Positions 1 through 57,685 of a DNA stretch of 57,685 bases are shown in pieces. The stretch lies in assembly GCA_035765895.1 (NCBI GenBank), contig DASTWL010000009.1, positions 1 through 57,685 of the forward strand, read 5' to 3'. The position numbers were made by a program, and so were the translations under genes. The notes beneath the pieces were generated by a model. That model searched no databases and was not told where the DNA came from. It saw only the letters and a program-made list of their open reading frames with translations. Source of the DNA: Verrucomicrobiia bacterium (GTDB lineage: Bacteria; Verrucomicrobiota; Verrucomicrobiia; Limisphaerales; DSYF01). Within the stretch, counting starts at the first letter, position 1, and every line of letters starts with the position of its first letter.

Positions 1-1173
1 GGCCAGGTCGGCTGGTTCTGGGTGCTGGTGTCGGTCGGGGTGGCCTTGATTTGGTTCGCGATGCGCGGCCGCTTGCTGGCCGCCGGTTTCAACTGGGGCG
101 GCCTCCTGGTGTGCGGGCTGCTGGTGGTCGATCTGGGCCGGGCCAACCTGCCGTGGATCGTGTATTGGAACTATCCCGACAAGTATGCGGCCAACCCGGT
201 CATCGATTTTCTACGAACCAAGCCATACGAGCATCGGGTGGCGGCGTTGCCGTTTCGGTCCCCGCCGCAACTATCCCTGCTTGACCAGATTTACCGCATC
301 GAATGGATGCAGCAACATTTTCCCTACTACAACATTCAAAGCCTCGATATCGTGCAGATGCCGCGTGAACCGGTGGATTTGAAGGCTTTTGAATCCACCT
401 TGCAGTTCCAGGGAACGGAGGAGTCGTTGCCCATGGTGACGCGGCGGTGGGAGTTGACCAATACCCGTTATCTTCTGGGGCCGGCAGGGTTTTTGGATGT
501 TTTAAACAGCCAGCTCGATCCGGTGAAAAAACGGTTCCGCTATGCGTTGCGCTTCGACATTACGCCCAAGCCGGGGGTGTTGGAGCCGACCCAGGCTCAG
601 GACTTCACCGCTGTGGCGAACACCAATGGTGTTTATGCCATTTTCGATTTTACCGGGGCGCTTCCGCGCGTGAAGCTTTATGCGGACTGGCAGGTGGTAA
701 CCAACGATCAAGCGGCCCTCGCGCGGCTGGCCAGCCCGAAGTTTGATCCGGAGCAAAGCGTTTTGGTTGACACCCCGCTCGACGCGGCGGGTTCCACCAA
801 TGGGACTGCTGGGCACGTCGATTTCGTGTCCTACGCCAACAAACACATTGTGCTGAAGGCCGATGCCAAAGGGCCGGCGGTCTTGCTTTTAAATGATCAC
901 TATGATCCGGGCTGGACCGTAAGAGTGGATGGCAGGCCCGTCACGATGTTGCGCTGCAATTATCTGATGCGTGGGGTGTATCTGTCCGGCGGTGAGCACA
1001 CCGTTGATTTCTCGTTCCGTTTTCCCTCCATGACGCTTTACGTCACCGCGGCCGCCTTGGGACTGGGCATCATTCTGGTCGGCGTCTTAATCACGGCTGA
1101 ACGACGCCGGAAGGTGGGACCCTCCGGTTCCCAATCCGCTTCGTCCGCCCCAAAAACTTCAAGTGCGGGCTGA
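1..1173 (+). CDS. YfhO-like bacterial membrane protein, C-terminal part
   Basis: The reading frame is open from the first base, so the 5' part lies outside the window and the visible 390 residues are the C-terminal portion. It begins with hydrophobic segments, continues as a long soluble domain, and ends with a 'DHYDPGWTVRVDG' stretch, one last transmembrane helix and a short basic tail. The phrase about 'YDPGWxVxVDG' followed by a beta-rich region and a closing membrane helix is typical of the YfhO family, large multi-pass envelope proteins linked in Gram-positives to lipoteichoic acid glycosylation. In this Gram-negative-like phylum the substrate is unknown; a role in surface polysaccharide or lipid glycosylation is inference. 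Confidence 0.7.
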   Translation, partial: GQVGWFWVLVSVGVALIWFAMRGRLLAAGFNWGGLLVCGLLVVDLGRANLPWIVYWNYPDKYAANPVIDFLRTKPYEHRVAALPFRSPPQLSLLDQIYRIEWMQQHFPYYNIQSLDIVQMPREPVDLKAFESTLQFQGTEESLPMVTRRWELTNTRYLLGPAGFLDVLNSQLDPVKKRFRYALRFDITPKPGVLEPTQAQDFTAVANTNGVYAIFDFTGALPRVKLYADWQVVTNDQAALARLASPKFDPEQSVLVDTPLDAAGSTNGTAGHVDFVSYANKHIVLKADAKGPAVLLLNDHYDPGWTVRVDGRPVTMLRCNYLMRGVYLSGGEHTVDFSFRFPSMTLYVTAAALGLGIILVGVLITAERRRKVGPSGSQSASSAPKTSSAG

Positions 1174-1372
1174 AGCGGCACGCGCTCGCCCGGTCGCTGC
1201 CACTTGGTTCCGCCTTCGCCCTGCGTCAATCGGGCAATGCCGCATAACGTGCCCGCATTTCGTGTAGTATCCAAACTGTTGCTGCTCCGTTCCCCGTCCG
1301 AGGCTTGCACGGCTGGTGCGGCCGCCGCATAATCGCAGCTCCTTTGTCGGTTTCACCAACGCATTTGTAATT

Positions 1373-2368
1373 ATGAGCAACGCACCCATTCGTGTCGCCA
1401 TCACCGGCGCCGCCGGTCAGATTGGCTATTCCCTCCTGTTCCGCATCGCCTCCGGAGCGATGTTCGGTCCGAGTCAGCCGGTCATTCTGCACCTGATTGA
1501 AATCCCCGACGAGAAGGCCATGAGCGCGCTCCAGGGCGTTTGCATGGAGCTCGACGACTGCGCGTTCCCGCTGCTCAAGGGCATCGTGCCCACCTCCAGC
1601 CTCGACGAAGGCTTCAAGGGCGTGAACTGGGCGCTGTTGGTCGGCGCCGTGCCGCGCAAACAGGGCATTGAACTCAAGGACCTTCTCGGCATCAACGGCA
1701 AGATTTTTACCAGCCAGGGCCAGGCCATCGCGAAGAACGCCGCCAGCGACGTCCGCACGCTCGTGGTTGGCAATCCCTGCAATACCAACGCGCTCATTGC
1801 CAAGGCCAACGCCAAGGGCGTGCCGGAGAATCAGTTCTTCGCCATGACCATGCTCGACGAGAACCGCGCCAGGACCCAGCTTGCGAAGAAGGCGGGCGTC
1901 GATGTCACGGCCGTCAGCAACCTTGCCATCTGGGGCAATCACAGTGCGACGATGTATCCCGATTTCTTCAACGCCCGCATCGGCACGCGCCCGGTGCCGG
2001 ATGTCATCGGCCACCGCGAATGGCTGGAGAAGGATTTCATCACCACCGTCCAGCAGCGCGGTGCGGCCATCATCAAGGCACGCGGTCTGAGCAGTGCGGC
2101 CAGCGCCGCCAACGCCGTCGTGGACACCGTCCGCAACCTCGTCACGCCGACCAAAACCGGCGACTGGTTCAGCGTGGCGGTCTGCTCCGACGGCAGCTAT
2201 GGCATCGAGAAGGGGCTGATGTTCAGCTATCCCATCCGCAGCGACGGCAAAAACTGGAGCATCGTCCAGGACGTGCCGCTCAACGAATTCAGCAAGGCCA
2301 AAATCGCCGCCACCGAGGCCGAGTTGAAGGAGGAAAAGGGCATGGTGGCCGACCTGCTCGGCAAGTGA
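1373..2368 (+). CDS. mdh: Malate dehydrogenase
   Basis: This is NAD-dependent malate dehydrogenase of the cytosolic-type family, 331 residues, which is normal for the group. It interconverts malate and oxaloacetate in the TCA cycle. A Rossmann glycine motif ([10 protein letters not shown]) sits at the N terminus, followed by 'GAVPRKQG', the '[10 protein letters not shown]' strand, 'LDENRART' with the substrate-binding arginine, and the catalytic histidine in '[11 protein letters not shown]' near residue 190. The ATG at 1373 is preferred over the upstream in-frame start at 1316 because the glycine motif then falls about ten residues from the N terminus. A strong intrinsic terminator follows directly, so the gene appears to be monocistronic. 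It acts in the same pathway as sdhCAB later in the window. Confidence 0.95.
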
Positions 2369-2388
2369 GCCCGCTGGTTTCAAGCGGA

Positions 2389-2422
2389 GGGCGGATGCGC
2401 TGAGCATCCGCCCTTTTTCTTT
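2389..2422 (+). terminator. Rho-independent terminator after mdh
   Basis: A perfect 10-bp inverted repeat (GGGCGGATGC / GCATCCGCCC) with a 5-base loop is followed by TTTTTCTTT, 20 bases after the mdh stop codon. Confidence 0.9.
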
Positions 2423-2467
2423 GCCCGGCCGGATGCTGGCGAACCGGGCACGGGACCGCGAAAACCC

Positions 2468-2494
2468 GGTAACGAATTCCCCGCTTTGCTTCTG
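2468..2494 (+). promoter_or_regulatory. ECF-type promoter candidate upstream of the first kinase
   Basis: GGTAAC at 2468-2473 and CTTCTG at 2489-2494 are separated by exactly 15 bases and lie just upstream of the kinase start at 2503. The same pair with the same spacing occurs at 11114-11140 and, as GTAAC/CCTCTG, at 7981-8006. An AAC-containing -35 element is typical of ECF sigma factors; that a local ECF sigma factor recognises this one is inference. Confidence 0.6.
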
Positions 2495-2502
2495 GGAGAG
2501 GT

Positions 2503-5500
2503 ATGGACACAGTGAAGCTCGATCCGAACATGGAGCAGCCGGGGAAATGTCCGCAGTGCGGCACACCGCTCGCGCCTGATGCGCTGGGCGGACTTTGCCC
2601 CGCGTGCCTGCTCAAGGCGGGTGTCGCTGACGAAACCATCACCGAAGGCAAACAACCGCCGTTTCGCCCGCCGTCGGCCGCCGAAATCGCCCCGCTGTTC
2701 CCGCAGCTGGAAATCCTCGAACTCATCGGCAAAGGCGGCATGGGCGCGGTTTACAAGGCGCGCCAGAAGCAGCTCGACCGCATCGTCGCGCTGAAGATTC
2801 TCCCGCCCGGCATCGGCGAGGACCCGGCGTTTGCCGAACGGTTCGCCCGCGAAGCCAAGGCCCTCGCGAAACTGAACCACCCCGGCATTGTGACGCTGTA
2901 TGAGTTTGGCGCCGTGGGACAGGCTTCCAGCCTGTCCGGTGGGGCAACCGAAGCTGCCACCACGCCCGAATCCCCCGGGGCGGCCACGCCAAACCAGGCA
3001 GTCAAGATGCCTGTCCCACAATTCTTCTTCCTCATGGAATTTGTGGACGGCGTGAACCTGCGGCAGCTCATGCAACATGGACGCATTTCGCCGCACGAAG
3101 CGCTGGCCATTGTGCCGCAGATTTGCGACGCGCTGCAATACGCGCACGACCAGGGCATCGTCCACCGCGACATCAAGCCGGAGAACATCCTCATGGACCG
3201 CCGTGGCCGCGTGAAGGTGGCGGACTTCGGCCTGGCGAAAATTGTGGGTAACGAACCCCTCACCTGTCCTTCGGACACCCTCTCCCCATCGGATGGGGAG
3301 AGGGACGGGGTGAGGGGCTCCCCTGTTCTCACCGACGCCGGCAAGATCATGGGCACGCCGCAATACATGTCGCCCGAGCAGATTTACGCGCCGGGTGAAG
3401 TGGATCATCGGGCGGACATCTACGCGCTCGGCGTCGTGTTCTATCAGATGCTCACCGGCGAACTGCCGGGCAAGCGCATCGAACCGCCCTCAAAGAAAGT
3501 GCAGATTGACGTGCGCCTCGATGAAGTGGTGCTACGCGCGCTCGAGAGGAAGCCGGAGCGCCGCTACCAGCAGGCCAGCGTGCTCAAAACGCAGGTGGAG
3601 ACGATTGCGGAAGGTAGCGCGGGCGTCCCGCCTGCCGAACCGGGCGTCGCGCCCGGTCCAATGTTCAACCAATTTGAATCCAGGCAGGCAACCCCACGCC
3701 CCAAGCCTCTGGTTGCCGCGCCCGCCATCGCCATGATGGTGGTGAGCGGCATCAATATCGCCGGTCTGCTCCTCGGTATCGGCGTGGCGGTGATTGTCGG
3801 CTTGTTGCCGGCAGTCTTTGGCATGGGCAACGTGCATTTCACCTTTCCGGGTTGGGGAAACAAATTGCCCTCGTTTTTGCCGGCCGGGATGGCCATTGGC
3901 GCCGCACTGCTCCTGGTGATCGCTTGGATGCTGGTTTGGCTGGCGGTGGGAGTTGTATCGTTCGTCGGCGCCCTGCGCATGTTCCAACTGCGCCGGCATG
4001 GCCTGGCCTTGACTGCTGCCATCATTTTCATCGTCGCGGGCGTGCTTGGGCTGGTGTTCAACGGGACCGCCTCGATATCGGGCCTTTGGTCGCTGCTTGA
4101 AATCGGTGTTGGCATCTGGGCACTGGTGGTCTTGCTGCGGTCTGAGGCAAAAGCGGACTTCGCGCGGCGCTCCGAGCAGTTCAACATTGGGCAAAGCGCG
4201 GCCCCGCCCACCGCCGAAGCAGCCCATCTGCAATCGGTCCGCAAACAGGTGGCGGCGCCGGCCATGGGACTGATGGTGACTTCCGGCATGAGCCTGCTGC
4301 TGTTGGGCGCGCTGTGGCTGATCCTGCTCTTCGGCGTGCATTGGCAATCTGCTGGCGGAACTGACTCCCTGAGCCTCGGCTTGCCGGGGATTCATTTCTC
4401 CAAATCCATGTCGCCCGGCACCGGCATGCGTCCCTGGGCGTTGATCATCGGCCAAGTGCTGCTGCCGCTGGCGATGTGTTCCGCGCTGATCACGTTTCTG
4501 GGCGGCTGGTGGATGCGGAAGCTGCGAGGTTACGGATTGGCGATGACGGGCGCGGTTCTCGGCATGCTCACGCCGCCAGGATTTGTTCTGGGTTTCATTT
4601 TTGGTGTGTGGGCGATCGTCGTGTTGGTGCGCCGTTCCGTGCGCGAGGCTTTCCACGCGGAGGATGTGCGGGCGCGGGCATCATTGCGGAAGGGTTCGGG
4701 TGTGGGCAAAGCACTTGGCATCGGCTGCGCCGGACTGTTCGGACTCGGGTTGTTCTTCTTGTGGTTGGCACCTGCCCATCGAGTCATGGCTGCGGGCCCC
4801 CAGCAGCCGGCGATGGTTGCGTTCCTTCCCCTGGCCTTGCTCGGCGGATTGCTCCTCCTGCTGGTGGCCGCGGTGGTCACGGGTTTGATTGTCTTTCTGC
4901 GGCGGAAGAATTCCTCCGGCACCGGCAAGGCGCTGGCGATTGGCTGTGGCGTCGTGGCGCTGGGCGGGACGCTCGTGCTCGCGCTGCTGGCCGGGTCGTT
5001 CTTCTTGCTTCGCGCCAAGCGCGTGGAGGTTGTCAGCCGGGAAATGGCGACCCGCCAGGAAGCCGAGCTGGCGGTGGCCAGGGCTCACGCTGAGCAACAA
5101 ATGGCTGAAGCCAAAGCGCGGGCGGAAGCGCAACAGGCCGCAGCCAAGGCCAGCGCCGAGGCGCTTCAAGCACAGGCAAAGGCGCCCGCGAATTCTGGTT
5201 TCGGCCCCATCACGGAGCGCACCATCACGCTGGGCGAAGTGGGTGCGGCCGGTCTGACCTTCATCAACCTCGAACGCGCCGAGATCATGCCCGCCCCGTT
5301 TCCGGTCGCCGTCGCGGCGGGCGAGCCCGAACTTTTCAAGCACACCGCGCCGCTCGACGAATGGATTGCATCCTCCGGCGTCGATCTCGCCTTCCAATTG
5401 ACGGACCGCAACTGGGGCTGCGTGCCGCTGGGGCTGCGCTTGATTTACCAGCCGCATGCCCCGGAGGACGCCACTTTTCTCGACAGCCTGACGTCCGCGG

Positions 5501-6735
5501 CGGCGCAGGCCATCCTCACGGACCCGCAGGTTCGCGGCGATGCGTATGCCTCGTTGGGCACGCAGGTGTCGGCCTATCCGGTCACGGCGAACTATGTTTT
5601 CAAGACACGCCGTGGCGTGGTGGGGCTCCTGCAAATCGCTGGTTTTACCAACGAGGTCAACGGCATCAAAATCCGCTTTCGGCTGATGTCAGCCGGCGAT
5701 TCGTCACCGGCGCTCACCAACCGGGCGCCGGCGGCCGCCGATTTCATCCCGGCCAAGAGCATCTCGTTCATCAACTGCCCGGTGGCCCAGGTTTTGGCGG
5801 CTTACTCGGCCTTGACCGGGGCGACGCTCGATGTCGATCCCGCGGTGCAGCAGCTTTCCGCAACCATTTCCTATTTCAACGTCACTGATTTGTCGCGGGC
5901 CGAGGCGGTTCGTGAACTGGAACGGGCTCTGCACGACGAAGCCGGCATCGACGCCGTTCACCTGGGGCCGAAGCGGATCAAGTTGACGCTGGTGCCGCCT
6001 CCGCCTTCGGCGGCCGAAACCAGGGCGGCTGCGGCGGACCAATTTCAGTTTCGCTGGGTTGCCGCCGAGGGCGAAACCAATGTGCCGGCGGACCTGCTGC
6101 CGTCCCTGGATGGCCGGGCCGGCCAGCCGCCGTTGCGCGTGCGCCGCGAAGTTGTCCTGACCAGCGCGGACGTGGAGAGCGCCGGCCTGTCGCGGTTCCA
6201 ATCCGACCAAAAGGAAATCGAGGTGTTTCTGAGCCCGCGCGGGCGCGAAAAGTTTGCCCGGGCCACGGCGCAAAACCTCGGGCGCCAGCTGGCCATCGTC
6301 TGGAACGGCCGCGTCATCAGCGCGCCCGTAGTGCGCTCCCAGATATCCGGCGGCTGGGTCACCATCACCGGCCGGTTCAGCAATGCCGAGGCCCAACAAC
6401 TTCTGGACGTGCTCAATCACCGCGCGTCCCATGATGTCGCCTCGATCGCGGACGATTTGAAGGCCCGCTTGAGTGCGGCGGATCAAATCATGGCGTTCAG
6501 CGAACGGGACAAGGTGCTGGCCGTCATCGCCCACGACGCGGCGCGAATGGGGGAACCGGAGTTTGTGCGCCAGGCGCTGGGCAAAATCATGGCCTTCTCC
6601 ACCCGCGACAACGCCGCCTTGGACGCGGCGCGCGAGCTGTTGAAAGCCGGCCGGCGGGCGGACGCCATTGCAATTGCCCAGACCATCACGGCCTTCTCCC
6701 TGCGGGACGATGCGCTGAAGGAAATGGCGCAGTGA
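2503..6735 (+). CDS. Giant membrane Ser/Thr protein kinase with zinc ribbon and SecD-like C-terminal domain
   Basis: The 1410-residue protein starts with a four-cysteine zinc ribbon (C16, C19, C32, C35). A PknB-type kinase domain follows at about residues 68-368: glycine loop GKGGMG 76-81, K98, HRD 221-223, DFG 241-243 and 'GTPQYMSPEQ'. All catalytic residues are present. Residues about 405-850 hold many hydrophobic membrane segments in two repeated blocks, followed by an Ala/Glu/Gln-rich coiled coil (about 850-900). Later domains include a region near 1080-1160 and one at about 1180-1306 resembling the P1 domain of SecD ('GREKFARATAQNLGRQLAIV', 'VISAPVVRSQISGG'). Three repeat-derived peptides interrupt the protein at about residues 138-173, 250-276 and 371-386. 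A strong ribosome site (GGGAGAGG) precedes the ATG. Its substrate and signal are unknown. Confidence 0.85.
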   Translation: MDTVKLDPNMEQPGKCPQCGTPLAPDALGGLCPACLLKAGVADETITEGKQPPFRPPSAAEIAPLFPQLEILELIGKGGMGAVYKARQKQLDRIVALKILPPGIGEDPAFAERFAREAKALAKLNHPGIVTLYEFGAVGQASSLSGGATEAATTPESPGAATPNQAVKMPVPQFFFLMEFVDGVNLRQLMQHGRISPHEALAIVPQICDALQYAHDQGIVHRDIKPENILMDRRGRVKVADFGLAKIVGNEPLTCPSDTLSPSDGERDGVRGSPVLTDAGKIMGTPQYMSPEQIYAPGEVDHRADIYALGVVFYQMLTGELPGKRIEPPSKKVQIDVRLDEVVLRALERKPERRYQQASVLKTQVETIAEGSAGVPPAEPGVAPGPMFNQFESRQATPRPKPLVAAPAIAMMVVSGINIAGLLLGIGVAVIVGLLPAVFGMGNVHFTFPGWGNKLPSFLPAGMAIGAALLLVIAWMLVWLAVGVVSFVGALRMFQLRRHGLALTAAIIFIVAGVLGLVFNGTASISGLWSLLEIGVGIWALVVLLRSEAKADFARRSEQFNIGQSAAPPTAEAAHLQSVRKQVAAPAMGLMVTSGMSLLLLGALWLILLFGVHWQSAGGTDSLSLGLPGIHFSKSMSPGTGMRPWALIIGQVLLPLAMCSALITFLGGWWMRKLRGYGLAMTGAVLGMLTPPGFVLGFIFGVWAIVVLVRRSVREAFHAEDVRARASLRKGSGVGKALGIGCAGLFGLGLFFLWLAPAHRVMAAGPQQPAMVAFLPLALLGGLLLLLVAAVVTGLIVFLRRKNSSGTGKALAIGCGVVALGGTLVLALLAGSFFLLRAKRVEVVSREMATRQEAELAVARAHAEQQMAEAKARAEAQQAAAKASAEALQAQAKAPANSGFGPITERTITLGEVGAAGLTFINLERAEIMPAPFPVAVAAGEPELFKHTAPLDEWIASSGVDLAFQLTDRNWGCVPLGLRLIYQPHAPEDATFLDSLTSAAAQAILTDPQVRGDAYASLGTQVSAYPVTANYVFKTRRGVVGLLQIAGFTNEVNGIKIRFRLMSAGDSSPALTNRAPAAADFIPAKSISFINCPVAQVLAAYSALTGATLDVDPAVQQLSATISYFNVTDLSRAEAVRELERALHDEAGIDAVHLGPKRIKLTLVPPPPSAAETRAAAADQFQFRWVAAEGETNVPADLLPSLDGRAGQPPLRVRREVVLTSADVESAGLSRFQSDQKEIEVFLSPRGREKFARATAQNLGRQLAIVWNGRVISAPVVRSQISGGWVTITGRFSNAEAQQLLDVLNHRASHDVASIADDLKARLSAADQIMAFSERDKVLAVIAHDAARMGEPEFVRQALGKIMAFSTRDNAALDAARELLKAGRRADAIAIAQTITAFSLRDDALKEMAQ
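2914..3019 (+). repeat. 106-bp palindromic element inside the kinase gene
   Basis: The element is bounded by a perfect 11-bp inverted repeat, GTGGGACAGGC at 2914-2924 and GCCTGTCCCAC at 3009-3019, with an inner palindrome (GGACAGGCTTCCAGCCTGTCC) at the left end. It is read through in frame and encodes a low-complexity Ala/Pro/Thr-rich loop between kinase strands, where related kinases run directly from 'LYEFG' to 'FFFLMEFVDG'. Confidence 0.75.
3256..3322 (+). repeat. CCCCTCAC/CTCTCCCC hairpin repeat inside the kinase gene
   Basis: Outer arms CCCCTCAC (3256-3263) and GTGAGGGG (3310-3317) surround inner arms CCCTCTCCCCATC (3278-3290) and GATGGGGAGAGGG (3292-3304). The repeat is in frame and adds about 27 residues to the activation segment between DFG and 'GTPQYMSPEQ'. 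Relatives occur at 17566-17650 and 18109-18345. Confidence 0.75.
3612..3662 (+). repeat. GC-rich coding repeat (AGVPPAEPGVAPG type)
   Basis: A short GC-rich, partly palindromic stretch encodes 'SAGVPPAEPGVAPG' just after the kinase domain. Peptides of this kind are recurrent in verrucomicrobial proteins and come from a dispersed nucleotide repeat. It is in frame and lies in a linker. Confidence 0.5.
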
Positions 6736-6778
6736 CCGCGCCGCGGTGACGGATTTCAGATCAACAACCATTGCGACT

Positions 6779-7126
6779 ATGAACCAAACATTTTGTTACG
6801 GTCTCGCGCTTGGTCTGCTGGCGGCAGGTTGCTCGGGCTGCATCACCCACAAGTCCGTCGTCTATCACGACGTGGAACGCGTGAAGGTGGCGTTCGAGAG
6901 CGATGCCGCCGCCCGGCTCTTTTACGAGACGCTCAGCCAGAACCCGGGCGGCCGCCGTTACTCGGAGAGCACCACCACCGTTTCCATTCCCATCATCTTC
7001 GAAAACGAGCAGAAAACCGTGCCCGGCCCGAATGTGAAGTTCAACGATGCCGTGGCGGCCTGCGACACCAACAAGGACGGGGTCATCACCGAGACGGAAG
7101 CGCGCATTTTCGCAAACCAGCGTTGA
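6779..7126 (+). CDS. Small lipoprotein with C-terminal EF-hand-like loop
   Basis: The 115-residue product has a signal peptide ending in a lipobox (LLAAGC, C18), so it is probably lipidated and envelope-anchored. The last 20 residues contain 'DTNKDGVITETEA', a canonical EF-hand calcium loop (D, N, D, I and E positions). The middle part, including 'SIPIIFENEQKTVPGPN', has no family I recognise. The ATG at 6779 places the signal peptide at the N terminus; an upstream in-frame ATG at 6746 would bury it. It lies 43 bases after the kinase gene on the same strand and may be co-transcribed, which would put a calcium-binding lipoprotein with a transmembrane kinase. That link is inference. Confidence 0.75.
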   Translation: MNQTFCYGLALGLLAAGCSGCITHKSVVYHDVERVKVAFESDAAARLFYETLSQNPGGRRYSESTTTVSIPIIFENEQKTVPGPNVKFNDAVAACDTNKDGVITETEARIFANQR

Positions 7127-7139
7127 AGGTTCGCTTCAA

Positions 7140-7222
7140 ACTGGTGCGGTCGCAAAGAACGCAAAGAACGCAGGGATTGATTCTGACTGCGGACCTGTTT
7201 TCCTCTTTGTGATCTCAGCGGT
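7140..7222. repeat. Dispersed CAAAGAACGC repeat
   Basis: The stretch contains 'CGCAAAGAACGCAAAGAACGC' and ends with 'TTTTCCTCTTTG'. The same unit appears inside the inverted repeats at 13712-13738 and 17875-17905. Confidence 0.55.
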
Positions 7223-7225
7223 CGA

Positions 7226-7984
7226 ATGATGCCCCCCAAATCCCCTTCAAACAGTGTGCCGGGCGATATTTTCGCCACAACACATTGGTCCGTCGTGCTC
7301 GCCGCGGGCAGGGAGCGCACACAACAGGCTGATCGCGCGCTGGCGACGCTCTGTCAGTTGTATTGGCATCCGCTTTACACATACGTGCGGAAACGCGGTT
7401 ATTCTCCTCACGACGCGGAAGACCTTACCCAGGAGTTCTTCGCCCGGATTCTGGCGCGCAACGACGTGGCTACGGTCAGCCGCGAGCGGGGGAAGTTTCG
7501 CTCGTATCTGCTGGCGGCGATCAATCATTTCCTGTCGGACGAATGGGACAAGGCCCGTGCCCAGAAGCGGGGCGGTGGGCGGGTCATCCATCTCGACAGT
7601 GCCGTGGCCGAGTCGCTCTATGCGCAGGAGCATGCGGACGGGCTGACGCCGGAACGGCTTTTCGATCAACGCTGGGCCATTACCGTGCTGGAGGAGGTCT
7701 ATCGGCAGTTGCGTCAGGAATATCAGCGTGCCGGCAAAGCGGCTTTGTTTGAAACCCTGCGGTTTGCGCTTATGGGCGAACGTAGCGCCGTGCCGTATGC
7801 CCGCCTGGCTGTCCAAATGAATCTGACCGAGGCCGCAATAAAGGTAGCCGTTCATCGTCTGCGGAAACGCTATCGGCAGGTGCTGTCTGAATTGGTTGCG
7901 GGCACAGTGTCATCGCCGGATGAGGTCGATGAGGAAATGCGTTACCTGCTGCGCGCCTTGTCGGATGCGGCCAGCTGGTTGTAA
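7226..7984 (+). CDS. ECF-type RNA polymerase sigma factor (kinase-associated group)
   Basis: This 252-residue sigma-70 family protein has region 2 at about residues 40-85 ('HPLYTYVRKRGYSPHDAEDL', 'EFFARIL') and a region 4 helix-turn-helix at about 195-217 ('LTEAAIKVAVHRLRKRYRQV'). The linker is longer than in short ECF factors. It is paralogous to the factor at 11170-11913: both begin with 'PGDIFATTxWxVVLAAGR'. The kinase gene at 8027 follows after 42 bases on the same strand, the usual partnership in planctomycetes and verrucomicrobia, where kinase-linked ECF factors lack a normal anti-sigma protein. No GTAAC-N15-CTTCTG element was seen before this gene, although one lies just after it. Confidence 0.9.
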   Translation: MMPPKSPSNSVPGDIFATTHWSVVLAAGRERTQQADRALATLCQLYWHPLYTYVRKRGYSPHDAEDLTQEFFARILARNDVATVSRERGKFRSYLLAAINHFLSDEWDKARAQKRGGGRVIHLDSAVAESLYAQEHADGLTPERLFDQRWAITVLEEVYRQLRQEYQRAGKAALFETLRFALMGERSAVPYARLAVQMNLTEAAIKVAVHRLRKRYRQVLSELVAGTVSSPDEVDEEMRYLLRALSDAASWL

Positions 7985-8006
7985 CCTTGGGTCAACTCTT
8001 CCTCTG
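7981..8006 (+). promoter_or_regulatory. ECF-type promoter candidate upstream of the second kinase
   Basis: GTAAC at 7981-7985 and CCTCTG at 8001-8006 are separated by 15 bases, the same spacing as at 2468-2494 and 11114-11140. It overlaps the stop codon of the sigma gene and would give a leader of about 15-20 bases before the kinase ATG at 8027. Confidence 0.5.
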
Positions 8007-8026
8007 TAACTATTGGAAGAAGAGTT

Positions 8027-11000
8027 ATGGAAGCCACAAAACACTGTCCAAATTGCGGGAAGCCGCTGCCTGCCAGCGCGCTCGAAGGTCTCTGTCCGGC
8101 TTGCATGTTGCAGGTGGGGGTGGCCGCCGATTCCGTGCCGGAACCTGTTGTGGGCCCGGGCGGAACCGTGATTATGTCTTTGCCGGACGCTCCCCCGTTG
8201 CCGGCCCCTGAAATCGGCGGGCCATTCGGCCGTTACCAAATCATCCGTCGGCTGGGCCATGGTGGCATGGGGGTGGTGTATGAGGCGGAGGAGTCTGATT
8301 CCGGCCGGCGGGTCGCGCTCAAGGTGATTAATCAAAAACTCAGCTCACCTGCCGATCGCGCCCGTTTTCTCCGGGAAGGGCGATTGGCCGCCTCCATCAA
8401 CCACCCGAATTGCGTTTACGTTTTCGGCACGGAGGAGATTAAAAACACTCCGGTCATCGCGATGGAATTCGTTTCCGGTGGCACGCTCCAGCAACGGCTT
8501 TCCCGGGAAGGTCCGTTCCCGGTGGGGCGCGCGGTGGACGCCATCCTGCAGGTGATTGAGGGGCTTGAGGCGGCGCAGGCGGTCGGGATTCTTCATCGGG
8601 ACATCAAGCCCTCGAACTGTTTTGAGGATGCCAGTGGCAATGTGAAGATCGGCGATTTCGGCCTCTCCATTTCCACGTTGCCGCGGGAGGAAAGCAACCT
8701 TACTGACTCAGGTGCCGTCGTGGGCACGCCGGCGTTCGCTTCGCCGGAGCAGCTTCGTGGCGAGGATTTCAGTGCGCGTTCAGACATGTATGCGGTCGGG
8801 GTGACGCTATTCTATTTGCTCACCGGCAAGCTGCCCTTTGAGGGAAATACGATGCCGCAGCTCGTCGCCAACACTCTCGAGAAACGCCCGCCTTCACCCC
8901 GCGAATATCGCCCGGAAATTCCCATTGGGCTGGCGCGCGTGATTCTTCGTTGTCTCGATAAACACCCCACGGAACGATTCAAAAACTACGCGGAACTGCG
9001 TTTGGCGCTGGAACCCTTCTCCTCCGCGGCGCCCACTGCGGCGACGTTGGGCCTCCGATTTCTCGCGGGAGTTGCCGACTTGCTGTTGCTCAGCCTGCTC
9101 GGCATGACCGTGACCCTGCTGGGGTTTGGCGGGCCGTTTGAAATGATGAATCGATTTCTCAAATCGCCATCGAACATCTGGTGGTTCATGATCCCCTGGC
9201 TCATTTTCATGCTGCTTTACTATGCAATTTGCGAATCGCGCTGGGGCGCCACGGCCGGGAAGGCGCTATGCAGGTTGCGCGTGTTGCAGTCGGATCGTAA
9301 TTATCCCGGGTTTGGCCGGGCGTTGTTGCGGGCGGTAATCTACACCTTGGTGCCGTTGCTGCCGTATTGGATCATTGCGGGTGCGGATCCGATGAAGTTC
9401 GCCACCCCTTCTGCCGGAACTTACCTGTTGAGCTTGTCCTATTACGTGCTCTTGGGGCTGCTGTTCTCCAGCGCCCGGCGGCGCAATGGTTTTGCCGCGG
9501 TGCAGGATCTCGTGACCGGGACGCGCGTCGTCTCGCGAACCGCACTGGAGCAGCGGCAATCCTTGGCGGTCAGTGACCTGCAGCCCGCAGGTCTGGAAAC
9601 TTATCCTACCGTGGGGCCCTTCCATGTGCTCCAGTCGCTGGGCAGGGGCGGCGAGGTTGAATGGATCGAAGGATACGATCTGCGCTTGTTGCGCCGTGTG
9701 CTAATTCGGCGGGTTCCGGCGGGCACACCGCCTTTGCCGGCAGCGCTTCGTCACATTTCGCGCGTGGGGCGGTTGCGCTGGCTGGCCGGGCGTCGTGATG
9801 GCGAGGAGAATTGGGACGCCTTCGAGGGCGTTGGAGGGCAGGCGCTCTTGAATCTGGTCGATCAACCGCAACCATGGAGCCGGGTCAGATTCTGGTTGCA
9901 TGATGTGGCCGAAGAATTGGGCGCGGCAGAGAAGGATGGCACCTTGCCGCCGGTGCTGGCCTTGGATCGGGTGTGGATCACCCGCGAAGGACGGGCGAAG
10001 TTGCTCGACTTCCCGGCTCCCGGAGCGTCACCGGCTGCGGAGAACGTGGGCCGGCCACGGCCGCCGATTGCCGAACCCGCCTCGGACACGCGGACATTCA
10101 TCAATCAAATCGCGGCCATTGCGCTGGGCGGCTGGGCTGCAAAGGATCAGCCAGCTGCCATGGTATCGGCTCACATTCCACTGCATGTGCGGCGGTTCCT
10201 GGAAACCCTGCCCAGTCTGGCTGGCGCGGATGCCATTGCGGTGACGCTTGGACCGCTCCTGCGACGGGTGGCTGAAGTTACGCGATTGCGGCGGGCGCTG
10301 ATCGTCGCCGGGTGTGTTGCATTCCCATTGCTTTCCAGCCTGGCCGGCATTTGGGGGATGTCGATGATGCAAAACTGGCAGCGGCAGAATCCCGATCTGA
10401 TGGCCTTGATCCAGGTATTGAACACTTGGCGCGCAAAGAACATGCCCTTTGTGCCGAAGAACCAGCTCCCGAGTGACCAGCTCACCGGCATTTATATTGC
10501 CGCGCACTTTGGCGGAGTCATCACCAATGAACCCGTTTGGTCGGGCGCACTGGCCCGGATGCTCATCCAACCGGACGCCCGCGAGTTCGCCGAGAAGAGC
10601 CTGCAGCAATACGCCTCACCCCCGGCCGAGGAACTCCAGGAGGCGGAAAGACGCTTTGAACCGATCGTCAAGCAGGTCCAACCCGGCGGCATGCCATCGC
10701 CGGTCCTGATGTCGCCGTTCGTCCTCTGGATAACCCTGCTGATCTATGTTGCGGTTCCGGCGGTCATCGCGGCGCTGCTATTCCGTGGTGGCTTGGTGCT
10801 GCTGGCGTTGGGTGTGACGTATGTGCGTGTGGACGGGCGCAAGGCTTCACGCGGCCGCGTGTTCTGGCGCAGTGTCGTGGCGTGGAGCCCCGTGGTTGGG
10901 GCGGTGATGCTCGGCGGGGCGGCGATGACAATGAAATCCTTGCCGCTCACCTGGCTGGTCTTGGTGTTGATGATTGGTTTGACCGTCTGTTCACTGTTGT

Positions 11001-11056
11001 TGCCTGGTCGCGGTTTGCAGGATCGTCTGGCGGGAACGTGGCCGGTGCCGCGCTGA
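8027..11056 (+). CDS. Ser/Thr protein kinase with RDD membrane domain and a degenerate second kinase domain
   Basis: The 1009-residue protein starts with a zinc ribbon (C7, C10, C23, C26). A complete kinase domain follows at about residues 70-332: glycine loop GHGGMG 77-82, K99, HRD 190-192, DFG 210-212 and 'GTPAFASPEQ'. Residues 341-515 match an RDD membrane domain ('GLRFLAGVADLLLLSLLG', 'GKALCRLRVL', 'GFAAVQDLVTGTRVV'). At about 528-760 a second kinase-like fold appears: it opens with a glycine-loop relic ('LQSLGRGGEVEWIEG') and later has 'VWITREGRAKLLDFPAPG', where HRD is missing and DFG has become DFP, so it is presumably a pseudokinase. Membrane segments follow near 760-785 and 895-1000. 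The ATG has a strong ribosome site (GGAAGAAGAG). It lies immediately downstream of an ECF sigma gene. Confidence 0.85.
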   Translation: MEATKHCPNCGKPLPASALEGLCPACMLQVGVAADSVPEPVVGPGGTVIMSLPDAPPLPAPEIGGPFGRYQIIRRLGHGGMGVVYEAEESDSGRRVALKVINQKLSSPADRARFLREGRLAASINHPNCVYVFGTEEIKNTPVIAMEFVSGGTLQQRLSREGPFPVGRAVDAILQVIEGLEAAQAVGILHRDIKPSNCFEDASGNVKIGDFGLSISTLPREESNLTDSGAVVGTPAFASPEQLRGEDFSARSDMYAVGVTLFYLLTGKLPFEGNTMPQLVANTLEKRPPSPREYRPEIPIGLARVILRCLDKHPTERFKNYAELRLALEPFSSAAPTAATLGLRFLAGVADLLLLSLLGMTVTLLGFGGPFEMMNRFLKSPSNIWWFMIPWLIFMLLYYAICESRWGATAGKALCRLRVLQSDRNYPGFGRALLRAVIYTLVPLLPYWIIAGADPMKFATPSAGTYLLSLSYYVLLGLLFSSARRRNGFAAVQDLVTGTRVVSRTALEQRQSLAVSDLQPAGLETYPTVGPFHVLQSLGRGGEVEWIEGYDLRLLRRVLIRRVPAGTPPLPAALRHISRVGRLRWLAGRRDGEENWDAFEGVGGQALLNLVDQPQPWSRVRFWLHDVAEELGAAEKDGTLPPVLALDRVWITREGRAKLLDFPAPGASPAAENVGRPRPPIAEPASDTRTFINQIAAIALGGWAAKDQPAAMVSAHIPLHVRRFLETLPSLAGADAIAVTLGPLLRRVAEVTRLRRALIVAGCVAFPLLSSLAGIWGMSMMQNWQRQNPDLMALIQVLNTWRAKNMPFVPKNQLPSDQLTGIYIAAHFGGVITNEPVWSGALARMLIQPDAREFAEKSLQQYASPPAEELQEAERRFEPIVKQVQPGGMPSPVLMSPFVLWITLLIYVAVPAVIAALLFRGGLVLLALGVTYVRVDGRKASRGRVFWRSVVAWSPVVGAVMLGGAAMTMKSLPLTWLVLVLMIGLTVCSLLLPGRGLQDRLAGTWPVPR

Positions 11057-11113
11057 CGCTGTTGGCCGGCCCTGCGGTCTGCCGTTCACGCTGGAACCAG
11101 ATCGTAAATTTCT

Positions 11114-11140
11114 GGTAACGAACGGCCCGAATTGCTTCTG
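11114..11140 (+). promoter_or_regulatory. ECF-type promoter candidate upstream of the second sigma factor
   Basis: GGTAAC at 11114-11119 and CTTCTG at 11135-11140 are separated by 15 bases; 22 of 27 positions match the element at 2468-2494. Because the -10-like part reaches 11140, a GTG start there would be untranscribed or leaderless, which argues for a start further downstream. Confidence 0.6.
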
Positions 11141-11169
11141 TGGCTTGTTGCGGCAGCACGCGACGAGGT

Positions 11170-11913
11170 TTGAGCACCGAAAACCGCACCAACTTGTCAG
11201 CGCCGGGCGACATCTTCGCCACGACGCGCTGGACGGTCGTGCTTGCGGCGGGGCGGGGGCGCACACCGCAGGCGGACCGCGCCCTGGAGGAGTTGTGCCG
11301 CGCCTACTGGTTTCCGTTGTATGCCTACGTGCGGCGCCGCGGTTATGCCAGGGAGGATGCGGAAGATTCCGTGCAGGCCTTTTTCGCGCGGTTCCTGGCC
11401 AGGAATTACCTCGAAGGCCTCAGTGCGGAGCGCGGACGATTTCGCGCGTTCCTGCTCGCGTCGCTGAAAAACTTTCTCGCCAACGAATGGAAAAAGTCCC
11501 GGCGCCTCAAGCGCGGCGGCGGCGAAACGGTGCTTTCGCTCGATTGGGAAACGGCGGACACCAAGTTCCAGGTGGCGGCCACCAATGAGCCGGGGCCGGA
11601 CCAGGCGTTCGACCGCGAATGGGCGGTGGCGCTGCTGGCCCAGGTGATTGAGCGGCTGCGCGCCGAGTGTGTGGCGGAGGGCCGGGGAGGCCAGTTCGAG
11701 CAGCTCAAGGTGTTTCTCACCGCCGGCAAGGGCGCCGTGCCGCACGCCGCGGCCGCGAAGGCGCTCGGCCTGGAGGAAGGCGCGGTGCGCGTGGCGGTGC
11801 ACCGCCTGCGCAAGCGCTACCGCGAACTGCTGCGCGACGAGATTGCCCACACGCTCGCGGATCCGGCCCAGGTTGATGAGGAAATGCGCGCCCTGTTCAG
11901 CGCCTTTGCGTGA
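11170..11913 (+). CDS. ECF-type RNA polymerase sigma factor, second paralogue
   Basis: The frame is open from a GTG at 11140, but the promoter-like element ends there. The TTG at 11170 gives 'STENRTNLSAPGDIFATT', matching the N-terminal length of the paralogue at 7226. No ATG exists in this stretch and no good ribosome site was found, so the start is uncertain. Region 2 covers 'FPLYAYVRRRGYAREDAED' and 'FFARFLARNYL', and region 4 'LEEGAVRVAVHRLRKRYREL'. The gene follows the kinase at 8027-11056 after a short gap and is closed by a terminator. A probable self-recognised promoter suggests positive autoregulation (inference). Confidence 0.85.
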   Translation: MSTENRTNLSAPGDIFATTRWTVVLAAGRGRTPQADRALEELCRAYWFPLYAYVRRRGYAREDAEDSVQAFFARFLARNYLEGLSAERGRFRAFLLASLKNFLANEWKKSRRLKRGGGETVLSLDWETADTKFQVAATNEPGPDQAFDREWAVALLAQVIERLRAECVAEGRGGQFEQLKVFLTAGKGAVPHAAAAKALGLEEGAVRVAVHRLRKRYRELLRDEIAHTLADPAQVDEEMRALFSAFA

Positions 11914-11945
11914 GCGGTGGGCCTCCGGAAGGAGGGCGCTTTTTT
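11914..11945 (+). terminator. Terminator after the second ECF sigma gene
   Basis: A hairpin with core CCTCC-GGAA-GGAGG and GCG/CGC outer pairs is followed by six T residues, directly after the stop codon. Confidence 0.75.
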
Positions 11946-11980
11946 GAATGTTGCCCCGGCTGTCAGCGTCAGTTTTGGAC

Positions 11981-12628
11981 ATGAATTTGCGGCGCGCGTT
12001 TACCCTGATCGAATTGCTGGTGGTGATTGCCATCATCGCGATTCTGGCGGCCATGCTCCTGCCGGCGCTGGCCTCGGCCAAGGAAAAGGCCCGCGCCACC
12101 CAGTGCAAATCCAACCTCCGGCAGATTGGCCTGGGCTACACCATGTATGCAGATGATGCCGACGGGCGTTATCCCATCTCCGGCGGCACCATCGCGTGGA
12201 ACCAGGTGGACGCCACCACGCACGCGCCGGGCTGGATGCAGCAACTCGCCTCCGTGGTGCAGAACACGAACGTGTTTCACTGCCCCACGGATCACAAATG
12301 GCAGTTCAGCTACTTCAACGGGGCGCGTGCCGCCTTTGTCGTCGCGAACCAGCCCGCTGCGGTCAACAGCCGGTCGATTCAGTTCCCCACCGCTTACGTG
12401 CTCTCCGGCGACACGGCCTGGGACGTGCCCAGCACCGAGGACGCCGACAAGGATGACTACACGCAAAACTGCGTGGGCGGACCCGAGAATGGCATCAACT
12501 GGATCGAATGGCGGGTGCACAGCCGGGGCCAGAACCTGCTTTTTCCCGACGGCCATGTGAACTGGTATCGGCGTTACGTCACCAACGAGATGACGTTCCG
12601 TTACGATTCGCTGCACGGCTGGGAGTGA
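11981..12628 (+). CDS. Prepilin-like protein with N-terminal methylation motif and H-X9-DG motif
   Basis: The 215-residue protein starts '[20 protein letters not shown]', a type IV pilin/pseudopilin leader (cleavage after the basic leader, E at +5) followed by '[17 protein letters not shown]'. Near the C terminus '[13 protein letters not shown]' carries the H-X9-DG signature of the very numerous secreted pseudopilin-like proteins of planctomycetes and verrucomicrobia. The ATG at 11981 puts the leader at the N terminus; an in-frame ATG at 11948 would add 11 residues. It is probably inserted in the inner membrane and processed by a prepilin peptidase encoded elsewhere. The function of individual members of this expanded family is unknown. 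Confidence 0.85.
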
Positions 12629-12685
12629 ACGGGCGGTTCACGGGCGCCACTCGACAAGCTTTCCGCGCCTGCCTATGCTCCCGTC

Positions 12686-13636
12686 ATGGCTGCGAATACG
12701 CTGTCCCGCCCCGCAAGTTCAGGTGCTCCATTTCGCGCTCCGCGTTCCGCCTTCCGCGTTCCGTCGGTTGACCAGGTCATGGCCGAGGAACGCGCGGCAT
12801 CCTTTGCCAAGCGCAGCATCAAGACCGACGCCAAGCTGGCCGGCCTGAAGCTGGCCGTGGCGATGATGGACCTCACCACCCTCGAGGGCAAAGACACGCC
12901 GGGCAAGGTCGCCTACCTCTGCCGCAAGGCGCTCCAGCCGGCCGACGCGAAATATGGCGTGCCGTCCTGCGCCGCCGTTTGTGTGTATCCCAGCATGGTC
13001 AAATACGCGCGGAAATTTCTCGGCGCGGATTCGCCCGTGCACGTCGCGTCCGTGGCGACCGGCTTTCCCAGCGGCCAATACCCTTTGCGCACGCGGCTTG
13101 AAGAAGTCCGCCGCGCGGTGAACGACGGCGCCGACGAAATCGACATGGTCATTGACCGCGGCGCATTCCTCGCCGGGGAACACGCGCTGGTGTTTGACGA
13201 AATCGCCGCCGTGAAGGAAGCCTGCGGCGCGGCGCATTTGAAGGTCATTCTTGAAACCGGCGAACTCGTCACGCTCGACAACGTCCGCCTCGCGAGCCAG
13301 ATCGCCATGGAGGCGGGCGGCGACTTCATCAAGACCAGCACGGGCAAGGTGAACCCCGCCGCCACGATGCCTGTCACGCTCGTGATGTTGGAGGCCATCC
13401 GCGATTACTTCTTCGCCACCGGCATCCGCATTGGCATGAAGCCCGCCGGCGGCATCCGCACCAGCAAACAGGCGCTCGCGTATCTCGTCATGGTGAAGGA
13501 AACGCTCGGCGACGACTGGCTGACGCCCGACCTGTTCCGTTTCGGCGCCAGCACGCTCGTCAACGACGTGTTGATGCAAATCGCGAAGCTGGCGGAGGGC
13601 AATTACCAGTCGGGGGATTATTTCTCGTTGCCGTGA
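12686..13636 (+). CDS. deoC: Deoxyribose-phosphate aldolase
   Basis: DeoC splits 2-deoxyribose-5-phosphate into glyceraldehyde-3-phosphate and acetaldehyde. The 316-residue protein has the full catalytic set: D153 in 'GADEIDMVID', the Schiff-base K216 in 'DFIKTSTG', and K252 in 'IGMKPAGGIRTS'. It carries an N-terminal extension of about 28 residues before the conserved body; part of it is encoded by a tandem GC-rich repeat (12728-12766), so a start further downstream is possible. The stop codon lies only two bases before the left inverted repeat of the island. The full-length aldehyde dehydrogenase that could use its acetaldehyde product lies on the far side of the island at 18584. Confidence 0.93.
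   Translation: MAANTLSRPASSGAPFRAPRSAFRVPSVDQVMAEERAASFAKRSIKTDAKLAGLKLAVAMMDLTTLEGKDTPGKVAYLCRKALQPADAKYGVPSCAAVCVYPSMVKYARKFLGADSPVHVASVATGFPSGQYPLRTRLEEVRRAVNDGADEIDMVIDRGAFLAGEHALVFDEIAAVKEACGAAHLKVILETGELVTLDNVRLASQIAMEAGGDFIKTSTGKVNPAATMPVTLVMLEAIRDYFFATGIRIGMKPAGGIRTSKQALAYLVMVKETLGDDWLTPDLFRFGASTLVNDVLMQIAKLAEGNYQSGDYFSLP
12728..12766. repeat. Short tandem repeat (CGCGTTCCGCCTTC type) within the deoC 5' end
   Basis: Successive units resembling 'GCGCTCCGCGTTCCGCCTTC' encode 'FRAPRSAFRVPS'. Such tandem units are commonly intergenic in this phylum. Here they are read through at the N terminus of DeoC, or the true start lies after them. Confidence 0.5.
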
Positions 13637-13638
13637 AG

Positions 13639-13757
13639 TTTAACCACGGATGAACACCGATGCACACGGACCTCAGTTCCCCTCCAGGGAGGGGTCAGGG
13701 GTGGGTTGGCCGCGAAAGAACTCAAAGAACGCAAAGAGCCTCTGACGCTAATTTCGC
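13639..13757. repeat. Left inverted repeat, segment A (119 bp)
   Basis: Begins with 'TTTAACCACGGATGAACACC', continues through an inner hairpin around CCCCTCC-AGGGAGGGG and a CAAAGAACGC unit, and ends 'GACGCTAATTTCGC'. The reverse complement of 17851-17968 matches it almost base for base, with roughly ten differences. Confidence 0.85.
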
Positions 13758-13802
13758 CAATTGACGCGGAGCCGAATTGAAAGCCCTGAAGGGGCAACGG
13801 AA

Positions 13803-13865
13803 ATTAGCCCGGGGTTGGTGCGCCGGTGGCCGTGTGCAAGCACCTACCCCGGGTCAGCGTCCCAC
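13803..13865. repeat. Left inverted repeat, segment B (63 bp)
   Basis: ATTAGCCCGGGGTTGG ... CCTACCCCGGG ... GCGTCCCAC. Its outer parts match the reverse complement of 17656-17721; the loop in the middle differs. Together with 13758-13802 and 13866-13912, this fills the gap between deoC and the next gene, and no coding sequence is seen. Confidence 0.8.
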
Positions 13866-13912
13866 AAATTAATACTCCCTCTCATCCTCGGCCGAGGCGA
13901 GGAGTCGAAGGA

Positions 13913-14356
13913 TTAACCAGCAAACAATTTGCTTGGAAATTCGCTCTGACCAATTTTGAAATCCAGCTCTCCGTTTGAACCTTTGACAGAATACATCTCG
14001 CGCTTGTGACGCGCGGCGCTGATCCATTCGATTGGGTCGTGTAGGTTGTCGAGGATTTGTTTTAACTCGTCATAGCTCAAGCAAACGACGCCGTCGTCAC
14101 TACAAACCAGGACGAGGAAAACTTTCTCGAATTGAGCTTTCAACAAATCAATCTCCTGCTGGTGCTCCGTCATGAACGTGAAGCGCCACGGGGTCATCCG
14201 CTTCGATGAATACTTGATGAAAATTCCAACCGTGTCGTTCACAACATAGGAGGAGTTGGAAGCGGATTGGAACGGGCGAATGGAAAGTGGGCGTTGGGTC
14301 GCGTGGAGAATCCGCGCAAACACAAGGCCGTGATAAAATTCAAAGTCCCGGATCAT
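13913..14356 (-). CDS. Small protein of unknown function coupled to the Z1 helicase
   Basis: The protein has 147 residues and I do not recognise the family. The start codon overlaps the stop of the Z1 gene by four bases (ATGA), so the two are very probably translated together. Visible features are an N-terminal helix, a strand pair around 'VVNDTVGIFIKYSSKR' and 'PWRFTF', a hydrophobic strand 'VFLVLVCSDDGVVCLS', and a charged C-terminal part. The layout of helix, strands with D and K residues, and a later strand is compatible with a small PD-(D/E)XK-like nuclease fold, and Z1 genes are known to travel with such nucleases. However, the canonical (D/E)XK triad is not clear. It has no signal peptide or membrane segment. 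Confidence 0.75.
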   Translation of the reverse strand: MIRDFEFYHGLVFARILHATQRPLSIRPFQSASNSSYVVNDTVGIFIKYSSKRMTPWRFTFMTEHQQEIDLLKAQFEKVFLVLVCSDDGVVCLSYDELKQILDNLHDPIEWISAARHKREMYSVKGSNGELDFKIGQSEFPSKLFAG

Positions 14357-16209
14357 TTTTTCCCCGTTTTCAGGAAACGAATGCTCCCTTCGTATTTGTA
14401 GAACACGCGGGCTTTTCCAGTTTCGTTGTAAAACACGTTGATGTGATGAATCGCGTCAGGATACTTCGTGACCTCCATCTGATTCTTACCAATGAAGCCC
14501 TTTGTGCGCGTGATGGTCGCCTTGTCCGTTTCTCCATCTTTGTCGGTGTAGCCCGCGATTGAGATTGGCGGATGAACCGCAACCGATTTGTCGCCAGCAG
14601 GGCAGAAACTTTCGATGTAATTGATCAGATAGGCCGGCAAACAGCTTTTCCCGAGCAGTTCAGCGAGTGCTTTAACTTTCTGGATTGGTTTGGCGCTCTG
14701 ATTGATTATTTCCGCAATGGTTTCCTTGTGTTTGTCAAAATCGAAAAGAGCAAAACTCATTTCACCTTTGTCCACCAAGACGTTCGCGTTGTCTATGCTC
14801 GCACTGGCGACGGCTGTGATGCGCTCGCCATCAAGCCAAACGGGAGATTGTTTGTTCAGTTTACGCGATTCGAGAGAGAGCCGGTGGAAGATGAAGCATT
14901 GTTGCCAGTCGAGATAAAGATGCTTCGGAATCGTGAGTTCAAAATAATTCAGGTAGTCGCCCCGCGAGCCAAACATCCGAGCACGTTGAATATATGTGTC
15001 TTGCTGGAGTTTGTGCTTCACATCCCGCGTGAAGAACATGGAGATCAAATTGTTGAACGTTACTCCACGCGACACGATGTTGCCGCCAATGACAACGGTG
15101 AATGGAGCGGTCGGGTCGGTGGCGGTTCGATTTTCAGCGGTGTTGACTTCCTTGTCGCTGTTCATCACCACGATGTTATTTCTGTCGCGATTGGAGATGA
15201 CGTATTTGGTGAGGTCGTCCGCGTGGCTTGAATAACGCGCGTTGGCGATTTCCCAAATTCGCTTAAAATACCCGGCGTGATTCGTGTTCTTTTCGTCCTT
15301 TAGCGCCTCGAAGATTTTGACAATGTTTTTGTAGTCAACCGAATGGTCTGCCTTTTTCCCGCTCGTATGGATCAGGATCGAATAGTTTTTCTCGGCGTCG
15401 TTGATAATCTCATTCAGATATGCAGCGTTGACCATGAAGCTGAACAGCGCTTCCCGCAAATACTTTGGATCGTCGCCTGCATCTGGCAGGAACGTCAGCC
15501 GATAGGGCAGGTTCTCGGTCGAAACCGGAAAGAATAAATCCTGACCGGTGTAGTTCGAGTGGGGCGGAAAGTCTATCCAGTGTTCATTTTGGTTTTGGTG
15601 CGTCTTGTTCAGATCAAGACGGGCGGGCGTAGCGGTGACGCCGATATAAGTGCCTTGCTCGCCAATCAGTTCGCCAGTCAAAGCATTGATTTTGCTTTTC
15701 TCGTTCTGGTTCACCTTGGTATTCGGCGTGGCATAATCAGCCTCGTCATCAATGACGACACGGTTTGGGTGGGCTTCGATTTTCTCCAACAGTTTTTGCA
15801 GGTCGCTGGAATTCTTCTTGCAGAATATCACCCACTGGTGGTCTCCGATGGCAACTTCAGGCGGCAGTATTTCGCTAAACTTCTTCGGCAGCGGCGCCAG
15901 ACCAGACCGCTGAAAGCGCTCCAAGTTCTGCCCGAGCAATTGAACGCTGTCATTGAGCAATACGATCACCAGTCGGAAGCCCACGTCCAGCAGCTTTGCC
16001 GTCAAAGCAATCATCATCTCAGTCTTGCCGCTTTGGGGCTCGCCGTAGATGACAAACGACCTTTGCCCGGCTTGGATGTTCGTCACGGCGTTCTCAACTA
16101 CACCTTTGATGCGCTCCACTTCTTGGCCAGACGCAACCAGCTTTGCCAAGCGCCGCTCGTATCGATTGTCGTTCGTTGTTTCCTTCTTCAGTTCGTTGAG
16201 ATTGAACAT
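14353..16209 (-). CDS. Z1-domain DEAD-like helicase/ATPase
   Basis: The 618-residue protein has Walker A GEPQSGKT at 56-63, Walker B/DEAD 'VVIDDEADYA' at 151-160 and motif III 'GVTATPARL' at 190-198. The Z1 signature 'IGGNIVSRGVTF' lies at 374-385, followed by 'QRARMFGSR' (408-416), which holds the likely arginine finger. Z1 proteins are a branch of superfamily 2 helicases found in restriction-modification-like and other DNA-targeting defence operons, where they are thought to move on DNA and cooperate with a nuclease. The C-terminal 200 residues have no domain I recognise. It is divergent from the methyltransferase gene, with only 36 bases between the starts. The region is AT-richer than its surroundings, suggesting transfer. 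Confidence 0.88.
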   Translation of the reverse strand: MFNLNELKKETTNDNRYERRLAKLVASGQEVERIKGVVENAVTNIQAGQRSFVIYGEPQSGKTEMMIALTAKLLDVGFRLVIVLLNDSVQLLGQNLERFQRSGLAPLPKKFSEILPPEVAIGDHQWVIFCKKNSSDLQKLLEKIEAHPNRVVIDDEADYATPNTKVNQNEKSKINALTGELIGEQGTYIGVTATPARLDLNKTHQNQNEHWIDFPPHSNYTGQDLFFPVSTENLPYRLTFLPDAGDDPKYLREALFSFMVNAAYLNEIINDAEKNYSILIHTSGKKADHSVDYKNIVKIFEALKDEKNTNHAGYFKRIWEIANARYSSHADDLTKYVISNRDRNNIVVMNSDKEVNTAENRTATDPTAPFTVVIGGNIVSRGVTFNNLISMFFTRDVKHKLQQDTYIQRARMFGSRGDYLNYFELTIPKHLYLDWQQCFIFHRLSLESRKLNKQSPVWLDGERITAVASASIDNANVLVDKGEMSFALFDFDKHKETIAEIINQSAKPIQKVKALAELLGKSCLPAYLINYIESFCPAGDKSVAVHPPISIAGYTDKDGETDKATITRTKGFIGKNQMEVTKYPDAIHHINVFYNETGKARVFYKYEGSIRFLKTGKK

Positions 16210-16245
16210 AGACAGTTACCTGTTGGACGGCCAAACGCTACTTGA

Positions 16246-17529
16246 TTGGTGGAGAGGATTGGCAATTTCCGCGTGCATGTAAAATTGAAACTTGCTGCGG
16301 AAAAGCTCGACTGCCTTAATGCGCTGGAGATGATCGGACTTCGACCAATTCACCCTTTCCCAGCGCGAATGTCTCCGGAAATTGTGTGGGATGAATTACC
16401 AGCGCCTCCCAATCGCGTTCGGGTGCTCGATCCGATGATGGGTTCAGGGACGACACTCGTTGCAGCGCGGATGCGCGGCCACGAGGCGATTGGCTTCGAC
16501 CGTGACCCGCTCGCTGTTCTTATTGCAGGCGCTTGGGCTTCAGACGTGGACGTGATTTTTGCGCAAAGGAAAGCCGAAGAAGTTTTGAATCGCGCAAAAG
16601 AACGCGCCCGCGGGATCAAGCAGCGCGACGCTTACCCGCGTGGGGCGTCGGACGAGACAAAGGAATTTGTCCGCTACTGGTTCGATACGACAAATCGAAC
16701 GCAACTAGCGGCGTTGGCTGACAGCATTTCCGCCACTCACAATCCGCACATAAAACGACTGCTCTGGTGCGCGTTCTCGCGACTCATCATCACAAAACAG
16801 TCCGGCGTGTCGTTGGCAATGGATATTTCCCACAGTCGTCCGCACAAAACTCGCGATAAGGCACCCATCAATGCGTTTGACCATTTTGAGCGAGCGATGA
16901 GACAGATCACGAAAGCCGCTCCTTTTTCAGGCAGCGAACCCTCGCGCCCGCAGATTTCAGTAGAGAACGGAGATGCGAGACAGCTTCCGCTGGAGAACGA
17001 AAGTGTTGACGTGGTGGTCACGTCGCCGCCTTACCTAAACGCCATAGATTATCTTCGTGGGCACAAGTTCTCGCTGGTTTGGATGGGGCACGATGTGGCG
17101 GAAGTCCGCGAACTTCGCTCCACAAATGTCGGCGCTGAAGTTTCGGCTGAATCGTGCGACAACGACAAGGCGACCGAGACGATTATGCAACAGATGTGCG
17201 ATGGCGAGCTTCGAGGCCGAAGTCACGGGATGCTTCGCCGGTATGTGCGAGATTTGCGTAAATGCATGAGCGAAAATTTCCGCGTGCTGCGTCCGGGTGG
17301 TAAAGCCGTTTATGTGGTCGGTAATTGCAACCTCCGTGATGCGTATGTTGAAAACTCAGCGTGTGTGAATGCTCTTGCCGAGGAAGTGGGGTTTGATGTC
17401 CGCTCAACTCGCAAGCGTCCGCTTCCAGAGAACCGTCGATACCTTCCTCCACCAGGCAAGCGAGGCGCGGGCGCTGCGTTGCACAAACGTATGCGTGAAG
17501 AGGTGATTCTAACTCTGGTCAAAAATTGA
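16246..17529 (+). CDS. DNA methyltransferase (amino-methylating, TSPPY type)
   Basis: The frame gives up to 427 residues from a TTG at 16246; an in-frame ATG at 16330 (residue 29) precedes the conserved 'LRPIHPFPARM' and may be the true start. The AdoMet-binding motif 'LDPMMGSGTT' lies at about 61-70 and the catalytic 'TSPPY' at about 259-263 (followed by 'LNAIDYLRGHKFSLVW'). This order is permuted relative to beta-class enzymes. Such motifs belong to N6-adenine or N4-cytosine methyltransferases. No target-recognition domain is obvious beyond the central region (about 90-240). Divergent orientation from the Z1 gene with a 36-base gap suggests a modification partner that protects host DNA (inference). 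It is AT-richer than its flanks. Confidence 0.88.
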   Translation: MVERIGNFRVHVKLKLAAEKLDCLNALEMIGLRPIHPFPARMSPEIVWDELPAPPNRVRVLDPMMGSGTTLVAARMRGHEAIGFDRDPLAVLIAGAWASDVDVIFAQRKAEEVLNRAKERARGIKQRDAYPRGASDETKEFVRYWFDTTNRTQLAALADSISATHNPHIKRLLWCAFSRLIITKQSGVSLAMDISHSRPHKTRDKAPINAFDHFERAMRQITKAAPFSGSEPSRPQISVENGDARQLPLENESVDVVVTSPPYLNAIDYLRGHKFSLVWMGHDVAEVRELRSTNVGAEVSAESCDNDKATETIMQQMCDGELRGRSHGMLRRYVRDLRKCMSENFRVLRPGGKAVYVVGNCNLRDAYVENSACVNALAEEVGFDVRSTRKRPLPENRRYLPPPGKRGAGAALHKRMREEVILTLVKN

Positions 17530-17565
17530 TCGATTCCTCTCCCCGGCCCTATCCTCGTTTTCAAT

Positions 17566-17650
17566 TTGTTTTCTCCCCGACGACCCTCATCCGGTCTGCG
17601 ACGACCTTCTCCCGCTCCCGCGAGCGAAGGGCAGCGAGGAGAGGGGCAAT
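17566..17650. repeat. CCCTCATCC/CTTCTCCC-type hairpin repeat
   Basis: Contains 'CGACCCTCATCCGGTCTGCG', 'CCTTCTCCCGCTCCCGCGAG' and 'CGAGGAGAGG'. It is a member of the same loose family as 3256-3322 and 18109-18345 and lies between the methyltransferase stop and right segment B. Confidence 0.55.
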
Positions 17651-17655
17651 TATTG

Positions 17656-17721
17656 GTGGGACGCATTCCCGGGGTAGGCGTTCCTCGCCCGTCCGGCTCG
17701 GACCGCCAACCCCGGGCTAAT
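17656..17721. repeat. Right inverted repeat, segment B (66 bp)
   Basis: GTGGGACGCATTCCCGGGGTAGG ... CCAACCCCGGGCTAAT, the inverted partner of 13803-13865. Confidence 0.8.
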
Positions 17722-17850
17722 TGGACTCGCTTATTCCCATTCGCTCGGCCCTATGGGCCTTTGCTTTCAGCAAATTCCTTTCGCCGTTTCCCAAGCGACT
17801 CAAGTCCGTTGCTCCGTTGGGGCAAGTCAGTTGGGCCTTCGCGTGCATTC

Positions 17851-17968
17851 GCGAAATTCGCGTCAGAGGCTTTTTGGGTTCTTTGAGTTCTTTCGCGGCG
17901 ACCCACCCCTGACCCCTCCCTGGAGGGGAACTGAGGTCCGTGTGCATCCGGGTTCATCCGTGGTTAAA
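17851..17968. repeat. Right inverted repeat, segment A (118 bp)
   Basis: Inverted partner of 13639-13757. It ends 'CATCCGTGGTTAAA' at 17968. Between segments B and A (17722-17850) there is a further repeat-like stretch with 'CGTTGCTCCGTTGGGGCAAG'. No gene is supported in 17530-18010. Confidence 0.85.
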
Positions 17969-18010
17969 TCCTTTGACTTGTTTGCGGCCTTGTTACGCTG
18001 CCGCCACCGA

Positions 18011-18108
18011 ATGAGCCAGCCCGCCCCCAACCCCTCCGAGTTGATCCTCTACCAGACTGAGGACGGGCGGACGCGTTTAGAGGTGCGGCTGGAGAACAAA
18101 ACCGTTTG
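18011..18108 (+). pseudogene. RhuM-family gene fragment
   Basis: The frame from the ATG at 18011 reads 'SELILYQTEDGRTRLEVRLE', then 'NKTV', the well-conserved opening of RhuM-family proteins ('IxLYQTEDGxTxIEVRLEDETVW'). The match stops at about 18108, where a repeat hairpin (18109-18345) begins. The remaining 300 or so residues of a normal RhuM protein, including the helix-turn-helix-like part, are absent. It is a decayed remnant. RhuM-type genes are often found in mobile or defence regions, which fits the neighbouring island. Confidence 0.7.
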
Positions 18109-18345
18109 TCCCAAGGTCTGCCCTCACCCCGGCCCTCTCTTCCACGAGAGGAAGAATCGTCCGCCGCGTTGTGGCGAATCGAACGCGCCGGGTTTTCGTG
18201 CCGGTTCTCCTGCAAGCGGTCATGCGGTGGAGACAGCACGGGCGACGTCCGCATTGCACGAGACGGCCGCCAGCCATCCCCTCTCCCTGGGGGAGAGGGT
18301 CAGGGTGAGGGCGGGCGTCCAACCATTTCATCTGATTCACCGGCC
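18109..18345. repeat. About 240-bp repeat element with CCCTCACC terminal inverted repeats
   Basis: Left arm 'GCCCTCACCCCGGCCCTCTC' (about 18120-18139) pairs with the right arm 'GAGAGGGTCAGGGTGAGGGC' (about 18294-18313) with one or two mismatches. The interior is GC-rich and has no supported gene. It interrupts or replaces the rest of the RhuM gene. Confidence 0.65.
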
Positions 18346-18357
18346 CTGAGTCTGATC

Positions 18358-18573
18358 ATGAAAACCCAATCCCGAACCCAGCCCATCCCGCCGGCCATGC
18401 AACGGGCCCTGGCGGCCAACGTAAAGGCCCGTGCGGCTTTTGCACGACTCCCGGCGTCCCATCAGCGCGAATACGTGCGTTGGATCACCGAGGCGAAGCG
18501 GCCGGAGACCGTCGCGCGCCGGCTGGAGAAGTTGATGCCCATGTTGCTTGCCAAAGCGGACGCGAACCGTTGA
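18358..18573 (+). CDS. YdeI/OmpD-associated-type small protein
   Basis: The 71-residue protein contains 'AFARLPASHQREYVRWITEA', then 'KRPETVARRLEKLMPMLL', the typical C-terminal module of the YdeI/OmpD-associated (bacteriocin-protection) family. The N-terminal DUF1905-like part of longer members is absent, but stand-alone short versions exist. The ATG at 18358 sits just after the repeat element; the frame extends upstream into the repeat, which is not expected to be coding. It ends 10 bases before the aldehyde dehydrogenase and may be co-transcribed. Its molecular role is not established. Confidence 0.75.
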   Translation: MKTQSRTQPIPPAMQRALAANVKARAAFARLPASHQREYVRWITEAKRPETVARRLEKLMPMLLAKADANR

Positions 18574-18583
18574 ACTCTTGGCC

Positions 18584-20137
18584 ATGAAGACCAAAGCCAG
18601 ACCCGCCGCCCGCCGGGTTCCCGTCAAACGCGCCGGTGTGTCGGCCGTTGCGACCGCGCCCGCCGTCGTGCCGCTGAAAAGCCGCGCGCTCAATTTCGGC
18701 GGCAAGTGGGATTACGCGCCCGCGCCGGAGGATTTCAAATACATCCAGATTGCGCCGCGCCACGAACTGTTCATCAACGGCCAGTTCGTTGCGCCGCATT
18801 CAGGGAAGTATTTCGAGTCGATCAATCCGGCCACGGAACAGACGCTCACCGAGATCGCCGCTGCGGACGAGACGGATGTGAACCACGCGGTGTCGGCTGC
18901 GCGCCGCGCCTACGAAAATGTCTGGAGCAAGCTGCCCGCGCGGGAACGCGGCAAATACCTCTACCGCATCGCTCGCATCATCCAGGAGAAGTCCCGCGAA
19001 CTCGCCGTGCTCGAAACGATGGACGGCGGCAAACCCATCAAGGAATCGCGCGACTTTGACCTGCCGATGGTTGCGGCGCATTTCTTCTATTACGCGGGCT
19101 GGGCCGACAAGCTTCAGTATGCGTTCCCCGGCAAGATGCCGCGGCCACTGGGCGTCGCGGGGCAGATCATCCCGTGGAATTTTCCGTTGTTGATGGCGGC
19201 GTGGAAGCTCGCACCGGCGCTCGCCTGCGGCAATACCGTCGTGCTCAAGCCCGCCGAGACGACTTCGCTCACGGCATTGCGGCTCGCGCAGATTTTGCTG
19301 GAAGCGGAACTCCCGCCGGGCGTGGTGAACATCGTCACTGGCGCGGGCGCGACGGGCGCGGCGCTGGTGAATCATCCCGACGTGGACAAGATTGCGTTCA
19401 CCGGCAGCACGGAAGTTGGGAAGCGCATTGCGAAAGCCTGCGCGGGCACAAAAAAGAAACTTACCCTCGAACTCGGGGGCAAGGCGGCGAACATCCTGTT
19501 TGAGGACGCGCCGATTGATCAGGCCATCGAAGGCGTCATCAACGGCATCTACTTCAACCAGGGCCATGTTTGCTGCGCGGGCTCGCGCCTGTTCGTGCAG
19601 GAAGGAATTTATCCGACGGTCATCAAGAAGCTGCGCAATCGCATCCAGACGCTGCGCGTGGGCAATCCGCTCGACAAGAACACCGACATCGGCGCGATCA
19701 ACTCACGCGCGCAGCTCGACAAGATTCGCGAGTTGGTGCAGAGCGGTGTCGAGGAGGGTTGCGAACTGGTTCAGTCAAGCTGTTCGCTGCCGGCGAAGGG
19801 CTATTGGTTTGCGCCGAGTTTTCTGACGAATGTGACGATGAGCCATCGGGTGGCGCAGGAGGAGATTTTTGGCCCCGTGCTGAGCGTGATGACGTTCCGC
19901 ACGCCGGAGGAGGCCTTCGAGCGCGCGAACAACACGCCTTACGGCCTGAGCGCCGGCGTCTGGACCGACAAGGGCAGCAAGATATTCAAGCTCGTTAACA
20001 AGCTGCGCGCCGGCGTCGTGTGGGCGAATACCTACAACAAGTTCGACCCGACCAGCCCGTTCGGCGGTTACAAGGAAAGCGGCTTCGGCCGTGAAGGTGG
20101 ATTGCACGGGCTGGCGGCATATTGCCGGTTGGATTGA
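18584..20137 (+). CDS. Aldehyde dehydrogenase (NAD(P)+-dependent), full length
   Basis: The 517-residue ALDH superfamily protein has a basic, Ala-rich N-terminal leader of about 35 residues not seen in most homologues. The conserved body follows: 'NPATEQTLTEIAAADETDV', the cofactor-binding 'IIPWNFPLLMAAWKLAPALA' and 'FTGSTEVGKRI', the general-base Glu in 'LELGGKAANI' (near residue 296), and the catalytic Cys in 'GHVCCAGSR' (near 330). The 'EEIFGPVLSVM' and 'SPFGGYKESGFGREGG' motifs close it. With two DeoC proteins nearby, oxidation of acetaldehyde from deoxyribose breakdown is a reasonable role (inference). A DUF3185-like membrane protein follows, an arrangement mirrored at 23097-24172. Confidence 0.93.
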   Translation: MKTKARPAARRVPVKRAGVSAVATAPAVVPLKSRALNFGGKWDYAPAPEDFKYIQIAPRHELFINGQFVAPHSGKYFESINPATEQTLTEIAAADETDVNHAVSAARRAYENVWSKLPARERGKYLYRIARIIQEKSRELAVLETMDGGKPIKESRDFDLPMVAAHFFYYAGWADKLQYAFPGKMPRPLGVAGQIIPWNFPLLMAAWKLAPALACGNTVVLKPAETTSLTALRLAQILLEAELPPGVVNIVTGAGATGAALVNHPDVDKIAFTGSTEVGKRIAKACAGTKKKLTLELGGKAANILFEDAPIDQAIEGVINGIYFNQGHVCCAGSRLFVQEGIYPTVIKKLRNRIQTLRVGNPLDKNTDIGAINSRAQLDKIRELVQSGVEEGCELVQSSCSLPAKGYWFAPSFLTNVTMSHRVAQEEIFGPVLSVMTFRTPEEAFERANNTPYGLSAGVWTDKGSKIFKLVNKLRAGVVWANTYNKFDPTSPFGGYKESGFGREGGLHGLAAYCRLD

Positions 20138-20152
20138 GCCGGCGTCCCGACA

Positions 20153-20353
20153 ATGAAAGTCATTTTCGGCGCGAGTTGCATGGTGGTGGGCGTGGTGCTG
20201 GTCATGTGGGGACGCAACATGGCCTATTCGTTGGGCGGGCATGTGCACTACGTGTTTACGGGCGCGCCCAGCAACAAGGCGTTGAATCTACTCGTGGGCG
20301 GCGGGCTGCTGATTGCGTTTGGCTTCTACCAGGCCTTTTGGAAGGCGCGGTGA
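20153..20353 (+). CDS. DUF3185-like small membrane protein
   Basis: The 66-residue protein has two hydrophobic helices, 'GASCMVVGVVLVMWGRNMA' and 'LLVGGGLLIAFGFYQAF', joined by a polar loop with 'VFTGAPSNKA'. It is a close paralogue of the protein at 23097-23300 (shared MWGxNMA, VFTGxP and VGGG). It begins 15 bases after the aldehyde dehydrogenase and is followed by a terminator. Function unknown; members are small inner-membrane proteins. Confidence 0.75.
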   Translation: MKVIFGASCMVVGVVLVMWGRNMAYSLGGHVHYVFTGAPSNKALNLLVGGGLLIAFGFYQAFWKAR

Positions 20354-20356
20354 AAC

Positions 20357-20380
20357 GCGGGCGGTCCGGCCCGCCTTTTC
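20357..20380 (+). terminator. Terminator after the ALDH/DUF3185 unit
   Basis: The hairpin GCGGGC-ggtccg-GCCCGC is followed by CTTTTC, four bases after the stop codon. Confidence 0.6.
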
Positions 20381-20531
20381 CCTCCCGATAAAAAGTGCGA
20401 CCCGCCGCAATTTGCGCGAGACGTGGTGTTGCGATTTTGGTTTAATGGGATGACTTTAACCGTGGATTCAGCCGGGGCGCCTGGAGTTGTGACGCGCGTC
20501 GCGGTTGAGCGCAAACAAGGGAAGCCAAGCT

Positions 20532-20855
20532 ATGGAAGTTTATTTCGACAACATGACGGCGGAGAATGCCCGTTTGGACAAGCTCGCCCAGGAGATGGAA
20601 ACGCTGGCCCAGAGCGCCGAGGAATTGGTGCAAAACGGCGGGGCCGCGCTGCCCGAAAAGGAGCGGCAGCGGCTGGCCGCCACGCTGGCCCAGTTGAAGT
20701 CCGCTGCCAGCCGCGTGAAAGAGCAGGCGATGAACGGCGTCCGCGCCACGGACCGGGTCATTCGGGCGCACCCTTACGAATCGGCGGGCATTGCGCTGGC
20801 GTTGGGGCTCCTCATCGGCGCCCTGGTCGGACGTTCCGGGCGCAGCAAGGACTAA
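20532..20855 (+). CDS. DUF883/ElaB-YqjD-like membrane-anchored protein
   Basis: The 107-residue protein has a long amphipathic helical region rich in Glu, Lys and Gln, then 'RVIRAHPYESAGIALALGLL' and a C-terminal membrane helix with 'IGALVGRSG'. This 'HPYxSxGxAxxxGxxxG' ending is the hallmark of the DUF883 family (ElaB, YqjD), inner-membrane proteins tied to stationary phase and ribosome binding in E. coli. The ATG at 20532 has AAGGGAA 10-16 bases upstream; a TTG at 20505 is an alternative. It lies among other stress-type membrane proteins in this stretch. Confidence 0.85.
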   Translation: MEVYFDNMTAENARLDKLAQEMETLAQSAEELVQNGGAALPEKERQRLAATLAQLKSAASRVKEQAMNGVRATDRVIRAHPYESAGIALALGLLIGALVGRSGRSKD

Positions 20856-21658
20856 TGCTTCGGGCCGGCTGCGCGGCTGGACGTTCCGCGCGCGGACCCG
20901 GCAACGGTGTTCGTTCCATAAACCAGACGGACTCTGGTGGCGTCGAGCGCGCTGATTTGATTGTCTCCCCACTGACCGATGACGCGGTCGTAATTGGTTC
21001 CCACCGGATCCAGCACGGCGCACGGGCTGCTGCCGTCGCCGTCCTGGCAGGCGGATTCACATGTTGAAGCCCAGCAGGTGCGGTAGTGCATGATGGAGTA
21101 ATAATCGTAGGGCGTGCTGCTCACGAGCCAGTTGGTTTGGGGCACCCAGTCGTAATCCCCCTCGCGGCCCGGCTTGATGTTCTCGTAATGCACGGTGACG
21201 TAACGGTCGCGATCCCAGCGTTGCTGCTCGTGGAAGAATCCAAGGACGTGGCCAAGTTCGTGGGCCGGCATCCATTCGCCCTGCCGCCACCAGAACGCCG
21301 TGATGTTGATGTCGGAACGCTGGCCGCGGGCGAAACCAACGTGGCTCGTGTTGTTGCCGGCATCCGTGCGGCCCGTGAAATAAACGTATTCGGCTTCCGT
21401 GGTGCGCGGGACAAAGCGAAGGCGGGCGCCGGTGTTGGCCCAGCGTTGCATCGCGCGCTGGACGGTCTCCCGCTGCGCCCCGGTGAGTTGCGAAACGTCA
21501 TACGGAATGACGCCGCCGGGCCAGGGCTCCGGTTTGGTGGTGTGCTTTTGCTGGTGCGCCGGATCGGAATCGGCCCCGACGTGCAGCGCGAGCAACAGGC
21601 CCAGCAATCCGGGCAGCCGCTTCAGCCGGCGAGACTTTGAGTTGCGGTTGGCCTTCAT
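20852..21658 (-). CDS. Secreted astacin-like zinc metalloprotease
   Basis: The 268-residue protein has a basic N terminus and hydrophobic stretch (about residues 12-28) that look like a signal peptide. The zinc-binding consensus HELGHVLGFFHE (133-144) matches the astacin HExxHxxGFxHE pattern exactly, and 'YYSIMHY' (about 183-189) supplies the Met-turn with the tyrosine ligand. 'GVIPYDVSQL' near residue 49 is the typical start of the catalytic domain, so little propeptide is present. Probably exported to the periplasm or outside to degrade protein. Its 3' end overlaps by four bases the end of the convergent DUF883 gene. The C-terminal tail after about 235 is unassigned. Confidence 0.9.
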   Translation of the reverse strand: MKANRNSKSRRLKRLPGLLGLLLALHVGADSDPAHQQKHTTKPEPWPGGVIPYDVSQLTGAQRETVQRAMQRWANTGARLRFVPRTTEAEYVYFTGRTDAGNNTSHVGFARGQRSDINITAFWWRQGEWMPAHELGHVLGFFHEQQRWDRDRYVTVHYENIKPGREGDYDWVPQTNWLVSSTPYDYYSIMHYRTCWASTCESACQDGDGSSPCAVLDPVGTNYDRVIGQWGDNQISALDATRVRLVYGTNTVAGSARGTSSRAAGPKH

Positions 21659-21670
21659 GGCGGTTTCAGG

Positions 21671-22750
21671 TCAGGCCATGGCAACCCATTGGCCGCCCGC
21701 GCGGGCCGAGGCCAGGCAGGCATCCATGACCTGCTGGGTCTGGCGGGCCATGGCGGGCCAGTCGTTGTTGAGCGTGCCGCTGCGGACCTGCCGGGCGAAG
21801 TTGCGGAACATCAGCGCTTCCTGCGCCGCCGCGGTCGTGGCCGTGTCCAGATACAGGTCCACGTCGGACTTCAACGTGGGCTGATAATTCACCTCCCAGG
21901 CGACGGGATTCTCCGAGTTGGGCAGCACGAAGTCGGGCACGCGCAACGCGCCTTGCGCGCCGCTGACGTTGGCCCACTGCTGGCCGGCGGCGCGGAAGGA
22001 GCAGTGAAATCCGGCCGACACGTCATCGTCGAACCGCAATTCGCCGGAAAAATCCAACGGCACGCCGTCGGCGTTGGCGGCGAGGATACGGCCGGAAACC
22101 TGGCGCGGCCGCTGCCAGTGCACGACCCAGAGGCTGAAGCGCAGGCAATACCAGCCCAAATCGCCCAGACAACCCGCGGGCTCAAGGGCGGCTTGGGCGC
22201 GGATGTTGCGTTGCGCAAAATCTTCGGTGCCCAGAAAGCTGAACACGGACGTGATGCGCCGCACACGGCCGATGCGGGGGTCCGCATTCAGGAGGGGCCG
22301 CAACGCGTCGAGACGCGGGTTGTGCATGAACATCACGCCGTCCATGAACTGCACACCATTGCGCTGGCAGGCCGTGAGGATTTCCTCCAGCTCAGCCAGA
22401 TTCACCGCGCCGGGTTTTTCGCTGATCACGTGTTTGCCCGCTTCTGCGGCGCGAATGGCCCATTCCTTGCGCAGGACGGTGGGGAGCGGCAGATACACGG
22501 CCTCGATGCGCGGGTCGGCGAGCAGGGCCGCGTAACTTTCGTGGGGTTCGGGCGACACGGTCATCGGGGCCGCCGCCTGACGTTCCGCGATGAACTCCCG
22601 TGTGCGGGCGGGCTGGCGCGTGGCCAGGGCGACCAACTGAACATTGCCGCTGAGCTGGATGGCCTGCCAGTTCTTCTTGCGCAGAATGCCCGCGGCGCCA
22701 AGGACTCCCAGTTGCAGTGGTTTGTGCGTCGTCATGAAGCGGTGCGCCAT
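21671..22750 (-). CDS. Gfo/Idh/MocA family oxidoreductase
   Basis: The 359-residue protein has an N-terminal Rossmann motif ('LGVLGAAGI') and the central 'AEAGKHVISEKPGAVNLAEL' with the catalytic lysine in EKP, both typical of the Gfo/Idh/MocA family. The C-terminal half is the alpha/beta substrate domain. Members oxidise or reduce sugars and cyclitols with NAD(P). A start at 22735 (second Met) is also possible. Twelve bases separate it from the astacin-like gene downstream on the same strand. The substrate cannot be read from the sequence. Confidence 0.88.
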   Translation of the reverse strand: MAHRFMTTHKPLQLGVLGAAGILRKKNWQAIQLSGNVQLVALATRQPARTREFIAERQAAAPMTVSPEPHESYAALLADPRIEAVYLPLPTVLRKEWAIRAAEAGKHVISEKPGAVNLAELEEILTACQRNGVQFMDGVMFMHNPRLDALRPLLNADPRIGRVRRITSVFSFLGTEDFAQRNIRAQAALEPAGCLGDLGWYCLRFSLWVVHWQRPRQVSGRILAANADGVPLDFSGELRFDDDVSAGFHCSFRAAGQQWANVSGAQGALRVPDFVLPNSENPVAWEVNYQPTLKSDVDLYLDTATTAAAQEALMFRNFARQVRSGTLNNDWPAMARQTQQVMDACLASARAGGQWVAMA

Positions 22751-22832
22751 GATGGAGGCCCGCTCGGGCCCGAGTCAACGCGTCGGATTGGCGGATTGCC
22801 TTCCGGGCCGGGGATGGCGCACAATCGGGCTC

Positions 22833-23084
22833 ATGGAAAACTGGCTCTGGTTCATTCTCATTGGTCTGGCCGCCGGCTTTCTCGCCGGTCTTGTCCTGAA
22901 GGGCCACGGCTTCGGACTGCTGGGCAATCTGGTGGTCGGCGTCATCGGAGCACTGCTCGGCGGGTTTCTGTTTGGGCTGGTGGGCTTGAGTTCCACGAAC
23001 GCCCTCGGCAGACTCATCTCCGCCTTTGTGGGTTCGCTGGTTCTGCTGGTGGTCATCGGCTTCGTGAAACGCAGGGGCGCTTAA
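22833..23084 (+). CDS. GlsB/YeaQ/YmgE family membrane protein
   Basis: The 83-residue protein has three hydrophobic helices with the glycine-rich pattern 'LIGLAAGFLAGLVLKGHGFG' and 'VVGVIGALLGGFL' and a basic end (FVKRRGA). This is the transglycosylase-associated/GlsB family, small inner-membrane proteins induced by stress. It starts at the ATG at 22833 and is divergent from the oxidoreductase. The next gene starts 12 bases downstream, suggesting one transcript through to the half-length ALDH. Confidence 0.85.
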   Translation: MENWLWFILIGLAAGFLAGLVLKGHGFGLLGNLVVGVIGALLGGFLFGLVGLSSTNALGRLISAFVGSLVLLVVIGFVKRRGA

Positions 23085-23096
23085 CCCGGAGGAATC

Positions 23097-23300
23097 ATGA
23101 TGAAAAATGCGATTGCCGTGGGCCTGCTCGTGGGGGGCGTGCTGTTGATCGTTTGGGGCCACAACATGGCGCAGTCCATCGGCGGCCAGGTGCAGAACGT
23201 GTTCACCGGTTCGCCCGGCGACAAACCGATGTATCTCTACGTTGGCGGCGGCATCCTGTGCGCCATCGGCGTGGTGCAACTGCTGTGGAACCGGAAATGA
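23097..23300 (+). CDS. DUF3185-like small membrane protein, second copy
   Basis: A 67-residue paralogue of the protein at 20153-20353, with helices 'AVGLLVGGVLLIVWGHNMA' and 'YVGGGILCAIGVVQLLW' and the loop 'VFTGSPGDKP'. Its stop codon overlaps the ATG of the half-length aldehyde dehydrogenase by four bases (ATGA), so translation is coupled. The repeated proximity of this protein family to an ALDH suggests a real association, though the role is unknown. Confidence 0.78.
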   Translation: MMKNAIAVGLLVGGVLLIVWGHNMAQSIGGQVQNVFTGSPGDKPMYLYVGGGILCAIGVVQLLWNRK

Positions 23301-24172
23301 CCATGACCCGCCTCGACGTCAAAAAAACCTACAAGCTTTGCGTGGGCGGAAAATTCATCCGCAGCGAAAGCGGCAAGTCGCTGCCCGCCACCTCGGCGAA
23401 CGGCGCGTTTCTCGACAATTACGCCTGGGCGTCGCGGAAGGATTTGCGCGATGCCGTGGGGGCCGCGCGCGCCGCGCACGAGGGCTGGGCCAAGTCGAGT
23501 GCGTATCTCAAGGGCCAGATTCTCTATCGCGCGGCCGAAATGATGCAGGGCCGCACGGCGGAGCTGGTTCACGAGCTGTCCCGCGCGCTGAATGTCCCGC
23601 ACGAGGTTTCCGCCCGCGAGGTCACGGCCACGATTGACCGCCTGGTGCATTTCGCCGGCTGGACGGACAAATACCAGCAGGTCTTCGGCAGCGTGAATCC
23701 GGTGGCGACGTCGCATTTCAATTTCACCACGCCCGAGCCCACGGGCGTCGTGGCCGTGCTCGCGCCGGATGAACCCGCGCTGCTCGGGCTGGTTTCGGCG
23801 GTGGCGCCGGTGATTCTCAGCGGCAACACCGCCGTCGTGCTCGCGAGCGAAAAGCATCCGCTGCCCGCGCTGACGCTGGCGGAAATCATCGCCACGAGCG
23901 ATTTGCCGGGCGGCGTAATCAACCTGCTGGCAGGCAAACGCGCCGAACTGGCGCCGCACGTTGCCAGTCACATGGATATCAACGCGGTGGTGGACGCCAC
24001 GGGCGACGCCGCTTTGGGCGCCACACTGCAAGGCGGCACGGCGCTGAACCTCAAGCGCTACGCGGCCCGCGCACTCGCGCCTGAGGAATGGTTCACGGCC
24101 CGGGCCGAGGATCCGTATTGGATTCTCGACACGGTCGAAATGAAGACTGCGTGGCATCCCATCGGCATCTGA
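23297..24172 (+). CDS. Half-length aldehyde dehydrogenase homologue lacking the catalytic half
   Basis: The 291-residue protein covers only the N-terminal, cofactor-binding part of an ALDH: 'YKLCVGGKFIRSESGKSLPA', 'YAWASRKDLRDAVGAARAAH', 'GVVAVLAPDEPALLGLVSAV' and 'SGNTAVVLAS'. It ends shortly after 'LPGGVINLLAGKRAELAPHV'. The catalytic Cys region and the 'ELGGK' Glu motif are absent, and the usual length is about 480. The last 40 residues ('EEWFTARAEDPYWILDTVEM') differ from ALDHs and look like a purposeful end, not a decayed frame. It may be a regulatory or structural partner of the full-length ALDH at 18584. Coupled by ATGA to the upstream gene; a second deoC follows at 24241. Confidence 0.8.
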   Translation: MTMTRLDVKKTYKLCVGGKFIRSESGKSLPATSANGAFLDNYAWASRKDLRDAVGAARAAHEGWAKSSAYLKGQILYRAAEMMQGRTAELVHELSRALNVPHEVSAREVTATIDRLVHFAGWTDKYQQVFGSVNPVATSHFNFTTPEPTGVVAVLAPDEPALLGLVSAVAPVILSGNTAVVLASEKHPLPALTLAEIIATSDLPGGVINLLAGKRAELAPHVASHMDINAVVDATGDAALGATLQGGTALNLKRYAARALAPEEWFTARAEDPYWILDTVEMKTAWHPIGI

Positions 24173-24240
24173 TCCGTTGAACGCGACGTCTGGCGCGTGA
24201 GCCGAAACGACCGCGCGGCGCAGGCCAATTTTCCGTTCCC

Positions 24241-24918
24241 ATGAATCCGAACCTGACTCCCGCTGAACTTGCCCGGCACATCGAACTCACGCCGTTGCGC
24301 GCGGATCTGACGGCCCGGCAGCTCGACCAGCTCTGCGCCGAAGCGCGCGAACATGCCTTTGCCGCGGTGTGCGTGAACACGTCGCGCCTCGAACTCGCCC
24401 GGCATCGGCTCGAAGAATCCACCGTTAAAGTCGCGGCGCTGGTGGCGTTTCCGCTCGGCGCGATGGACGCCGACGTCAAGCGTTACGAGACGGAAATGGC
24501 GGTGGATTTCGGCGCGCAGGAAATTGACGTGGCGCTGAACCTCGGCCGTTTCAAGGACGGTGATGACCCATACGTCCTGCGCGAACTTCGCGACATCGTC
24601 GAGGCGGCCGATGAACGCCCGGTCAAAGTCATCGTCGAGGCCGGCCTGCTGACGCCCGCGGAACGTGACCGGCTGTGCCCGCTCGTCCTCGACGCGGGCG
24701 TGGAATTCATCAAAACCACCAGCGGCTTTGGTGCAGGCGGCACAACGGTGGAGATCGTGAGCTTCTTTCGCGGTGCGCTCGGAGAAAAGTTCGGCATCGT
24801 GGCGAACTGTGCCGCCGGCGACTTTGCCACCGCGGCGGCCTTGCTTGCGGCCGGCGCGACGCGGATTGGCATCGCTTCGGGATTGAAGATCGTCCCGCCG
24901 ACGCCCGCCGCTCAATAA
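24241..24918 (+). CDS. Divergent deoxyribose-phosphate aldolase homologue
   Basis: This 225-residue DeoC-family TIM-barrel has 'LTPLRADLTARQLDQLCAEA', 'VAFPLGAMDADVK', D96 in 'GAQEIDVALNLGRF' and the Schiff-base lysine K158 in 'EFIKTTSGFG'. The second active-site lysine, in 'KPAGGIRT' of the other copy, is not conserved: the equivalent stretch reads 'GIVANCAAGDFATAA'. This lysine tunes the Schiff-base pKa in DeoC, so aldolase activity may be weak or altered. It follows the half-length ALDH by 68 bases on the same strand and its end overlaps the convergent glycosidase gene by seven bases. Confidence 0.85.
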   Translation: MNPNLTPAELARHIELTPLRADLTARQLDQLCAEAREHAFAAVCVNTSRLELARHRLEESTVKVAALVAFPLGAMDADVKRYETEMAVDFGAQEIDVALNLGRFKDGDDPYVLRELRDIVEAADERPVKVIVEAGLLTPAERDRLCPLVLDAGVEFIKTTSGFGAGGTTVEIVSFFRGALGEKFGIVANCAAGDFATAAALLAAGATRIGIASGLKIVPPTPAAQ

Positions 24919-26978
24919 ATCACCACCGGCGCGGTCACGTAGATTTCACCGGCGGTTTTATGCCGGCTGATGTTGTCGAGGAGGAACACGGAATCCCACC
25001 GGACGGGAAAATGAATCCGGCCGTCGTTGGCGCCGCCCCAATGCGCCGCGGCGGGCGTGAGGGCCATCTCCACGTGACGCCAGCCTTGCCAGTGGATGGT
25101 GTCGCCGGTTGCCTGCCACGTCTGTCCAGCAACGTCCACGACGCGCAAACGCGGGCTTGCCCCGCCGCCGTCGCCGCAAATCCAGAACCCAAACGCGCGC
25201 GGTTCGCCGGGGATGACGCGCCCGGTTTCTCCGGTTGGGACAACGCGAAAAAACTTCCACCCGTCGTCACAGGCGTAGGTGATGCGCCACGTCGCGGGCG
25301 TGCGCCCGTCCAGCGGTTGTGGCGCGTTGGTGACGGCGAGCGTCGGCTGCGAAGCGACCTGGGCATCGCCGTCGGGGACGATGCGGCTGCCCGTCAAAAG
25401 GGTTTCCGGTGAAAAGCGAAAACGCCGGACGGGTTGTTCGAACAGCGTAACGCCGGCGTCTTCGAGACGGGCGCCCGCCGTGATTTCACCGGCGCTGTTC
25501 GCGTGGACGCGAAAGGCGAGATGCTTTTCCGCATCGTCCGCTTTGAAAACCACCGGCTGGCTGGCGCCTGCCGGGTCGCCCGCCGGTCCGACCAGTAATC
25601 TCACCAGCCCGGCGAAGGGGGCGTCATCCAGTTTTTCAATTTGCACGGCGAGCCAATCGGCGTCCACCGGAGCCAGGTATGCCCGCAGCGCCCGCGCCGC
25701 CGGGGCGGCGGCCAGTGCGGAGTTCGGGCCGTCGGCGATGAGATATTGCGGTGCATCCGCAATGGTGAATTGCAGGAAACCGTTGGTGGCGGTGAGCGCA
25801 GGTGCCTTGGCTCCGGTATGTTGAACCCGCGTGAAGGAGCCATTGGTCGCCGGCAGCGTGACGGGGTGCGATGTGGCCGATGTGGTCCAGACCGCCAGTC
25901 GCAGTGCGTCACCTTGGGCAAACAGCAGCGCGAAATCATCGGGATTGCCGAGCGCGAGCCGTCTCTTGAATTCATAGCCCCGCAACACCTGCGTCAGGGT
26001 TTGCGCCGCGAGATAAGCCGGTTTGGGTTCATACACCGGCGCGGGGTTCGCGCGGTAGGGAAAGCGGACGGTTCCGAAGTGATGTTCCGGATCGTGCGGG
26101 TTCGTGCCGTCGTCGTGCCAGTCATACCAGATCGAAAGCGGAATGTGCTGGGCGAGATTGTTGAGCCATTGGCGCGGGAGCATTTTGCCCTGCTGGTCGG
26201 CGCCAAAATGAGCCCAGGCGGCGGAGTAACCCCATTCGCCCGAGAGAATGGGAATCGCCTTGCCCGCCGGCGCGTAATGCTGGATGAGTTGGCGCAGGCG
26301 GTGGTAATCGGCCGTGGCGCTCTCTGGCGCCGACTGGCGGTAGGGATGCACCGACACGGCATCCCACCATTGGAGCAGTCCGGCGCGAAAGCACGCTTCG
26401 AGAAAGGGCAGGTCCACCCCGGACGTGGCGGGGCCGATAATGGCCTCCCTTGGTGCGGCGGTCCGGATGGCGTGCGACGTCGCCAGCGCCAGCGCGGTGT
26501 ATTCTTCGACGTTCGCGTGCGGTTTCCAGAAGCCGCCGTTCGGTTCGTTCCAAATTTCCCAGAGGATGCCGTGCCCGGCGAAGTGTCTGGCGGCTGCGGC
26601 GGCCCAACGTGCGAAGGCGGTGCGGCCGGCCTCGGTGCGCACTTCGCCGCCGGTTTCGTAGAGCGGGTTGCCATAATCGAGGATGAACAGCGCACGCAGC
26701 TTGTGCTGGTCCAACGCGGTGAGCAGCCGGTCGTAGGCGGCAAAATCGTAGTGGTCGCGTTCGCGTTCCGTGGCAGCCCAGCTGAAATCCATCCGCACCC
26801 AGCGAAAGCCGGCATCGGCGAGCATTTCCATTTCGCCGGGCCGCGGATCGGTGAAGTGGATGTTGACGCCCAAACCTTCCGGCACCGTGGCCGCGGGCAG
26901 GGCAGGGTGCGGCTGGGCGGCGCCGGCGGCCGCGTTGAGCAGCAGCGGCACGATGAGCAGGGACAGGCGGCGGTTCAT
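24912..26978 (-). CDS. Secreted glycoside hydrolase-like protein (clan A fold)
   Basis: The 688-residue protein has a signal peptide (about 1-21). It opens the barrel with 'LGVNIHFTDPRPGEMEMLADAGFRWVRMD', shown here only in part by those key blocks. The acid/base Glu is in 'EIWNEPNGG' (E145) and the likely nucleophile in 'PILSGEWGYS' (E248). Two Glu residues at the ends of strands 4 and 7 are typical of clan GH-A (GH5, GH39 and similar). The C-terminal 300 residues are beta-rich and may be carbohydrate-binding domains. The start at 26978 is chosen because it places the signal peptide at the N terminus; an in-frame ATG exists at 27017. Probably acts on polysaccharide outside the cytoplasm; the substrate is unknown. 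Confidence 0.8.
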   Translation of the reverse strand: MNRRLSLLIVPLLLNAAAGAAQPHPALPAATVPEGLGVNIHFTDPRPGEMEMLADAGFRWVRMDFSWAATERERDHYDFAAYDRLLTALDQHKLRALFILDYGNPLYETGGEVRTEAGRTAFARWAAAAARHFAGHGILWEIWNEPNGGFWKPHANVEEYTALALATSHAIRTAAPREAIIGPATSGVDLPFLEACFRAGLLQWWDAVSVHPYRQSAPESATADYHRLRQLIQHYAPAGKAIPILSGEWGYSAAWAHFGADQQGKMLPRQWLNNLAQHIPLSIWYDWHDDGTNPHDPEHHFGTVRFPYRANPAPVYEPKPAYLAAQTLTQVLRGYEFKRRLALGNPDDFALLFAQGDALRLAVWTTSATSHPVTLPATNGSFTRVQHTGAKAPALTATNGFLQFTIADAPQYLIADGPNSALAAAPAARALRAYLAPVDADWLAVQIEKLDDAPFAGLVRLLVGPAGDPAGASQPVVFKADDAEKHLAFRVHANSAGEITAGARLEDAGVTLFEQPVRRFRFSPETLLTGSRIVPDGDAQVASQPTLAVTNAPQPLDGRTPATWRITYACDDGWKFFRVVPTGETGRVIPGEPRAFGFWICGDGGGASPRLRVVDVAGQTWQATGDTIHWQGWRHVEMALTPAAAHWGGANDGRIHFPVRWDSVFLLDNISRHKTAGEIYVTAPVVIY

Positions 26979-27129
26979 GACATCGTTATAGCGGCGCCGG
27001 GCAACGGAGGAAGCCATTTCGCGGTCATCGGCGGCGCCCGCGAATGCGGCTTGTGCGCGCGGGCCGGTTTCCTATGCTGCGCTGGCCGGCTGAATCGACC
27101 ACCGGCACAACCTCAATCCGGATTGTGTT

Positions 27130-27957
27130 ATGACCAATGAACTAGCCGTGCTGCAACAGGCCAAGGAGAAGATTGTTCAGATGAGCATCGAGTTTGGGCC
27201 GAAGGTCGTTACGGCCATCCTCATTCTCGTGGCGGGCTTTTTTGTGGCGCGCTGGGTGGTTGGCGTCGTGAGCCGGTGGTTGAGCAGACTCGAAATGGAA
27301 CCACCGGTGCGCGACCTGCTCCTGCGGGTGCTGTGGGTGGTTGTGATGGGATTGTTCGCCGTCATGGCATTGCAGAATCTCGGCGTCCAACTGCTGCCGC
27401 TCATTGCCGGACTCGGCGTCGCCGGGGCGGGCATCGCGCTGGCCATGCAAGGCGTGCTCGGCAACCTGGCCGCCGGGCTGACCATCATTTTCACCAAGCC
27501 GTTCCGCGTCGGCGAATACGTTTCGATTGTGGGCGTCGAGGGACGCGTCGAGGCGATTCAACTTTTTTCGACCAAGCTCAGTCACACGGACCTGTCGCTG
27601 GTGGTGATTCCCAACCGCAAGATCGTGGGCGAGATCATGCACAACTACGGCAGGATCCGGCAGCTCAACGTGACCGTGGGCGTGGCTTACAACACCGACC
27701 TCAACGCGGCGCTCGCCGTCGTGGCCGATGTGCTGCAACAGAACCCGCGCGTGCTCAAGGAACCGGCGCCCGTGATCCGCGTCGTGACCCTTGCCGACTC
27801 ATCGATCAACATCCAGGTTGGTCCGTGGGTGAATGTGCCGGATTACATTGCCGCCGGGGGCGAGGTGAACAAGGCCATCGTCGAGGCATTCCGGATGCGC
27901 AGCATCGCGATTCCCTTCCCGCAACGCGAAGTGCGGCTGTTGAATCCGGCCGCCTGA
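27130..27957 (+). CDS. mscS: Small-conductance mechanosensitive channel (MscS family)
   Basis: The 275-residue protein has three N-terminal membrane helices. The pore-lining third helix ends in 'GLGVAGAGIALAMQGVLGNL', with the alternating Gly/Ala pattern of MscS TM3. The beta domain 'GVEGRVEAIQLFSTKL' and 'VVIPNRKIVGEIMHNYG' follows, then the alpha/beta cytoplasmic domain. Length is close to E. coli MscS (286). It opens under membrane tension and protects against osmotic downshock. thiE begins 17 bases downstream on the same strand, without obvious functional link. Confidence 0.92.
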   Translation: MTNELAVLQQAKEKIVQMSIEFGPKVVTAILILVAGFFVARWVVGVVSRWLSRLEMEPPVRDLLLRVLWVVVMGLFAVMALQNLGVQLLPLIAGLGVAGAGIALAMQGVLGNLAAGLTIIFTKPFRVGEYVSIVGVEGRVEAIQLFSTKLSHTDLSLVVIPNRKIVGEIMHNYGRIRQLNVTVGVAYNTDLNAALAVVADVLQQNPRVLKEPAPVIRVVTLADSSINIQVGPWVNVPDYIAAGGEVNKAIVEAFRMRSIAIPFPQREVRLLNPAA

Positions 27958-27974
27958 ACCGTCCGCTTGCGCCC

Positions 27975-28619
27975 ATGAAACCGCTTGCCGACTGCCGGCT
28001 TTACACGTTTGTGGACACGGCCTACCTGCACGGGCGCGATCCGGCAGGGGTGGCGCAGCAGCTGTGCGACGGCGGCTCGGACGTCATCCAGTTGCGCGCC
28101 AAGAATGCGCCGCCCGCAGATGTGCGCCGCATAGCCGGAGCCATTCATTCCATCACGCAACGGGCCGGCGTCTGGTTCGTCGTGAATGATCACCTCGACG
28201 TGGCGCGTGAAGTCGGGGCGGAGATTTGTCATCTGGGGCAGGAGGATTTTTTCGACACGGGGCACCGGCATGTGGATGAAATCCGGGGTCCGCAATCCAC
28301 AACCCGGATTGGGCTTTCGACGCACGCCCCGGTGCAATGTGAACGCGCCGTGGCCGCGGGCGCGGATTACGTGGCCATCGGTCCGGTGTATCCGACGGGA
28401 ACCAAACCCACCGCCAAACCGGTGACGCTCCATTACGTGCGCTGGGCGGCTCGGCATGTGAACATTCCGTGGTTCGCCATTGGCGGCATCAATCTCAGCA
28501 CTCTGGATGCCGTGCTGGCGGCGGGGGCGCGGCGCGTTTGTGTGGTCTCGGCGATTCTCAACGCACCAGATATTGCGGCGGAGTGCCGGAAGTTTCGGGC
28601 GAGGATGGGCGACACATGA
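27975..28619 (+). CDS. thiE: Thiamine-phosphate synthase
   Basis: The 214-residue TIM-barrel couples the thiazole and pyrimidine phosphates to form thiamine monophosphate. Motifs include 'VIQLRAKNAPPADV', 'FVVNDHLDVAREVGA', 'ICHLGQEDF', 'YVAIGPVYPTGTKPTAK' and 'AIGGINLSTLDAVLAAGA'; the VNDH and GPVxxTxTK blocks carry the pyrophosphate and Mg binding residues. The ATG at 27975 lies 15 bases after the mscS stop. The other thi genes and a TPP riboswitch are not in the window. Confidence 0.92.
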   Translation: MKPLADCRLYTFVDTAYLHGRDPAGVAQQLCDGGSDVIQLRAKNAPPADVRRIAGAIHSITQRAGVWFVVNDHLDVAREVGAEICHLGQEDFFDTGHRHVDEIRGPQSTTRIGLSTHAPVQCERAVAAGADYVAIGPVYPTGTKPTAKPVTLHYVRWAARHVNIPWFAIGGINLSTLDAVLAAGARRVCVVSAILNAPDIAAECRKFRARMGDT

Positions 28620-28629
28620 TGCACATTCC

Positions 28630-28770
28630 GTGAAAAGGAATTTTCAAATCCTGATCTTTGTTATTTTGACGCTGGTTGTTACAGCAGTGCTGTTCTGGCT
28701 AGTTTGGGAGCCTACGAACGAGGACCCCGACACTACCGGCAAATACAAGCGCCAGACGATTAGTCCTTAG
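28630..28770 (+). CDS. Possible 46-residue single-pass membrane peptide
   Basis: From a GTG at 28630 the frame reads 'VKRNFQILIFVILTLVVTAV', then 'LFWLVWEP' and a polar tail 'NEDPDTTGKYKRQTISP'. The basic start, one membrane helix and acidic/basic tail are the form of a small inner-membrane protein, and the region is otherwise empty. There is no clear ribosome site and no family is recognised, so this is tentative. Confidence 0.4.
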   Translation: MKRNFQILIFVILTLVVTAVLFWLVWEPTNEDPDTTGKYKRQTISP

Positions 28771-28862
28771 TTTTGACGCCCCGCACGCAACACCTTTCGC
28801 TTTCCAGTCGCCCCGTCTTTTTTTAGCTTCGCGCCTTTGCAACTCGATTTGGATTATTACTC

Positions 28863-29762
28863 ATGAGCGTATTGATTGTTGGTTCGACGGCCCTGGATTC
28901 GATCAAAACCCCGAAGGCATCCAATCCACGGCTGCTGGGCGGCTCCGCCAGCCACGCGGCGGTGGCGGCGAGCTTTTTCAGCGACGTCAGTCTGGTGGGC
29001 GTGGTGGGCGAGGATTTTCCCCGCAAATACACGACGCTCTACAAGCGACACGGCCTGGACCTGGCGGGTTTGCAGGTGAAACCCGGCAAGACGTTTCACT
29101 GGGCGGGCGAATACGAGCTGAACATGAACCGGCGGCGGACGCTGGCCACGGAGCTGGGCGTTTTTGAAACCTTTTCGCCCGACCTGCCGGACGAATACCG
29201 CACCGCGCCGTTTGTGCTGCTCGCGAACATCGCGCCGGCCCTGCAACATCATGTGCTCAACCAAATGCGCCGTCCGCGATTCATCGCCGCGGACACGATG
29301 GATCTCTGGCTGAACATCGCGCTGTCGGACCTGCTGCGGCTGCTCAAGCGGGTGGACCTGTTCGTCCTGAACGACAGCGAGGCCCAGCAGCTGGTGAAGG
29401 AGGACAATGTCGTGGCGGCGTTGCCGAAATTGCACAAGCTCGGGCCGAAATACGTCATCATCAAAAAAGGCGAGCACGGCTCGATTCTCTCCGGGCCCGG
29501 CGGCCTCTTCATTGCCCCGGCCTATCCGCTGAAGAAAGTGGTGGATCCCACCGGGGCGGGGGACTCGTTTGTCGGGGGCTTGATGGGCTATCTGGCCGGC
29601 TCCAAGGGGCCGATCGAAACAAACCTGCGGCGCGCCATGGTTTATGGCAGCGTCACCGCCTCGTTCTGCTGCGAAGGGTTCGGGCTGACGCGGACCACGC
29701 GCACGACGCGGGCAGACATCGAGAAGCGGGTGAAGGAGCTGGTCCGCCTGGCGAGCGTCTGA
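28863..29762 (+). CDS. PfkB-family carbohydrate kinase
   Basis: The 299-residue protein carries the C-terminal PfkB signature 'DPTGAGDSFVGGLMGYLAGS' with the catalytic Asp in GAGD, and an N-terminal 'LLGGSASHAAVAASFF' substrate-side motif. This ribokinase-like family phosphorylates sugars or nucleosides with ATP. The specificity is not readable here; related verrucomicrobial and bacteroidetal proteins are annotated as sugar or adenosine kinases. It is convergent with rnc, 12 bases apart. Confidence 0.88.
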   Translation: MSVLIVGSTALDSIKTPKASNPRLLGGSASHAAVAASFFSDVSLVGVVGEDFPRKYTTLYKRHGLDLAGLQVKPGKTFHWAGEYELNMNRRRTLATELGVFETFSPDLPDEYRTAPFVLLANIAPALQHHVLNQMRRPRFIAADTMDLWLNIALSDLLRLLKRVDLFVLNDSEAQQLVKEDNVVAALPKLHKLGPKYVIIKKGEHGSILSGPGGLFIAPAYPLKKVVDPTGAGDSFVGGLMGYLAGSKGPIETNLRRAMVYGSVTASFCCEGFGLTRTTRTTRADIEKRVKELVRLASV

Positions 29763-29774
29763 GCCGTGCGCGGC

Positions 29775-30488
29775 TCAAGCGGCGGCGCCGCCTGATTTTT
29801 GCTGTGCGACCAGCAGGCGAAACGCTGTCAGGGCGGCGGCGCTCTCCGCTTCCTTCTTGCTCTTGCCCGTGCCACGGGCCAGTTCCCGGCCGCCGTGCAG
29901 CACGGTGCATTCAAAGACGCGGTCGTGATCGGGTCCGCTGGCGGAGACGAGCTGGTATTGCGGCGCCTCGGCGGACGTGGCTTGCAGGAGTTCTTGCAAC
30001 TCGCCCTTCGGGTTGTCGATGACCGGCAGCGACGCGAGATCCGACACGTAGGCCGCAAACTCGGCCAGCACAAAGGCGCGGGCGGCTTCAATCCCGCCAT
30101 CCAGAAACAGGGCGCCCACGACGGCCTCGAAGGCGTCGGCCATGGCCGAGGCCCGGTGGCGTCCGCCCGTTTGCTCCTCGCCGCGGCTCAACCGGATGTG
30201 CTCATGCAGGCCGAGGGCGCGGCCGTGTTGGGCCAGCTGGCGGCGGTTGACCAGGGTGGCGCGGGCCTTGGTAAGCGGGCCTTCGCCGTAATTCGGAAAT
30301 TTCTCGTAGAGCGAGTGGGTCAGAATAAGCTGCAACACCGCGTCGCCCAAAAACTCCAGCCGTTGGTTGGTCTGAATATGCGAACCGGCTTCGTGCGCGA
30401 CGCTGGGATGGGTGAGCGCCAGGGCGAGCAATTCCACGCTCCGAAACGTGTAGCCGAGCCGGGTCTGGAGTGCGCTCAGATCAGACAT
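29775..30488 (-). CDS. rnc: Ribonuclease III
   Basis: The 237-residue double-strand-specific RNase has the signature 'NQRLEFLGDAVLQLILT' (near residues 41-57) with catalytic acidic residues, the second acidic cluster in 'ADAFEAVVGALFLDGG', and a C-terminal dsRNA-binding domain ('NPKGELQELLQATSAEAPQY', 'GKSKKEAESAAALTAF'). It processes rRNA and structured transcripts. Length is normal. The ATG at 30488 is well supported. Confidence 0.95.
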   Translation of the reverse strand: MSDLSALQTRLGYTFRSVELLALALTHPSVAHEAGSHIQTNQRLEFLGDAVLQLILTHSLYEKFPNYGEGPLTKARATLVNRRQLAQHGRALGLHEHIRLSRGEEQTGGRHRASAMADAFEAVVGALFLDGGIEAARAFVLAEFAAYVSDLASLPVIDNPKGELQELLQATSAEAPQYQLVSASGPDHDRVFECTVLHGGRELARGTGKSKKEAESAAALTAFRLLVAQQKSGGAAA

Positions 30489-30561
30489 GCGTCGCTATTG
30501 GAAAACATTCAACCGCCTCCATGCAACCCCGAACATCCCGTCAGGGCGCGGCCGGCGGAGT

Positions 30562-31188
30562 TCACGCCGTTCTGGATTCATCAGCCGGTGTGGAGTTTTC
30601 CGCCACGACGGTTTCCGGGCCGACCTGTGGTAGCGTGCGCGGCTCCGGCTCAACCGTCTGGCTGCCGGTGTCGGTGGGGGGCGTGAAGCCATATTCCAGC
30701 AGGTGGGCCACATCCCGCTGCACCTGCTCGAGCTGGTTCAATTGCAGATCAGGGTCGGCAATGGTGAACACGTCACCGGTTTTCGGGTGTTCGTAAACAA
30801 AGATGCGCTGTCCCTCACGCTTGAACTGCTCTTTGATTTTCAACAGGCGCTTGCGTTCCAGCATCACGGCGAGGATGTAGGCGGCGGGTGCGTGGGCTGG
30901 ATCGTTCTGCGCGATGAGCTTGCGCAGGAGGCTTTCGGCATTTTCCTTGGGCACCACTTCCGTGGGCGGGGGCGGCGCCTCGTAAGTGCCCTGCCAGTGC
31001 GAGATGAATCCCTTGCGTTCCCGGACGTCCGTGCCGAAGTCGCGCTGCCAGCAGGCCTCGCACAGATCGTGGCGGCGGAACTCGGCATGCTCCTCAAACA
31101 GCACGGTGTGATAATTCTGCTTGTCGGCAAACGGTTGGGCGCACGCCGTGCAGGCGTGGGCGCGGGACTGGATGTTCCACTCGTTCAT
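30562..31188 (-). CDS. Conserved hypothetical protein with N-terminal cysteine (zinc) motif
   Basis: The 208-residue soluble protein has paired cysteines at the N terminus: 'CTACAQPF' near residue 13 and 'HDLCEACWQRDF' near 40, likely one zinc site. It then has a helical region with 'AESLLRKLIAQNDPAHAPAA' and 'ILAVMLERKRLLKIKEQ' and the strand-rich 'IFVYEHPKTGDVFTIADPDL'. I recognise this only as a protein of the type often seen next to rnc in verrucomicrobia and cannot name a function. It is on the same strand as rnc, 73 bases upstream. Confidence 0.75.
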   Translation of the reverse strand: MNEWNIQSRAHACTACAQPFADKQNYHTVLFEEHAEFRRHDLCEACWQRDFGTDVRERKGFISHWQGTYEAPPPPTEVVPKENAESLLRKLIAQNDPAHAPAAYILAVMLERKRLLKIKEQFKREGQRIFVYEHPKTGDVFTIADPDLQLNQLEQVQRDVAHLLEYGFTPPTDTGSQTVEPEPRTLPQVGPETVVAENSTPADESRTA

Positions 31189-31274
31189 GAATTCAGATCA
31201 GGCCACTGGACCGGCTTTGATTATCGCGAAGGGCGCAGGGGCGGCAACCCTCAATTCTGCGGGCCATGTCCGCG

Positions 31275-32075
31275 TCAAGGCAGTTGCTCCACCGTGAAGA
31301 ACAACGCTGGATACGTGGCCGGCATCGTGTAGGCCAGCGGACCGGTGTTCGCGGCCGTCACGTCGGTGACGATGGCAAAGGGCGCCGTGAGGCTGGTGGC
31401 GGCGTAGAGCCTGTATTTCTCGCCGGCCACGGCGTTCCACGACAGTTCCACGCCAGTCGTTTTGCGAATGCCGGTCACCGCGAACACGGCCGGCAGATTC
31501 TGGCTGCCGCCGCTGTTGCTGGCGAAATTCCAGAAGCCGTTGAAATACTCCCGCGGCAAACCACTGCCCGGCCGGACCTGCACGTAGCGCCAGCTTGTGA
31601 CCTCGGTGAGCAGCGACACCTGCTCAATCGGCCGGCGGTTCCCGCCTCCGGCGCCCTGTTCGCTGATTTGGGTGACGAGCAGGTTGGTCAGGTTCAAACG
31701 CAACAGGCTGGCGCCGGTGCCGTTGGTGTTCGCCAGATCGAGAACCCCATACTTGATCCGGGTGCCGGCGGCGCAATTCGTGGCCAGCGTGATCGAGGAC
31801 GCATCCAGGAATTTTATGAGTTGCAGCGGCCACTGTTCGGCCCGGGCGGCTCCGCTCAACGGCGAATTCGTGGCGTGGAGGCCCGAGGAGGTGATCTGGA
31901 TGCCGTCAATCCAGCCGGTATGATTTGTCTCCGACGCCTCGCCCGTCACGCGGTCCAGTTGCAGGAAGCCCGCCCAATCCGCACGGGCAGCGTGGGGCAC
32001 GGTCGCTGTGGCCAGCCCCGACAGCAGCCCTGCCATACGGAGCCATTTGCGCCAGAAACGATTCACGCTTCGCAT
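31275..32075 (-). CDS. Secreted Hcp-like protein with C-terminal fibronectin-like extension
   Basis: The 266-residue protein starts with a signal peptide (about 1-32, ending 'PHAARA'). It contains an Hcp-type beta-barrel: 'FLQLDRVTGEASETNHTGWI', 'IKFLDASSITLATNCAAGT', 'GNRRPIEQVSL'. The last 80 residues ('TGVELSWNAVAGEKYRLYAA') resemble a fibronectin type III or similar beta domain. Hcp forms the inner tube of type VI secretion, where it has no signal peptide; here export through Sec is expected instead. It lies four bases downstream of the other Hcp-like gene on the same strand. Starts at 32117 and 32036 are alternatives. Confidence 0.78.
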   Translation of the reverse strand: MRSVNRFWRKWLRMAGLLSGLATATVPHAARADWAGFLQLDRVTGEASETNHTGWIDGIQITSSGLHATNSPLSGAARAEQWPLQLIKFLDASSITLATNCAAGTRIKYGVLDLANTNGTGASLLRLNLTNLLVTQISEQGAGGGNRRPIEQVSLLTEVTSWRYVQVRPGSGLPREYFNGFWNFASNSGGSQNLPAVFAVTGIRKTTGVELSWNAVAGEKYRLYAATSLTAPFAIVTDVTAANTGPLAYTMPATYPALFFTVEQLP

Positions 32076-32079
32076 CCGT

Positions 32080-32646
32080 TTAATTGACCGTGCCTGTGGC
32101 CTGATCGAAGGAGCCAATCACGGGCGCACCGACGGCCTGTCCGTTGCTGACGCGCTGGTAAGTCCATTCGATCTTCTGGAAGGCGATCGAGATGCTTTCG
32201 GTGGGCCGGTTGTCGCCGCCGGCCGAACCACTGGTTTGCACGCTGGTGATGAGCGCCTCGGTGAGCTTGACCTTGTAGAATTCCACCTGTCCTCCCGATT
32301 GATCCCGCAAGGTCAACGTCACGGTGGAGAAATGGGTGCCTTGGGCACAGGCGAGTGCGAGCGGGACCGAGGCCGCGTCCACGGTCTTCATGATGTTCAG
32401 GTCGGAAAAGCTGACCTTGCCCGCGGAGATGCCGCCCGCGCCGCCGCTGCCGATGGTCGCCGGATTGGACATGCCAAACGAAAAACTCAACACAGGGATT
32501 TCATTGGTGTGTGCCGGGTCCGTGGATTCGCCCGTGATGCCCGAAATTTTCAGAAACGCGTCGTAGGCGGCCTGGGACCGGCTGACGGTCAGCAACAGTC
32601 CCGCCACGGCCACGAGCAGCGCATGCCGAAATGAAATGGTCTTCAT
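32080..32646 (-). CDS. Secreted Hcp-like protein
   Basis: The 188-residue protein has a clear signal peptide ('ALLVAVAGLLLTVSRSQA') and then an Hcp barrel: 'AFLKISGITGESTDPAHTNE', 'VPVLSFSFG'-like strand, 'LNIMKTVDAASVPLALACAQ', 'VEFYKVKLTEALITSVQTSG' and 'GDNRPTESISIAFQKIEWTY'. The last blocks match the Hcp/HcpA family well. No other type VI genes occur in the window. With the next gene it forms a two-gene unit of exported Hcp-like proteins. The ATG at 32646 is chosen because it fits the signal peptide. Confidence 0.82.
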   Translation of the reverse strand: MKTISFRHALLVAVAGLLLTVSRSQAAYDAFLKISGITGESTDPAHTNEIPVLSFSFGMSNPATIGSGGAGGISAGKVSFSDLNIMKTVDAASVPLALACAQGTHFSTVTLTLRDQSGGQVEFYKVKLTEALITSVQTSGSAGGDNRPTESISIAFQKIEWTYQRVSNGQAVGAPVIGSFDQATGTVN

Positions 32647-32744
32647 GAGCTTTCGTTTAACAGCGGGCGTTGAATTGTAAAGCCTTTGTCCGACCGGACA
32701 TTCCGTCCGTGCATCCGGGCGGAAACACGGTATGCTTCGCCGCC

Positions 32745-33848
32745 ATGCAGTTCGGACCGCTCCAACTGACATCCAACCTGTTCCTCTCGCCGCTGGCGGG
32801 TTACACCAACCTGCCGTTCCGGCTCGTTGTGCGCGAGGTCGGCGGCGTGGGGTTGTGCACCACGGACCTCGTCAACGCCCGCTCGCTCCTGGAGAAACGG
32901 GCGAAGGCGTTCAAATTGATCGAGACCAACGCGGCGGATCATCCGCTGGCCGTGCAATTGTTCGGCTCCGTTCCCGAAGAAATGCGGGATGCCGCGCAGG
33001 TGCTCGAAGCCCGCGGCGTCAATGCCATCGACATCAACATGGGCTGCCCGGTGAAGAAGGTGGTCAAGGTGGGCGGCGGGTCGGCGATGATGACCGAGCT
33101 GGACAAGACCGCGGCCCTCGTCAAAGGCATGGTCAATGCGGTGAAAATTCCCGTGACGGCGAAAATGCGCCTGGGCTGGGACGATGACAACATCACCGCA
33201 CCGGATCTGGCCCGCGCCTTGGAGGACGTGGGCGTGGCGGCGATTTTTATTCATGGTCGCACGCGGCAGCAAGGTTTCAGCGGCACCGTCAACCTCGCGG
33301 GCATCCGCGCCGTGGCGCAGGCGGTGAAGCGGATTCCCGTCATCGGCAACGGCGACGTGACGACGCCTGTGGCCGCAAAGCACATGCTCGAGGAAACCGG
33401 CTGCGCCGGGGTGAGCGTCGGCCGTGGCGCCTTTTACGATCCGTGGATTTTCAAGCGGACGAAGCACCTGCTCGCCACCGGCGAACTGCTGCCCGAACCG
33501 CCGTTTGCCGAGCGCGTGCGCGTGCTGCGGCGGCATTTCGACCTGATGGTGGACGTGTTTGGCGAGGAACTGGGCTGCCGGATGTTCCGCAAGATTGCGC
33601 CGTGGTATGCCAAACGTTTTGGTCCGGCCGCCGAATTCAACAAGCGCGTGGTGCTGATTTCCACCCGCACTGATTTTGAGGTGACGCTGGCCCATTACCT
33701 GAACTGGCGCGCGCAATTCGTGGACGAACAGGGCGAACTCCTCCCGCGCTTCCGCCAGGCACCGATGGTGGCGTCCTTCATGCAGGAGCCGGGCGAAGCG
33801 CCGCGCCAGGCCATACCGGTGCCCAAGGGACCGGTCGAGGTGTGGTGA
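32745..33848 (+). CDS. dus: tRNA-dihydrouridine synthase
   Basis: The 367-residue flavin enzyme reduces uridines in tRNA D-loops. Motifs are 'FLSPLAGYTNLPFRLVVRE', 'QLFGSVPEEM', 'IDINMGCPVKKVVKVGGGSA' with the catalytic Cys in GCP, 'VTAKMRLGWD', 'AIFIHGRTRQQGFSG' and 'VIGNGDVTTP'. Length is typical plus a Pro-rich tail of about 20 residues. The ATG at 32745 was chosen since 'QFGPLQL' begins the fold; the gene is divergent from the Hcp-like pair. Confidence 0.93.
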   Translation: MQFGPLQLTSNLFLSPLAGYTNLPFRLVVREVGGVGLCTTDLVNARSLLEKRAKAFKLIETNAADHPLAVQLFGSVPEEMRDAAQVLEARGVNAIDINMGCPVKKVVKVGGGSAMMTELDKTAALVKGMVNAVKIPVTAKMRLGWDDDNITAPDLARALEDVGVAAIFIHGRTRQQGFSGTVNLAGIRAVAQAVKRIPVIGNGDVTTPVAAKHMLEETGCAGVSVGRGAFYDPWIFKRTKHLLATGELLPEPPFAERVRVLRRHFDLMVDVFGEELGCRMFRKIAPWYAKRFGPAAEFNKRVVLISTRTDFEVTLAHYLNWRAQFVDEQGELLPRFRQAPMVASFMQEPGEAPRQAIPVPKGPVEVW

Positions 33849-33889
33849 TGTAATGCGTGATGCGTGAAAGCCGGGGCACGCGTCACGTT

Positions 33890-34870
33890 TCACTGCCGCG
33901 CGAAGATGCGCCGGATGACGTCCTCAATCGGCACTTCCTCAATGTCGAGATCCTGCACGGGCAGTTCATCAAGCAGCGCCTTGCACACCGGCACGACGCG
34001 GTCGCGTTTCACCTTGAGCTTGATGCTGCTGGCGTTTTGTTCGACGACTTCGCCGAACCTGGCCAGCGATTCCGGCGCGCAATCGGCGGCGCCGGCGCAG
34101 TGAACGGTCAGCAGTTTGAAATCCGCAAAGCGGTCCACAATTTCCTCCAGCTTGCCATCGAAGAAAATCACGCCGTGATCAATGATGATCACGCGTTCGC
34201 AAAGCTCCTGGATGTCGGCCATGTAATGGCTGGTCAACAGGATGGTGGTGCGGTGCCGGGCGTTGTAGTCCCGCAGAAACTCGCGCACCGTTTTCTGGGA
34301 AACGACGTCGAGGCCGATGGTCGGCTCGTCGAGGAACAACACCTTGGGCTGGTGCAGCAGCGAGGCGATCAATTCCATCTTCATGCGCTCGCCCAGCGAG
34401 AGTTCGCGCACCTGGACGTTGAGCTTTTCCGCCACGCCGAGCAGTTCGGTCATTTCGCCGACGATGCGGTCGCGTTCGCGATCGGAGATGCCGTAGATTT
34501 TGGCGTTGAGATCGAGGGATTCGCGTGCGGGCAGATCCCACCAGAGCTGGTTTTTCTGGCCGAGCAACAGGGCGAACTGGCGGCGGTAATCATCGTGCCG
34601 CTGCCAGGGGACGTGCCCCAGAACGCTGGCGGTGCCGCTGGTGGGATAGAGCAGGCCGGCCAGCATTTTCAATGTGGTGGTCTTGCCCGCGCCGTTCGGG
34701 CCGAGAAAGCCGACGAGTTCGCCGGGTTCGATGCGGAAGCTGACGTCCTTGACGGCAAAAAGCTGTTCGTATTGGCGGCGGAACAACCCCTTCACCGCGC
34801 CGGCGAAGCCGGGCTGCTTCTTGTAGGTGCGGAAGGATTTGGTCAGGCCGTTGACTTCGATGACCGGCAT
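33890..34870 (-). CDS. ABC transporter ATP-binding protein (ABC-2 export type)
   Basis: The 326-residue ATPase has Walker A 'GPNGAGKT', the signature 'LSLGERMKME', Walker B 'VLFLDEPTIGLD' and the switch His in 'LTSHYMAD'. A C-terminal domain of about 70 residues (from 'LLTVHCAGAADCAPESLARF') follows, as in ABC-2 (CcmA/YadG-like) exporters. It lies 48 bases downstream of dnaA on the same strand. No membrane subunit is adjacent, so the transporter partner must be elsewhere or is missing. The substrate is unknown. Confidence 0.9.
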   Translation of the reverse strand: MPVIEVNGLTKSFRTYKKQPGFAGAVKGLFRRQYEQLFAVKDVSFRIEPGELVGFLGPNGAGKTTTLKMLAGLLYPTSGTASVLGHVPWQRHDDYRRQFALLLGQKNQLWWDLPARESLDLNAKIYGISDRERDRIVGEMTELLGVAEKLNVQVRELSLGERMKMELIASLLHQPKVLFLDEPTIGLDVVSQKTVREFLRDYNARHRTTILLTSHYMADIQELCERVIIIDHGVIFFDGKLEEIVDRFADFKLLTVHCAGAADCAPESLARFGEVVEQNASSIKLKVKRDRVVPVCKALLDELPVQDLDIEEVPIEDVIRRIFARQ

Positions 34871-34918
34871 GACGGCAGTGTCAAAATCAAACGGTCAATG
34901 TCGAGCGCGGAACCCGCT

Positions 34919-36280
34919 TCAGCGCATCAACTGCTTTTCGAGGTAATGGACAACCTGTCGGACGCCGGAGTCCACTTCCATGCGGTCCTTCACCAGCCGG
35001 CAGGCATGCAGCACGGTGCCGTGGTCGCGGCCGCCAAAGGCTTCACCGATGGCACTGAGGGAGTTTTCCGTCAGCTGGCGCGAAAGATACATCGCGATCT
35101 GCCGCGGAAAGGCGATGTTTTCCGGGCGGCGCTTGCTGGTCATGTCGGCCAGCCGGATGTCAAAGTGCTCGGCCACCTTCTTCTGAATGCTTTCGATGTT
35201 GATGGTGAAGCGGCCTTCCTCGTGCAGCACTTCGCGAAGCAATCCTTCCACGACTTCCGGATTGAGCTTCTGGCCCGTCAGCGAGGCAAACGAGGCGACG
35301 CGGATCAACGCGCCTTCGAGGCGGCGGATGTTGCTCCGGATGCGGTGCGCCAGAAAATCAAGGATGTCATCCTGCAGTTTGACGCCCAGCACGTCGGCCT
35401 TTTTCTTCAAGATGGCGAGGCGCATTTCGACGTCCGGCGGCTGCAGATCGGTGACCAGCCCCCATTCGAAGCGGGACACCAGCCGGTGTTCGAGCCCCTG
35501 GATTTCGCTGGCCGGCCGGTCGCACGTGAGGACGATTTGCTTGTGCGCCTCGTGCAGCGCGTTGAACGTGTGGAAGAATTCCTCCTGAATCCGCTCCTTG
35601 CCGGCCAGGAACTGGATGTCGTCGATGAGCAGCACGTCCGTCTGGCGGTATTTTTTGCGGAACTTCACCAGCTGGTTGTTTTGCAGCGCGTCAATGAATT
35701 CATTCGTGAATTTTTCCGAGGAGACGTAGGCGACTTTCGCGTTTTTCTTGGCGCCGACCACGTGCTGGCCAATGGCGTGCAGCAGGTGCGTTTTGCCGAG
35801 CCCGACGCCGCCATACAGGAACAGCGGGTTGTAGGCCTTGCCGGGGGACTGGGCGACGGCCAGCGCGGCGGCGTAGGCGAAGTTGTTGTTGTTGCCGACG
35901 ACGAATGAATCAAAGGTGTTCTTGGGATTGAAGGCGAGATCCCCGTTGAGGCCGGACTTTTCCGCTGCGGTGTCGGTCCGGGCTTTGGCGGGCGCGGCAA
36001 TGGCGTGAGCATGGGCGGGCGGCGGCGGGGTGTTGGACACCTTGAACTTCACGTCCAGCCGTTTGCCGCAGGCCACCGCCAGCACGTCCTGCAGCAGCCC
36101 CATGTAGTTGTCCTTGAGCCAGACCTCGCAGAAATCGTTGGCGACCTCGAGTTCAATGGCGTTGGCATCGACCGAGACGGCCCGCAACGGCGCGAACCAA
36201 AGATTGAAAATGTCGGCGCTCAACATGGCCTTCAACTGAGCCTGCGCCGCGCCCCATACCTTGTCTGCTGAAACCTGCAT
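34919..36280 (-). CDS. dnaA: Chromosomal replication initiator DnaA
   Basis: The 453-residue protein has domain I (about 1-85), a short Ala-rich linker (about 95-115) and the AAA+ domain with Walker A 'GGVGLGKTHLL', Walker B 'VLLIDDIQFLAG' and the sensor arginines. The C-terminal DNA-binding domain includes 'LADMTSKRRPENIAFPRQIA' and the DnaA signature 'GEAFGGRDHGTVLHAC'. DnaA binds TTATNCACA boxes to open the origin. The upstream region (36281-36707) holds candidate boxes. No dnaN, recF or rpmH lies beside it, unlike in many bacteria. Confidence 0.95.
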   Translation of the reverse strand: MQVSADKVWGAAQAQLKAMLSADIFNLWFAPLRAVSVDANAIELEVANDFCEVWLKDNYMGLLQDVLAVACGKRLDVKFKVSNTPPPPAHAHAIAAPAKARTDTAAEKSGLNGDLAFNPKNTFDSFVVGNNNNFAYAAALAVAQSPGKAYNPLFLYGGVGLGKTHLLHAIGQHVVGAKKNAKVAYVSSEKFTNEFIDALQNNQLVKFRKKYRQTDVLLIDDIQFLAGKERIQEEFFHTFNALHEAHKQIVLTCDRPASEIQGLEHRLVSRFEWGLVTDLQPPDVEMRLAILKKKADVLGVKLQDDILDFLAHRIRSNIRRLEGALIRVASFASLTGQKLNPEVVEGLLREVLHEEGRFTINIESIQKKVAEHFDIRLADMTSKRRPENIAFPRQIAMYLSRQLTENSLSAIGEAFGGRDHGTVLHACRLVKDRMEVDSGVRQVVHYLEKQLMR

Positions 36281-36660
36281 TTGCCTCCCTTAAGCCTTGT
36301 TTTCGACCGTTTTATTCACCTTGCCACTTTACACGGATGTAACACGTCATTCGGTTTGTCGTTTTACCATCAAATCGCACCCGGGCCAGAAAAAAGCTTT
36401 CGGCGGCATCGGGATTCTTGCGGTCGCTTTCACGGCTTGGTTGTAAGTCATTCAAAAACAATGTTTTAGATTCTTGAAAAAACAGGCGGCCGGCTGGTTG
36501 AAACGAGACGGCCGCGCGCTGGGAACTCAGTTCTGATCTCCAATGAGTATCTAGGAGAAGGACACGGGGGAGACGAGGACAACATATTTTTTGTTGTTCA
36601 CGAGTTATTCACACCGTGCGTTCATCAATAAATCCGGCCCTGAAATGATATTTTGAAACG
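36281..36660. other. DnaA-box-bearing, AT-rich region upstream of dnaA (candidate origin or autoregulatory region)
   Basis: The roughly 420-base gap between dnaA and glnA is AT-richer than nearly everything else in the window. It holds an exact TTATNCACA match, TTATTCACA at 36605-36613, with near matches TTGTTCACG at 36594-36602 and TTATTCACC at 36312-36320. Two of these lie within 20 bases, next to the AT tract 'ACATATTTTTTGTTG' (about 36582-36596). This fits dnaA autoregulation or an origin. No coding sequence is seen. Confidence 0.45.
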
Positions 36661-36690
36661 TCAAAGCGCCCCGTTGCCGGGGCGCCTGTC
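36660..36690 (-). terminator. Terminator-like hairpin after glnA
   Basis: GCGCCCC (36666-36672) and GGGGCGC (36679-36685) form a 7-bp stem with a 6-base loop, about 22 bases past the glnA stop. On the minus strand it is followed by TTTGACGTTT. Confidence 0.5.
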
Positions 36691-36707
36691 GTGGAAACAT
36701 TGGGGGC

Positions 36708-38120
36708 TCACACGTCGTAATACATGGAGAACTCGTAGGGATGCGGCCGCAGGCGCAGCGCGTCGTGCTCCTTGCGCTTGCTGCTGATCCACATCTCCAA
36801 AAAGTCGCGCGTGAACACATCGCCCTTGAGCAAAAAGTCGTGATCGCGTTCCAGGTGATCCAGAGCCTCGCCGAGGCTGCCCGCGACGTTGGGCACCTGC
36901 TTCAGTTCTTCGGGAGGCAGCTCGTAGATGTTTTTGTCCAGCGGTTCGCCCGGTTCGATTTTATTGACGATGCCGTCCAGGCCCGCCATGAGCAGCGCCG
37001 CGAAGGCGAGGTAGGGATTCGCGGCCGGATCGGGCGGGCGATATTCGATGCGCTTCGCCTTCGGGCTGTCGCTATACATCGGGATGCGCACGGCGGCGGA
37101 GCGGTTGCGGGCGGAGTAGGCGAGGTTCACGGGTGCCTCGAAGCCGGGCACGAGGCGTTTGTAGCTGTTCGTCGTAGGGTTGCACAGTGCGCACAGGGCC
37201 TTGGCGTGTTTGAGCAGGCCGCCAATGTAATAGAGCGCCATCCGGCTGAGGCCGCCGTATTCATTGCCGGCGAAGAGCGGTTTGCCCTTTTTCCACAATG
37301 ACTGGTGCGTGTGCATGCCGGAACCGTTGTCGCCGAAGAGGGGTTTGGGCATGAAGCACGCCGTCTTGCCATGCCGCTTGGCGACGTTTTTGACGACGTA
37401 TTTGTAAACCATCATCGCGTCGGCGGCGCGCACGAGGGTGTCGAAGCGGTAGTCAATTTCCGCCTGACCGGCGGTGGCGACTTCGTGGTGCTGGCGCTCA
37501 ATTTTGACGCCGAGTTCCTCCATGATCAGGCACATTTCGGTCCGGATGTCCTGCTGCGTGTCGGCGGGGGCGACGGGGAAATACCCTTCCTTGTGGCGGA
37601 TTTTGTAACCAAGGTTCGGCATCTCGTCCCGTCCGGTATTCCACACCGCTTCGTCGCTCTCCACGGAGTAAAATGACCCGTTGCTGCGCGAGTCATATTG
37701 CACGTTGTCGAAAATGAAGAATTCCGCCTCGGGCCCCATGAATGACTGGTCGGCCAGACCAGTGGAGAGAAGGTATTTCTCGGCCTTCTGCGCTATGCCG
37801 CGTGGATCGCGTGAATAGGGTTCCTTGGTGCCCGTTTCCGCGATGGTGGAGGTCAGGCTCAGCGTCGGCACGGAGCAAAACGGATCGATGAATGCCGTGG
37901 CCGGGTCTGGCAGGGCCAGCATGTCGCTCGCTTCAATGCTCTTCCACCCGCGAATGGACGAGCCGTCAAAACCCAGTCCCTCCGCGAAGACCTCCTCGGT
38001 CAATTCCGCGATGGGACAGGAGAAGTGCTGCCAGGTGCCAAAGGTGTCCACGAACTTGATATCCACCATTTTTGCGCCGTGTTGCTTGGCCATTTCGATG
38101 ACTGATTTGGGGGTGCTCAT
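36708..38120 (-). CDS. glnA: Glutamine synthetase, type I
   Basis: The 470-residue enzyme makes glutamine from glutamate, ammonia and ATP. It has '[20 protein letters not shown]', '[15 protein letters not shown]', '[19 protein letters not shown]' and 'NRSAAVRIP'. The adenylylation loop '[16 protein letters not shown]' keeps the Tyr modified by GlnE in GSI-beta enzymes, so covalent control is possible if an adenylyltransferase exists elsewhere. The ATG at 38120 starts '[20 protein letters not shown]', the normal GlnA opening, with GGAGCAACC upstream. No glnB or ntr gene is adjacent. Confidence 0.95.
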
Positions 38121-38539
38121 AATGTGGTTGCTCCATTTATTCGTGGTTGCGGCAAAAGCCGGAGGTTTGCCTGCGGGTTGTTTCGGGCCCGGACCGCCGT
38201 GTCCGTGGGGAAAATAAAGGCCATGCCTCAACGACTTTTCCTGTCCCGGCCGGCGTGATTTCGCCCAGCTTGCAAGGCTCGCGGAGGGCTGCGTTCATTT
38301 TCATCGGACGGTGGATGCGGTGATACTAGTCCGGCCGGGAAGCGAGTAAACAGGAATGTGCAGACCGCGAATGTGCCGGCGCATCCGGGCTTGTCCTTGC
38401 CGCGCTCCGGTGGCGGCCATTGCCCGGCAGACCAATTTAAGTGGGGGCCGGCTCATTCGGTGCGGCGACGGGTCCTTATAGCTTATCCATGTTAGATGTT
38501 TCGATAATACCTTTCTTGCGGACTTGACGGCAATAAGTG

Positions 38540-38744
38540 GCTATGATTTGTTACGTGCGTATTCAGCAGGGAAAATATGAGGCCAGCAAGAAGCTGGGTG
38601 TTCTTTGAAGATTTTTAAGATTTCGGCGCCGTATTAATAGTTCAGGTCGGCGTCGATGTTCTCCGAAATCCTGCTGTTGAACTAATCGAAAATTCCCCGG
38701 GCCTTTCAGCCACCCTCTGGCTGTCTGGCCCGGTTTTTGTTTTT
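38540..38744 (+). ncRNA. Candidate structured small RNA with strong terminator
   Basis: No gene is found in 38121-38750 on either strand, yet a strong plus-strand intrinsic terminator ends the stretch. Upstream are nested complementary segments: CAGCAGG (38564-38570) with CCTGCTG (38670-38676); a perfect hairpin CCAGC-AAGAA-GCTGG (38583-38597); and GATTTCGG/CGCCG (38619-38631) with CGGCG (38648-38652) and CCGAAATC (38663-38670). The 5' end is a guess; TTGACG at 38524 and TATGAT at 38542 lie nearby but with short (12-base) spacing. No known RNA family was recognised. The rest of the gap (38121-38539) shows nothing else clear. Confidence 0.45.
38697..38744 (+). terminator. Strong rho-independent terminator
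   Basis: CCGGGCC (38697-38703) pairs with GGCCCGG (38727-38733), with an inner CAGCC/GGCTG pair, then TTTTTGTTTTT. The plus strand has no gene for it to serve other than the candidate small RNA. The same hairpin could also end the minus-strand amidohydrolase gene, but its minus-strand T tract is weak (GGAATTTT). Confidence 0.85.
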
Positions 38745-38750
38745 ACGGAT

Positions 38751-39755
38751 TCAACTTTGCCGGGTCTGCCGCAGCAGCGACCAGCCGCGCGTGAACACCT
38801 CCGGCGGGAAACCCATGGCGACTTTGAGCTGGTAATCCCGCTCCAGGACGTTGGGCTGGCGCCGGGATTGCCGCCACGCCCGCCAGTCAACGAAGCCACG
38901 CAGCCACGCCCACAGCCCTTCCACGGGCACCGGGTAATCGCTGCCGTGCACCATCCGCCCGACCACTTCCGGCTTCAGACAGGTGCGCACGTGTCGTCCG
39001 CGCAAGGGCACGTTGAAGGCGCTGATGTCGCCGTAGAGCCGTGGGTGATGGTTGAACATTTCCAACAGGGTGAAAAAATACTCCGGATCGGTCAGGCCGC
39101 TTTTCGTGGCGCAATGCGCGGCAATGACCGTGACCCCGCATTCCAAGGGCAGGCGCAGCACGGCGGGATTCGCCAGGTCCGGCCGCACCACGGGCACTGT
39201 GTGTTCGCCGCCCGTGTGGGCCAGCAGTGGCAGGCCGGCGGCCGCCATGCGTTCCCAAAACTTGGTGAAGCGGCGGTCGTTGCAATCGATGTTGTGGCAA
39301 TTGGGCAGGCATTTCATCGCCGCCGCACCTTGGGCGAGGCAGCGCTCCAGTTCGTCGAGCGCGTCGGGCCGGGCGGGGTGAATGGACACGGCGGGCAGAA
39401 ATTCGGGGTGCTCGCGCGCCAGCTGCAGCACGTAGTCGTTGGGCACATAAAACGAACCCACGTCCGGCAGTTTGCGGCCGCGTTCGTCGTAAACCTCGTC
39501 ATGCGCCAGAATGAGCGCTCCGCCCAAGGATGATTGGCGGATCTGGGCCAGCAGATGCTCGACGTAGAGCGCGTCGAAATTCCGGTCGAAGGCGTCGGCT
39601 GGCAGGCCGGCGTGCCGCAGCATCAGGGCCGCCAGAGGCCGATGCCAGCCGCGAACGCGCAGCCAGCAGCCGGTGCCGCTGGCGCCCGTGCCGACGATGT
39701 GGACGTGAAAATCCAGCGGCTTGATTGACGGGGGCGGCGCGGCGGGCGTTTGCAT
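38751..39755 (-). CDS. Amidohydrolase-family metal-dependent hydrolase
   Basis: The 334-residue TIM-barrel protein has 'LDFHVHIVGTG' with the HxH metal motif near the N terminus, 'PLLAHTGGEH', 'VIAAHCATKS' and 'MVHGSDYPVPV', the Asp of the last being the usual metal ligand. This is the amidohydrolase-2 type pattern (TatD/ACMSD-like). The start at 39755 is chosen because the HxH strand begins 16 residues later; the frame is open further upstream. The substrate cannot be inferred. Divergent from the prolyl oligopeptidase gene. Confidence 0.85.
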   Translation of the reverse strand: MQTPAAPPPSIKPLDFHVHIVGTGASGTGCWLRVRGWHRPLAALMLRHAGLPADAFDRNFDALYVEHLLAQIRQSSLGGALILAHDEVYDERGRKLPDVGSFYVPNDYVLQLAREHPEFLPAVSIHPARPDALDELERCLAQGAAAMKCLPNCHNIDCNDRRFTKFWERMAAAGLPLLAHTGGEHTVPVVRPDLANPAVLRLPLECGVTVIAAHCATKSGLTDPEYFFTLLEMFNHHPRLYGDISAFNVPLRGRHVRTCLKPEVVGRMVHGSDYPVPVEGLWAWLRGFVDWRAWRQSRRQPNVLERDYQLKVAMGFPPEVFTRGWSLLRQTRQS

Positions 39756-39879
39756 GGCGACAGGTTGCCGACGCCATGCAGGGCGGGACAACCGAATTTT
39801 CCTGGTCGCCGTGGTGGTCGCCGGGCATCCTCGGTGTTCCTCATTTGACCGCCGTCCGGCCAGCCGGCATCGTGGGCGC

Positions 39880-42033
39880 ATGTTCACTTGGAAACGCAGT
39901 GTGATCGTCGCGGCCGCCACCGCTTTTGCCGCGGGTTGCGCCACCTACTCCCGGACTGTGAAGTTGCATTATCCTGTCACGCCCACCACCAACGTCGTGG
40001 ACAATTACCACGGCACGCTCGTCGCGGATCCCTATCGCTGGCTGGAGGATGACAACTCGCCGCAAACCAAGGCGTGGGTCGAGGCCGAGAACAAGGTGAC
40101 GTTCGCCTATCTGAACGCGATTCCGGGCCGCGCCGCCCTCAAGGCGCGGCTGACCAGTCTGTGGAATTACGAGCGCTACGGCGTGCCCTTCAAGGCCGGT
40201 GACCGGTATTTCTACTCGCGCAACGACGGCCTGCAAAATCAGAGCGTGCTCTACACCGTGGATTCCCTGAACGGCGAACCGCGGGTGCTGCTCGATCCGA
40301 ACACGTTGTCCAAGGACGGCACGGTGGCGCTGGCCGGAATCGCCATCAGCGAGGACGGCAATCGGATGGCCTACGGCCTGGCCACGGCGGGTTCGGATTG
40401 GAATGAATGGAAAGTCCGTGACGTGCGCACCGGGCAGGATCTGCCCGACCATCTGCAATGGGTGAAGTTCAGCGGCGCGTCCTGGCTCAAGGACGGCAGC
40501 GGGTTTTTCTACAGCCGTTACGATGCGCCCAAGCCCGGCGCGGCGCTGACCGGCGTGAACAAATTTCAAAAGCTCTATCTTCACAAGCTCGGCACGGACC
40601 AGTCGGCGGATGAACTCGTTTACGAGCGCAAGGACCAACCCGACTGGGGTTTTGGCGGCGATGTCACGGAAGATGGGCGCTACCTCATCATCACCGTGAG
40701 CGAAGGCACCGATCCGAAGAACCGCGTGCTTTACCGGGACCTCACCCGGCCGGGCGCGCCGGTGGTCGAGCTGCTGATGGATTTCGACGCCAGCTACAAC
40801 TTCGTCGGCAACGACGGTCCGGTGTTCTGGTTCAAGACCGATCTCAATGCGCCGCGCGGCCGGGTCATCGCCGTGGATGTGACGCAGCCGGCGCGCGCGA
40901 ACTGGCGCGAAGTCATCCCACAAAGCGCGGAAACCCTGCAAGGCGTCAGCGTCCTGAACAATCAATTTGTGGCCGAATACCTCAAGGACGCGCATACGGC
41001 GGTGAAGGTATTCCGGCTCGACGGCACCTTCGCCCATGACGTGGCCCTGCCCGGACTGGGCACAGCGGGCGGTTTCGGAGGCAAACGGAATTATACCGAG
41101 ACGTTTTACAGCTTCACCAGCTTTACCGCGCCGGGAACGATTTACCGCTACGACCTGACGACGGGCGAGAGCACCGTGTTCCGCCAGCCCAGGGTGGATT
41201 TCGACGCCGATGCCTACGAGACGAGGCAGGTCTTTTACACCAGCAAGGACGGCACCCGCGTGCCGATGTTCATTGTCAGCAAGCGCGGCCTCCGGCTCGA
41301 CGGCCAGAATCCCACGCTCCTTTACGGCTACGGCGGGTTCGACATCAGCCTGACGCCCGGCTTCAGCGTCAGCCGCATTGCGTGGCTGGAAATGGGCGGC
41401 GTTTATGCACTGGCAAACTTGCGGGGCGGCGGCGAATACGGCGAAGAATGGCACCAGGCCGGGACGAAACTGCACAAGCAAAACGTCTTCGACGACTTCA
41501 TCGGTGCCGCGGAATGGTTAATTGCCAACCACTACACGTCACCGAAGAAGCTCGCGATTCAGGGCGGCAGCAACGGCGGCCTGCTCATCGGCGCCTGCAT
41601 GACGCAGCGGCCGGATCTCTTTGGCGTGGCGCTGCCGGCGGTCGGCGTGATGGACATGCTGCGCTTCCATAAATTCACCATCGGCTGGGCGTGGGCGTCG
41701 GATTACGGTTCCTCCGACGATCCGGGGCAGTTCAAGGCGCTTTACGCCTACTCGCCGTATCACAACTTGAAGCCCGGGGTGAAATACCCCGCGACATTGA
41801 TCACCACGGCGGATCACGACGATCGCGTGGTGCCGGCGCACAGCTTCAAGTTCGCCGCGCGCTTGCAGGCCGATCAGGCAGGCCATCAGCCGGTGCTGAT
41901 CCGCATCGAAACCAAGGCCGGGCACGGCGCAGGCAAACCCACCACCAAACTGATTGAAGAAACCACCGACATCCTGAGCTTCCTCGCGAAGAATCTCGGG
42001 ATGGGCGAACCGTTCGCCGGACGCCAGCCGTAA
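39880..42033 (+). CDS. Prolyl oligopeptidase family serine peptidase, lipoprotein
   Basis: The 717-residue protein has a lipobox (AFAAGC near residue 18). It continues with the prolyl oligopeptidase start 'DNYHGTLVADPYRWLEDDNS', a beta-propeller of about 320 residues, and the alpha/beta hydrolase domain: 'YGYGGFDISLTPGF', 'LRGGGEYGEEWHQAG', the nucleophile Ser in 'IQGGSNGGLLIGA', Asp in 'DHDDRVVPAHSFKF' and His in 'TKAGHGAGKPT'. It cleaves short peptides after proline. The ATG at 39880 gives the lipoprotein signal. Location is probably the periplasmic face of a membrane. Confidence 0.92.
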   Translation: MFTWKRSVIVAAATAFAAGCATYSRTVKLHYPVTPTTNVVDNYHGTLVADPYRWLEDDNSPQTKAWVEAENKVTFAYLNAIPGRAALKARLTSLWNYERYGVPFKAGDRYFYSRNDGLQNQSVLYTVDSLNGEPRVLLDPNTLSKDGTVALAGIAISEDGNRMAYGLATAGSDWNEWKVRDVRTGQDLPDHLQWVKFSGASWLKDGSGFFYSRYDAPKPGAALTGVNKFQKLYLHKLGTDQSADELVYERKDQPDWGFGGDVTEDGRYLIITVSEGTDPKNRVLYRDLTRPGAPVVELLMDFDASYNFVGNDGPVFWFKTDLNAPRGRVIAVDVTQPARANWREVIPQSAETLQGVSVLNNQFVAEYLKDAHTAVKVFRLDGTFAHDVALPGLGTAGGFGGKRNYTETFYSFTSFTAPGTIYRYDLTTGESTVFRQPRVDFDADAYETRQVFYTSKDGTRVPMFIVSKRGLRLDGQNPTLLYGYGGFDISLTPGFSVSRIAWLEMGGVYALANLRGGGEYGEEWHQAGTKLHKQNVFDDFIGAAEWLIANHYTSPKKLAIQGGSNGGLLIGACMTQRPDLFGVALPAVGVMDMLRFHKFTIGWAWASDYGSSDDPGQFKALYAYSPYHNLKPGVKYPATLITTADHDDRVVPAHSFKFAARLQADQAGHQPVLIRIETKAGHGAGKPTTKLIEETTDILSFLAKNLGMGEPFAGRQP

Positions 42034-42045
42034 GCAGCGCCCCGC

Positions 42046-44325
42046 TCAGTTGCGCCCGGTCTTGCCCCGGTTCAGCGCTTCGGTGAACCAATCCACCGGC
42101 TGCGGCTTGGCCGGCTTGGCGGGCGGGCGCGGGCCGCTGGAACCGCCGCCCGCGATGCGCCCGGCCGGCGCACCGATTTGCGGTGCGGCCTTCATGGAAA
42201 GCCCGATGCGTTTGCGCGGCAGGTCCACTTCCATCACGGTTACCATGACCTTTTGATGCACCTTCACGACTTCGGCCGGATCCTTCACAAACCGGTCCGC
42301 GAGCTGGCTCACGTGGACGAGGCCGTCCTGATGCACGCCGATATCCACAAACGCGCCGAACGCCGTCACGTTGGTTACGATGCCCGGCAGCTTCATGCCC
42401 GGCTTCAAATCCTCCATTTTCTCGATGCCGCTCTGGAACGAGAAGACTTCAAACTGCTGGCGCGGGTCGCGGCCCGGCTTGGCCAGCTCGGCGAGAATGT
42501 CATTCAACGTCGGCAGCCCGACGGTTTCCGAGACGTAGCGTTCCGGCTTGATTTTCTGCCGCAGCGCCGCGTCCCGCAGCAAGTCGCCGACCGAGCAGTT
42601 CAAGTCCTGCGCCATGCGATCCACGATGGCGTAGCTCTCCGGGTGGACGGCGCTGGCGTCGAGCGGATGTTCGCCGTCGCGAATGCGCAGAAAGCCCGCG
42701 GCCTGCTCGAACGCCTTGGGCCCGAGGCGCGGCACCTGCTTCAATTCGGCGCGTGACTTGAACGGGCCGTTTTCGTTGCGATGTGACACGATGTTCGCCG
42801 CCAGCACGGGGCCGAGCCCGGAAACATAGCCGAGCAACTGCTTGCTCGCCGTGTTCAACTCCACGCCAACGCCGTTCACGCAGCTCATCACCACGTCGTC
42901 GAGACTGCGCTTGAGCGCGGCCTGGTCCACGTCGTGTTGATACTGGCCGACGCCGATGGATTTGGGGTCGAGTTTCACCAGTTCCGCCAGCGGGTCCATG
43001 AGCCGCCGGCCAATGGAAACGGCGCCGCGCACCGTGACGTCGTGAGTCGGGAATTCCTCGCGGGCCACTTCGGACGCCGAGTAGATCGAGGCGCCGCTTT
43101 CGTTCACCATGACGATGGGAATGTTCGCGGGCAGCTTGAGCGCGCGAACGAATGTCTCCGTCTCGCGGCTGGCGGTGCCGTTGCCGATGGCCACCGCTTC
43201 GAGCTGATATTGCCGCACGAGGCGCAGCACGACTTCCGCGGCTTCGCGCACCTCGCCGGCGGAGGCGGCGGTTGGATAAATGACCTCGTGGTGCAGCAAC
43301 TTTCCCTGCCGGTCGAGACAGACGACCTTGCAGCCCGTGCGAAATCCCGGATCGATGGCCAGCACGTTCCTGCGCCCGAGCGGTGGCGCGAGGAGCAGTT
43401 CACGCAGGTTTTCCGCGAAGACCCGGATGGCCTCGGCGTCGGCGCGTTTCTTGGATTCAAGGCGCATTTCGACCTCGATGGCCGGGCCGAGCAGGCGTTT
43501 GTAGCCGTCCTCGACGGCGAGGCGCACCTGTTCGGCGGCCGGGCTGCGGCCGCGGACGAACAGTGGTTCCAGCAGCGGCAACACGGCCTCTTCGGGCGGC
43601 GTGATGCGCATCATCAAAAATCCCTCCGTTTCGCCGCGCCGGATGGCGAGCAGGCGGTGGCTGGGAATCTTGGCGAGCGCCTCGCTCCAGTCGAAGTAAT
43701 CCTTGAACTTCGCCGCCGCCTCCAGCTGGTCGGGCACGACCTTGGAGCGGACGACGGCCTGGTTCCAAAACAATTCACGCAGTTTGGCGCGTGCCTGGGC
43801 GTCGTCGCTGATGCGTTCGGCAAGAATGTCACGCGCGCCCGCGAGCGCCACCTCGGCCGTAGCGACGCCTTTTTCTGCATTCACATACGCCTGCGCTTCG
43901 TGCTCGGGGTCCAGCGCGGGCGCTTGTGCGAACAGCAAATCCGCCAGCGGTTCGAGGCCCTGTTCCTTGGCGATGGTCGCGCGCGTGCGACGCTTCGGGC
44001 GGTAGGGCTGGTAAATGTCCTCCAGGGCCGTCACGCTGTCCGCGCCCGCCACGGCGGCCTGCAATTCCGGCGTCAGCAGGTTGCGTTCCTCGAGCGATTT
44101 CAGAATTGTCGTGCGGCGTTGATCCAGTTCGGCCAGCGCGAGGAGACGTTCGCGGATGCTGGTGATGGCCACTTCGTCCAGTGAGCCGGTCGCTTCCTTG
44201 CGGTAGCGGGCGATGAACGGCACCGTGGCGCCTTCGGCAAACAGTCTGGCCGTGGCGGCCACCTGCCGTGGTTGAACTTGCAATTCGCCGGCGATTTTTT
44301 GGATGTGCGCTTCGTTCATGAACAA
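42046..44325 (-). CDS. tex: Tex family transcription accessory protein
   Basis: The 759-residue protein begins 'IQKIAGELQVQPRQVAATAR', and shows the Tex hallmarks 'GATVPFIARYRKEATGSLDE', the YqgF-like nuclease fold ('LAIDPGFRTGCKVV'), the helix-hairpin-helix 'GPVLAANIVSHRNENGPFKS', and a C-terminal S1 domain 'PGIVTNVTAFGAFVDIGVHQ', 'DGLVHVSQLADRFV'. A short Pro/Gly-rich tail follows. Tex binds nucleic acid and acts in transcription. Start at 44325 or 44319 (both Met). Convergent with the peptidase gene. Confidence 0.94.
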   Translation of the reverse strand: MFMNEAHIQKIAGELQVQPRQVAATARLFAEGATVPFIARYRKEATGSLDEVAITSIRERLLALAELDQRRTTILKSLEERNLLTPELQAAVAGADSVTALEDIYQPYRPKRRTRATIAKEQGLEPLADLLFAQAPALDPEHEAQAYVNAEKGVATAEVALAGARDILAERISDDAQARAKLRELFWNQAVVRSKVVPDQLEAAAKFKDYFDWSEALAKIPSHRLLAIRRGETEGFLMMRITPPEEAVLPLLEPLFVRGRSPAAEQVRLAVEDGYKRLLGPAIEVEMRLESKKRADAEAIRVFAENLRELLLAPPLGRRNVLAIDPGFRTGCKVVCLDRQGKLLHHEVIYPTAASAGEVREAAEVVLRLVRQYQLEAVAIGNGTASRETETFVRALKLPANIPIVMVNESGASIYSASEVAREEFPTHDVTVRGAVSIGRRLMDPLAELVKLDPKSIGVGQYQHDVDQAALKRSLDDVVMSCVNGVGVELNTASKQLLGYVSGLGPVLAANIVSHRNENGPFKSRAELKQVPRLGPKAFEQAAGFLRIRDGEHPLDASAVHPESYAIVDRMAQDLNCSVGDLLRDAALRQKIKPERYVSETVGLPTLNDILAELAKPGRDPRQQFEVFSFQSGIEKMEDLKPGMKLPGIVTNVTAFGAFVDIGVHQDGLVHVSQLADRFVKDPAEVVKVHQKVMVTVMEVDLPRKRIGLSMKAAPQIGAPAGRIAGGGSSGPRPPAKPAKPQPVDWFTEALNRGKTGRN

Positions 44326-44446
44326 CGGGCTGCTTCAAATAGCGAAGCCCGCGGCGCCTGTAAAACGAAATGGCAGCGGACCTCGGAAAACATCCGCGTG
44401 GCGTTGACGGCGACGCTTGTTCCCCGCCAACTTGGCTCCGCAACGC

Positions 44447-45109
44447 ATGCCCATTCGCGCCATCACCTTTGACGTTGGCGGCACGCTCATCGAGCCGTGG
44501 CCGTCGGTGGGCCACGTGTATGCGGAGGTGGCGGAGCGGTTTGGCGTGAACGGCGTGGCGCCGGACCGGCTGACGGAGAATTTCATCCGCGCCTGGAAAG
44601 CGCGGTCAGGCTTTGACTATTCGCGCGAGAGCTGGTTCGCGCTCGTCCGTGAAACATTCGCTGAACAGGCCGCGCGTTTGCCCGCGGCATTTTTTCCGGC
44701 GGTTTTCGACCGTTTCGCCGACGCCGACACGTGGCGTCTTTACGATGATGTTTTGCCGGCGCTGGAGGCGTTGGCGCGGCGTGGCGTGAAACTGGGAGTG
44801 ATTTCCAACTGGGACGATCGCCTGCGACCGCTGCTGGCGGCGCTCGATCTCACCCGCTTCTTCACGAGCATCGTCGTCTCGTGCGAACTCGGCTCGACCA
44901 AGCCCGACGCGCGCCTGTTTCGGCGGGCCGCCGCGGAATTGGGGGTGGCGCCCGGGGAACTGCTGCACGTGGGTGACAGCGCGATCATGGACGTGGCGGG
45001 TGCTCAGAGTGCGGGTGCCGTCGGTTGCCGGGTGCGACGCCGGGCGGCGGCCGCGGCGGCCCACGAGGTCGGTGCTCTGACGGATCTGATCGGCCGATTG
45101 GGGGATTAG
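44447..45109 (+). CDS. HAD-family phosphatase
   Basis: The 220-residue protein has HAD motif I in 'AITFDVGGTLIEPWPSVG' (the second Asp of DxD is replaced by Gly, as in HDHD3-like members), motif II in 'LGVISNWDDRL', the Lys of motif III in 'GSTKPDARLFR' and motif IV 'LLHVGDSAIMDVAGAQSAG'. The missing second Asp would impair a typical phosphatase, so the activity is uncertain. The ATG at 44447 is the only sensible start. The neighbour upstream is the divergent tex gene. Confidence 0.85.
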   Translation: MPIRAITFDVGGTLIEPWPSVGHVYAEVAERFGVNGVAPDRLTENFIRAWKARSGFDYSRESWFALVRETFAEQAARLPAAFFPAVFDRFADADTWRLYDDVLPALEALARRGVKLGVISNWDDRLRPLLAALDLTRFFTSIVVSCELGSTKPDARLFRRAAAELGVAPGELLHVGDSAIMDVAGAQSAGAVGCRVRRRAAAAAAHEVGALTDLIGRLGD

Positions 45110-45247
45110 GGCCGATAACGACGGCACCATATTGCCTTATACCGCGAACGCTGCGTTGACGCTGATTCGCCAGCGTGGCTAAATTTCGAGGTTGTCAGAA
45201 GGGGCGTTTGCTTTGCCAAGCCTTCCGAAGACGTAAATCCACCACGC

Positions 45248-46069
45248 ATGAACATCGTAGCCAGATTATTTGGTTCGACGCTGGGCAAAAAATACATCAT
45301 GGCCGTCACCGGGGCGGCGATGGTGCTTTTTGTCACGGCACACATGATCGGGAACCTGCAACTGTTCCTCGGCCCCGAGGCGCTCAACCGCTACGCGCAC
45401 TTTTTGCAGAGCAACATCGAACTGCTCTGGCCCGCGCGTCTGGGCCTGCTGGCCATGGTCGCACTGCACGTCTGGGCCGCGTTGACCTTGAGCCTCGAAA
45501 ACAAGGCCGCGCGGCCGGTTGAATACGGCCACGGCAAAAGCCCGTTCGGCTCCACCCTGGCCTCGCGCACGATGCTCGGCGGCGGCGCGGTCATCGCGTT
45601 GTTCATCGTGTTTCATCTGCTGCACTACACGGTCTGCGCCAAGGCGGTGAACTTTACCGGGATCGATTTCACGCAACTGCACGACGCCGAGGGACGCCAC
45701 GACGTGTATGCAATGGTCGTTTACGGCTTCGGCGTCTGGTATGTGGCGGCGTTTTACATTTTCGCCGTCGGCTGTCTGGCCGTGCATCTGAGTCACGGCA
45801 TCGGCGCGATGTTCCAGTCGCTCGGCTGGCGCAACCACGCCTGGTGGCCGGTGATCAGCCAGGCTGCCAAAATCTGGGCCGTGGTGCTGTTTCTCGGCTA
45901 CGCGGTCGTGCCGGGCGCGGTGCTGGCGGGTTACGGCAAAAGCTACGTGAATGGACTGACGCCGCTGGCGTGCTGCCTGCCGGCGTCCGTAGCCGCCCCA
46001 GCCGGGCAACCGTCCGACACCCCGGCGGCCACCAACGCGCCGGCCGCTACTTCCGAGGAGGCGAAATAA
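45248..46069 (+). CDS. sdhC: Succinate dehydrogenase cytochrome b subunit
   Basis: The 273-residue membrane anchor of the three-subunit type has five hydrophobic helices and starts '[20 protein letters not shown]'. The helix region includes '[19 protein letters not shown]' and '[15 protein letters not shown]', with histidines for haem b. The C terminus has an Ala/Pro/Thr-rich tail of about 40 residues not present in most homologues. It starts sdhC-A-(ORF6N)-B and passes electrons to quinone. The sdhA ATG is one base beyond the stop, with GGAGG overlapping the end of the gene. Confidence 0.93.
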
Positions 46070-46070
46070 C

Positions 46071-48032
46071 ATGGCCACGCTGAATTCCAACACCCCGTCC
46101 GGCCCGCTCGCGCAAAAGTGGGAAAAACACAAGTTCGCCACCAAGCTCATCAACCCGGCGAACAAGCGGAAATACAAGGTCATCGTCGTGGGTGCCGGCC
46201 TTGGTGGCGCATCCGCTGCCGCCACGCTGGCCGAACTCGGCTACGACGTGCACAACTTTGTGTTCCACGATTCGCCCCGGCGCGCCCACTCGGTCGCGGC
46301 GCAGGGCGGCATCAACGCGGCGAAGAATTACCAGAGCGACGGCGACTCGGTGTATCGCCTGTTTTACGACACCATCAAGGGCGGTGACTTCCGTTCGCGT
46401 GAAGCCAACGTGCACCGGCTCGCCGAAGTGTCGGTCAACATCATTGACCAGTGCGTCGCGCAGGGCGTGCCGTTTGCCCGCGAATACGGCGGCCTGCTCG
46501 ACAACCGCTCCTTCGGCGGCGCGCAGGTTTCCCGCACGTTCTACGCGCGCGGCCAGACCGGCCAGCAATTGCTGCTCGGCGCGTATTCGGCGTTGAACAA
46601 GATGATCGCCGCTGGTGGCGTGAAGTCTTACACGCATTCCGAAATGCTCGACCTCGTCGTGGTGGACGGCCACGCGAAGGGCATCATCGTTCGCAACCTC
46701 CAAACCGGCGAAATCACGCGGCACAACGCCGACGCGGTCGTGCTGGCGACGGGCGGTTATGGCAACGTGTTCAACCTCGCCACCTACGCGCGCGGCTCGA
46801 ACGCGACTGCGATCTGGCGCGCCTACAAGCGCGGCGCGTGCTTCGGCAACCCGTGCTACACGCAGATTCACCCGACGTGCATCCCCGTCAGCGGCGATTA
46901 CCAGTCGAAGCTCACGCTGATGAGCGAGTCGCTCCGCAACGACGGCCGCATCTGGGTGCCCAAGCGCAAGGAAGACTGCCAGAAGAACCCGGCGGACATT
47001 CCCGAGACGGACCGCGATTACTATCTCGAACGCATGTATGCGGCGTTTGGCAACCTCGCGCCCCGCGACATCGCGAGCCGCGCGGCCAAGCTGGTGTGCG
47101 ACGAAGGCCGCGGCGTCGGTCAGACCGGGCTGGGCGTGTATCTCGACTTCGCCGATTCGATCAAGCGTCTCGGCGAGGACAAGGTCCGCGAGCGTTATGG
47201 CAACCTGTTCGCGATGTATCACGAAATTACCAACGAGGACGCCTATAAAACGCCGATGCGCATCTATCCGGCGGTGCACTACACGATGGGCGGCCTGTGG
47301 GTGGATTACAACTTGATGAGCAATCTGCCCGGCCTGTTCGTGCTCGGTGAGGCGAACTTCTCCGACCACGGCGCCAACCGGCTCGGCGCCAGCGCGCTGA
47401 TGCAGGGCTTGAGCGACGGTTATTTCGTCTTGCCCGCGACCATCTCCGGTTATCTTGCGACGCAAAGCCCGGGCAAGCGTCCGGCGACGGACGATGGTTT
47501 CTTCAAGGAAGCCGAGGAGAACGTCCGCAACATCACCAAACGCCTGCTGGGCAACAAAGGCCGGCGCACGCCCGACAGCTTCCACAAACAGCTCGGCAAA
47601 CTCATGTGGGAATATTGCGGCATGGCCCGCAACAAGGCCGGACTCGAAAAGGGCATCAAGTTGATCGCCGAACTGCGTGCAGAGTATTGGCAGGACGTCA
47701 AGGTGGCCGGCGAAGAAGGCGAATGGAACCAGTCCCTCGAAAAGGCCGGGCGTGTGGCCGATTTCCTCGAACTGGGCGAACTTATGTGCCGCGACGCGTT
47801 GCACCGCGAGGAAAGCTGCGGCGGCCATTTCCGCGAGGAATATCAATACACCCAGGCCGATCCCGAAGTGAAGCAAGGTCTCGTCAACCCCGGCGACGTG
47901 AAGCGCCGCGACGATCAGTTCGCCTACGTGGCCGGCTGGGAATACGCCGGTTCACCCGACAAGGCGCCGATTCTGAACAAGGAACCGCTCGTGTATGAGG
48001 AGGTTCACATGAGCACGCGGAGCTATAAATGA
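46071..48032 (+). CDS. sdhA: Succinate dehydrogenase/fumarate reductase flavoprotein subunit
   Basis: The 653-residue subunit oxidises succinate to fumarate. It has the dinucleotide fold '[20 protein letters not shown]', the covalent FAD histidine in '[20 protein letters not shown]' and the '[15 protein letters not shown]' strand. It also has the active-site 'HPTCIP', '[18 protein letters not shown]' and '[20 protein letters not shown]'. The length fits the Bacteroidetes/Chlamydia-type enzyme. The next gene on the strand is not sdhB but an ORF6N-domain gene (54 bases on). Confidence 0.95.
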
Positions 48033-48037
48033 TGTAG

Positions 48038-48068
48038 AACTTGAGGTCACAATTTGTGACTTCAAGTT
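48038..48068. repeat. Palindromic repeat, copy 1 (upstream of the ORF6N gene)
   Basis: Arms AACTTGAGGTCACAA and TTGTGACTTCAAGTT (one mismatch) around a single base, 19 bases before the ORF6N ATG. The same palindrome occurs twice inside the ORF6N coding sequence. Confidence 0.8.
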
Positions 48069-48086
48069 TGCTGATGTTAAACACCC

Positions 48087-48725
48087 ATGAGCGAAGCCAA
48101 CCTCATCCCCGCCGGGCGCATTGAGCGCCGGATTCTGCTCCTGCGCGGGCAGAAGGTGATGTTGGATTTCGAGTTGGCTGAACTTTATGGCGTCGAAACA
48201 CGCACATTGAACCAGGCGGTCCAGCGCAATAAAGAGCGGTTCCCCGAGGATTTCATGTTTCAGCTCTCCGACCAGGAAGTTGCAACAGTTTTGAAATCAC
48301 AGATTGTGATTTCAAACGCCGAAACCCCCGAAATTCCCAAACAAAAGCCACGGAACTTGAAATCACAATTTGTGATTTCAAGTTTGGGCCACGGCGGACG
48401 GCGCAAGCCATACTTTGCCTTCACCGAACAGGGCGTCGCCATGCTTTCGAGCGTCCTGCGCAGCCCGCGCGCGGTGCTGGTCAACATCGCCATCATGCGG
48501 ACGTTCGTTCAGCTCCGGCAAATGCTGGCGTCGAGCGCGGAGATGTCCGGCAAGCTCGCGGCGTTGGAGGCGAAGTATGACAAGCAGTTCAAGGTGGTGT
48601 TCGACGCCATCCGCGAACTGATGAGTGACAAGGAAGCGTCGAAACCGAAGCGTGAAATCGGCTTTCACACCGCGATGCCCCGATCTGGCAAGGTCAATGG
48701 CCGGGTAAAGGCACGCAAATCGTAA
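48087..48725 (+). CDS. ORF6N-domain protein inserted between sdhA and sdhB
   Basis: The 212-residue protein begins '[20 protein letters not shown]', with '[20 protein letters not shown]', '[20 protein letters not shown]' and '[20 protein letters not shown]', the ORF6N (KilA-N-related) DNA-binding domain found in phage and mobile elements. The central block '[10 protein letters not shown]...[11 protein letters not shown]' repeats one motif twice, and each copy is encoded by a palindrome. The C-terminal part is helical and basic. ORF6N proteins are presumed DNA-binding regulators. It has no role in respiration and appears to have invaded the sdh operon without disrupting sdhA or sdhB. Confidence 0.88.
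48291..48315. repeat. Palindromic repeat, copy 2 (in the ORF6N coding region)
   Basis: TTGAAATCACA and TGTGATTTCAA, perfect 11-bp arms with a 3-base centre. In frame it encodes 'LKSQIVIS'. Confidence 0.85.
48354..48384. repeat. Palindromic repeat, copy 3 (in the ORF6N coding region)
   Basis: AACTTGAAATCACAA and TTGTGATTTCAAGTT, a perfect 15-bp inverted repeat with a single-base centre. In frame it encodes '[10 protein letters not shown]'. Confidence 0.9.
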
Positions 48726-48753
48726 ATCAAAAATCGTAAATCACAAATTTCCT

Positions 48754-49530
48754 ATGAAGGTTAAGTTGAAAGTCTGGCGGCAGAAGAACCGGAACACGCC
48801 CGGTCAGTTCAAAACCTACGAGACGCCCGAGCTGAACGAAAACATGTCGTTCCTGGAGATGCTCGATGTGGTTAATGAGGAACTAGCCAACAAGGGCGAG
48901 GAGCCGATTGCGTTCGACCACGACTGCCGTGAAGGCATCTGCGGCACCTGCTCGCTGGTCATTGACGGCAAACCACACGGACCGCACAAGGGCGTGGCGA
49001 CCTGTCAGACTTACATGCGCAGCTTCAGGGACGGCGACGTCATCTGCGTCGAGCCGTTCCGCGCGAAGGCGTTTCCGCTCATCATGGATCTCGTCGTGGA
49101 CCGCAAGGCCTTTGACCGCATCCAGCACGCGGGCGGCTTCATCAGCGTCCGCACCGGCGCTGCGCCGGACGCGAACTCGATTCCCGTGCCGAAGGAAAAT
49201 GCCGACCTTGCCATGGATGCGGCGCAATGCATCGGCTGCGGCGCTTGTGTGGCCGCGTGCAAGAACGCCAGCGCGATGCTGTTCGTCGCCGCGAAGGTTT
49301 CCCACCTTGGTTTGATGCCCCAAGGCCAGCCCGAGCGTTACAAGCGCGTCAAGGCGATGGTCGAGCAGATGGACAGGGAAGGCTTTGGCGCCTGCACGGT
49401 GACCGGCAGTTGCGAAGCCGTGTGCCCGAAGGAAATCAGCCTCGACTTCATCGCCCGCATGAACCGCGATTACGGCGTTGCCCTGCTCAAGGGCGATCCC
49501 AAGGCAATCGCTGGCGGTGGCGCTGGCTGA
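48754..49530 (+). CDS. sdhB: Succinate dehydrogenase iron-sulfur subunit
   Basis: The 258-residue subunit links the flavoprotein to the membrane anchor. It has the [2Fe-2S] motif '[17 protein letters not shown]', the [4Fe-4S] motif '[13 protein letters not shown]' and the [3Fe-4S] motif '[14 protein letters not shown]'. Length is normal. It begins 28 bases after the ORF6N stop; the gap contains repeated 'AATCGTAAATC' units. Whether it is still read from the sdhC promoter depends on transcription through the ORF6N gene. Confidence 0.95.
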
Positions 49531-49618
49531 TTTCATTTTCCAATCAACTTTCACGGCCCGTCACCGGCGACTGACTGGTGCCGGGCTTTCCGTTTTTACG
49601 GCTGAGGTCAGGCATCTC

Positions 49619-49658
49619 TACATCTGTAAAGATTCTGCTTGTCATCTTTACAGTTGTA
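49619..49658 (+). promoter_or_regulatory. Paired BlaI/MecI-type operators
   Basis: TACATCTGTA (49619-49628) and TACAGTTGTA (49649-49658) both match the TACA-nn-TGTA half-site pattern of BlaI/MecI repressors. The sequence between and around them is itself an inverted repeat (CTACATCTGTAAAGAT / ATCTTTACAGTTGTAG). They lie 34 bases before the repressor gene, suggesting autoregulation of the operon. Confidence 0.8.
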
Positions 49659-49691
49659 GAGATAGGCTCCCTGCATTGACGCAAAAATGCC

Positions 49692-50096
49692 ATGCCCCAA
49701 GCACCCGTTGAACTCACCGAGGCTGAATGGGCGGTGATCAAAGCCGTCTGGGAAACTGAACCCTGCACCGCTCCTGCCATTCAGGAAAGGCTTCACCCAC
49801 AGACGGCCTGGACCTATTCCACCGTGCGCACGCTCATGGACCGCATGGTTGGCAAGGGGCTGCTGACGGCGGTCAAGGAACGGCACGTCACACTTTACCG
49901 TTCCGCTGTGACGCGCGCCCAGGCGCAAAGGGGAGAACTGCTCTACGCCCTGAAGCACGCGTTCAACGGTGCGCTGGCTCCGATGGTTCAGTGCCTGCTC
50001 GAAACCGGGGATGTTTCACGGGACGAACTCGACAAGCTCAAACAACTCATTGCCGAGCACGAAAAGACGCGCGGCAAAACCGGAAAGAAATCATGA
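49692..50096 (+). CDS. BlaI/MecI/CopY-family transcriptional repressor
   Basis: The 134-residue winged-helix protein has the BlaI opening 'LTEAEWAVIKAVWETEPCTA', the recognition region 'TAWTYSTVRTLMDRMVGKGL' and a helical C-terminal dimerisation part. In this family a paired M56 metallopeptidase receptor triggers cleavage of the repressor. It overlaps the M56 gene by four bases (ATGA). Two matching operators lie upstream. No beta-lactamase gene is in the window, so the regulated target may be the M56 protein itself or something elsewhere. Confidence 0.9.
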   Translation: MPQAPVELTEAEWAVIKAVWETEPCTAPAIQERLHPQTAWTYSTVRTLMDRMVGKGLLTAVKERHVTLYRSAVTRAQAQRGELLYALKHAFNGALAPMVQCLLETGDVSRDELDKLKQLIAEHEKTRGKTGKKS

Positions 50097-52633
50097 ATAC
50101 CCTGTTGCAATGGCTGACTGCACCCGGCTGGGTGCTGGTGGTGAAGGCCTTGTTGCACTCGTTGTGGGAGGGCGCACTGGTGGCGCTGGTGCTGGCGATT
50201 GTGTTGCGGCGGGTGGGCAACCCGGCGGTTCGTTATCGGTTGGCGCTGGCGGGAATGGTTGTCGTTGTCGGGGCGACCTTGGTGACATGGGGGATATTAA
50301 ACTCGCCTCGATCGTCCCAACTCGGCGCCGCCCCAGCAGGGGCTGCCGACGCGCCCGTTATCGGGAGCGCGGGGCCGGTTAAAACCATTGTGGTGGTTGC
50401 GGTGCAGACTTCGCCGCCACCCTCACTCCAATGGACCACGTGGCTGGCGCTGGCTTGGGTGGTGGGCGCGAGCGTGATGCTGGGCCGGGCGAGTGTAAAG
50501 GTGGCAGGTGCAGAACAGTTGCGTCGCGCCAGCCGACCGCTCCAGGACGAAGTTGTCGACGCCCTCATTCGCGAGGTTAAGGCCGCAGTGAACCTGACCC
50601 GGCGGGTCCGTGTGGCGGTGACCGACCGCCTCACTTCGCCGGCAGTGGTGGGGGTGCTGGAGCCGACGCTGATTCTGCCGCTGGCGTTGATTACCACGTT
50701 TTCACCGGAACAACTGCGCTTCATCCTGCTGCACGAACTGGCGCACATCCGGCGCGGCGATTATCTGACGAACCTGTTCCAGTTGTTTGCCGAGGCGCTG
50801 TTCTTCTTCAATCCGGCCGTCTGGTGGCTCAGTCACCAAGTCCGCCGCGAACGCGAAGCCTGTTGTGACGCCCTCGCCATCGAACTCAGCGGCGCGCCGG
50901 CCGATTACGCGCGCACGCTGGTCAGCGTGGCGGAAACCATGTTGAACCCGGTGCTGGTGGCCGCGCCCGCGTTCGGAAATGAGCGCGAGCCGTCGTCGCT
51001 GGCAGACCGGGTGCATCGGGCCATGGTGCCCGGCTATCGACCTTCATTGCGTCTCACGTGGCGGGCGATGCTCACGGCACTCGTGCTGGGTGTTGGATTG
51101 TTGGGACTGCTCGCGATGGGGGCGCGAGAGACAGTGGCCGCCACCACTTCATTGCTCGGCACGAATCAACTCACGGAAGCGACGGGATCCGATACGGCGC
51201 AGCGACCTGAACGAGCTACAGATTCACAGCCCCTCCGAGCACACACAGACCGGCAGAACATCTTTGGGAAATTGAAAAATATCCGGTTGCCGCGGGTGGA
51301 ATTTGACGGTGTGTCCTTGGCCAAGGTGATCCGCTTCTTGAATGAGACGACCCGGCAAAGCGATCCGGCTGGGCAAGGCGTGAAGTTCACCTTGGCGGAA
51401 GGGGCAAAACCAGCCGCCGGCGCCAGGGTGGATCCCGCCACGGGGCTTCCGCTTGAACAGCCGGGCGGCGGCGCCATTGATCCGACCACGGGTCTGCCCT
51501 CAACGTCCGGCATGGCCGGCGGTTCATCGCCGGGCTCGGCAGTTATCACGGTCACGCCTGCCCGAAATGACATTTCTTTGCAGGCCGCGCTGGACGCAAT
51601 CGTGCGCGGATCGTCGGTGCCGATCAAATACTCGATTCTGGAGGATGGCGTGTGCTTTTCGGCTGCCGCGGCCAAGGGCGCACCGCAGCTTTACGTCCGC
51701 ACCTTCAAGGTGGACACAAATGCGCTCGCGCTGGCGCTGGGACGCGTCGGACCGGAGGCAAAGGTGAATCCGTCCGTTGCGTTGCATGAACTTTTCAGCA
51801 AGCTCGGCGTCGATTTCCAGCCCCCGAAAACATTGTTTTACAACGAACGTCAGGGGCTGGTCATCGTTCGGGCGACGCAGGCGGACCTCGACATCATTGA
51901 GCAGGTCGCTCAATTGCTGAATCAGACGCCGCCGCAGGTGAACATCCGGGCCAGGTTTGTGGAGGTGCCGGAAGATGTGTGGGCCAGACGCGGGCTTGGA
52001 TTTCTCGCCACAAGTAATCGGGTTGCTTCATTTACCGCTGTCATACTGCCAAAGCAGGCTGTGGAATTATTGGAACTATTGGACCGGGAAAATGGAGTCA
52101 GAAATCTTTCGTCTCCCTCCATAACCACATTGAGTGGCCGGCAGGCACAACTTGCGATGGGCACTTTTGGAATTGCCGCAGCCCGTATCAATCCAATGGC
52201 TTTGACGCCGCCCGGCATTCTGATCACGAACGGAAACGATTTGTCGCTTTATCTGACTGATACGAACTCGATTAAAGACGGCCTGACGCTTGATGTCATT
52301 CCGTCGGTCAGCGCGGATGGGCAAACCATTGAACTGGCAACCACCACAACTTTTAATTCATTTATTGGTTACGATGAGCCGACCAACTTCGTCACCATCT
52401 ACACCAATGGCATAGCTGGAAAGCTTGGCGTTCCGCTGCCGAACCAACTGAAAAATCAGATCAAATCAACTGCTGTCGTTGCAGATGGCCAGACAATGGT
52501 GCTTGGCGGCGCCTTATCGGCAGAAGACCACACGGCAAGTAAAGTTAAACGGACGGGAAAAATGCAGCTGCTCGTCTTTGTCACCCCCACCATTATTGAC
52601 CCGGCGGGCAATCGGGTTCACCCGGACAAATAG
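50093..52633 (+). CDS. M56 (BlaR1-like) metallopeptidase fused to a secretin-like domain
   Basis: The 846-residue protein opens with membrane helices. The M56 zinc peptidase domain follows: 'LHELAHIRRGDYLTNLFQLF' with HELAH at 214-218, then 'RREREACCDALAIEL' with the third ligand Glu. A further membrane segment lies near 325-345. In place of a penicillin-binding sensor domain, the C terminus has STN/N0-like segments (about 400-440 and 490-520) and an N1-type repeat (about 538-610). A secretin-type beta domain ends it: 'VNIRARFVEVPEDVWARRGL', 'LSSPSITTLSGRQAQLAMG', 'VVADGQTMVLGGAL', 'LLVFVTPTII'. Secretins form outer-membrane pores; fusion to M56 is unusual. Signal and substrate are unknown. 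Confidence 0.85.
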   Translation: MNTLLQWLTAPGWVLVVKALLHSLWEGALVALVLAIVLRRVGNPAVRYRLALAGMVVVVGATLVTWGILNSPRSSQLGAAPAGAADAPVIGSAGPVKTIVVVAVQTSPPPSLQWTTWLALAWVVGASVMLGRASVKVAGAEQLRRASRPLQDEVVDALIREVKAAVNLTRRVRVAVTDRLTSPAVVGVLEPTLILPLALITTFSPEQLRFILLHELAHIRRGDYLTNLFQLFAEALFFFNPAVWWLSHQVRREREACCDALAIELSGAPADYARTLVSVAETMLNPVLVAAPAFGNEREPSSLADRVHRAMVPGYRPSLRLTWRAMLTALVLGVGLLGLLAMGARETVAATTSLLGTNQLTEATGSDTAQRPERATDSQPLRAHTDRQNIFGKLKNIRLPRVEFDGVSLAKVIRFLNETTRQSDPAGQGVKFTLAEGAKPAAGARVDPATGLPLEQPGGGAIDPTTGLPSTSGMAGGSSPGSAVITVTPARNDISLQAALDAIVRGSSVPIKYSILEDGVCFSAAAAKGAPQLYVRTFKVDTNALALALGRVGPEAKVNPSVALHELFSKLGVDFQPPKTLFYNERQGLVIVRATQADLDIIEQVAQLLNQTPPQVNIRARFVEVPEDVWARRGLGFLATSNRVASFTAVILPKQAVELLELLDRENGVRNLSSPSITTLSGRQAQLAMGTFGIAAARINPMALTPPGILITNGNDLSLYLTDTNSIKDGLTLDVIPSVSADGQTIELATTTTFNSFIGYDEPTNFVTIYTNGIAGKLGVPLPNQLKNQIKSTAVVADGQTMVLGGALSAEDHTASKVKRTGKMQLLVFVTPTIIDPAGNRVHPDK

Positions 52634-52657
52634 GCGTTTTCGTCATTCGCCTGATGC

Positions 52658-53626
52658 TTAGCGGAGGGCCGGGGTGTCGGCCGTGATTGCGACACGCTGG
52701 CGCGGGGGAAAAATCCGCCACACGCCGGCGAGCAGGCTGCCGATGACGGAGTGAAACACCGCTGAGATGGCGCACGGGGTTGCGGTGGCGGGCAGGGACG
52801 CGAAACTCGACTTGGCGAGCACGGCGCCAAGCCCGGAATTCTGCATGCCAACTTCGATGGCGACCGTGCGCCGGATGGTTTCCTCGTAACCGAACACCCA
52901 CGCGAAGCCCCAGCCCAGCGCAAAGCCCAGGGCGTGCAGGAGAAAGACGGCCAGCAGCAGGCGGCCGCCCGATTCATGGATGTTGCCCGCCTGCTGGCCA
53001 ATGATGCTGGCACAAATCAGCGTGATGAAGATCACGCTGACCAGTGGCGCCGCCGGCAATCCGAAACGCACCACGCGCGGGGCGAATTGATTGAGCGCCA
53101 GCCCGAGGAGCAGCGGCGCCAGGACCACCTTGACCGTGTCGAGCAGCAGGCCCAGTGCATCCACGTGCACGTAGGCGCTGGCCAGCAGCTTGGTGAGCAA
53201 TGGCGTCATCACGACGGCGGCGAAGGTTGAGCACATGGTCATCAGCACCGACAGCGGCAGATTGGCGCGCGCCAGGTAGGTCACCACGTTGGAGGCGGTG
53301 CCGCCGGGACAGCACGCCACGAGAATCAGGCCGACGGCGAGCGGTGTCTCCAGCTTGAGCAGGTGCGCCAGGCTCCAGCCGAGGAAGGGCATGATGAGGT
53401 ATTGCGCGAAGAACCGGGTGGCCACGGCGCGGGGCAGGGTCAGCACGCGGCGAAAGTCGGCCACCTTCAGCGTCACGCCCATGCCAAGCATGATCATGGC
53501 GAGGCCCCACGGAATCCACTGCTTGTCAAACCAGGTGAAGAGCGCGGGGCGAAACAGCGCCGCGATGCAGGCGAGCAAAACCCAGAGTGGAAAACAATTC
53601 GTGAAAAGAGTGAGGACGCGCGTCAT
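52658..53626 (-). CDS. Bile acid:sodium symporter (BASS) family transporter
   Basis: The 322-residue protein has nine or ten membrane helices and the BASS-family blocks 'IMLGMGVTLKVADFRRVL', 'VGLILVACCPGGTASNVVTY' and 'VAIEVGMQNSGLGAVLA'. The GTASNV and EVGMQNSGLG motifs form the sodium and substrate site. BASS proteins import organic anions with sodium. Substrate unknown. The minus-strand group continues with the CoA-binding protein nine bases upstream of its start. Confidence 0.9.
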   Translation of the reverse strand: MTRVLTLFTNCFPLWVLLACIAALFRPALFTWFDKQWIPWGLAMIMLGMGVTLKVADFRRVLTLPRAVATRFFAQYLIMPFLGWSLAHLLKLETPLAVGLILVACCPGGTASNVVTYLARANLPLSVLMTMCSTFAAVVMTPLLTKLLASAYVHVDALGLLLDTVKVVLAPLLLGLALNQFAPRVVRFGLPAAPLVSVIFITLICASIIGQQAGNIHESGGRLLLAVFLLHALGFALGWGFAWVFGYEETIRRTVAIEVGMQNSGLGAVLAKSSFASLPATATPCAISAVFHSVIGSLLAGVWRIFPPRQRVAITADTPALR

Positions 53627-53635
53627 GTCGCTTCG

Positions 53636-54004
53636 TCACATCTCCTCGGGCGACATGCCGATGCCCACGATGCTGCACGCCTGGATGACGTTCAAACCGA
53701 GGCGTTCGGCTTCGGCCAGCACGGCGTCCGATTCCGTTCCCGGATTGAGCCAGAATTCATCGCAGCCCTTCGCGGCAATCGCCGGCAGCACTTTCAACAA
53801 CACCGGCGGCGGGAGATACACGCTGATCAGGTTCGGTCGCCCCGGGACATCGGCGATGCTGGCGAACGCCGGCAGTCCCTCGATTTGCGCCTCTTTCGGG
53901 TTCACCGGATACACGGCGTAACCCTGCTGCACGAAGGCGCGCACGGCCTTGTTGCCGAACTTCGCGCGGTCGGCGGAGGCGCCAATGATGGCGATGGACT
54001 TCAT
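53636..54004 (-). CDS. CoA-binding domain protein (YccU-like)
   Basis: The 122-residue Rossmann-fold protein matches the CoA-binding family: 'IAIIGASADRAKFGNKAVRA', 'FVQQGYAVYPVNPKEAQIEG', 'PNLISVYLPPPVLLKVLPAI' and 'GCDEFWLNPGTESDAVLAEA'. Length fits the single-domain YccU type. The function in the cell is poorly defined. Six bases separate it from the FlbD-like gene, so co-transcription is likely. Confidence 0.9.
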   Translation of the reverse strand: MKSIAIIGASADRAKFGNKAVRAFVQQGYAVYPVNPKEAQIEGLPAFASIADVPGRPNLISVYLPPPVLLKVLPAIAAKGCDEFWLNPGTESDAVLAEAERLGLNVIQACSIVGIGMSPEEM

Positions 54005-54010
54005 GGGCGG

Positions 54011-54244
54011 CTAATCGCGGTTGGCCGCCACGCCGCTTTCGAGGATGCCGTTGGCAATCCGCGCCGCTGCCAGCTGCTCGATCATCGTGGCGATGTCCTC
54101 CGGGCTTTCCTCGACGGAAAACAACAGGCCGCCGCTCAAATGCACCGTGGTCGTCCGCGACTCGGTTTCGATGTAGTTGATGTGTTCGCTGTTCAGCAGG
54201 ATTTCCCCGCCCTTGTTGATGCGATTGAGTTTGATGAGTGGCAT
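54011..54244 (-). CDS. FlbD-like small protein
   Basis: The 77-residue protein reads 'MPLIKLNRINKGGEILLNSE', then 'HINYIETESRTTTVHLSGG' and 'LLFSVEESPEDIATMIEQLA', the pattern of the FlbD family (I/L-K-L-x-R-L-N ... N-x-x-x-I-x-x-I-E-x ... V-x-E-S), named for small proteins in flagellar operons. No flagellar gene is in the window. Verrucomicrobia and planctomycetes have stand-alone members; the role outside flagella is unknown. The C-terminal 15 residues extend past the family core. Confidence 0.75.
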   Translation of the reverse strand: MPLIKLNRINKGGEILLNSEHINYIETESRTTTVHLSGGLLFSVEESPEDIATMIEQLAAARIANGILESGVAANRD

Positions 54245-54257
54245 AAGCGAATTTGGC

Positions 54258-55430
54258 TCAGTTGACCGGATTTTTCCAGACGTAGCGGAACATCAGCACG
54301 CGCAGGGCCGCGGCCAGCGGAATGGCCAGCACCCCGCCCAGCAGGCCGCCCAGCAGCGTCGTCCCGGCCATTACCGCGATGATGATGGCCAGCGGGTGGA
54401 GCCGCATGCGGTCCCCCATGATTTTCGGCTGGATGACGAAACCTTCCAGGGTCTGCACGATGGCGAAGACGGCAAGCACGAGCAGCGGATGCAGCAGGTC
54501 GCCATATTGCACGAACGCAAGCACCAGCGCGCTGCTGACGACGACGAACGCGCCGATGAACGGGATCATCGTCAGAAACACGGCGACGAAGCCGATCAAA
54601 AAGGCGTAGCTCAAACCGATGGCCAGGAAACCGATCGTGTAAAGCACCGCGTCGCACAACGCCACCAGCACCTGGCCGCGGAAGAACGCAATCAACTGGT
54701 CGTTGATGGCGCGAATGACGAACGTGACCTCGTCCTTCAGGCTGGAATCCCGCAAGGGCAAGTAGGTGGTCCAGTTGGCCACGATGCCGCGCTTCTCCAG
54801 CAGGAAATAGAACGCGTAAACCGGGATCAACGCGAGGCCGGCGAAAATGCCAAAGAGCGAAAGCGCCTTGCCGAACTGATTGCCCAGCCACGCGCCGATG
54901 CTGGGCAGCGCCGAGGTCAGCACCTTTGACACGGAGGCCAGCGTGTTTTTATCCCACGCCGGCGGTGTGGGTTCGCCGGATGGTTCGCCGTCGGCCGGCT
55001 TGGGCAGCAGCATCGGCAGCAGGCGTTTCACCAGCGGGGGTGGATCGTGGGCAAATTTTTCGAGGCGTTCCTGCAACTGGCCGCTCATCTCGTGGGCTTT
55101 GCCGGCGAGCTGGGTGGTTTCCACCACCACCCGCGGCGCCACGCTGGCCAGCACGCCAAGGAGCAGTCCCGCCGCCACAAAGAACACCAGCACGATGGCG
55201 CGGGTGCGGGGAATCCGCCGGTGCTCCAGCCAGTCCACGACCGGATCAAGCAGGTAAGCCAGAACGCCCGCCACGGCCAGCGGCCACAACACCGGCGCGA
55301 GCAGGCCCAACGCCTGGCCCAGTCCCCACACGGCCCCGACGATCACGCCCACCAACGCCGCCAGCGCCAGCGCGGACAACGCGAGCCATGCCAGTCGCCG
55401 CTGGCCTTCGGAGGGAATCGGAGCGCTCAT
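54258..55430 (-). CDS. AI-2E family transporter (PerM/YdiK type)
   Basis: The 390-residue membrane protein has about eight helices with the family blocks 'APVLWPLAVAGVLAYLLDPV' and 'IPFIGAFVVVSSALVLAF', a central periplasmic region of about 110 residues, and the C-terminal 'EGFVIQPKIMGDRMRLHPLA'. Members export autoinducer-2 or act as antiporters. Which of these applies here is unknown. The gene lies 13 bases upstream of the FlbD-like gene on the same strand. Confidence 0.88.
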   Translation of the reverse strand: MSAPIPSEGQRRLAWLALSALALAALVGVIVGAVWGLGQALGLLAPVLWPLAVAGVLAYLLDPVVDWLEHRRIPRTRAIVLVFFVAAGLLLGVLASVAPRVVVETTQLAGKAHEMSGQLQERLEKFAHDPPPLVKRLLPMLLPKPADGEPSGEPTPPAWDKNTLASVSKVLTSALPSIGAWLGNQFGKALSLFGIFAGLALIPVYAFYFLLEKRGIVANWTTYLPLRDSSLKDEVTFVIRAINDQLIAFFRGQVLVALCDAVLYTIGFLAIGLSYAFLIGFVAVFLTMIPFIGAFVVVSSALVLAFVQYGDLLHPLLVLAVFAIVQTLEGFVIQPKIMGDRMRLHPLAIIIAVMAGTTLLGGLLGGVLAIPLAAALRVLMFRYVWKNPVN

Positions 55431-55458
55431 GGTTTTGGGTGCGGGAATCCGCCCGGGT

Positions 55459-56274
55459 TCAACCTTGGCCCAGGCGTCTGGCCTTTTCCGTGGCGGCGCG
55501 CACCGCGTTCATGACGGCGCCGCGCAAATTGCCTTTCTCCAGTTCGTGAATGCCCTCGATGGTGGTTCCGCCGGGGCTGGCGACGGCGTCCTTGAGCACG
55601 CCCGGATGTTCGCCGGTTTCCAACACCATTCGGGCCGCGCCGAGCACGGTCTGCGCCGCCAGCCGGGTGGCCAGTTCGCGCGGCAGACCGGAGGCCACGC
55701 CGCCGTCGCTCAAGGCTTCGATGAACTGGTAAACATACGCCGGGCCGCTGCCGCTCAGGCCGGTCACCGCATCGAGGAGCGATTCCTTCAACTCCGCCGC
55801 CACGCCCACGGCGGACATCAGCCGCTGGGCGAGGACGGCATCCGCAGCCGTGGCGGCCTGGCCGCGCGCGAACGCGGATGCCGAGGCGCCGACCAGGGCC
55901 GGCGTGTTGGGCATGACGCGGATCACGCGGGCCTGCGCGGGCAGGGCGGCTTCCAGCTTGTGCAACGGCACGCCGGCGGCGATGGAAATCAACAAATGCC
56001 GGCGGGTAAACAACGGGTGAATCTCCCCAAGCACTTCGGCGGCCTGTTGCGGCTTGACGGCAAGAATGAGGACGGACGCGGCGCGCAGCACGTCGGCATT
56101 GTGAGGGCAGATTTTGGCGCCCGTGGCGGCGCCAAAGGCCTTGCGGGCGGCCGGCATCACATCGCTGGCGAACACCTGGCCTGGCCGCACCAGTCCGGCC
56201 CTGATGAATCCCTGCGCCAGCGCGGTCGCCATGCGGCCGGCGCCGAGAAAACCGATGGTCAATTTGGCTGCCAT
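55459..56274 (-). CDS. proC: Pyrroline-5-carboxylate reductase
   Basis: The 271-residue protein performs the last step of proline synthesis with NAD(P)H. It has the Rossmann start 'IGFLGAGRMATALAQGF', 'VLILAVKPQQAAEVLGEI', the 'RVMPNTPALVGASASAFARG' block, and the catalytic-domain signature 'ALSDGGVASGLPRELATRLA', 'SPGGTTIEGIHELEKGNLRG'. Length is normal. The ATG at 56274 is chosen because the glycine motif starts eight residues later. It leads the minus-strand gene run. Confidence 0.94.
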   Translation of the reverse strand: MAAKLTIGFLGAGRMATALAQGFIRAGLVRPGQVFASDVMPAARKAFGAATGAKICPHNADVLRAASVLILAVKPQQAAEVLGEIHPLFTRRHLLISIAAGVPLHKLEAALPAQARVIRVMPNTPALVGASASAFARGQAATAADAVLAQRLMSAVGVAAELKESLLDAVTGLSGSGPAYVYQFIEALSDGGVASGLPRELATRLAAQTVLGAARMVLETGEHPGVLKDAVASPGGTTIEGIHELEKGNLRGAVMNAVRAATEKARRLGQG

Positions 56275-56399
56275 GGTGCCTATGTAGCACGCACCCGCGG
56301 TGCGCGGAAGGCAAAACGGCGCGAACCGCGCTTGTTTTGGCACTGGCTTTCACGGAACGCCTGTGCTTTTTTCAGGACGGAACCCATTAACAACCACGA

Positions 56400-57191
56400 A
56401 TGAAAACCATCTTCGACCTCCACCCCAAACTCTTCATTGGTGTCGTTCATCTCAAGCCGCTTCCCGGTTCGCCCCGCTGGCATGGAACCATTGAAAATGT
56501 CATCAACAACGCCGTCGTGGATGCCACCGCGTATGACCGCGGCGGTGCGCACGCGCTGTTCATCGAGAACTTCGGCGATGCACCGTTTGCCAAGGGACAG
56601 GTCGGACCGGAAACCATCGCCACGATGGCAGTTGTGGCCCGGGCCATCCGCGAGCACACCAAGCTGCCGATCGGGTTCAATGTGCTGCGTAACGATGCCC
56701 GCGCCGCGCTCGCGCTTTGCGCCGCCACCGGCGGCAGCTTCATCCGTGTGAATGTCCATTCGGGCGCGATGATCACGGACCAGGGCATTATCGAGGGCGA
56801 TGCGTATCATACGCTGCGCTACCGCCAGCAGATTTGTCCGCACGTGCAGATCCTGGCCGACGTGCACGTGAAGCACGCGGAACCGCTGGGGGAAGCAGGC
56901 ATCGGGGACACGGCGCGTGAAACCATCGAGCGTGGCCTGGCCGACGCCGTGATTGTCTCCGGGATTGGCACCGGTTTTGCCACGGACTTCGGGGACGTGG
57001 AACTTACGCGTCGTGCCCTGCCGCACGGCCGCATCCTGATCGGCAGCGGCGTGAACACCCACAACTGCGCGGAATACCTGCGGCACGCCGACGGTTTCAT
57101 CGTCGGCAGCTCCCTCAAGTTCAACGGACGCCTCTCGGCGCACGTCGATCAGAAGCGCGTGGCGGCCCTGGCCAAGATCGTGGGGCGCTGA
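56400..57191 (+). CDS. BtpA/SgcQ-family TIM-barrel protein
   Basis: The 263-residue protein has 'LFIGVVHLKPLPGSPRWHGT', 'GGAHALFIENFGDAPFAKGQ', 'LPIGFNVLRNDARAALALCA' and 'VSGIGTGFATDFGDVELTRR', the BtpA family blocks. In cyanobacteria BtpA is needed for stable photosystem I; SgcQ is in a sugar operon of E. coli. In this organism the function is unknown. It is divergent from proC and is the last full-length large gene of the window. Confidence 0.9.
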   Translation: MKTIFDLHPKLFIGVVHLKPLPGSPRWHGTIENVINNAVVDATAYDRGGAHALFIENFGDAPFAKGQVGPETIATMAVVARAIREHTKLPIGFNVLRNDARAALALCAATGGSFIRVNVHSGAMITDQGIIEGDAYHTLRYRQQICPHVQILADVHVKHAEPLGEAGIGDTARETIERGLADAVIVSGIGTGFATDFGDVELTRRALPHGRILIGSGVNTHNCAEYLRHADGFIVGSSLKFNGRLSAHVDQKRVAALAKIVGR

Positions 57192-57203
57192 ACGCCGCGC
57201 GGC

Positions 57204-57395
57204 TCAGGCGGCGATGGCAGATGGGCGGTTGAGGCGGTTTAGCAACTGTTGCAACCCCGCCTGTTGCGTTTTGAGGACGCGCTTAAACTCGGCCCGGTCC
57301 GTGTGGAGGATTTCCAATTCCAAATCGCGGACCCGTCGCTCCAGCGTTTGTGTCAGGAGCCGCTGCTCCTCACTTGTTAATTCCAACTGGCACAT
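57204..57395 (-). CDS. Small coiled-coil hypothetical protein
   Basis: The 63-residue, highly charged protein is probably one or two long helices ('LTSEEQRLLTQTLERRVRDL', 'LKTQQAGLQQLLNRLNR'). It has no cysteine cluster, signal or membrane segment beyond the start. The ATG at 57395 is chosen since upstream sequence is Pro/Gly-rich. No family is recognised. Confidence 0.55.
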   Translation of the reverse strand: MCQLELTSEEQRLLTQTLERRVRDLELEILHTDRAEFKRVLKTQQAGLQQLLNRLNRPSAIAA

Positions 57396-57510
57396 GGTTG
57401 CCTTTCCCGGTGGCGCTGTTTTGGCCGGCCGGTCCGGACCCCTTGCCCGGCCCCATTCCGGCCACACCAATCTACGCCGGTTTCGCCCGAAACCAAACCG
57501 GGCCGGCTGC

Positions 57511-57685
57511 TCAATCGAAATCCGAACAGCTCATGAAGTAATGACAGCGGGGGCAGCGCAGTTTGCACTTTTCGTTGTGCAGTTCGTGACCGCACCGTGG
57601 ACACCAGCGCCAGTATTCGCCGTTTTGATCGGCGCCGGCCGGGCAGGCGTCCGGCCCTTCGCGGGCCGGCTGCGAATCAGGGGTT
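57511..57685 (-). CDS. Zinc-ribbon small protein, C-terminal part (partial at the window end)
   Basis: Reading the minus strand from the window end gives an open frame without a start, ending in 'YWRWCPRCGHELHNEKCKLR' then 'CPRCHYFMSCSDFD' and a TGA. The six cysteines and two histidines form two zinc-binding knuckles of a small conserved protein type common in planctomycetes and verrucomicrobia. Its 5' end lies outside the window. The function is unknown. Confidence 0.7.
   Translation of the reverse strand, partial: TPDSQPAREGPDACPAGADQNGEYWRWCPRCGHELHNEKCKLRCPRCHYFMSCSDFD

Follow-up and report, generated by a model that had tools for sequence, protein, structure and literature searches.

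How can a gene set act like a restriction–modification (R-M) system when its nuclease slot holds a restriction endonuclease (RE) fold that lacks the metal-binding acids? This mechanistic question is raised by a compact, widely transferred cassette of about 3.6 kb, found in the 57,685 nucleotides of Verrucomicrobiia contig DASTWL010000009.1 that we analysed (the window). Two of its genes lie on the reverse strand: one encodes a small protein of 147 a.a. (S; 13913–14356), identified from the ORF list, its predicted structure and an alignment of relatives, and the other a Z1-type SF2 dsDNA-translocase-like ATPase of 618 a.a. (Z1; 14353–16209), identified from Pfam, PADLOC, motifs and a structure model. 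Their reading frames share four bases (ATGA), and 67 alignable relatives mark the S reading frame as a real gene. The third gene, for a predicted amino DNA methyltransferase (M) of the HPFPARM/TSPPYLNAID family, is transcribed divergently on the forward strand; its longer ORF starts at a TTG (16246–17529, 427 a.a.), and the ATG at 16330 (16330–17529, 399 a.a.) is the likelier start because relatives of M begin close to the conserved HPFPARM motif. Both promoters presumably lie between Z1 and M (16210–16329). The first-pass annotation of this DNA had placed the three ORFs and the ATGA overlap correctly, and the divergence of Z1 and M also stands; its gap of 36 bases, however, widens to ~120 bases if M starts at ATG 16330. 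Because of its composition, its linkage and the precedent of CglI, an ATP-dependent R-M-like system is the most likely interpretation, and we consider it rather probable that the trio is a laterally transferred minimal cassette of this kind, in which M would protect and a complex of Z1 and S would act on unmodified DNA.

The motor is the Z1-type helicase that the first-pass annotation took it to be, as all of the motifs named there were found. The Z1 motifs are GEPQSGKT (56), DDEAD (154), TATPAR (192), GGNIVSRGVTF (375) and DTYIQRARMFG (404), and the protein matches the Pfam Z1 family (E=8e-23). Its motor model (residues ~13–450) resembles the dsDNA motors SNF2/CSB, UvrB and Type ISP restriction enzymes (e.g. 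LlaBIII, 4xqk: Z=16.5, 343 residues, 4.3 Å). The PADLOC Helicase_II model fits a CglI-type Z1 over its full length (692 bits), whereas it matches this Z1 over residues 48–437 only (1e-44, 151 bits), leaving the C-terminal third uncovered. In the family-specific C-terminal domain (~451–618), R568, H588 and R601 are invariant (48/48 each), and D473, E483, H589 and Y604 are conserved. These residues, together with the partial coverage by the CglI-type model, would be consistent with a nuclease hidden in this domain, S then serving as a specificity or loading subunit. But the domain has no family match, and the conserved residues could equally form a face on which S docks; we regard a hidden nuclease as unlikely.

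A structure prediction had been proposed for the small protein. Modelled alone, S gave a pLDDT of 95.9, and its best structural matches are PD-(D/E)XK proteins: Hjc (Z=10.0; 115 residues, 2.9 Å), I-Ssp6803I (Z=9.6) and RecU (Z=8.5), with a top Foldseek E-value of 2.5e-3. The predicted S has the core of the PD-(D/E)XK fold and is Hjc/RecU-like; the D...(D/E)xK residues of an active nuclease of this type are absent. K48 is invariant (67/67 relatives), and no D or E occurs at positions 34–39, 43–50 or 52–62 in the 67 relatives, with a single one at position 51. By correspondence with Hjc in strand order (not in superposed coordinates), residues ~36 and ~46 would be the sites of the motif's D and E, respectively. 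In 91% of the relatives, position 4 carries an acidic residue. W57, G89 and G126 are fully invariant, like K48, and S50, R53, P56, R116 and Y122 are nearly so. S is best read as a catalytically degenerate RE-fold subunit, with the metal-binding acids missing in all 67 relatives.

S has no matching family model in Pfam, NCBIfam or PADLOC; as the family libraries that we searched do not contain it, it is probably overlooked by defence-annotation tools. The Pfam RecU model weakly matches four of 69 S proteins (best 0.0016; not traceable to individual members), and these matches carry no weight here; a viral fold library returned generic RecU/Hjc-like proteins only, none below E 0.001. No tblastn match to S was found in phage genomes, nor did an earlier viral scan with three S sequences find anything. 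Among solved structures, no significant homologue of Z1 or S was found by sequence. Kinship of S with the DUF4420-like 'PD-(D/E)XK motif protein' of other Z1 operons was rejected (hhalign probability of 1%, from an alignment of three sequences only).

BREX is thought to block phage replication without cutting. Z1 and S might likewise restrict by binding unmodified DNA and blocking phage replication, with S as an inactive nuclease fold retained for reading DNA; this would agree with the loss of the acids in every S protein beside four fully invariant residues, and with a minimal trio that holds no recognised nuclease gene, an absence that also counts against the R-M-like reading. We nevertheless consider non-cutting restriction somewhat unlikely, as the characterised Z1 systems, CglI and NgoAVII, cleave DNA (PMC4267653) and plausible nucleases fill the slot of S in related loci. 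Next to Z1, CglI-type loci encode a PLD nuclease and other loci a PD-(D/E)XK protein; S occupies the position of the PLD or PD-(D/E)XK nucleases of known Z1 operons (PMC2292703). In locus L111 (9857–11260), the S slot after Z1 is filled by an unrelated 467-a.a. protein without a Pfam match, and a different protein fills the slot in the same way in L121 (9886–11179, frameshifted). The slot protein of these two loci contains a stretch, GVDLIYL...FVQYK, that resembles the D..QxK of PD-(D/E)XK nucleases.

M matches N6_N4_Mtase/UPF0020 (Pfam) and contains the TSPPY motif. It was described in the first-pass annotation as a permuted TSPPY-type methyltransferase, in agreement with what we see: motif I comes before motif IV, with DPMMGSGTT (62) ahead of TSPPYLNAIDY (259). 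Judged by its sequence, M is an amino DNA methyltransferase, which would act on either N4-cytosine or N6-adenine. The partners had also been said to differ from those of usual Z1 operons; this is true of the amino-methyltransferase but not of the small protein, which by its fold is still of PD-(D/E)XK type and sits in the usual nuclease slot.

The trio recurs far from its source. A four-sequence Z1 alignment, scanned against a single genome for each species, yielded 80 close Z1 relatives, from Bacteroidota, candidate-phyla-radiation bacteria, Proteobacteria (including Pelagibacter and SAR116), Prochlorococcus, Actinomycetota, Acidobacteriota and others, with top identities of 71–80% between phyla. 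S adjoins Z1 in 71 of the 80 (iterated HMM); among the others are a contig end, truncated or broken copies, L124 (where nothing recognisable as S separates Z1 from M) and the two loci with an exchanged slot. Where Z1 and S share a strand (68 pairs), their frames overlap in 58, and the overlap is ATGA in 33. A methyltransferase lies within 3 kb of Z1 in about 65 of the 80 loci (61 by homology and four more, L060, L083, L094 and L118, by Pfam or motif); 43 of these ∼65 enzymes belong to the HPFPARM/TSPPYLNAID family, as in the window, and the order and strand of M relative to Z1 and S vary. Distances between Z1 proteins follow those between S proteins (Mantel r=0.86 over 42 loci, 0.75 over 73 loci) more closely than those between M proteins (r=0.65, 42 loci). 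Because Z1 had served as the query for these loci, searches with S by itself were added. S is rare in four further taxonomic groups (no more than 3 of about 300–400 genomes in any of them), and all five S-seeded hits outside the centre genomes adjoin Z1 (G783, G826, G1250, G1135 and G1415, the last being the same locus as L053), as do two S hits on cyanobacterial plasmids (Calothrix and Nostoc). The first-pass annotation would have given up its proposal had the small protein and the methyltransferase never occurred with Z1 elsewhere, or had the trio already been named. The three genes do occur together in bacteria of different phyla, and we found no S model in Pfam, NCBIfam or PADLOC and no description of the M/Z1/S trio in the accessible literature on Z1 systems (a scope outside which subscription papers and REBASE lie).

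The trio can be compared with several known systems. Like CglI and NgoAVII, it is a mobile set of three genes in which a Z1-type SF2 motor stands next to a small effector gene and a DNA methyltransferase. However, R of CglI/NgoAVII combines PLD and B3 domains, whereas S is a 147-a.a. degenerate PD-(D/E)XK fold, and their M is a C5-cytosine enzyme, whereas M of the trio is a TSPPY amino-methyltransferase. The third operon class of Iyer 2008 joins a Z1-type helicase with the motif DThhQXuRhFG to an RE-fold gene with an E-D-ExK signature and a methylase, mostly for cytosine, with or without MORC/paraMORC (PMC2292703). The trio shares the helicase motif (the DTYIQRARMFG at 404) and the RE-fold gene next to Z1; it differs in that the D and E of D..ExK are absent from S, the methylase is an amino-methylase, and the window has no GHKL gene, although six relatives have a GHKL ATPase. 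Holliday-junction resolvases of the Hjc/RecU type share overall fold and size with S, but the metal-binding acids are missing from S, and S was always encountered next to a Z1 motor. MzaC of Mza is also a Z1 protein; the composition of Mza is different, and we rejected this label, as Z1 scores 34.9 against the MzaC cut-off of 1500 bits and no MutL-like gene is adjacent to it or present in the window. A BREX label was rejected as well, none of the three proteins matching PglZ or BrxC. The trio is thus a variant of the already characterised Z1-motor R-M class: the earlier suggestion of a candidate new defence system is supported in part, as regards a recurring trio without a family model for S, but not as regards a wholly new kind of system, as the class is known from CglI/NgoAVII and Iyer 2008. 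That the trio restricts phage is an inference in the first-pass annotation and here.

Cleavage by the R protein of CglI requires the ATP-hydrolysing Z1 motor (PMC4267653, PMC5737866). In an R-M-like cassette built on the same plan, M would methylate the recognition sites of the host (at N4-cytosine or N6-adenine), and Z1 and S would form a complex, with S docked on Z1 at its family-specific C-terminal domain. The PD-(D/E)XK scaffold of S, devoid of its metal-binding acids, would engage DNA at unmodified sites; Z1 would hydrolyse ATP and translocate on dsDNA, as H.CglI does, and unmodified phage or plasmid DNA would be cleaved or blocked. Any cutting site might be a non-canonical one in S, or lie in Z1, whose C-terminal domain is rich in conserved H, R and E.

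The genomic contexts of Z1 and S vary among the relatives. A gene for a BsaWI-type endonuclease and its methyltransferase lie beside the Z1+S pair in five loci, where the pair may be accessory; this arrangement counts against the R-M-like reading. In two of them (L083, 5797–7050; L094, 5803–7056), a 417-a.a. methyltransferase with an N-terminal Dev_Cell_Death domain (DCD, PF10539, E about 1e-18) is encoded upstream of the BsaWI-type endonuclease and Z1+S. The GHKL ATPase genes of the six loci mentioned above are near Z1, with or without response-regulator-like genes. In L049 the GHKL ATPase is followed by an ORF of 471 a.a. without a Pfam match, which may be the response-regulator-like partner described earlier (PMC8011034). 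It is conceivable that Z1 and S are everywhere a module that aids other R-M or GHKL systems by loading, clearing or regulation, rather than the effector, and the BsaWI-type and GHKL loci speak for it; M, Z1 and S alone, however, are the commonest arrangement, and we think such a role quite improbable. Other combinations are also seen: L144 (2002–5422) encodes S, Z1 (distant, 29% identity) and then an ORF with a C5-methyltransferase motif on one strand. On a Rhizobium gallicum plasmid (L005, 5258–8980), Z1 is flanked by genes for a Vsr-like endonuclease and a C5 methyltransferase, a further small arrangement of RE fold, Z1 and methyltransferase. Within the R-M-like reading, a bolder and more tentative proposal, which we hold possible but not probable, is a widespread defence whose 'endonuclease' subunit is a catalytically dead PD-(D/E)XK fold in every member: the ATP-driven Z1 motor would either exclude unmodified DNA without classical cutting or cut by a site of an undescribed type, and Z1+S would be an interchangeable effector module for amino-methyltransferase, C5-methyltransferase, BsaWI and GHKL systems. 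The mechanistic question posed at the outset is testable by genetics with few genes, as the two-gene Z1+S core recurs with varied modification and nuclease partners.

Some loci lack a linked methyltransferase. S and Z1 are divergent in such loci from marine bacteria (SAR11, SAR116 and Prochlorococcus) and related ones (L099, L106, L108, L112, L113, L116 and L117), and three of six marine genomes have an amino-methyltransferase elsewhere. Z1+S without a linked methyltransferase is also found in L019, L020 and the two cyanobacterial plasmid loci; these four and the marine loci L099, L108, L112, L116 and L117 count against the R-M-like reading. L112 has an HNH protein downstream. Directly upstream of Z1+S in L019 (874–5005) are CBASS-like genes (SAVED/HNH-like, nucleotidyltransferase, E2-like and JAB-like), so named from sequence only. 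Phage integrases, DISARM DrmD and Type I R genes are also seen near the relatives; like the CBASS-like genes of L019, they speak for the R-M-like reading.

In the window, the lower GC content and the flanking repeats remarked on in the first-pass annotation are both real. The gene block has a GC of 51.6%, against 62.0% for the window, and a third-position GC of 0.57–0.64, against 0.80–0.82 for flanking genes. The arms of an inverted repeat surround it (left, 13639–13771, forward, with weaker inner matches on to 13878; right, 17837–17968, reverse, with weaker inner matches from 17643). They are 92% identical overall, with sub-matches of 97% (13639–13706/17901–17968) and 85% (13699–13771/17837–17909), and are the sole full-length copies in the genome; a core of ~35 bp is dispersed some 25 times. 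Such inverted repeats could allow inversion of the segment. In a congener, the alignments of deoC and the aldehyde dehydrogenase gene are 28 bp apart with nothing between them, where the window has 4.95 kb (inserted segment 13637–18583). No second Z1 protein was found in the same genome, and a comparable one was lacking in each of 96 further genomes, almost all of which belong to this order. The suggested recent transfer is supported by the empty site of the congener and by the Z1 identities between phyla. Housekeeping or repair, with the RE-fold protein and the motor performing Holliday-junction-like processing, might be suspected from Hjc and RecU as the nearest folds to S and from the marine relatives, which lie among housekeeping genes without a methyltransferase. 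We consider it highly improbable, given the patchy distribution (1–3 of about 300–400 genomes per group), the high identity across phyla, the insertion described here, and the linkage to methyltransferases and to mobile or defence genes. Beside the insertion are a large Ser/Thr kinase-like ORF (8027–11056) and then a sigma-factor-like ORF (11140–11913).

Follow-up and report, generated by a model that had tools for sequence, protein, structure and literature searches.

The window, by which we mean the whole stretch of 57,685 nucleotides that was analysed, contains a gene for a BlaI-type repressor followed by a single open frame in which an M56 protease is joined to a secretin-derived C terminus (Table 1). 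Staphylococcus uses this kind of switch to sense penicillin, and it is for sensing antibiotics that BlaR1-type switches are mainly known. The blaI product matched PF03965 (Penicillinase_R) with 94.2 bits against a Pfam cut-off of 22.6 and the fusion matched PF05569 (Peptidase_M56) with 134.5 bits over residues 29-291, above the cut-off of 31, which confirms the BlaI repressor coupled to an M56 protease that an earlier, sequence-only reading of this DNA had proposed; the ATGA overlap of the two genes was likewise found as described there, and the operon looks like a working one. The genome of the window has a single M56 gene and a single PF03965 (blaI) gene above the cut-off, and no beta-lactamase or PBP gene was linked to the operon in the flanks read around it. 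Upstream in the window, an ORF6N-domain gene (PF10543, 113.9 bits; 48087-48725), presumably phage antirepressor-like, lies between the succinate dehydrogenase genes sdhA (46071-48032) and sdhB (48754-49530).

Table 1. Features of the blaI-M56-secretin operon in the window
Feature	Position	Strand	Basis or remark
BlaI operator 1, palindrome TCTNTACANNTGTANAGA	49615..49632	.	upstream of the -35-like box
Putative -35-like box TTGTCA between the operators	49639..49644	+	read directly; relatives compared by eye
BlaI operator 2, TCTNTACANNTGTANAGA	49645..49662	.	30 bp from operator 1
blaI, repressor, 134 aa	49692..50096	+	PF03965 match
ATGA overlap, blaI end and fusion start	50093-50096
M56-secretin fusion gene, 846 codons	50093..52633	+	one open frame
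M56 protease domain, residues 29-291	50177..50965	+	PF05569; VIA match to BlaR1
Last M56 helix, residues 323-356, putative transmembrane	51059..51160	+	AlphaFold2 model, BlaR1 layout
PilQ N-domain-like region, residues 383-548	51239..51736	+	Amuc_1098 match; homology to own PilQ
Secretin_N-like domain, residues 560-613	51770..51931	+	PF03958 below cut-off; AlphaFold2 secondary structure
Secretin core, residues 647-835	52031..52597	+	PF00263; Foldseek and VIA matches to GspD and PilQ
Lip junction without VPxLGDxPxxGxLF, residues 808-823	52514..52561	+	alignments with free PilQs

In the protease half, the zinc set (H214-E215-xx-H218 and E255) and the active-site residue D259 have the same spacing as the zinc ligands and active site H201/H205/E242/D246 of BlaR1, as given in PMC9834060. 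An AlphaFold2 model (mean pLDDT 78, pTM 0.54) matched BlaR1 (8exs) over residues 16-304 with a VIA Z-score of 20.5, and Foldseek matched BlaR1 and secretins each independently. The arrangement of the domains relative to one another is unreliable because of the pTM of 0.54. From the model and the analogy with BlaR1, the chain beyond helix 323-356 would be periplasmic. The NCBIfam profile blaR1_generic (NF000326) reached 87.7 of the 400 bits needed, over residues 116-281 only, and no penicillin-binding domain was listed for the fusion by Pfam or NCBIfam, which sets the protein outside the beta-lactam receptors.

The position that the sensor has in BlaR1, behind the last M56 helix, is taken by the secretin part. 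PF00263 (Secretin) matched residues 663-815 with 43.4 bits, above the Pfam cut-off of 27.5, PF03958 (Secretin_N) matched residues 574-613 with 15.6 bits, under the cut-off, and residues 378-637 resemble Amuc_1098, the verrucomicrobial PilQ (NCBIfam NF042912), with 94.1 bits compared to the 750 bits required of an equivalog, so that the fusion is not itself an Amuc_1098 PilQ. Structural comparison with GspD and PilQ gave matches to both, since residues ~529-846 of the model fitted GspD with a VIA Z-score of 11.0 and residues 401-837 fitted PilQ (6w6m) with a Z-score of 10.3 but an rmsd of 19.6. N-domain, Secretin_N and secretin core are all homologous to the PilQ encoded in the same genome. Together with the Foldseek result, these matches uphold a secretin-derived C terminus in place of the penicillin sensor. 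The sequence-only reading had described STN/N1-like and secretin-type segments, of which the latter stand, whereas neither STN (PF07660) nor FecR_C (PF16344) gave a Pfam match in the window protein at E <= 10; Pfam matched no ectodomain other than the PilQ/secretin type.

Operators and reach of the circuit

The 18-mer TCTNTACANNTGTANAGA, searched with at most one mismatch, has only these two sites in 4.64 Mb and none in a reversed control, so that the paired operators noticed earlier are real. At the same promoter, TACANNTGTA occurs exactly at 49618-49629 and 49648-49659, and relatives having two exact sites show a spacing of 30-32 bp. The -35-like box reads TTGAC in most relatives when compared by eye; because a generic promoter scan detected no promoter at the window operon, the box is regarded as putative.

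An exact TACANNTGTA was found within 220 nt upstream of blaI in 35 out of 45 frames, with 49 sites across the 471,776 bp of those blaI loci. Three of the ten misses have their upstream region cut off at a contig end, and L143, L160, L162 and L164-L167 lack an exact site within this distance despite the presence of blaI. Of 320 genomes, 29 contained paired operators around TTGNC, each of them exactly one pair, and the reversed control contained none. The pairs precede blaI-M56 in 28 of these 29 genomes, the sole pair without blaI (L255) being located at a contig end.

A search for further regulon targets with YTACANNTGTAR yielded 4 palindromic sites in the genome of the window, two of them the operators, compared to 12 in the reversed control. 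The third site, at the start of a frame that we take to be SufU-like and just past a short, presumably toxin-like frame, and the fourth, within a coding frame, were both rejected as targets, and the contig carrying the genome's own PilQ has no YTACANNTGTAR site. As the operator pair is present once per genome, before blaI-M56, and the PilQ contig lacks YTACANNTGTAR, the circuit appears to be closed on itself. It looks self-contained, which is a provisional statement because the strict operator pattern misses degenerate targets, and in the absence of any second promoter matching the pattern, the fusion itself seems to be what the circuit puts out.

The absence of a second operator-pair promoter in any of the 29 genomes, and of a promoter-like second site in the genome of the window, means that the only visible output is more protease, as would also be expected if the main substrates were envelope or membrane proteins and BlaI cleavage only scaled the amount of a quality-control protease. 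Such an enzyme could not reach secretins in the periplasm, since BlaR1-type active sites face the cytoplasm according to PMC9834060, and we consider this alternative improbable.

Compared to BlaR1/BlaI and MecR1/MecI of S. aureus, the window system is alike in its BlaI-type repressor, in the H/H/E + D spacing of an M56 gluzincin and in its membrane layout, and TACA-nn-TGTA is, we assume, the operator type common to all of them. It differs in carrying a PilQ-like secretin part instead of the penicillin-binding sensor and in that the flanks read contain no beta-lactamase or PBP gene linked to the operon and no second promoter with the same operator pair was found.

Distribution and probable exchange of the secretin module

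The fusion is no isolated oddity, which answers a count across genomes that the earlier reading had suggested: at least 48 fusion ORFs were identified in 48 loci of the order Limisphaerales, each from a different genome, and 5 further fusions of the order are L259, L261, L262, L263 and L265, all these counts being lower bounds as three candidates were scored in most of the 320 genomes and only the matches listed are included. The 48 frames are intact, and therefore the possibility of two separate genes was not borne out. Every one of them carries HExxH together with E at +41 and D at +45, and blaI adjoins the fusion on the same strand in 46, the other 2 beginning at a contig edge. L142, in which the M56 frame is broken, was excluded as evidence. 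No fusion outside the order was found in a search of the phylum (28 of 387 genomes matched, 29 loci read), and no description of a BlaR1/M56-secretin fusion was found in the open-access literature. We regard the fusion as a real, conserved variant of the BlaR1/BlaI-type sensor.

Among the 71 M56 loci L025-L095, of which at least three belong to the order and the rest mostly to Planctomycetota and Bacteroidota, no M56 frame includes a secretin core. Several M56 proteins of Planctomycetota and relatives among them, with CarboxypepD_reg (L027, L029, L033, L036, L041, L046), resemble the fusion in their large C-terminal ectodomain and differ from it in lacking the secretin core. In L047 (Pontiellaceae), a full GspD-type gene (PF00263, 141 bits) follows M56 and was taken as unlinked. 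Elsewhere in the phylum, in other orders and classes, there are M56 proteins with an N0/STN-like ectodomain and no secretin core (L276, L279, L281, L287), STN and FecR_C both being above their cut-offs in L287.

In an M56 tree of the quick kind (143 rows), the domains with a secretin part fall into three separate groups of 33, 11 and 4 fusions; L023 is marked as lacking the part in this tree only because the end of the contig truncates it. The secretin cores, including orphan and split ones (52 rows), are placed on one side and the 27 PilQs on the other (99/95), and a single clade for the nine secretin cores of the window's M56 group was rejected (p-AU 7.7e-94). Since secretin and protease trees disagree, the simplest account would be that the secretin module was swapped between M56 lineages.

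Unfused versions of the parts were also encountered. On the minus strand of L163 (2572-5696), a protein resembling secretins, whose start looks like a leader when judged by eye, is followed by the two operators, blaI and then an M56 protein of 371 aa that, again by eye, ends shortly after the last helix and has no sensor domain. In L184 (7969-10001), the fusion is followed in the same operon by two more ORFs with a secretin core, which overlap end to start and begin with leader-like N termini. L257 was rejected as a second split system because its M56 frame, at the point of junction, meets a gap in the assembly (X). Two blaI-M56 pairs occur back to back in L172, L174 and L177, one of them with remnants only of a secretin core. 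In the giant frames L019 (4600-9582, 1661 aa) and L024 (5001-10364, 1788 aa), the M56 domain is followed by CarboxypepD_reg repeats, by TPR and by a secretin core.

These observations bear on the idea that the secretin part has a merely passive role, as a spacer or as a scaffold for oligomerisation by which the protease is kept clustered, with sensing located elsewhere, e.g. in the helix 2-3 loop or in the CarboxypepD_reg repeats of long members. Such repeats do lie between M56 and secretin core in L019 and L024, M56 proteins of other phyla have them without a secretin, and the fusion frames, measured between stops, vary in size (665-1818 residues, a contig edge truncating the frame at the lower end). 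Repeated exchange between M56 lineages and persistence as a separate protein beside the operon, as in L163, are nevertheless unexpected for a spacer, and the window protein has no other matched ectodomain, so that we rate this explanation as rather unlikely.

The lip segment and the possibility of a pore

The segment VPxLGDxPxxGxLF is common to the genome's own PilQ and to solved secretins, and we take it to be the membrane-inserting amphipathic helical loop (AHL) of the lip; a search of open-access papers did not find the lip motif strings in print. The AHL is described as present in all secretins solved by 2019, as highly conserved and as key to membrane insertion in PMC6532946 and PMC7545093. 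Among the sequences used, all 27 free PilQs of the order showed the lip pattern P..G..P (they come from a sample of 30 chosen by likeness to the genome's own PilQ, beyond which other secretin paralogues might group among the fusions), as against 17 of the 45 secretin cores taken from fusions (out of 48), three sequences on either side having been left out because of an incomplete or weak secretin match. At most 7 residues remain at the lip site in 18 of the 45 fusions, and L165 has the complete pattern except for one proline. In the window protein, the motif is gone and the alignment retains no residues at the lip site; the loop at 812-819 of the model is of low confidence. On a secretin tree made without the lip columns, the trait changed at least 12 times, which, combined with the counts of 27/27 and 17/45, indicates that PilQ retains the segment and that the fusions lost it repeatedly. 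As 17 fusions keep the motif, loss is common and not general, and judging by their sequence those members could still insert, giving a mixed picture.

Amuc_1098/PilQ, the type IV pilus secretin of Verrucomicrobia, was shown to be located in the outer membrane in PMC4960237; its N-domain, Secretin_N and secretin core are homologous to those of the fusion, which differs in being joined to an inner-membrane protease, in having no leader and in lacking VPxLGDxPxxGxLF. It had been suggested from the sequence that the protein could link a proteolytic switch to a pore, as would be the case if a secretin multimer reached the outer membrane and M56 coupled assembly of a real gated pore to gene control. 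The secretin core fold is kept, the lip motif persists in part of the fusions, and secretins can multimerise at the inner membrane, as stated in PMC10329019. For the window protein, this suggestion is not supported, because it is without the lip motif found in every free PilQ counted and its secretin part, which follows the last M56 helix, is predicted to be anchored at the inner membrane, with no cleavable leader. We therefore judge a gated pore to be very unlikely. Provided that VPxLGDxPxxGxLF is the AHL, the window protein would fall outside the functional outer-membrane channels, and with the part for outer-membrane entry missing it is more likely an envelope sensor than a pore.

A putative envelope sensor

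We favour, with somewhat better than even confidence, an autoregulated proteolytic switch of the BlaI/BlaR1 type in which a pseudo-secretin serves as envelope sensor. By analogy with BlaI/MecI systems, BlaI dimers on both operators around the promoter would keep the blaI-M56 operon low, and by analogy with BlaR1, M56 would be an inner-membrane protein whose zinc site faces the cytoplasm and whose PilQ-derived N-domain and secretin part lie in the periplasm. The lip-less secretin part would form no outer-membrane pore and would bind to or co-assemble with a periplasmic partner, and ligand or assembly state might alter the protease; cleavage of BlaI would then derepress the operon and produce more of the sensor-protease. 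The envelope sensing raised by the sequence-only reading is supported as an inference; the sensing of secretin assembly, raised there as well, is a guess.

For the partner, the genome's own free PilQ is our leading guess, a tentative one, made because the secretin part is homologous to free PilQ and because the binding of PupB by PupR offers a model. The periplasmic domain of PupR, with its STN subdomain, binds the STN-type signalling domain of the outer-membrane protein PupB, according to PMC7186176. The PupR/FecR regulators of cell-surface signalling resemble the layout predicted for the fusion, being inner-membrane regulators whose periplasmic portion includes an N domain of the secretin/TonB type, and the M56 protein L287 of the phylum likewise bears STN and FecR_C. 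The window protein differs from them in having a whole secretin core and no STN or FecR_C match by Pfam, and its output would be a repressor-cleaving protease rather than an anti-sigma factor. Extending this analogy, the fusion may possibly act in secretin surveillance, as a mock protomer tethered to the inner membrane that binds free PilQ, other secretin subunits or N0 domains, the assembly status of which would set the protease; we put this forward with reserve, as a minority expectation. PilQ is present in 172 of 196 sampled genomes of the order, and its co-occurrence with the fusion therefore says little.

Within one bacterial order, the BlaR1 chassis carries a relative of a pilus pore, in different M56 lineages and often with loss of the lip motif, which makes the fusion a concrete and testable case of secretin parts becoming sensors and a candidate answer to the role of some M56-BlaI pairs without a penicillin sensor. 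If the surveillance reading is true, Limisphaerales would have a stress switch that amplifies itself and is dedicated to pilus or secretion pores. With its clean single promoter, the circuit could easily be rebuilt as a reporter.

The gene context gives no clue to the signal, as no neighbour gene conserved across families was found in 49 loci. A peroxiredoxin gene, presumably of the Bcp type, lies near the operon in six loci (L138, L147, L150, L156, L019 and L024), and its recurrence probably reflects shared gene order, all six loci belonging to family f55.
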